DNA from: Acidobacteriota bacterium
GTDB lineage: Bacteria; Acidobacteriota; UBA4820; DSQY01
Direction of reading: 5' to 3'
Length of the DNA stretch: 20,870 nt
Assembly (NCBI GenBank): GCA_022759065.1
Contig: JAEMPZ010000037.1
Span: 1 to 20,870, forward strand
Part shown: positions 1 through 20,870 of the stretch, in pieces
Position numbering within the stretch: the first letter of the stretch is position 1
Layout: each line of letters starts with the position of its first letter
Position numbers and translations under genes: made by a program
Notes under the pieces: generated by a model
Told to the model about the DNA's origin: nothing
What the model saw: only the letters and a program-made list of their open reading frames with translations
Databases searched by the model: none

Positions 1-2
1 CC

Positions 3-884
3 GGGGTGGGGCTCCGTGAGGGCCGCTACGCGGCGAGCACCGACTTCCTGGCCGAAGGCGGGGACTTTGAAACCGCTTGGGGGCCGCCAGAGGCCCTAGG
101 CTACAAGGCGCTGGCCGCCAACCTCTCGGACATAGCTTCGAGCGGGGCGGAGCCCGCGTGGTTCTTTCTCACCATAGCGATTCCCGAAGCGCTGAGCGAC
201 AGTTACGTGGAGAGGCTTCTTGCAGGAATGCGCGGCCTCTGTGTTCGAGAGGAGATTCGGCTCGCGGGGGGAGACCTGAGCCGGAGCCGTTCCGGGCTTG
301 CCATCTCAATCACGGTCCTTGGAATCCAGGAGGGCAGGCCGATGAGGCGGGACGGCGGCAGGCCCGGCGACTCCTTGTACGTTTCCGGCCCATTGGGCGG
401 GCCGAGGGCGGCGCTGGCCCGATTCCGCCGCGGCGCTCGTCTTCAATCCTTCGACATCGAGATGCCTCCGCGTGGCGCGCCTAAGCTGCTCGACCGTTTT
501 TTCCGCCCGCCGAGCCAGGCCAAGCTGGGGCTGTTTCTTTCCAGAGAGGCCGCAGCGGGCGCTTGCATGGACATTTCCGACGGCCTTGGGCGCGATCTCG
601 AAAGGTTGTGCCATGCGAGCGGATGCGGCGCCGAAATTGAGGCCGCCGCGCTTCCCGTGGAAAAGTGGGAAGGCGGCGAGGCGGGCCTGCAAGACGCCAT
701 CGAGGGCGGGGAAGAGCAGGTGCTGCTCTTCTCGGTTCCCCAATCGCGGAAGCCCGTTCTCACGCGATCTCCCGTTCCTCTGTTTGAGATAGGGCGCCTT
801 GTAAGCGGCCACGGCGTCATGCTCCTGCAGGGGGGACGGCGGACGGCCATCTCTGGGGTAGGATTTGACCATTTCGGGTCATAG
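3..884 (+). CDS. thiL: Thiamine-monophosphate kinase ThiL (5'-truncated by window edge)
   Basis: ThiL phosphorylates thiamine monophosphate to thiamine diphosphate with ATP, the last cytoplasmic step of cofactor synthesis. The reading frame is open to the window edge, so the N-terminus (probably about 20-30 residues with the first GDDAA-type metal motif) is missing. The GTG at position 6 is unlikely to be the true start. Family landmarks visible are STDFLAEGGDFE (family form is D.LVEGVHF), GYKALAANLSDIASSGAEP, the metal-binding LAGGDLSRS, and the C-terminal ACMDISDGLGRDL and GVGFDHF. These match the AIR-synthase/ThiL fold from end to end. The stop lies 7 nt before the likely ATG of the DUF2062 gene, so it probably heads or belongs to the same transcript. 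A link between thiamine synthesis and the downstream pilus genes is not implied. Confidence 0.93.
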   Translation, partial: GVGLREGRYAASTDFLAEGGDFETAWGPPEALGYKALAANLSDIASSGAEPAWFFLTIAIPEALSDSYVERLLAGMRGLCVREEIRLAGGDLSRSRSGLAISITVLGIQEGRPMRRDGGRPGDSLYVSGPLGGPRAALARFRRGARLQSFDIEMPPRGAPKLLDRFFRPPSQAKLGLFLSREAAAGACMDISDGLGRDLERLCHASGCGAEIEAAALPVEKWEGGEAGLQDAIEGGEEQVLLFSVPQSRKPVLTRSPVPLFEIGRLVSGHGVMLLQGGRRTAISGVGFDHFGS

Positions 885-891
885 CGGCCAA

Positions 892-1329
892 ATGAAGCGC
901 AAAGTTCTCGAAATGGTTCGGCTCGTCTCCGGGCTCGGCGACAGCGCGGCTAGAACAGGCGTGGCGGCGGGCGTCGGGGTTTTCATCGGCCTCTTGCCCA
1001 TAGCGCCATTTCAGACGCTCGTGGCCATAGCCGCCGCTTTCGCCCTGCGCTTGAACCGAGTGGCGGTGTTCGCTGGCACCTTAATCTGGCAGCCATTTAC
1101 CGCGCCCTTCATCCTAGGGGCCGAGCTTGCGGCTGGAAAGCTCATTCTGCCCTCCAGCTCTTTAGACCCCACATGGAAGGCGCGCTGGCTTGTTCCCATC
1201 GCGGCGGGCGCAGCCGTCTTGGCGGCCGTCGGCGGGCTGCTCGCGGGCGTGGCCGTCTTTTGGGCGAAATCATGGTTCGATAGACGAAAGACGCTCTCGC
1301 CCGTCTCTAAAGATGAGGGGCTCCTATGA
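892..1329 (+). CDS. DUF2062 small integral membrane protein
   Basis: A protein of about 145 residues with DUF2062 features: an N-terminal amphipathic stretch, then hydrophobic segments around GVAAGVGVFIGLLPIAPFQT and IWQPFTAPFILGAELAAGKL, and a last membrane segment near the C-terminus (AAGAAVLAAVGGLLAGVAVF). The family is found in many bacteria, often near lipid or glycosyltransferase genes, and has no firmly established biochemical role. I prefer the ATG at 892. A TTG at 865 gives nine extra residues and a 20-nt overlap with thiL, with GGGG 6 nt upstream, so the start is uncertain. The stop overlaps the sigma-factor start by ATGA, indicating translational coupling. Function unknown; the membrane location is inferred from hydrophobicity. 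Confidence 0.8.
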   Translation: MKRKVLEMVRLVSGLGDSAARTGVAAGVGVFIGLLPIAPFQTLVAIAAAFALRLNRVAVFAGTLIWQPFTAPFILGAELAAGKLILPSSSLDPTWKARWLVPIAAGAAVLAAVGGLLAGVAVFWAKSWFDRRKTLSPVSKDEGLL

Positions 1330-1874
1330 CCCCCGAAGAAGCCCGCGAATGGCTCAAAAGGGCTAGAAGGGGGGACGAGGTTGCCTTCTTGCGCCTCGTC
1401 GAGGCGACGCGTGACAGGCTTCTCCGCCTGGCGAAGCGCATGACCGGGCGGGAGGCGGTGGCGGAGGAGATTTTGCAGGAAAGCTATTTCGCCCTTTGGA
1501 GAACGGCTGGGCCGATCCCGGATGATCCTTCGGCTTGGCTGTACAAAGCGTGCCTCAACAGGGCCATAGACATATCGAGGCGCGAAGCCACTTTTCGGGA
1601 AGTGCCAATGGAGGGCTCGGCCTTGCCGGACGACGCCTCGCCCAACCCCGCCGAAATTGCCATGACCAAAGCGGCTTCTGATGCAATGAGCGAAGCGGCG
1701 GCGCTTCTTCCTCCCGCCGAGAGGGTGGTCTTTGCGCTAAGGGCCTACGAAGGGTTCAGCTTCGACGAAATATCTCGACGGCTCTCGATCAGCCAGAGCA
1801 CCGCCCGCAACCAGTACATGTCCGCGCGCCGCCGCATGGCGCTCGTGCTTGCAGCCAAAGGGGTGACGCCGTGA
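1326..1874 (+). CDS. ECF-family RNA polymerase sigma factor
   Basis: A 182-residue sigma factor with only regions 2 and 4, the usual layout and size of the extracytoplasmic-function group. Region 2 (about residues 20-85) contains RLVEATRDRLLRLAKRM, AEEILQESYFALWR and AWLYKACLNRAIDISRR. Region 4 (about 125-175) contains LLPPAERVVFALRAYEG, FSFDEISRRLSISQSTARN and a final basic helix, SARRRM. It would direct RNA polymerase core to a specific promoter set. The ATG overlaps the DUF2062 stop (ATGA) and has GAGGGG 5 nt upstream. The stop overlaps the next start by GTGA. No classical zinc-finger anti-sigma gene (HxxxCxxC) follows; the next gene is a small membrane protein that could take that role. 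Its position at the head of the secretion/pilus genes suggests, but does not prove, that it controls them. Confidence 0.93.
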   Translation: MTPEEAREWLKRARRGDEVAFLRLVEATRDRLLRLAKRMTGREAVAEEILQESYFALWRTAGPIPDDPSAWLYKACLNRAIDISRREATFREVPMEGSALPDDASPNPAEIAMTKAASDAMSEAAALLPPAERVVFALRAYEGFSFDEISRRLSISQSTARNQYMSARRRMALVLAAKGVTP

Positions 1875-2179
1875 CGGAAAACTCGGAGCCCTTTGCAAAA
1901 AACCAGGTTTCCTGGGAACCGTTCATGAACAGCCTCTCCAGGCGCTTTCGCCGCGAGAAACGCCTAAAAAGGCTTCGCCGCCTGGCGGTTTTGGTCTTGG
2001 CATCCGCGGCCTTTATCGGCCTGGGGATGGTCGCGGGACGCCGCCCGCCTCGGGGCAACGCCACTTTGCTGATGGCAGTGGTTCCCTCCTCTACCGCGCC
2101 GGTTTTTGACTCAAACGCCGGCTTGATCGAGGCGCTCCCAGGCGGCGTCTTTCTCATCCATTCCGGAGGCCGGTCATGA
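1871..2179 (+). CDS. Small basic single-pass membrane protein, unrecognised
   Basis: A 102-residue protein starting at GTG, with AAAGGGG about 7 nt upstream and a 4-nt overlap with the sigma-factor stop. I do not recognise the family. The N-terminal 37 residues are strongly basic (SRRFRREKRLKRLRR). One hydrophobic segment follows at about 38-56 (LAVLVLASAAFIGLGMVAG). The C-terminal part of about 45 residues is predicted to lie in the periplasm and ends in EALPGGVFLIHSGGRS. The arrangement (cytoplasmic basic domain, one membrane span, short outside part, directly after an ECF sigma gene) is that of a membrane anti-sigma factor. However, it lacks the zinc-binding anti-sigma motif and is short, so this is only an inference. 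It could equally be a pilus-associated membrane protein. Confidence 0.7.
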   Translation: MTENSEPFAKNQVSWEPFMNSLSRRFRREKRLKRLRRLAVLVLASAAFIGLGMVAGRRPPRGNATLLMAVVPSSTAPVFDSNAGLIEALPGGVFLIHSGGRS

Positions 2180-2853
2180 AAATGAAGGAGGCTGGGCTTC
2201 TTTTGGCCGCCGCGATCCCCCTCATCGTCGCCGCGCAGGAACTGGTGACTTTCAGGGTGCCGCTGAAATATCGCGACGTGCGTTCAGTGATAACAAGAGT
2301 GAGCGAAGAGGTCGGCCCGAGGGGCCAGGTCACGGTTGACCGCGCTTCCAACGCCCTATACATAAGTGACGAGAGGGAGCGCGCCGGCGCCTTGCGGGCG
2401 TTGATCGCGGCCCTCGACGTGCCCCCCCGCCGCTTCGCCCTGCAAGCTTCATTAAGCCTCTACGCGATGCCCAGGAAAACCGGCCTCTTGCGAGACGAGC
2501 CTCTCTTTACCGACGCCACTTCATTTCTCGCGGGCACGGTTCCCAGAGCCAGCGCGGCGCAGGCCATGGACATCAGGGAGGGAGGCTCTTCTCAAGCCAC
2601 CCTGATTCCGGGTTATACGCTGCGCGCCACCGCCGAAGGGTACGACCCGACAAGACGAAGGCTCGCTTTCTCCGAGCTGTCCCTGTCCATGGAATCAGCA
2701 TCCGAGAAGGCGCCCGTTTTCAGTGGCCGCGCCGTGCTCCCGGAAGGCGAACCCACGGTTTTCGTGGCTTCGCTGCCACAAACGGCCGAGGCGTGCCGCC
2801 TTTCCCTCACGCCCGTGCTTATGCCGGAAGCCAACGCGAAGGAGCGGCCCTGA
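2176..2853 (+). CDS. Exported secretin-like protein (N1/NolW-type domain, no secretin channel signature)
   Basis: A 225-residue protein with a probable signal peptide (KEAGLLLAAAIPLIVAAQ, cleavage near AAQ-E). Residues about 23-80 read like a secretin N1 (NolW) module: LVTFRVPLKYRDVRSVITRV, then VTVDRASNALYISDERE and ALRALIAALDVPPRRF. This has the usual alternation ending in the 'LDvp..' turn that precedes the secretin beta domain. The rest (GYTLRATAEGYDPTRRRLAF, FSGRAVLPEGEPTVFVASLP) faintly resembles the beta-strand order of the secretin domain. It lacks the VPxLGxIPxLG-type signature and is far too short for a channel. It is coupled to its neighbours by ATGA upstream and TGATG downstream, with GGAGG 6 nt before the ATG. 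A role as accessory periplasmic ring or docking protein for the machine is inferred; residue-level homology is weak. Confidence 0.65.
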   Translation: MKMKEAGLLLAAAIPLIVAAQELVTFRVPLKYRDVRSVITRVSEEVGPRGQVTVDRASNALYISDERERAGALRALIAALDVPPRRFALQASLSLYAMPRKTGLLRDEPLFTDATSFLAGTVPRASAAQAMDIREGGSSQATLIPGYTLRATAEGYDPTRRRLAFSELSLSMESASEKAPVFSGRAVLPEGEPTVFVASLPQTAEACRLSLTPVLMPEANAKERP

Positions 2854-4070
2854 TGCCGAAATTTGAATGCCGTCTCGGGACCGCCGCCGGCGACGTTGTC
2901 ATAAAGGAGCTCGTGGCGCCAGACGAGCGCGTCCTTCGGGGGCAATTGGAAGAGAAGGGCTACTTCATATTCGGCATACGCCCAAAGAGCGGCTTTTTGG
3001 CGGCGCTCCAAGGAGCGTCTCCGGCGAAACGAAAGGTGGGATCGAAGGAGTTCATAGTTTTCAACCAGGAATTCTCGGCGCTTCTTAAGGCCGGCCTGCC
3101 GGTATTGACGGCGCTGGAGCTCCTGCTCTCGCGCAAAAGGAACACCTTCTTCGAGAAGCTTCTGGAAGAGGTGAAAGAGGACGTGCGCTCCGGGGCGTCG
3201 CTGTCCGAAGCCTTCGCAAACCGCGGCGACGTCCTTCCGAGAATTTACCCGGCGACGATCGCCTCGGGAGAGAGAAGCGGCGAGTTGGTCACGGTGATAC
3301 AGAGATACCTCTTCTACCTGAAAACAGCCCAGGACGTGAAAAAGAAAATCGCTTCCGCCGTGATTTACCCGGCCATTCTTTTAACCCTGGCCGCGGTGCT
3401 GATAACGGTTCTAATGACGTTTATAGTTCCCAAATTCGCCCAGCTTTTCATGGGGGCCGGGGCGAAATTGCCTCTTCTTACCCGTTTAGTGCTCGGCGTT
3501 TCCAAGGTCTTCCAGTACGGATGGCCGCTGATGCTGGCCGTCGTCATCGCCGCGCCATTAACCGTTAAGGCCATCGCTTCCAGGCCGAACGGCCGCCTGA
3601 TGCTGGACCGCTTCTACCTCCGCCTTCCGCTCTTCGGGATAAACGTGCGGCGCTACAACATCGCGAACATGTGCCGCACGCTTGGAACGCTGGTGCAGGG
3701 AGGCATCCCGGTGGTCACCGCGCTTGACGTGGTGGCCGACGCGCTCGGCAACGCCTTCTACCGCGTCGGGCTGCAGGAGGCGAAGAGGCTCGTTTTGGAG
3801 GGCCAGTCGCTCTGGTCGAGCCTGGAGCGCACCGGAACAGCGACGCCGCTGGCGATAGAGATGATTGAAGTGGGAGAGTCAACCGGCGCGCTCGCCGAAA
3901 TGCTCGACCAGGTGAGCCGATTTTACGACGACGAGCTCACCACGGCGGTGGAACGCTTCATTGCGATGCTGGAGCCGGCGCTCCTGGTCGTCATGGCCGT
4001 TTTGGTGGCCATCATCGTGCTTTCCGTGTACATGCCGCTCTTTTCAATGTACAATCTCGTTGGGGGATAG
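2853..4070 (+). CDS. gspF: GspF/PilC-family inner-membrane platform protein
   Basis: The 405-residue polytopic platform protein of type II secretion / type IV pilus systems. It sits in the inner membrane and couples the cytoplasmic ATPase to pseudopilin insertion. An N-terminal cytoplasmic part (1-68) precedes two copies of the T2SSF domain. The first (about 69-193) has FNQEFSALLKAGLPVLTALE and ATIASGERSGEL; the second (about 268-398) has MCRTLGTLVQGGIPVVTAL and EMIEVGESTGALAEML. The paired 'GExSG/GExTG' motifs are diagnostic. Membrane spans lie near 168-192, 223-244 and 370-395. The ATG at 2853 overlaps the previous stop (TGATG) and has AAGGAG 8 nt upstream. A longer in-frame extension to 2793 exists but would overlap the previous gene by 60 nt and adds nothing family-like. 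The length fits the family. Confidence 0.97.
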   Translation: MPKFECRLGTAAGDVVIKELVAPDERVLRGQLEEKGYFIFGIRPKSGFLAALQGASPAKRKVGSKEFIVFNQEFSALLKAGLPVLTALELLLSRKRNTFFEKLLEEVKEDVRSGASLSEAFANRGDVLPRIYPATIASGERSGELVTVIQRYLFYLKTAQDVKKKIASAVIYPAILLTLAAVLITVLMTFIVPKFAQLFMGAGAKLPLLTRLVLGVSKVFQYGWPLMLAVVIAAPLTVKAIASRPNGRLMLDRFYLRLPLFGINVRRYNIANMCRTLGTLVQGGIPVVTALDVVADALGNAFYRVGLQEAKRLVLEGQSLWSSLERTGTATPLAIEMIEVGESTGALAEMLDQVSRFYDDELTTAVERFIAMLEPALLVVMAVLVAIIVLSVYMPLFSMYNLVGG

Positions 4071-4084
4071 GAGTAACATCGGCC

Positions 4085-5734
4085 ATGCCAGCTCAGCCCG
4101 CGGATGTCCTTGCAAACCTGCCCACGGAAGGCGAACTCCTCAACGAGGAGAAGAACGCCCGCCGCCTCGCAGAGAGCTTGAAGCTCCCCTACTTCGACCT
4201 GAAGGAGTTTCGGGCCGACCCGGCGCTATTTCAGGCCATCCCGGTGGACCTGATGTTCCGCTATACTTTCGTGCCCATCGCCGACGAGGGCGACGCCGTC
4301 ACGGTGGTGACATCCGACCCCGCCAATGTGACCATGCTCGACGAGCTCGAAGCGCACCTAAAGCGCCGAGTGCGGGTGAAGGTCGGGGCGCGTAGCGCGA
4401 TCACCGAGATACTGAAAAAGTCCGAGTCGAGCCAGCGCGTACTGGAGGAGGTCTCCGAGGACTTTCGCATGCAGATCGTCCGCGAGGACGCGCAGGACGG
4501 CGAGGAAGAGGTCGTCTCGATCGAAAAGCTCTCGGAGGACACGAGCCCCATCATCAAGCTGGTGGATTACACCGTCTTCAACGCCCTGCAAAGGCGGGCC
4601 AGCGACGTTCACGTGGAGACCGGCGACAACGAGGTGCAGATCAAGTACCGCATAGACGGCGTGCTCTATCCCGCCATGGAACCGATTGACAAGAGGTTTC
4701 ACGCGACCATCATCTCCCGCATAAAGGTCATGGCCGAGCTGGACATCGCGGAGAAGCGCGTGCCTCAGGACGGCCGGTTCAAGCTGAAGGTCAAGGGGCG
4801 CACCGTTGATTTCCGCGTCAGCATCATCCCGACGATCCATGGCGAGGATTGCGTCATCAGAATCCTGGACAAGGAATCCACGAGCGAGGAGTTCAAGAAG
4901 CTCAGCCTCGACGTGCTGGGGCTTGAGCCGGAGCTTCGGCGAAGGATCCGCCGCCACGCGGCCGAGCCTTACGGGATGCTCCTTGTCACTGGGCCCACCG
5001 GCTCCGGAAAAACGACCACGCTTTACGCGATCCTCAGCGAAATACAATCCGGCGAGTTCAAGATGATCACCATCGAGGACCCGGTCGAGTACCAGCTCAA
5101 GGGCGTCACTCAAATACCGGTCAACGAAAAGAAGGGGCTCACCTTCGCCCGCGGGCTGCGCTCGATCCTCCGCCACGACCCGGACAAGATCATGGTCGGC
5201 GAAATCAGGGACGAGGAGACGGCCAACATCGCCATTCAGTCGGCGCTGACCGGGCACCTCGTCTTCACGACGGTTCACGCCAACAACGTCGTGGACGTGC
5301 TGGGGCGCTTTCTGAACATGAAGGTCGAGCCATACAACTTCGTCTCCGCGCTCAACTGCGTGCTTGCCCAGCGGCTCGTCAGGCGCATCTGCCCCAACTG
5401 CCGCGAGAAAGTGACCTATCCAGATTCAGTTTACGAGGAGTCCAATATCCCCCTTGAAAAGGCCAGGGGCGTTGAAGTCTATGAGGGCAAGGGCTGCTTG
5501 GACTGCAACGGCACCGGCTTTAGGGGCAGAATGGCCATCGCGGAACTTTTGGACATGAGCGACAACATAAGGGAGCTCATCGTCAACCGGCGCCCTTCGA
5601 GCGAAATCAAGCGCGCCGCGAGAGAAGAGGGGATGGTTTCGCTGCGCGAAGCCGCGGTCAAGTGCTTCCTGGCGGGCGACACGACGCTGAAGGAAATAAA
5701 CAAGGTTACCTTCGTTGACGAGCCGATAAGATGA
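4085..5734 (+). CDS. gspE: GspE/PilB-family assembly ATPase
   Basis: A 549-residue hexameric ATPase that powers pseudopilus or pilus extension at the cytoplasmic face of the platform protein. An N-terminal T2SSE_N-type domain (about 20-125) is followed by the catalytic N2 and C domains. Walker A is GPTGSGKT at 303-310. The Asp-box region is MITIEDPVEYQL, Walker B is IMVGEIRDEETANIA (about 369-382), and the His box is GHLVFTTVHANN. A zinc-binding four-cysteine site is present: C436-x2-C439 (CPNC) and C471-x2-C474 (CLDC), typical of GspE/PilB and absent from PilT. The only spacing break in this part of the operon is the 14 nt after gspF. GGAG lies 11 nt before the ATG, a somewhat long distance, but no better start is available. 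The stop overlaps the PilM-like start (ATGA). Confidence 0.98.
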   Translation: MPAQPADVLANLPTEGELLNEEKNARRLAESLKLPYFDLKEFRADPALFQAIPVDLMFRYTFVPIADEGDAVTVVTSDPANVTMLDELEAHLKRRVRVKVGARSAITEILKKSESSQRVLEEVSEDFRMQIVREDAQDGEEEVVSIEKLSEDTSPIIKLVDYTVFNALQRRASDVHVETGDNEVQIKYRIDGVLYPAMEPIDKRFHATIISRIKVMAELDIAEKRVPQDGRFKLKVKGRTVDFRVSIIPTIHGEDCVIRILDKESTSEEFKKLSLDVLGLEPELRRRIRRHAAEPYGMLLVTGPTGSGKTTTLYAILSEIQSGEFKMITIEDPVEYQLKGVTQIPVNEKKGLTFARGLRSILRHDPDKIMVGEIRDEETANIAIQSALTGHLVFTTVHANNVVDVLGRFLNMKVEPYNFVSALNCVLAQRLVRRICPNCREKVTYPDSVYEESNIPLEKARGVEVYEGKGCLDCNGTGFRGRMAIAELLDMSDNIRELIVNRRPSSEIKRAAREEGMVSLREAAVKCFLAGDTTLKEINKVTFVDEPIR

Positions 5735-6645
5735 TGGACTTCGCCCGTTTATTGGAAAGCCTGCCTCCCGAATTGCCGCCAGTGGCTTTGCTGCTGGAGC
5801 CGCCAACGGCGTGCGGCTTGCGCGCCGCCAGATCGCGCGGCGGGATTTCGATCCTATCCAAGGCGGAGCAGCCTTTCGCCCCCATCTCAGAAAACCTGGA
5901 GTTGGAAAGCGCGTCCCTCGAAGCGCTGGCCACGAAGCTGCTCGCCCCTCTCGGCCAGCCTCAGCGCGCTTCCATCATCCTGGGCGATTCGCTCGTCCGA
6001 ATGCAGGTGCTCAGCCTGAGCGACTTTCCATCCAAGGAGGAAGAGCGCCAACAGGTGCTTAAGTGGCATGTAAAGAAAGTGCTTAACTGGGAGCCGGGCG
6101 ATCTTCGCATTCGCTATCACGTCTTTGAGCGCAGCGGCCAGACGGCGACGCTATGGCTCACGATGGGCTCCGAGAACCTCATACGCGCCCTGGAGGGCGC
6201 CTTCGCGAAACAGGGCTGCCACATCGGGTACATAGGGGGCGTGACGCCGGAGCTTTACGGCCTCGCCTCGCGCAAGGAGGCTCTTCCGAACGACGGCGCG
6301 GCGCTTCTGATAAACAGGACGCCCGGGGCCGTTTCGTTCCTTTTTACTGAAAGGGGCCTCCCCCAGTTTTTCAGGTGCAAGGAGCTATGGGATTCGGATG
6401 GCGACGACGCCGAGATGGTGGCCCAGGAGATTCGCCTGACCCTGGCCTACCAACGGGAGCGGCTTGGCGGCGCTCCGCTCAGGGTGGCTTTCACACGCTG
6501 CTCGCCGCCATCGCTTGCGCTGCCTCTTGAAGGGGCCGTTGGCGACAACACCGAGGTCGTTGCGCTCAGGGAAAGGCTCCCTTCGGCCGTTGAGGCCGAG
6601 AGGACCGAGATGACCCTGCCACTTTTCGGCGTCCTGGAGGAGTGA
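5731..6645 (+). CDS. pilM: PilM/GspL-like cytoplasmic assembly protein, degenerate actin-like fold
   Basis: A 304-residue soluble protein in the pilM position, between the ATPase and the PilN/PilO-like genes. In the family, PilM has an actin-like fold, binds ATP and the N-terminus of PilN, and links the ATPase to the periplasmic alignment complex. Family-like stretches are VRMQVLSLSDFP followed by EEERQQVLKWHVKKVLNWEP (the 'fP....e...a...e....lp' region), and MVAQEIRLTLAYQRERLGG (the late 'EIrrsl.yy' helix). The two phosphate loops normally read DIGxxxVK near the N-terminus and DIGAxxT in the middle. Here they read VALLLEPPTACGLR and ALLINRTPGAVSF, so nucleotide binding may be lost. It is shorter than typical PilM (about 350). 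Assignment rests on context plus weak similarity; GspL-like is the alternative. Confidence 0.75.
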   Translation: MMDFARLLESLPPELPPVALLLEPPTACGLRAARSRGGISILSKAEQPFAPISENLELESASLEALATKLLAPLGQPQRASIILGDSLVRMQVLSLSDFPSKEEERQQVLKWHVKKVLNWEPGDLRIRYHVFERSGQTATLWLTMGSENLIRALEGAFAKQGCHIGYIGGVTPELYGLASRKEALPNDGAALLINRTPGAVSFLFTERGLPQFFRCKELWDSDGDDAEMVAQEIRLTLAYQRERLGGAPLRVAFTRCSPPSLALPLEGAVGDNTEVVALRERLPSAVEAERTEMTLPLFGVLEE

Positions 6646-6647
6646 CC

Positions 6648-7220
6648 GTGAAACGCCTTCACAGCAACCTCGCGACCGCGCCGTTCATCAACAGGCGCGT
6701 TCCCGTGGCCGTCGCCGCGTCGCTGATTGGCCTCGCGCTATTGGCGACGGTTGTCAGCGTGGCCCTCTTCGGCCTTCGGGGCGGCGAGTACAGGAGCCAG
6801 CGCAAGACGCTTGAGGAGCAGCGCCTCAAGCTCGACAAGATCAACAGGGAGTTGTCCGAGGAAAAGAGGCTTCTGCAAGGCCCGGCCGTGGCGACTTACG
6901 CCTCGGAGGGCGGCTTCATGGCCCAGGTTCTCGACCATAAGAGATTCGACTGGATCGCGCTCCTGGACAGGGTGGAGGCGATCAAACCCTACGGCGCCAG
7001 GTTCACGGACGTCTCCCCGCAGCGCGACGAAAAAACCGGCTGGACTATCCGCCTTAAAGGCGAAGCCAACAACCGTGACGAGATACTCAAGCTGGAGGCG
7101 AACCTCTTTGCAAGCCCCTTTTTCCAGGAGCCGCGCCTTTTGAGGGAGGGGCGCCAGACCAACAGCCAGACGCTGCAGTTCGAGGTGTCCGCGGCGTATC
7201 TGCCAGAGGCGAAGCCATGA
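6648..7220 (+). CDS. pilN: PilN-like inner-membrane alignment protein
   Basis: A protein of about 190 residues with the PilN layout: a short cytoplasmic tail (KRLHSNLATAPFINRR, which in the family binds PilM), one membrane span (about 17-41, VAVAASLIGLALLATVVSVA), a coiled coil (about 50-72, LEEQRLKLDKINRELSEEKR) and a periplasmic ferredoxin-like domain (DWIALLDRVEAIKPYGARFT, then the IRLKGEANNRDEILKLEANL helix). I chose GTG 6648 because GGAGG at 6636-6640 is 7 nt upstream. GTG 6642, which overlaps the previous stop as GTGA, has the same ribosome site only 1 nt away. The stop overlaps the next start by ATGA. It would pair with the PilO-like protein in the periplasm. Confidence 0.82.
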   Translation: MKRLHSNLATAPFINRRVPVAVAASLIGLALLATVVSVALFGLRGGEYRSQRKTLEEQRLKLDKINRELSEEKRLLQGPAVATYASEGGFMAQVLDHKRFDWIALLDRVEAIKPYGARFTDVSPQRDEKTGWTIRLKGEANNRDEILKLEANLFASPFFQEPRLLREGRQTNSQTLQFEVSAAYLPEAKP

Positions 7221-7861
7221 ACGTCAACATTGACGCCCTCATCAGGAAAGGCTTCGTCAAGGCGGCAGTCGCGGCGCTGGCCGTGCTCCTCTTGAACATT
7301 TTTGTCTATTTCTTCGGGATCGCGAGGCTCGGCTCGGTGACGGCGTCGCAGAAGAGGGAAATTGAAACCAACAGCCAGAAAATCAAGGAACTGGAAGCGC
7401 AGCGAGACGCCGCCTCGGAGAAGGCCTCCGTCTACCGCCAAGGCTCCAAGGTGCTCCAGACGCTTGGGAGCGACTATTTCAAGACAAGGGCCGAGCGCTT
7501 CGCGCCACTGCAGAAGGATCTTCAAAAGATTCTCGAGGCCAACGGCCTTTCAAACGACAACATCGCCTACTCTTACGGAGAGGAGCCGAAGGATGCCGCA
7601 AAGGCCTCGTGGCGCCACGCGTACATTATCGTGCAGATTCCTTTGGCCGTCAGCGGCTCGTATCCTCAAGTCAAGAAGTTCATTGCCGACCTGGAAGCTT
7701 CGCCCCAGTTTTACGTCGTGGAAGACGTGAGCCTCTCCGCCTCGACCCAGGGCGCGGTGCTTCTTAACGCGCGCCTCGCTTTGAAGACCCTCTTTCTCGC
7801 CGACGGCGAAATCGTGGCGAAGGATGAAGGGGCGAAGAGCCCGAAAAAGGAGGCGTCTTGA
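7217..7861 (+). CDS. pilO: PilO-like inner-membrane alignment protein
   Basis: A 214-residue bitopic protein with the PilO architecture. A short cytoplasmic N-terminus is followed by a membrane span at about 14-36 (KAAVAALAVLLLNIFVYFFG). A coiled coil at about 48-75 (NSQKIKELEAQRDAASEKAS) precedes a periplasmic domain. That domain shows the family's KDLQKILEANGL helix, the VQIPLAVSGSYPQVKKFIAD strand-helix and FYVVEDVSLSAS. It is expected to heterodimerise with the PilN-like neighbour and hold the PilP-like lipoprotein. The lysine-rich C-terminal tail (KDEGAKSPKKEAS) looks disordered. The start overlaps the PilN stop (ATGA). The stop overlaps the next TTG start (TTGA), and AAGGAGG inside this gene's end serves that next gene. 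Confidence 0.82.
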   Translation: MNVNIDALIRKGFVKAAVAALAVLLLNIFVYFFGIARLGSVTASQKREIETNSQKIKELEAQRDAASEKASVYRQGSKVLQTLGSDYFKTRAERFAPLQKDLQKILEANGLSNDNIAYSYGEEPKDAAKASWRHAYIIVQIPLAVSGSYPQVKKFIADLEASPQFYVVEDVSLSASTQGAVLLNARLALKTLFLADGEIVAKDEGAKSPKKEAS

Positions 7862-8487
7862 AAGCCGCATGGGGCGCGCTGTTTCTGCTGGTTTTATCGT
7901 CAGCCTGCTCCGGTGACGGGCAGGCGGTAGCTCGCCCAACCACGCCAAGAGACATCGAGGAGGCGGGATCTGCCCGCCCGGCCGCTCGCGCGCAAGCGAA
8001 GCCCGCCGCTCCGGCCTCTCTGCCTGTCTTGAGCCTCGACGGCCTCTTCGGGGCGCAGCCGCCCGCGGATGAATCCGCCGCCGCGCAACCTTCCGCCGCC
8101 AGAAACCTTTTTGCCTTTGAAGAAGACCCAGCCGTGGTTGCCGAACGCCAGCGGCAGGCCGAGGAGGCGCGGAAGGCCGCGGAGGTTGCGGCGAAGAAGG
8201 CAGCCGAAGAGGCGGCAAAACAGCAGGAGTACCTTCGCGCCCATCCGCCGCCGCCCCAACCACCGCCGATAACTTTTACCTTCATCGGTTATATGGGGCC
8301 ACCCGAAAACCGCATCGGCGTCTTTTCGGTTCCGGGCAGCAGCGGCCTGGTTCTGGCGAAAGCAGGCGACCATATAGCTCAAAGGTTCATCGTCAAAGAG
8401 GTGGGTTACGAATCGGCGGAAATAGGCTTTGACGGTTTCACCGAAACAAAGCGCATTACGCTCACCCCAGGAGGGAGCCAACCATAA
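7858..8487 (+). CDS. PilP-like periplasmic lipoprotein with Ala/Glu/Lys-rich spacer
   Basis: A 209-residue probable lipoprotein occupying the pilP position between pilO and the secretin gene. The signal peptide ends in VLSSAC (Cys17). The lipobox is imperfect because Leu is at -4, not -3. The middle is low complexity: Ala/Pro-rich, then a charged helical run of about 30 residues (RQRQAEEARKAAEVAAKKAA) and a polyproline stretch (HPPPPQPPP), resembling a periplasm-spanning spacer. The C-terminal 70 residues look like the small PilP/GspC beta domain: FTFIGYMGPPENRIGVFSV, LVLAKAGDHIAQRFIVKEVG, YESAEIGFDGFTETKRITL. In the family this domain contacts the secretin N domains. It starts at TTG with AAGGAGG 4 nt upstream and a TTGA overlap. 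The next gene starts at TAATG. The family call is by layout and context. Confidence 0.68.
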   Translation: MKAAWGALFLLVLSSACSGDGQAVARPTTPRDIEEAGSARPAARAQAKPAAPASLPVLSLDGLFGAQPPADESAAAQPSAARNLFAFEEDPAVVAERQRQAEEARKAAEVAAKKAAEEAAKQQEYLRAHPPPPQPPPITFTFIGYMGPPENRIGVFSVPGSSGLVLAKAGDHIAQRFIVKEVGYESAEIGFDGFTETKRITLTPGGSQP

Positions 8488-10868
8488 TGAATACCGCCAT
8501 GAAGTCATCGGTCCTTGTCCTTTTGCTCCTGGCCATGATGGCCTGCGGCTCCGCCGCTTATTACCACGGGAGAAGGCTGTACGACCACGGCCAATACGAC
8601 GACGCCGTCACTTACCTGCAAAAGGCCCGCGACGAAAAGCCTAAGGACCTGAAGATAGAAACGACTCTCGTGCGGGCGAAGCTGGCCGCCTCTCAAAAAC
8701 ACCAGATGGCGGCTAACATCGCGCTTGCTCGCCAGGATTACCAGACGGCGCTCAACGAGCTTCAGAAGACGCTCGCCTTCGACCCAAGCAACCAAAAAGC
8801 CCAAGACGACCTGGAAAGGGTGGTGAAGATACTGAGCGAGGCCGAACAGAAGGCGAGGCAATCCAAGATAACCATTGACGAAATGAAAGAGCAGGCCAAC
8901 ACGGAGAGCCAGGGCAGGCTGCTAGACCCCGCCTCGAACATACCTCTCGTACTCAAGTTCACCAACACGCCGGTCAAGACGATCCTCGACGCCATCTCCA
9001 AGGCGAGCGGCGTCAACTTCATCTATGACGAACGGGCCGACACGCAGAAGAAGGTGACGATTGATTTCTCAAACGTCAGGATGGAACAGGTCCTCGACTA
9101 CCTGATGCTCCAGACAAAGCACTTTTACCAGGTCCTGGACTCGCACACGCTGATCATCATTCCCGACAACAAACAGAAGCGCGACGAGTACGAGCAGCAG
9201 GTTATGCGCACCTTCTACCTCTCCAACGCCGACGCGAAGGACGTCTTCCAGCTCGTCCGCTCCATCCTGCAAACGCGCAAGATGGCGATGAGCCAGGACT
9301 TGAACTCGATCACGATAAAGGACACGCCGGAAATGGTGGCTTTGGCCCAGCGCATCATCGAGGCAAACGACAAAAGCAAAGGCGAGGTGGCCGTTGACGT
9401 CGAGCTGATCGAGGTGAACTCCAACTGGGACAGAAACCTGGGAGTTGACCTCTCAAGTCATGCGGTTACTGTAATGCCAAGGTATAACGCCCTTTATGGC
9501 GGCACAAACAACCAGGGACCGCCGCTGCCATCGGGCCAGTATGGCCGTGCGCTGCACGACAGCATGTACATTACGCCTCTCCCCAATTTCCTCGTTAATT
9601 TCCTGCTGACCGATACGGATACGCAGGTTCTTGCCAGGCCGCAGCTTCGCGTAATGGAGGGGAAGAAGGCCTCCGTGCACATAGGCGACAAAGAACCCAT
9701 TCCCACGGCAAACCTTAGCTACCCTACAACCGGCACGGGCACCACCTATGTCCCCATGACCTCTTACACCTACCAAGACATCGGCGTAAAGATTGACATC
9801 GAGCCCAAGGTACACCACAACAGAGAGATTACCATCAAGCTCAAGGCGGAAGTCTCCAACGTCACGGGCACCATCCCGGCATCGGGATACACGCCTGCTC
9901 AGCCGATTATTGGAACGCGGGAAATCACGACCGAAATACGCCTTGAAGATGGAGAAACCAGCCTTTTGGCGGGCCTGATTCGAAAAGAGGATACAACTTC
10001 GTACAGCGGACTTCCGGGCCTCGGCGAAGTTCCATTTTTGAGAAGGCTCTTTGGAAACACGGAGAAGAAGAAGGTCTCGACGGATGTCGTCGTTCTCTTG
10101 ACCCCGCACATTATACGCATGCCCAACATCACCGACCAGGACCTGCGCGCGCTCTGGGTTGGCACGGAGCAGGCGCCCAAGCTGCAAGGCTTCAGGGAGA
10201 GTTCGTTCGCGCCGTCGCCTTTTGAAGCGCCGGCCACCACTCCCGCCCCATCGCCCGCGCCCTCCCCATCCAAGGAAAAGGAGAAGCCATCTCCCGAACC
10301 GCCGAAGCCAGCTCCGGATGGGGCCGCCACGGCGCCGGCCCCCGCGCCAGCACCGGCGCAGCAGCCGCAGGCCGCGAACGTTCCAGCGGAATTGCCGCAG
10401 CCTCCCGACCAAACGCCGGCTCCCGGCGGCCAGGCCCGCATTCTTGTGAGCCCAACAAGCCTGCAGACCGCGCCTGGCGGAACGGTCGTCCTGAACATGG
10501 TGGTAGTCGGCGCCAAAGACGCCAGGGGGCTTAAGATGGAGGTTGATTATCCGACTGACGTGCTTGCTTTCCAGGGCGCCGACGAAGGAACCTTCTTCAA
10601 GATGGGCGGAGGCTCGTCAAGCTTCGAGGCGCACGAATCTAAACCGGGAACTTTGGTGGTTGACACGGGAAGGGCAGATGACGGCACCTCCTCTGGTTCC
10701 GGGCTTCTGCTTCGACTTCGGTTCTCCGCCGCCAAAAACGGCGTGGCGAGGGTTAACATGGGAACAGGGGCAATAACAGACGGCGCCGGCGCCAACGCCG
10801 CGCTGCCGCCCGTTTCAAGCGTAATTACCGTCAGCGGAGGAGGCGGTGCGCCACCTTCGAAGCCGTGA
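8487..10868 (+). CDS. gspD: Secretin (GspD/PilQ family) lipoprotein with TPR N-terminus and C-terminal cohesin-like domain
   Basis: A 793-residue outer-membrane channel protein. An N-terminal signal with a weak lipobox (LAMMAC, Cys20) is followed by TPR-like repeats (about 22-105: YYHGRRLYDHGQYDDAVTYL and DYQTALNELQKTLAFDPSN). An STN/N0-type domain spans about 150-237 (VKTILDAISKASGVNFIYDE) and an N1 domain about 240-305 (MRTFYLSNADAKDVFQLVRS, LNSITIKDTPEMVALAQRII). The secretin beta domain (about 310-545) has VAVDVELIEVNSNWDRNLGV, VLARPQLRVMEGKKASVHIG, LEDGETSLLAGLIRKED and the signature GLPGLGEVPFLRRLFG. A Pro/Ala-rich linker (about 570-650) leads to a final domain (about 651-790) reading ARILVSPTSLQTAPGGTVVL, LKMEVDYPTDVLAFQG and LLLRLRFSAAKNG, typical of cohesins. 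Typical PilQ/GspD proteins have no cohesin. The start is ATG at 8487 in TAATG, with AGGAGGG 11 nt upstream. The end overlaps the next gene by 23 nt. Confidence 0.96.
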   Translation: MNTAMKSSVLVLLLLAMMACGSAAYYHGRRLYDHGQYDDAVTYLQKARDEKPKDLKIETTLVRAKLAASQKHQMAANIALARQDYQTALNELQKTLAFDPSNQKAQDDLERVVKILSEAEQKARQSKITIDEMKEQANTESQGRLLDPASNIPLVLKFTNTPVKTILDAISKASGVNFIYDERADTQKKVTIDFSNVRMEQVLDYLMLQTKHFYQVLDSHTLIIIPDNKQKRDEYEQQVMRTFYLSNADAKDVFQLVRSILQTRKMAMSQDLNSITIKDTPEMVALAQRIIEANDKSKGEVAVDVELIEVNSNWDRNLGVDLSSHAVTVMPRYNALYGGTNNQGPPLPSGQYGRALHDSMYITPLPNFLVNFLLTDTDTQVLARPQLRVMEGKKASVHIGDKEPIPTANLSYPTTGTGTTYVPMTSYTYQDIGVKIDIEPKVHHNREITIKLKAEVSNVTGTIPASGYTPAQPIIGTREITTEIRLEDGETSLLAGLIRKEDTTSYSGLPGLGEVPFLRRLFGNTEKKKVSTDVVVLLTPHIIRMPNITDQDLRALWVGTEQAPKLQGFRESSFAPSPFEAPATTPAPSPAPSPSKEKEKPSPEPPKPAPDGAATAPAPAPAPAQQPQAANVPAELPQPPDQTPAPGGQARILVSPTSLQTAPGGTVVLNMVVVGAKDARGLKMEVDYPTDVLAFQGADEGTFFKMGGGSSSFEAHESKPGTLVVDTGRADDGTSSGSGLLLRLRFSAAKNGVARVNMGTGAITDGAGANAALPPVSSVITVSGGGGAPPSKP

Positions 10869-11322
10869 AAACGGCTTTACAATTTTCGAGGTCGGCCTGA
10901 GCGTCGCCATCCTGGCGATTCTCGCGATGGTGGCCATTCCGACCGCGCAGGTGATGAGCAGGCGCGCCAAGGAGGTCGAACTGTTGCAAGACCTTCGCGT
11001 CATGAGGCGCGCGATTGACGAGTACCACCGCTACGCCATGCAGGGCATGATACAGCAGACGGACGTTTCCCAGGACTTTTACCCTTCGGACCTTGAAACG
11101 CTCGTCGAGGGTACCGAAATCGTCGGCGACCCAACCGGAAAAAAGCTTCGCTTTCTCAGGCGGATTCCGATTGACCCGATGACCAAGAGCACCGAATGGG
11201 GCCTGCGCTCCACGAAAGACGACTTCGATTCGACGAGCTGGGGCGGCGAAAACGTCTACGACGTATATTCGACGAGCGAAGCGCTGGCGCTCGACGGCAA
11301 GACGCACTACAACGAATGGTAG
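10846..11322 (+). CDS. Type II secretion GspG-like pseudopilin (first of three)
   Basis: A 158-residue pseudopilin with a 10-residue basic leader ending in Gly10. The class III signal is ENG/FTIFEVGLSVAILAIL: Phe at +1, Glu at +5, then a hydrophobic helix of about 20 residues, so prepilin peptidase should cut after Gly10. The C-terminal domain has helix AKEVELLQDLRVMRRAIDEY, the motif RIPIDPMTKSTEWGLR and an end DVYSTSEALALDGKTHYNEW, which resembles the calcium-binding loop end of GspG. The start is GTG with GGAGGAGG just upstream, inside the 3' end of the secretin gene (23-nt overlap). The next pseudopilin starts 5 nt downstream and shares the same motifs, so the two are tandem paralogues. 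It would form part of the pseudopilus fibre pushed by the ATPase. Confidence 0.92.
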   Translation: MRHLRSRENGFTIFEVGLSVAILAILAMVAIPTAQVMSRRAKEVELLQDLRVMRRAIDEYHRYAMQGMIQQTDVSQDFYPSDLETLVEGTEIVGDPTGKKLRFLRRIPIDPMTKSTEWGLRSTKDDFDSTSWGGENVYDVYSTSEALALDGKTHYNEW

Positions 11323-11327
11323 GGCAC

Positions 11328-11771
11328 ATGGCGAAAAGGAAACCGGAAAATGCGCTAATGGGCAAGCGCGGCGAGCGCGGCTTTACGCTCATTGAGTTGA
11401 TGGTCGTAATAGCCATAATCGGGATTCTAGTCAGCATGGCCGCGCCAAGCTACCAGCACATCGTCCAGCGCGCTCAAGAAACCGTTCTCCGCCATAACCT
11501 CGCCGCCATAAGAGAAGTCATAGACCAGTATTACGCTGACAAGGGCAAATACCCGGACTCGCTCGGCGCCCTTGTCAGCGCAGGCTATTTCAGGGGGCAC
11601 CTGCCGATAGATCCAATTACCAAGCAATCGAACTGGGTTGAAGTCCCCTTCAGCGGCAACGAAGAGGGCCAGCTCGAACCGACCGAAGGCGAAGAAGCAA
11701 CTGGCATTTGGGATGTTCATTCGGCATCGGAGGATACCGCGCTTGACGGCACAAAGTACTCGACGTGGTGA
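11328..11771 (+). CDS. gspG: Type II secretion GspG-like major pseudopilin (second of three)
   Basis: A 147-residue pseudopilin with the most canonical signal of the three: ERG/FTLIELMVVIAIIGIL, with Phe +1 and Glu +5. This makes it the best candidate for the major pseudopilin. The ATG at 11328 gives an 18-residue leader; an in-frame ATG at 11358 would give an 8-residue leader (MGKRGERG), closer to the usual length. Neither has a strong ribosome site, so the start is unsettled. After the hydrophobic helix come AAIREVIDQYYADKGKYPDS, LPIDPITKQSNWVEV and the ending IWDVHSASEDTALDGTKYST-W, the same pattern as in the upstream paralogue. An open frame continues upstream to 11196 but overlaps the first pseudopilin heavily and is not family-like, so I excluded it. 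Confidence 0.93.
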   Translation: MAKRKPENALMGKRGERGFTLIELMVVIAIIGILVSMAAPSYQHIVQRAQETVLRHNLAAIREVIDQYYADKGKYPDSLGALVSAGYFRGHLPIDPITKQSNWVEVPFSGNEEGQLEPTEGEEATGIWDVHSASEDTALDGTKYSTW

Positions 11772-11793
11772 CTTCGGCTTCGCGCCCGCGCGT

Positions 11794-12495
11794 ATGCGAG
11801 GGCGCAAGGCCGAAGGGGGCTTCACGTTCCTGGCCGTCCTCGTCGCTCTCTTCGTCTTGGCCGTGCTGCTTCTGGAGGCCGCCGAGCCGGCAACGGTCAT
11901 CATGCGCCGCCAGCGCGAGGCTGAGCTGATTTTCCGCGGCGAGGCCTACGTCGAAGCAATCCGCTTGTACCAATCAGAACACGGCGGCACTTACCCGACA
12001 AAGCTGAAACAACTGATTGAACAGGGTCCGAAGAGGCACCGGTACATCCGCCAGCTTTATAGAAACCCGTTTGATCCGGAAGGAAAATGGGGGCTTTTGG
12101 CCCCGGGCGTGACAGTTCTCAAGCCAAAAGTTCAGAAGGAAAAAGGAAGCTCCTCGGACGTCTTCCCCAACGATTCGTCCGAAGAGCAGCCGCAGCAAGG
12201 CCAGATTTCCCCAGGCCAGCAAAACCCTGGCGGCATTCAGCAGGCGCCGGGCCAGCCCGGAATGGCGCCAGGAAGCCAGGTGCTGCCATTCAAGCTGGAC
12301 GGCCAGGAGGGCCAGCCCATCCTGGGCGTTTACGCCAAAGTTGATCAGGATGCCTTTGCCGAGTATCGCGGCAAAAAGAACATCGGCGAATGGTTTTTCT
12401 CGCCGCTGGTTATCCCGCCGCCTCCCCCGCCGGTCCCGCCAGGCGTCATCTTGCGCCCACAGGGCGGCATTCAGCCCGGCCAGTCGCCGAAGTAG
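11794..12495 (+). CDS. Large minor pseudopilin lacking Glu+5, with Pro/Gln-rich insert
   Basis: A 233-residue prepilin-like protein with an 8-9 residue leader (MRGRKAEGG) and signal [19 protein letters not shown]. Position +5 of the mature chain is Ala, not Glu. Loss of Glu+5 is known for the tip pseudopilin GspK. The soluble part carries [20 protein letters not shown], the motif [15 protein letters not shown] (the counterpart of the DP..W motif in the two upstream pseudopilins), a Gln/Pro/Gly-rich insert at about 125-175, [20 protein letters not shown] and IGEWFF, and a polyproline tail. The start at ATG 11794 is 22 nt after the previous stop; the open frame extends upstream but overlaps the second pseudopilin. 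It is the last gene of the + strand run and converges with rho. A tip or minor role is inferred. Confidence 0.82.
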
Positions 12496-12547
12496 CCTTC
12501 CCGCTATTGTTCAAAGCAGTACCACAATTTTTGACGGCAACTTCGCG

Positions 12548-13816
12548 TCACGCGCCGCCGGAGAGCCCCTTGAGGAAGGCGTCGTTGGAATCGAACTCGC
12601 CCAGCTTGCCCAAAAGCAGCTCCATCGCCTCGACGGTGGAAAGCGGCGTGAGTATCTTCCTGAGAATCCACATCCGGTTGAGCTCGAAGTCCGCGGTGAG
12701 AAGCTCTTCCTTTCGCGTGCCGGACTTGTTGATGTCAATCGCCGGGAAGGTCCTCTTGTCAACAAGCTTGCGGTCGAGGTGGATTTCCATGTTGCCGGTC
12801 CCCTTGAACTCCTCGAATATGACGTCGTCCATGCGAGAGCCGGTGTCAACCAAAGCCGTGGCGATGATCGTCAGGGAGCCGCCCTCCTCGATGTTGCGCG
12901 CCGCTCCGAAGAAACGCTTCGGCTTCTGAAGGGCGTTCGCGTCAAGGCCGCCGGACAGCACGCGCCCCGACGGAGGCGTCACCGTATTGTAGGCGCGGGC
13001 CATTCTGGTGATCGAGTCGAGAAGGATTACCACGTCCCTGCCCATTTCAACCAGGCGCTTCGCCTTCTCCATGACCATCTCGGCCACCTGGACGTGGCGC
13101 GTCGGAGGCTCGTCGAAAGTGGAGGCCTGGACCTCGCCCTTGACGCTGCGCTCCATGTCGGTGACCTCTTCCGGCCGCTCGTCAATCAAGAGCACGATCA
13201 AGTAGGCTTCAGGATTGTTGGCCGTGATGGCGTGGGCTATGGCCTGCAAAAGCATCGTCTTTCCGGTGCGCGGCGGCGAAACTATCAGGCCGCGCTGTCC
13301 AAAGCCGATGGGGGTGACGAGGTCGAGCACCCGGCCGGACATCTCGCTCTTGCTGACTTCCATCCTCAGGCGGCGGTTTGGGTATATGGGAGTTAGGGCG
13401 TCGAACCACATCCGCTCGCGCACCTTCTGCGGCGTCTCGAAGTTGATCGCCTCGACTTTTATCAAGGCGAAGTATTTCTCTCCTTCTTTGGGCGGGCGGA
13501 CCTGGCCTGAGATCGTGTCGCCCGTGCGCAGCCCGAACTTCTTGATCTGCGAAGGGCTGACGTAGATGTCGTCGGGGCCGGGCAGGTAGTTGTACTCCGG
13601 CGCTCTCAAAAAACCGAAGCCGTCCTGGAGGATTTCCAGGACTCCTTCGGCGAATATGAATCCGTTCGCTTCCGCCTGTGCCTTCAGTATCTGGAAAATC
13701 AGATCCTGCCGCTTCAGATTGCTCGCGTTCTCTATTTCGCAATCCTTCGCGAATTTTAAAAGCTCCTGCGGCGGCATTTCGTGAAGCTTGGCTAAGTCAA
13801 TATTTTCGGTCTTCAT
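12548..13816 (-). CDS. rho: Transcription termination factor Rho
   Basis: A 422-residue hexameric RNA-dependent ATPase that ends transcription at unstructured C-rich RNA. The N-terminal Rho_N helices (about 1-45) are followed by the cold-shock-like RNA-binding domain (about 50-120) with [20 protein letters not shown] and [15 protein letters not shown]. The ATPase core has the P-loop SPPRTGKT (Pro181-Thr187), the [13 protein letters not shown]alker B region, the [11 protein letters not shown] segment, the Q/R-loop region [11 protein letters not shown] and the conserved [21 protein letters not shown] and [17 protein letters not shown] segment (here [13 protein letters not shown]). Length is normal (about 420). 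It lies 15 nt after engB, so it likely shares the tig-clpP-clpX-lon-engB transcript. GGAGAGAGGG lies upstream of its ATG. It converges with the pseudopilin operon. Confidence 0.99.
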
Positions 13817-13831
13817 GCGAGGCCCTCTCTC

Positions 13832-14425
13832 CTATTCAGCCATCAACCCTTGTGTCAGCAACCTGCGAATCGAGTCTATCCCCTCTTTGCTCTTTACGGA
13901 AACTATAAACGGCGGATTGTCTTTATCGAGGCCAAGAGCTCTTGCGATCCCGTCGGAAGCGCTCTTCCATCGGCCCCTTGGAATCTGGTCCGCCTTCGTG
14001 AGGACGACCGAAAAGCGCCGCTCATAGTGGCGAAACCAGTCAACCATCTGCATGTCCCCTGGGGAGGGCTCTTCTCTTCTAATGTCAAGAAGCAAAAGCA
14101 TCACTCCGCGCGCGCGGCGAGCAAGGTAGGCCTCCACCAGGCGCCCCCACGCATGTTTGACGGAAAGCGGGACTCGCGCGAAGCCGTATCCTGGAAGGTC
14201 AACCACGTAGCCCCTCGTCCCCACGCGAATGAATATGACCTCGCGCGTCCGTCCCGGTTCCTGGCTGACTCTTAACAGCCCCCGCTTGCCCAACACGGCG
14301 TTCAACAGGGAGGACTTTCCAACGTTGGACCGGCCTATGACCGCCACTTCAGGCAGGGACGGAGAGGGAAGTTGGGCCGCCTGGCCACAAATCGCCTCGA
14401 TGTTCGCGTCGTCAAGCTTCAACAT
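13832..14425 (-). CDS. engB: Ribosome-biogenesis GTP-binding protein EngB (YihA/YsxC)
   Basis: A 197-residue GTPase of the YihA/YsxC family, needed in the cytoplasm for large ribosomal subunit maturation. G motifs visible are G1 GRSNVGKS at 31-38, the G2 region PGRTREVIFI, G3 DLPGYGFARV, G4 TKAD and G5 SVKS. Length is usual for the family. The family's switch region SQEPGRTRE is intact (SKTPGRTQ in Escherichia coli). The start at 14425 has no strong ribosome site. The gene lies 25 nt after lon and 15 nt before rho. The lon-engB pairing is seen in several bacterial phyla, so this is ordinary context. Confidence 0.97.
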   Translation of the reverse strand: MLKLDDANIEAICGQAAQLPSPSLPEVAVIGRSNVGKSSLLNAVLGKRGLLRVSQEPGRTREVIFIRVGTRGYVVDLPGYGFARVPLSVKHAWGRLVEAYLARRARGVMLLLLDIRREEPSPGDMQMVDWFRHYERRFSVVLTKADQIPRGRWKSASDGIARALGLDKDNPPFIVSVKSKEGIDSIRRLLTQGLMAE

Positions 14426-14450
14426 TTGAATCCGCTAAGACAAGCGCCGC

Positions 14451-16862
14451 TCAAGAGTGTTTGCCCGGCTGGGGCGCATCCACGCTTTCAGACGGCGGTG
14501 GCGGCACGGGGCGAAAAGGGTCTGAAACCAGGGCCAGGGCCAGCACTTCCTTCAAGGTTGCCACCGGATGAAACGTCATTCCCTCGCGAAGATTTGCAGG
14601 AATTTCGGCGATGTCCTTCTCGTTCTCGCTCGGAATGATTACGTGCAGGAGGTCGTGCTGGCGGGCGGCGAGGATCTTTTCCCTGAGGCCGCCGACCGGA
14701 AGCACCTTGCCCCGGAGCGTGACCTCGCCCGTCATGGCTATTGTATGACAAGCCGCGATCTTTGTAAAGGCCGACGCCATGGCCACCGCCATCGTAATGC
14801 CGGCCGAAGGCCCGTCCTTGGGAATCGCCCCCTCCGGAATGTGAACGTGGACGTCGTTCTTCGCGAAGAAGTCGGCCTTCAAGCCGAGCTTCTCGGCGTT
14901 TCCACGGATGAAGGAGAGCGCCGCCCTGGCCGACTCCTGCATCACATCGCCCATCTGTCCCGTAAGTATGAGATTGCCGTCGCCCGGCATCAGGCTGGCC
15001 TCTATCAGGAGAATGTCGCCGCCGTTCTGCGTCCACGCCAGACCGACGGCCACGCCGGCCTGGTCCTCGTTCAAAACCTTGCGCTCCTTGTAGCGCGGGA
15101 CTCCCAGCAGTTCCTCGACGATCTTGGGCGTCACGAGGAGCTTCTGCCGCTTGTGCTCCCGTACAACCCTGTGGGCCACCTTGCGGCACACGGCGGCGAT
15201 TTCGCGCTCGAGGTTTCTTACCCCCGCTTCTCGCGTGTAGCCGTCAATCAGGAATTCGAGGCCCTCGTCGGTAAGGAGGACTTCTTTCTCCTTCAGGCCG
15301 TGGGACTTCCGCTGCTTCGGCGCCAGGTACTGCTTGGCGATCGCCAGTTTTTCGGGCAGCGTATAGCCGGAGAAATTGACGACTTCCATCCTGTCTAAAA
15401 GCGCCGGGGGAATCGTGTGGGTCACGTTGGCGGTCGTGATGAAGAAAACCTTCGAAAAGTCGAACGCCACGTCAATGTAGTGGTCAACGAAGGCGCTGTT
15501 CTGCTCCGGGTCGAGCACCTCCAGAAGGGCGGAGGAGGGGTCGCCCCGAAAATCTGAACCGAGCTTGTCAATTTCGTCCAGCAGGAAGACAGGGTTTTTC
15601 GTGCCCGCGCGCCTTATGAGCTGAATCATCTGGCCCGGAAAAGAGCCTATGTAGGTGCGCCGGTGGCCCTTGATCTCGGCCTCGTCATGCACGCCGCCCA
15701 GAGAAAGGCGGACGAACTCCCGCCCCATGCTCCTGGCGATTGACTTGGCGACCGAAGTTTTGCCGACGCCGGGGGGGCCGACGAAGCACAGTATGCTTCC
15801 CTTGTGTTCGCTCGCGAGAATGCGAACGGAGAGAAATTCCAGGATTCTCTCCTTGACTTTTTCAAGCCCGTAGTGGTCCTCGTCGAGGATCGCAGCCGCG
15901 CGCTTGACGTCCGTCTTGTCCTTGCTCTCATTTGTCCAGGGAAGTGCCAGAAGCCAATCTATGTACGACTTGGCAACGGTCGCCTCGGCTGAAACCGGCG
16001 GCATGAACTCCAGGCGCCTCAATTCCTGCAGCGCCTTATCCTTCGCGGCGTCCGGCATACCGGCCTTTTCAATGCGAGCCTTCAGCTCTTCCGCGTCCGT
16101 GGCGGCGTCTTCTCTCCCCAATTCCTTCTTTATGAGCTTCATTTTTTCGTTGAGGTAGTACTCGCGCTGGGCTTTTTCGATCTGTTTCTCGACCTCCTTG
16201 TTCAGCCGCTGGTCGAGGCTTATGAGGTCGAGCTCGTCGGTCACGAGGCGCCTCAAGAGGACAAGGCGATCCGCGAGCGACGGCGCCTCTATGACCTTCT
16301 GCTTTAACGACGCGCTCGCCTGCAACTGGGAGGCCATCTGGTAACAGTAGGCGACCGGATCCTCGGGCGTGAACGCTCCGGCGCCGGGCTCGCTGGAAGA
16401 TGAAGCCTGCTTGCGCGCGAGGTCCGCGAAGAGGCGTTCGGCCTGCGAAAGGAGGGGTTCGATCTCGTCAACCTTTCCGAGCGGCTCCTCGGCCGGCAGG
16501 ACCGATACGTGAGGCGTGGCCCCGTCCATTAGAAAATCCTGGATGACGCCCTTTTGCCGCCCCTCCACCAGAAGCTTCACGTGGCCGTTGGGCAATGCCA
16601 GCGCCTGCATGATGGAGGCAATGACGCCTACCCTGTGAAGGTCCGCCGGAGCGGGCTCCTCCAAAAGCGGGTCCTTTTGGAGGGCCAGGAAAACGAGCCT
16701 GTCCTGCAGCATGGCCTCGTTGACCGCCGCCAGCGACGCGGGGCGCCCGACGACAAACGGGCGGACCGTCTTTGGAAATAGGATCATCTCCCTCAAACCT
16801 ATGAGGGGCAGCATCTGCATTTCCCTGCCCTTCAGAAGCGAGGCCTCCCGCGTTTCATTCAT
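14451..16862 (-). CDS. lon: ATP-dependent protease Lon (LonA type)
   Basis: An 803-residue cytoplasmic hexameric protease degrading misfolded and regulatory proteins. The N-terminal LAN substrate domain (about 18-210) starts with [19 protein letters not shown], followed by a coiled-coil stretch ([20 protein letters not shown]). The AAA+ module has Walker A GPPGVGKT at 362-369, the conserved [20 protein letters not shown] and Walker [13 protein letters not shown]. The protease domain has catalytic Ser686 in DGPSAGIT and Lys729 in [10 protein letters not shown], spaced 43 residues apart as in E. coli Lon (Ser679/Lys722). The start ATG at 16862 has GGAAAACGAGG upstream; an internal Met before [10 protein letters not shown] is an alternative. 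A 150-bp gap separates it from clpX, the longest in this cluster, and may hold its own promoter. Confidence 0.99.
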
Positions 16863-17012
16863 CCTCGTTTTCCTTTCCCGTTCACGAAATCGAGCGTCAT
16901 GCCGTTTGCGCGCCCAACGCCACCCAAGGGCTTGCTTCCGCCGCTCAAAAGATTTGTTAGGGCGAAATTTGGCGTCCCGGCGCCTCGGTGGTGGCTTGGC
17001 CCTGAAACGATA

Positions 17013-18245
17013 TCAGCCCACGTTTTCCATCATCATTATGGGCTTTGCCCGGTCGAGCACGACGTCCTTTGTAATGACGACTTCCTTGACGTTGGTTTGC
17101 GAGGGAATGCCGTACATCAGCTCGAGCATTATGTCCTCGAGGATTACGCGCAGGCCTCGCGCTCCCAGCTCGCGCCCTATCGCCTGCCTCGCGACCTCCT
17201 CGATCGCGTCGCCGGTGAAGGTGAGCTTCACGCCCTCCATCTCGAATATCTTCTGGTACTGCTTTACAAGAGCGTTCTTGGGCTCTGTCAATATGACTTT
17301 CAGCGCCTTCAGGTCAAGCTCGTGAAGCCCGGCGACCACCGGCACGCGCCCAACGAACTCGGGGATCATGCCGTATTTTATCAGGTCCTGTGGCTGCGCC
17401 TTTGACAGAAGCTCGTCCAGCTTGGTGCCCTTGCGGCTCTCAGGAACGCCGCCGTACCCGATGGAAGACTTGTGCAGGCGCCGCTCCACGATCTTTTCGA
17501 GGCCGACGAATGCGCCCCCGCAGAGGAACAGCACGTTCGTCGTGTCTATCTGGATAAACTCCTGGTGGGGGTGTTTGCGCCCCCCCTGCGGAGGAACGTT
17601 CGCCACCGTGCCTTCCAGTATCTTCAAAAGGGCCTGTTGGACGCCTTCCCCTGAAACGTCCCTGGTTATCGAAACGTTCTCGCTCTTTCGCGCGATTTTG
17701 TCAATCTCGTCAATGTAGACGATGCCGCGCTCGGCCTTGGCTTTGTCGCCATCAGCGGCCTGAAGAAGCTTGAGAAGGATGTTTTCAACGTCCTCGCCGA
17801 CGTAACCAGCCTCAGTCAGCGTCGTCGCGTCGGCGATGGCGAAAGGAACGTTGAGCATGCGGGCGAGAGTCTGAGCAAGAAGGGTCTTTCCAGTGCCGGT
17901 AGGCCCAACGAGCAGGATGTTGGACTTTTGCAGCTCAACGTCGGACCGCCGCGTATTGGCCTGCGTCCGCTTGTAGTGGTTGTACACGGCCACGGCTATG
18001 CGCTTTTTCGCGTGCTCCTGCCCTATGACGTACTGGTCGAGGAAATCCACTATTTCCCGGGGCTTTGGAAGGGCCCCTTTGGAGTTGTCTTCCTTGTCAA
18101 TGTCCTCGGCAAGTATCTCGTTGCACGTGTCCACGCATTCATTGCAAATATAGACGCTCGGGCCGGCGATGAGTTTCTTCACCTCCCGCTGCGACTTGTT
18201 GCAGAAGCTGCACCTGAGTTCGTTGTCCGAGTAGCGCCTGCTCAT
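17013..18245 (-). CDS. clpX: ATP-dependent Clp protease ATP-binding subunit ClpX
   Basis: A 410-residue hexameric AAA+ unfoldase that feeds tagged substrates to ClpP. The N-terminal zinc-binding domain has Cys12, Cys15, Cys34 and Cys37 (RCSFC and YICNEC). Walker A is GPTGTGKT at 114-121. The pore loop is GYVGED, Walker B is [10 protein letters not shown], the RKH loop is [10 protein letters not shown], and sensor 2 is [11 protein letters not shown]. The loop [15 protein letters not shown] is a ClpX hallmark; the adjacent [13 protein letters not shown] region corresponds to the IGF-type loop that docks on ClpP, with the sequence here reading SSIGYGG. Length is standard. It is 16 nt downstream of clpP and almost certainly co-transcribed. 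Confidence 0.99.
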
Positions 18246-18261
18246 GCCAAATCCTTCCCGG

Positions 18262-18867
18262 TCACGTTAGCTTTTTCTCTTCGATCGAGTGGTGCGTCAG
18301 AACCTTGTCAATGAGGCCGTATTCGGTAGCAGCCTCCGGCGCCAGAATGTAATCGCGGTCGCAATCGCGCCTGATGTCCTCTATCGGCTTGCCCGTGTGA
18401 ATCGCCAGGATGTTGAACAGGCTTTCCCGCATTCTTAGAATCTCCCTGGCCTGGATGTCTATGTCCGCCGCCTGCCCGCTGGCTCCGCCAAGGGGCTGGT
18501 GGATGACCATCCTCGAATTGGGTAACGCAAAGCGCTTCCCTTTAGTTCCCGCCGCCAAAAGGACGGCGGCCATCGAGGCGGCCTGGCCGATGCAAACGGT
18601 GTTGATGTCCGGCTTGACGAACTGCATGGTGTCGTAAATCGCCAGGCCGGCCGTTATAGACCCGCCTGGGCTGTTGACGTACAGCCAGATGTCCCTCTGC
18701 GGGTCCTCCGCTTCCAGGAAAAGAAGCTGCGCGATCACCAGGTTGGCGAGGTGGTCGTCAATCTCTTCCCCCACGAACACGATGTTGTCCTTGAGCAGAC
18801 GGCTGTAAATGTCATAGGCGCGTTCACCGCGGTTTGTCTGCTCCACCACCATGGGTATCAGAGCCAT
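18262..18867 (-). CDS. clpP: ATP-dependent Clp protease proteolytic subunit ClpP
   Basis: A 201-residue serine protease forming the tetradecameric chamber used by ClpX. The catalytic triad is complete: Ser98 (GQAASMAA), His123 (MVIHQP) and Asp172 ([11 protein letters not shown]). The N-terminus [19 protein letters not shown] and the [18 protein letters not shown] segment are typical. I chose ATG 18867 because GGAGGACC lies just upstream and the protein then begins as known ClpPs do. The open frame runs 45 codons further upstream but that stretch is tig in another frame. The start lies 44 nt inside the 3' end of tig, so translation of the two is probably linked. It is followed by clpX after 16 nt. 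Confidence 0.99.
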
Positions 18868-20137
18868 CTGGTCCTCCCGGGGCCTGCTCAAATGTAACCG
18901 AAGCGCCTGAAAGAAGCAAGTCCACCGCCCGGCCGTGCGCCAGGCTTTTGCGGTATCCTTCCAGCGCGTTCTCCTTGGAAAGCCTGGCCTTGAGCTGCTC
19001 AACCGTCATGCGGGCGGCTTTGGCCTGCGGTTCAAGCGCGGCGTCCAAATCGCCATCGCTCACTTCAATTCCCATCTGCTTCGCGAGCGCGTCAAGCAGG
19101 TAATAGGCGCGCACCTTCTTCTCGGCCACCTGGCGCTGAGACTCGGCCATTTTGTCCCAGTGGATGTCCGCCTTCTCCAGGTCCACGCCCTGCTCGGAGA
19201 GCGACTCCGCGAACTTCTGCAGGTCCTCGCGAAGCTGCCTGTCAACAAGCGTCGGCGGGATGGGGAAGGAATGGCGCTCCAGAAGCAACTCGACGGCCTT
19301 GTCTCGCTGTTCGGCCTTCATTCCGGCCTCGGCGCGCGCCTTGAGGCTGGCTTCGACGTTGGCCTTCAGGTCGGCCAGGTCCTTTGCGCCCGTGTCCTTG
19401 GCGAAGTCGTCGTTGAGTTCAGGCACTTCGCGCCGGACAAGCCGCGTGACCTCAACCACGTAATCGCCTGGCGCCAAGGGGCTCTTCTGTTCCTCCCCGG
19501 CAGCGGGCTCGGCAACGTGGACCTCGAATTTTTCACCAGCCTTTCGCCCTAAAAGAGCCCGTTCTACAGGATGGTTGCTCTGGCCGTTGGCCTGAAAAAA
19601 CTTCTCCTGCCCCTTGGACTGGCTCGCCCTGCGCAACTGGACCACCGCGTAATCTTTTTCCGACGCGGCATCCTCCACCGGCTTCATCACCGCCGCCCGC
19701 TCGCGCATCCCTTCAATGAGCCTGTCCACCTGTTCCTGGCTCACCTCCAATTTGCGGCATGTTATCGAGAGCCCTTCGGTGTTGACAGCGGGGACAACCG
19801 GGGCAAGTTCAACGACGATTTCACAGCTAAGGGGGCCGCCTTCCTGAAACTCTATGGCCGCGGCGTAAGGATCGACGACCGGGTCCAGATCATGCTCCTT
19901 CATGAGCCCCTTGGCCATCTCAGGAAGCGCGTGCTCGACCACTTCGTCTCGAATCTCCTTCTTGAACCTGGCTTTCAGGAGAGAATCAGGGGCTTTGCCC
20001 GGCCTGAAGCCCGGGATGCGCGCGTGAGCGCGGACCTCTTTCAACGCGTGGTGAAAATGAGGCTCCACCTCTTCCCAGGACCATTTGACGTTGTAGAACT
20101 TCTGACAACCTTTTTCTTCCTTGAGCGTGCTTTCCAT
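18824..20137 (-). CDS. tig: Trigger factor, ribosome-associated chaperone
   Basis: A 437-residue chaperone that binds nascent chains at the ribosome exit tunnel. The ribosome-binding signature is GFRPGKAP at 43-50 (GFRxGKxP in the family). A middle FKBP-like domain (about 150-245) contains [29 protein letters not shown] and [13 protein letters not shown]. Its consensus aromatic residues are hard to see, so peptidyl-prolyl isomerase activity is doubtful. The C-terminal substrate arms (about 250-420) start at [12 protein letters not shown], the usual 'P.l.deFak' junction, and contain [20 protein letters not shown]. An AAGGA lies about 6 nt before the ATG. The extended -10 promoter at 20207-20215 gives a leader of about 60 nt. 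The Gly/Asp/His-rich C-terminal tail overlaps the clpP start. Confidence 0.97.
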
Positions 20138-20200
20138 CGGAATCCTTATCTAGAAGGCTGCTAAAGAGCGGGGCGGCGGACGAAGCCGCAGCCTGACGAC
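20138..20200 (-). promoter_or_regulatory. GC-rich leader of tig with two mutually exclusive hairpins
   Basis: Between the putative tig promoter and the tig ATG, two inverted pairs overlap. An outer 7-bp pair is AGGCTGC (20155-20161) with GCAGCCT (20188-20194). An inner 5-bp pair is GCGGC (20173-20177) with GCCGC (20185-20189), with loop GGACGAA. They share 20188-20189, so both cannot form fully at once. This could be a regulatory leader or chance in GC-rich DNA. No known riboswitch or ribosomal-protein site is recognised. Confidence 0.35.
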
Positions 20201-20206
20201 GAGTTT

Positions 20207-20215
20207 ATTATACCA
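20207..20215 (-). promoter_or_regulatory. Extended -10 promoter upstream of tig
   Basis: On the - strand this reads TGGTATAAT, a perfect TATAAT with the extended TGn element, in an AT-rich island in otherwise GC-rich DNA. No good -35 is found 16-18 nt upstream (the hexamers there are GC-rich), consistent with an extended -10 promoter. It would start transcription near 20200, about 60 nt before the tig ATG, and probably serves tig-clpP-clpX and perhaps on to rho. Confidence 0.55.
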
Positions 20216-20267
20216 CAAAAACAGTTTGCAGTCCCGGCCAGGGCGTAATCGCGAAGGCGGAAGCAGA

Positions 20268-20298
20268 GATCAGCCTCCAACAGTGAAGGAGGCTGATC
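20268..20298 (-). repeat. Perfect 11-bp inverted repeat across the DUF2914 stop codon
   Basis: GATCAGCCTCC (20268-20278) and GGAGGCTGATC (20288-20298) are perfect reverse complements separated by 9 nt. The structure includes the last codons and the TGA stop of the DUF2914 gene. No T-run follows on the - strand, so it is not a canonical intrinsic terminator. It could stabilise the 3' end of the ppdK/DUF2914 message or act with Rho. Confidence 0.5.
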
Positions 20299-20659
20299 CG
20301 ATCTCGGCGCCCGATCCATCCAAAACGGCCACCTTCCACGTTCCAGGCGAGACTTTCTTTCGGCTCCACGTTCTCCAGTGAGCGGCCTTCACGGAAAGCG
20401 TCTGCCTGAATACTTCCTTGCCATCTTTGGACCAGACGTGGGTAATCTCGGATGTGCCTTCCGCCCCCGAAAACTCCGAGAAGCAAAAAAGCTCTTTGGC
20501 CGTGGCGGGAAAAGAGGCCGCGGCGCCCACGGGCTCCCTGTTTTCCACCGACGAACAAATCACTACGCGGTCGGCCTTCGCCGAGGCGAAAAGAGGCAGG
20601 GCCAGCATTAGCGCAAGCCCAGCCACCGCTGCGAGCGTCAAGAACGGACGGCTATTCAT
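20270..20659 (-). CDS. DUF2914 exported protein
   Basis: A 129-residue protein with a clear signal peptide (FLTLAAVAGLALMLALPLFA, cleavage near ASA-KA). The mature part of about 100 residues matches DUF2914: VVICSSVENREPVG, ELFCFSEFSGAEGTSEITHV, HVWSKDGKEVFRQTLSV, AHWRTWSRKKVSPGTWKVAV and LDGSGAEIGSASFTV. The family is a small beta-rich periplasmic domain of unknown function. Two cysteines (VIC and LFC) could pair. GGGGG lies about 6 nt before the ATG. It starts 36 nt after the ppdK stop, so it may be co-transcribed with ppdK. An inverted repeat covers its stop codon, and the tig promoter lies 55-60 nt beyond. Confidence 0.85.
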   Translation of the reverse strand: MNSRPFLTLAAVAGLALMLALPLFASAKADRVVICSSVENREPVGAAASFPATAKELFCFSEFSGAEGTSEITHVWSKDGKEVFRQTLSVKAAHWRTWSRKKVSPGTWKVAVLDGSGAEIGSASFTVGG

Positions 20660-20695
20660 CTTTATCCCCCATAATATGGTTTGCGCCTACGCGGT

Positions 20696-20870
20696 CACTT
20701 CTCTTGTTTTTCCTTCAGCGCCGCCTGCGCCGCCGCCAATCGAGCCACCGGCACCCTGTAGGGCGAGCAGGAAACGTAGTTGAGGCCTATCATGTGGCAG
20801 AACTCCACGGACGTCGGTTCGCCGCCGTGCTCGCCGCAGATTCCGATCTGGAGCTTTTTCCGCGCCTTGC
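20696..20870 (-). CDS. ppdK: Pyruvate, phosphate dikinase, C-terminal end (cut by window edge)
   Basis: On the - strand an open frame enters from the right edge and ends at TGA 20698-20696, giving the last 57 residues of a much longer protein. It contains [20 protein letters not shown], then [20 protein letters not shown] and a terminal [13 protein letters not shown]. The Cys in GICGEHGG is the proton-donating catalytic residue of the PEP/pyruvate domain, and [17 protein letters not shown] is the hallmark C-terminus of pyruvate, phosphate dikinase. The enzyme interconverts pyruvate + ATP + phosphate and phosphoenolpyruvate + AMP + diphosphate in the cytoplasm. PEP synthase and PTS enzyme I have different endings, so PPDK is the best call. 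Everything upstream lies outside the window. Confidence 0.93.

Follow-up and report, generated by a model that had tools for sequence, protein, structure and literature searches.

Does a secretion machine whose operon opens with a gene for a sigma factor control its own production? To our knowledge, how bacteria match the production of type II secretion systems (T2SS) and type IV pili (T4P) to their assembly is little understood. The window analyzed here is a whole stretch of 20,870 nt from an Acidobacteriota bacterium. In it, genes for an ECF sigma factor, a small membrane protein and a secretin-like protein lead into gspF, gspE, pilMNOP, gspD and three prepilin-like genes, a layout that had been read in an earlier note on this DNA and that the ORFs confirm (Table 1). 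With a sigma factor, its likely membrane inhibitor and a secretin-like protein encoded at the head of the operon, and this arrangement found again in distantly related genomes, it is probable that the machine governs its own production.

By ORF coordinates, the sigma, membrane protein and secretin-like genes are joined by 4-nt overlaps. gspF starts at the ATG at 2853, which overlaps the secretin-like gene by 1 nt through the sequence TGATG; the longer gspF frame listed starts at a GTG at 2793. A gap of 15 nt separates gspF from gspE, and the pilM-like, pilN, pilO and pilP genes that follow are chained by 4-nt overlaps. The names pilM-like and pilP-like rest on position and similarity to relatives, Pfam giving no match. 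One of the three ORFs with prepilin motifs scores above the Pfam N_methyl cut-off. The true start of pseudopilin 2 lies further in, since its prepilin motif is at residues 58-82; the motif of pseudopilin 3 begins at residue 56 and its true start is near 11794. The left neighbor of the sigma gene varies, being thiL with no DUF2062 match in family f2 and lon in Mor1, Bpl_9 and Polarisedimenticola. The overlap between DUF2062 and the sigma gene is not conserved and thus the unit begins at sigma.

Table 1. Features of the sigma-headed secretion locus (positions in the window)
Feature	Position	Strand	Evidence or remark
Candidate ECF promoter	1281..1305	+	-35 TAGACG, 15-nt spacer, -10 CGTC; within 3' end of DUF2062
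ECF sigma factor, 182 aa	1326..1874	+	Sigma70_r2, r4_2 (Pfam); sigma70-ECF (NCBIfam) above cut-off
102-aa membrane protein, probable trimmed anti-sigma factor	1871..2179	+	Topology; profile match to relatives' proteins
225-aa predicted dwarf secretin: N-terminal hydrophobic segment, secretin N-type domain, beta domain	2176..2853	+	
gspF / pilC	2853..4070	+	T2SSF 4e-56; GspF 319 bits, below cut-off 424
gspE / pilB assembly ATPase	4085..5734	+	T2SSE 5e-130, MshEN; GspE 532, PilB 529 bits, both below cut-off
pilM-like	5731..6645	+	Position and similarity in relatives; no Pfam match
pilN-like	6642..7220	+	PilN 1e-5
pilO / gspM-like	7217..7861	+	T2SSM_b 4e-4, PilO 6e-3, both below cut-off
pilP-like lipoprotein-type protein	7858..8487	+	Position and conservation; no Pfam match
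gspD secretin, N-terminal TPRs and C-terminal cohesin-like domain	8487..10868	+	Secretin 2e-39, TPR_19, Cohesin 6e-4 (below cut-off)
Pseudopilin 1	10846..11322	+	N_methyl below cut-off; GspG-like below cut-off
Pseudopilin 2, GspG-like	11196..11771 (ORF limits)	+	N_methyl 4e-10, above cut-off
Pseudopilin 3	11638..12495 (ORF limits)	+	N_methyl 1e-3, below cut-off

An assembly ATPase, a platform protein, a secretin and pseudopilins, the set that marks a T2SS or type IV filament system, are all encoded in this one locus. The machine is divergent, and the NCBIfam models do not settle whether it is of the T2SS or the T4P type; it scores under the cut-offs for GspE (532 vs 630), GspF (319 vs 424) and PilB (529 vs 676). 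The atypical type II system Oxp of Geobacter is another T2SS-type cluster that departs from the classical GspC-O layout. The lack of PilT and prepilin peptidase that had been remarked on holds at the locus, where the typed window ORFs include no PilT and one T2SSE-type ATPase only, but not in the genome. Away from the locus, G000:C64 encodes both PilB (785 bits against a cut-off of 676) and PilT (493 against 319), next to each other, and a prepilin peptidase is encoded at G000:C28. Extension-only secretion is plausible at the window locus, with a separate PilB/PilT pair in the genome.

The gene order and its overlaps recur in the taxonomic order to which the window belongs, and the sigma, membrane protein, secretin-like, gspF arrangement recurs beyond it. 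The first three genes were found in all 11 readable genomes of that order, each with the 4-nt overlap of the membrane protein gene. Outside it, 16 of the 60 secretin loci fetched have the four-gene arrangement, and they come from 14 further families of Acidobacteriota. Of the 40 gspF-bearing loci fetched, 23 have no sigma and secretin-like pair upstream; L204 and L211 among them start too near gspF to judge (<700 nt upstream), which leaves 21 of 38. The machine without an adjacent sigma gene, which the earlier note had named as evidence against its proposal, is thus seen in part of the loci, at least 21 of the 38 that could be judged, all outside the window's taxonomic order, and the module is not essential to the machine. 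In one locus (G035, L224) a weak ECF match stands 1.4 kb before gspF, with no secretin-like match. A literature search, partly over titles and openings of abstracts, gave no account of an ECF sigma, anti-sigma and secretin cassette with type II secretion in Acidobacteria; one paper on acidobacteria describes, in its available text, T2SS genes but not their regulation (PMC8787282).

The sigma factor has only the sigma2 and sigma4 domains (Sigma70_r2 at residues 24-88, E 7e-11, and r4_2 at 120-171, E 6e-12), as in ECF or group IV sigma70 proteins. In a tree, 27 operon sigmas share one side of a branch (95/87), with 12 other ECFs and five from family f21 on the other. The window sigma falls in one lineage with those of two named loci and with operon sigmas from 13 other families. 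The 2021 ECF re-classification may include this sigma group. The family f21 loci have a different ECF, downstream of pilM and outside the operon lineage, and are taken as a case apart. That the sigma gene was inserted recently is rejected in view of the conserved order, the spread over families and the single sigma lineage.

A promoter-like motif, TAGAC[AG]-N15/16-CGTC, lies upstream of the sigma gene in 10 of 10 genomes of the window's taxonomic order. A wider form, T[AG]GA[CT][AG]-N15/16-CGT[ACT], chosen after inspection of the same sequences, precedes 23 of 26 operon sigmas and is absent from the other three regions; among 10,238 control windows, 81 (0.8%) contain it. In G021 an ECF gene without the motif stands 1.9 kb ahead of the secretin-like gene. 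The -35 element (TAGAC) differs from the classical ECF AAC box. The available text of PMC8103513 describes a -10 of CGT as the classical ECF type and predicts autoregulation for ~55% of ECFs.

As a check, the earlier note named a shared motif upstream of thiL/DUF2062 and at other loci. The motif sits at the 3' end of DUF2062 and not upstream of thiL, and no genome-wide excess was found. In eight genomes of the window's taxonomic order there were 107 matches versus 99 for the reversed control. Twenty of these matches, chosen by eye because of their spacing or likeness, had no evident common neighbor in a non-systematic look at ORF listings. The CGTA form gave 74 matches versus 149 for the control in ten other genomes, the 74 including eight of the ten operon motifs there (those of G096, with CGTT, and G044, with TAGATA, fall outside). 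No motif precedes gspF in the 23 loci lacking the module. It is also absent from 11 of 11 prepilin-peptidase loci and therefore the peptidase is no evident target. Positive autoregulation through its own promoter is a probable feature of the operon sigma, well supported by reasoning from sequence. The earlier interpretation is partly supported; its idea that the machine controls its own expression gains from the motif at sigma, the anti-sigma-like neighbor, the one operon-tied sigma lineage and the lack of a genome-wide motif excess.

The preferred reading, to which a probability of about 0.6 is given, is that an autogenous ECF/anti-sigma loop, gated by a secretin-derived sensor, controls the secretion operon. 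It builds on the computed gene order, overlaps, homology, fold prediction, motif and lineage. The ECF sigma would drive its own operon from the putative TAGACR-N15/16-CGTM promoter just upstream. The membrane protein would bind this sigma as its anti-sigma factor, being a zinc-motif class I protein in most module-bearing Acidobacteriota and a sigma2-binding helix with a membrane anchor in the window's taxonomic order. The dwarf secretin, periplasmic or located at the outer membrane, would contact the anti-sigma tail and/or parts of GspD and PilP and so report the state of the secretin complex. This presumed sensing step would set the amount of the whole T2SS-type machine that is made.

A response to envelope or assembly state is plausible because the third protein has a secretin-like predicted fold. 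In Pfam the 225-aa protein matches Secretin_N alone (E 2e-9), and the PF00263 secretin domain was not found in it. It is predicted to be a dwarf secretin whose fold resembles those of secretins. Three further matches at E<=0.001 came from a viral fold library; phage protein IV, which is a secretin too, is among them.

That secretion operons usually lack an ECF sigma factor of their own, as the earlier note held, overlooks VreAIR-Hxc of Pseudomonas aeruginosa, by analogy the nearest precedent. According to the available text on that system, it too places an ECF sigma beside a T2SS, along with an anti-sigma in the membrane, which in the window is only a probable one, and a small protein of the periplasm that carries a secretin/TonB N-type domain; sigma-VreI raises hxc expression. 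The same text brings out several differences. First, VreA has a TolA-like C-terminal part where the dwarf secretin has a secretin-like beta domain. Second, the vre operon depends on PhoB, and a vreA fusion is unresponsive to VreI. Third, the VreI regulon includes TPS and exbBD. Fourth, the hxc genes are neighbors of vreAIR, whereas in the window sigma to gspF form one overlapping chain with a candidate promoter at its head. Cell-surface signaling systems (Fec, Fox, Pup), as far as the available text of PMC11637429 describes them, likewise combine an ECF, a membrane-anchored anti-sigma and a periplasmic secretin-related STN domain; the window differs in lacking a TonB-dependent receptor and in a candidate anti-sigma whose tail has ~46 residues and no Pfam domain. 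No ORF for a TonB-dependent transducer lies between sigma and gspF, and Pfam found no STN domain in the anti-sigma candidate.

The Vre system also lends weight to a less probable alternative, that the sigma/anti-sigma pair responds to some general signal, from the envelope or from nutrients, and does no more than drive the operon, the dwarf secretin being structural or accessory (e.g. a secretin assembly partner) with no signaling role. The analogous VreA is unneeded for sigma-VreI activation, by the available text of PMC7035377, and the gene for the dwarf secretin overlaps both its neighbors, gspF and the membrane protein gene. However, the machine exists without the dwarf secretin, which travels with sigma: the HMM map shows no such gene in any of the 23 gspF loci without the module, although a diverged copy could escape and two of them show <700 nt upstream.

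The autogenous loop as proposed includes an anti-sigma factor. The window membrane protein is predicted to have ~37 cytosolic residues, one transmembrane (TM) helix and ~46 periplasmic residues, and Pfam found no match in it, tail included. Among relatives, 14 of 16 middle proteins carry the Hx3Cx2C of zinc-type anti-sigma factors and all 16 one hydrophobic TM-like stretch, none scoring above the Pfam cut-off as a zinc finger. This motif, and helices followed by a TM segment, liken them to the class I anti-sigmas (ChrR, RsiW, RseA) as set out in the available text of PMC7406223, whereas the window's taxonomic order keeps only the fourth-helix part and the TM. An AF2 model of the Mor1 protein has a bundle of helices followed by another helix, then a TM helix and, at the C-terminus, a hairpin; built from six sequences only (mean pLDDT 59.5), its confident part is limited to roughly the first 50 residues. 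Its layout agrees with the four-helix class I anti-sigma described in that text. The three-helix bundle plus helix 4 of the Class I fold (ASDI) is not found in the window protein, whose ~37 cytosolic residues cover the helix-4 region only. Judged by sequence, the protein seems trimmed in this taxonomic order to one helix and an anchor.

The window protein may not inhibit a sigma, because it is without the zinc motif and the three-helix bundle. In all nine aligned proteins of the window's taxonomic order the cytosolic part is just 33-39 residues and Hx3Cx2C is missing. These features would fit a second alternative, somewhat less probable than the general-signal one, that the protein is no longer an anti-sigma there and sigma is controlled by amount only, through autoregulation or translational coupling. 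Against it, the short cytosolic segment has an invariant W and F and many positive charges before the TM in 9 of 9, the gene and its overlap are kept in 11 of 11 genomes, and by profile the helix of the window protein matches the helix-4 region of the relatives' fuller proteins (probability 89.5%, E 2e-6, 30 columns). Chance neighborhood, an unrelated ECF gene inserted beside a secretion operon, is very improbable; ECF genes are common, and the family f21 loci have a different one downstream of pilM, but the conserved order, the single sigma lineage and the shared motif all speak against it.

A stronger form of the autogenous loop is put forward tentatively, at less than even odds. The module may be a built-in meter of self-assembly, old in Acidobacteriota, in which the dwarf secretin, a relative of the outer ring of the machine itself, would report ring assembly through the membrane anti-sigma to a sigma with a single target, its own operon, the anti-sigma having shrunk to one sigma-binding helix and an anchor in the window's taxonomic order. 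FlgM export is the classical flagellar parallel. A compact, conserved cassette of sigma, anti-sigma and dwarf secretin, perhaps with a single target promoter, makes the matching of production to assembly testable. The analysis suggests a function for the Mor1 "hypothetical" proteins ABI59_02040 and ABI59_02045, and a candidate promoter sequence is now available to search for. If the trimmed membrane protein works, it would be a minimal anti-sigma factor.

The window belongs to an incomplete genome (1.9 Mb in 275 contigs, 86.5% complete) whose related named contigs are Acidobacteriota MAGs, including records for Thermoanaerobaculum aquaticum and Candidatus Aminicenantes UBA4820. The ORF coordinates bear out the overlaps by which the earlier note chained an ECF sigma gene, a TM protein gene (a probable anti-sigma) and a secretin-like gene (dwarf secretin), together the module, to a T2SS-type machine. 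PilT and prepilin peptidase, said to be absent nearby, are encoded elsewhere in the genome, the peptidase by a single match. Because PilB, PilT and the peptidase lie elsewhere, the window locus is not the retractile pilus. The single peptidase may serve both the operon and the PilB/PilT system. The window GspD has N-terminal TPRs and a cohesin-like domain after a Pro/Ala-rich linker; the domain scores below cut-off in the window and above it in the relative Mor1. A cohesin-like domain on a secretin seems unusual.

Features of the window and of related loci (G000, the window's genome; C, contig; L, fetched locus)
Feature	Location	Strand	Remark
thiL	3-884	+	cut
DUF2062	865-1329	+	
Candidate promoter motif	1281-1305		within DUF2062
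ECF sigma	1326-1874	+	
102-aa TM protein	1871-2179	+	
225-aa Secretin_N protein	2176-2853	+	
gspF, gspE, pilM/N/O/P-like, gspD, then three prepilin-motif ORFs	gspF start 2853, last end 12495	+	
gspD	8487-10868	+	
rho, engB, lon, clpX, clpP, tig	beyond 12495	-	
PilB/PilT pair	G000:C64 (L089 220-3108)		away from operon; both exceed cut-offs
Prepilin peptidase	G000:C28:4933-5256		away from operon
f21 ECF gene 3' of pilM	L223 229-966; L224 3-533; L225 3-488; L227 18495-19115		

A search of 119 related genomes gave sigma relatives (1e-21 to 1e-43) in 10 of the 12 that share the window's genus, family or taxonomic order; in the remaining two (G008, G012) the gspD locus lies on short contigs ending before sigma. 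The arrangement thiL-(DUF2062)-sigma-TM-secretin-like-gspF-gspE-pilMNOP-gspD-pseudopilins is the same across the order, to contig limits. In each of the 11 genomes whose sigma end can be read, the window counted, sigma overlaps the TM gene by 4 nt and the TM gene overlaps the secretin-like gene by 4 nt. The conservation of gene order that the earlier note proposed as a check held within the order. Three genomes of family f2 had no DUF2062 match upstream of sigma, which places the unit's left border at the sigma gene.

The module extends to other families. A scan of named genomes by gspD alignment gave 14 loci, five of them outside the order. Three of these (Mor1, Bpl_9 and Polarisedimenticola) read lon-sigma-TM-secretin-like-gspF; of the other two, L165 begins within gspE and L168 has only a distant gspD. 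A gspD profile matched 64 of the 80 phylum genomes scanned, out of 106, and the best locus from 60 of the 64 was mapped with purpose-built HMMs. Sigma, TM ORF, secretin-like gene and gspF are consecutive in 16 of the 60, from 14 families. In G021 an ECF gene lies 1.9 kb upstream of the secretin-like gene, and three further genomes (G014, G056, G087) have sigma, secretin-like gene and gspF on other contigs. No gspF was found in the fetched stretch of 20 loci, and the module was absent from the stretch in 23 gspF-bearing loci, two of them cut less than 0.7 kb from gspF, leaving 21 of 38 judged loci without it. The gene linkage described by the earlier note recurs in the order and in 16 loci beyond it; the relatives that carry the machine without the module are in part the refuting case that the note named. 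From these counts the module is widespread across Acidobacteriota and probably old; it is not universal among their secretion loci. In L164, L166 and L167 lon lies upstream of sigma, and in the window it lies past the operon on the opposite strand; the operon has remained near lon across these loci.

A different ECF sigma gene lies immediately 3' of pilM in four genomes of family f21, within a rearranged T2SS-type operon, gspF-gspE-gspD-pp1-pp2-pilM-sigma (the L223 stretch is without gspF). This is possibly a second, independent pairing of an ECF factor with a secretion machine. A tree was built from 45 sigmas: 27 from operons, 12 non-operon ECFs drawn from the best 30 matching loci of the sigma search, five f21 rows and G021. 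One branch (95/87; 96% of 200 bootstrap trees) parts the operon sigmas from the 12 other ECFs and the f21 rows, in a tree with long branches on three rows. The ungrouped G021 sigma lies among the operon ones. The operon sigmas are one lineage.

Outside the order, the TM protein has a single hydrophobic stretch in 16/16 loci and an Hx3Cx2C motif, described as marking zinc-type class I anti-sigma domains (PMC7406223), in 14 (missing in G054 and G096). Sigma and TM genes overlap by 4 nt in ten of these loci and lie within 54 nt in the rest, with start codons chosen here. Pfam gave only a sub-threshold zf-HC2 match in Mor1 (E 0.14) and no zinc-finger match in Polarisedimenticola. For the Mor1 protein AF2 predicts, with confidence only over about the first 50 residues, helices at 7-11, 18-30, 32-41, 43-50 and 57-75, then the TM helix and a C-terminal hairpin. 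Class I anti-sigmas are described as binding sigma4 by a three-helix part and sigma2 by helix 4 (PMC7406223). Within the window's order only 33-39 residues precede the TM segment, with an invariant W and F, and in profile comparison this part aligns with the helix-4 region (89.5%, E 2e-6, 30 columns). The protein is read as a putative anti-sigma factor trimmed to helix 4 plus anchor, which would still bind sigma.

A candidate promoter, TAGAC[AG]-N15/16-CGTC, precedes sigma in 10/10 genomes of the order, the window (1281-1305) among them, 45-90 nt before the aligned sigma region, whose start is not always the start codon. The exact form occurs upstream of none of the 16 operon sigmas outside the order. 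A wider form, T[AG]GA[CT][AG]-N15/16-CGT[ACT], occurs in 13 of these 16 and in 23/26 overall, against 81/10,238 random 200-nt windows from the same loci, a contrast flattered because the pattern was fixed after inspecting these sequences and the genomes are related. It was not found upstream of sigma in G029, G084 or G021, and no motif precedes gspF in the 23 module-less loci (400 nt each; 238 nt in L204). The CGT -10 is that described for the classical ECF promoter, whereas the -35, TAGAC, is unlike its AAC (PMC8103513). CGTC is confined to the window's order, with CGTA in 12 loci elsewhere and CGTT in G096; the spacer is 15 in family f1 and 16 elsewhere. These differences in -10 and spacer may be a natural example of a sigma factor and its promoter co-evolving. 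Genome-wide counts did not exceed a reversed-pattern control (107 vs 99; 74 vs 149 in a second search), which makes a large regulon unlikely; a few more targets could exist.

From linkage, overlaps, homology, motif and lineage in the sequences, and from predicted folds, we infer a mechanism. The sigma factor would transcribe its own operon, the TM protein would hold it, and the dwarf secretin, whose gene sits between those of the anti-sigma and the platform protein, would signal the state of the outer ring. In cell-surface signalling, STN-type domains are described as touching anti-sigma tails (PMC11637429). The response could run either way, with more machine made upon ring failure or a shut-off once the ring is complete.

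The nearest case in the sources cited is VreAIR, which adjoins Hxc in P. aeruginosa (PMC2729926, PMC7035377), and there VreA is described as dispensable for activation (PMC7035377). This is a warning for reading the dwarf secretin as a sensor. The Oxp system of Geobacter is a further comparison. The word Acidobacteria is missing from the main text of a type IV filament system survey (PMC6668835). With these comparisons, the window system reads as a variant of ECF-controlled secretion rather than as a new kind.
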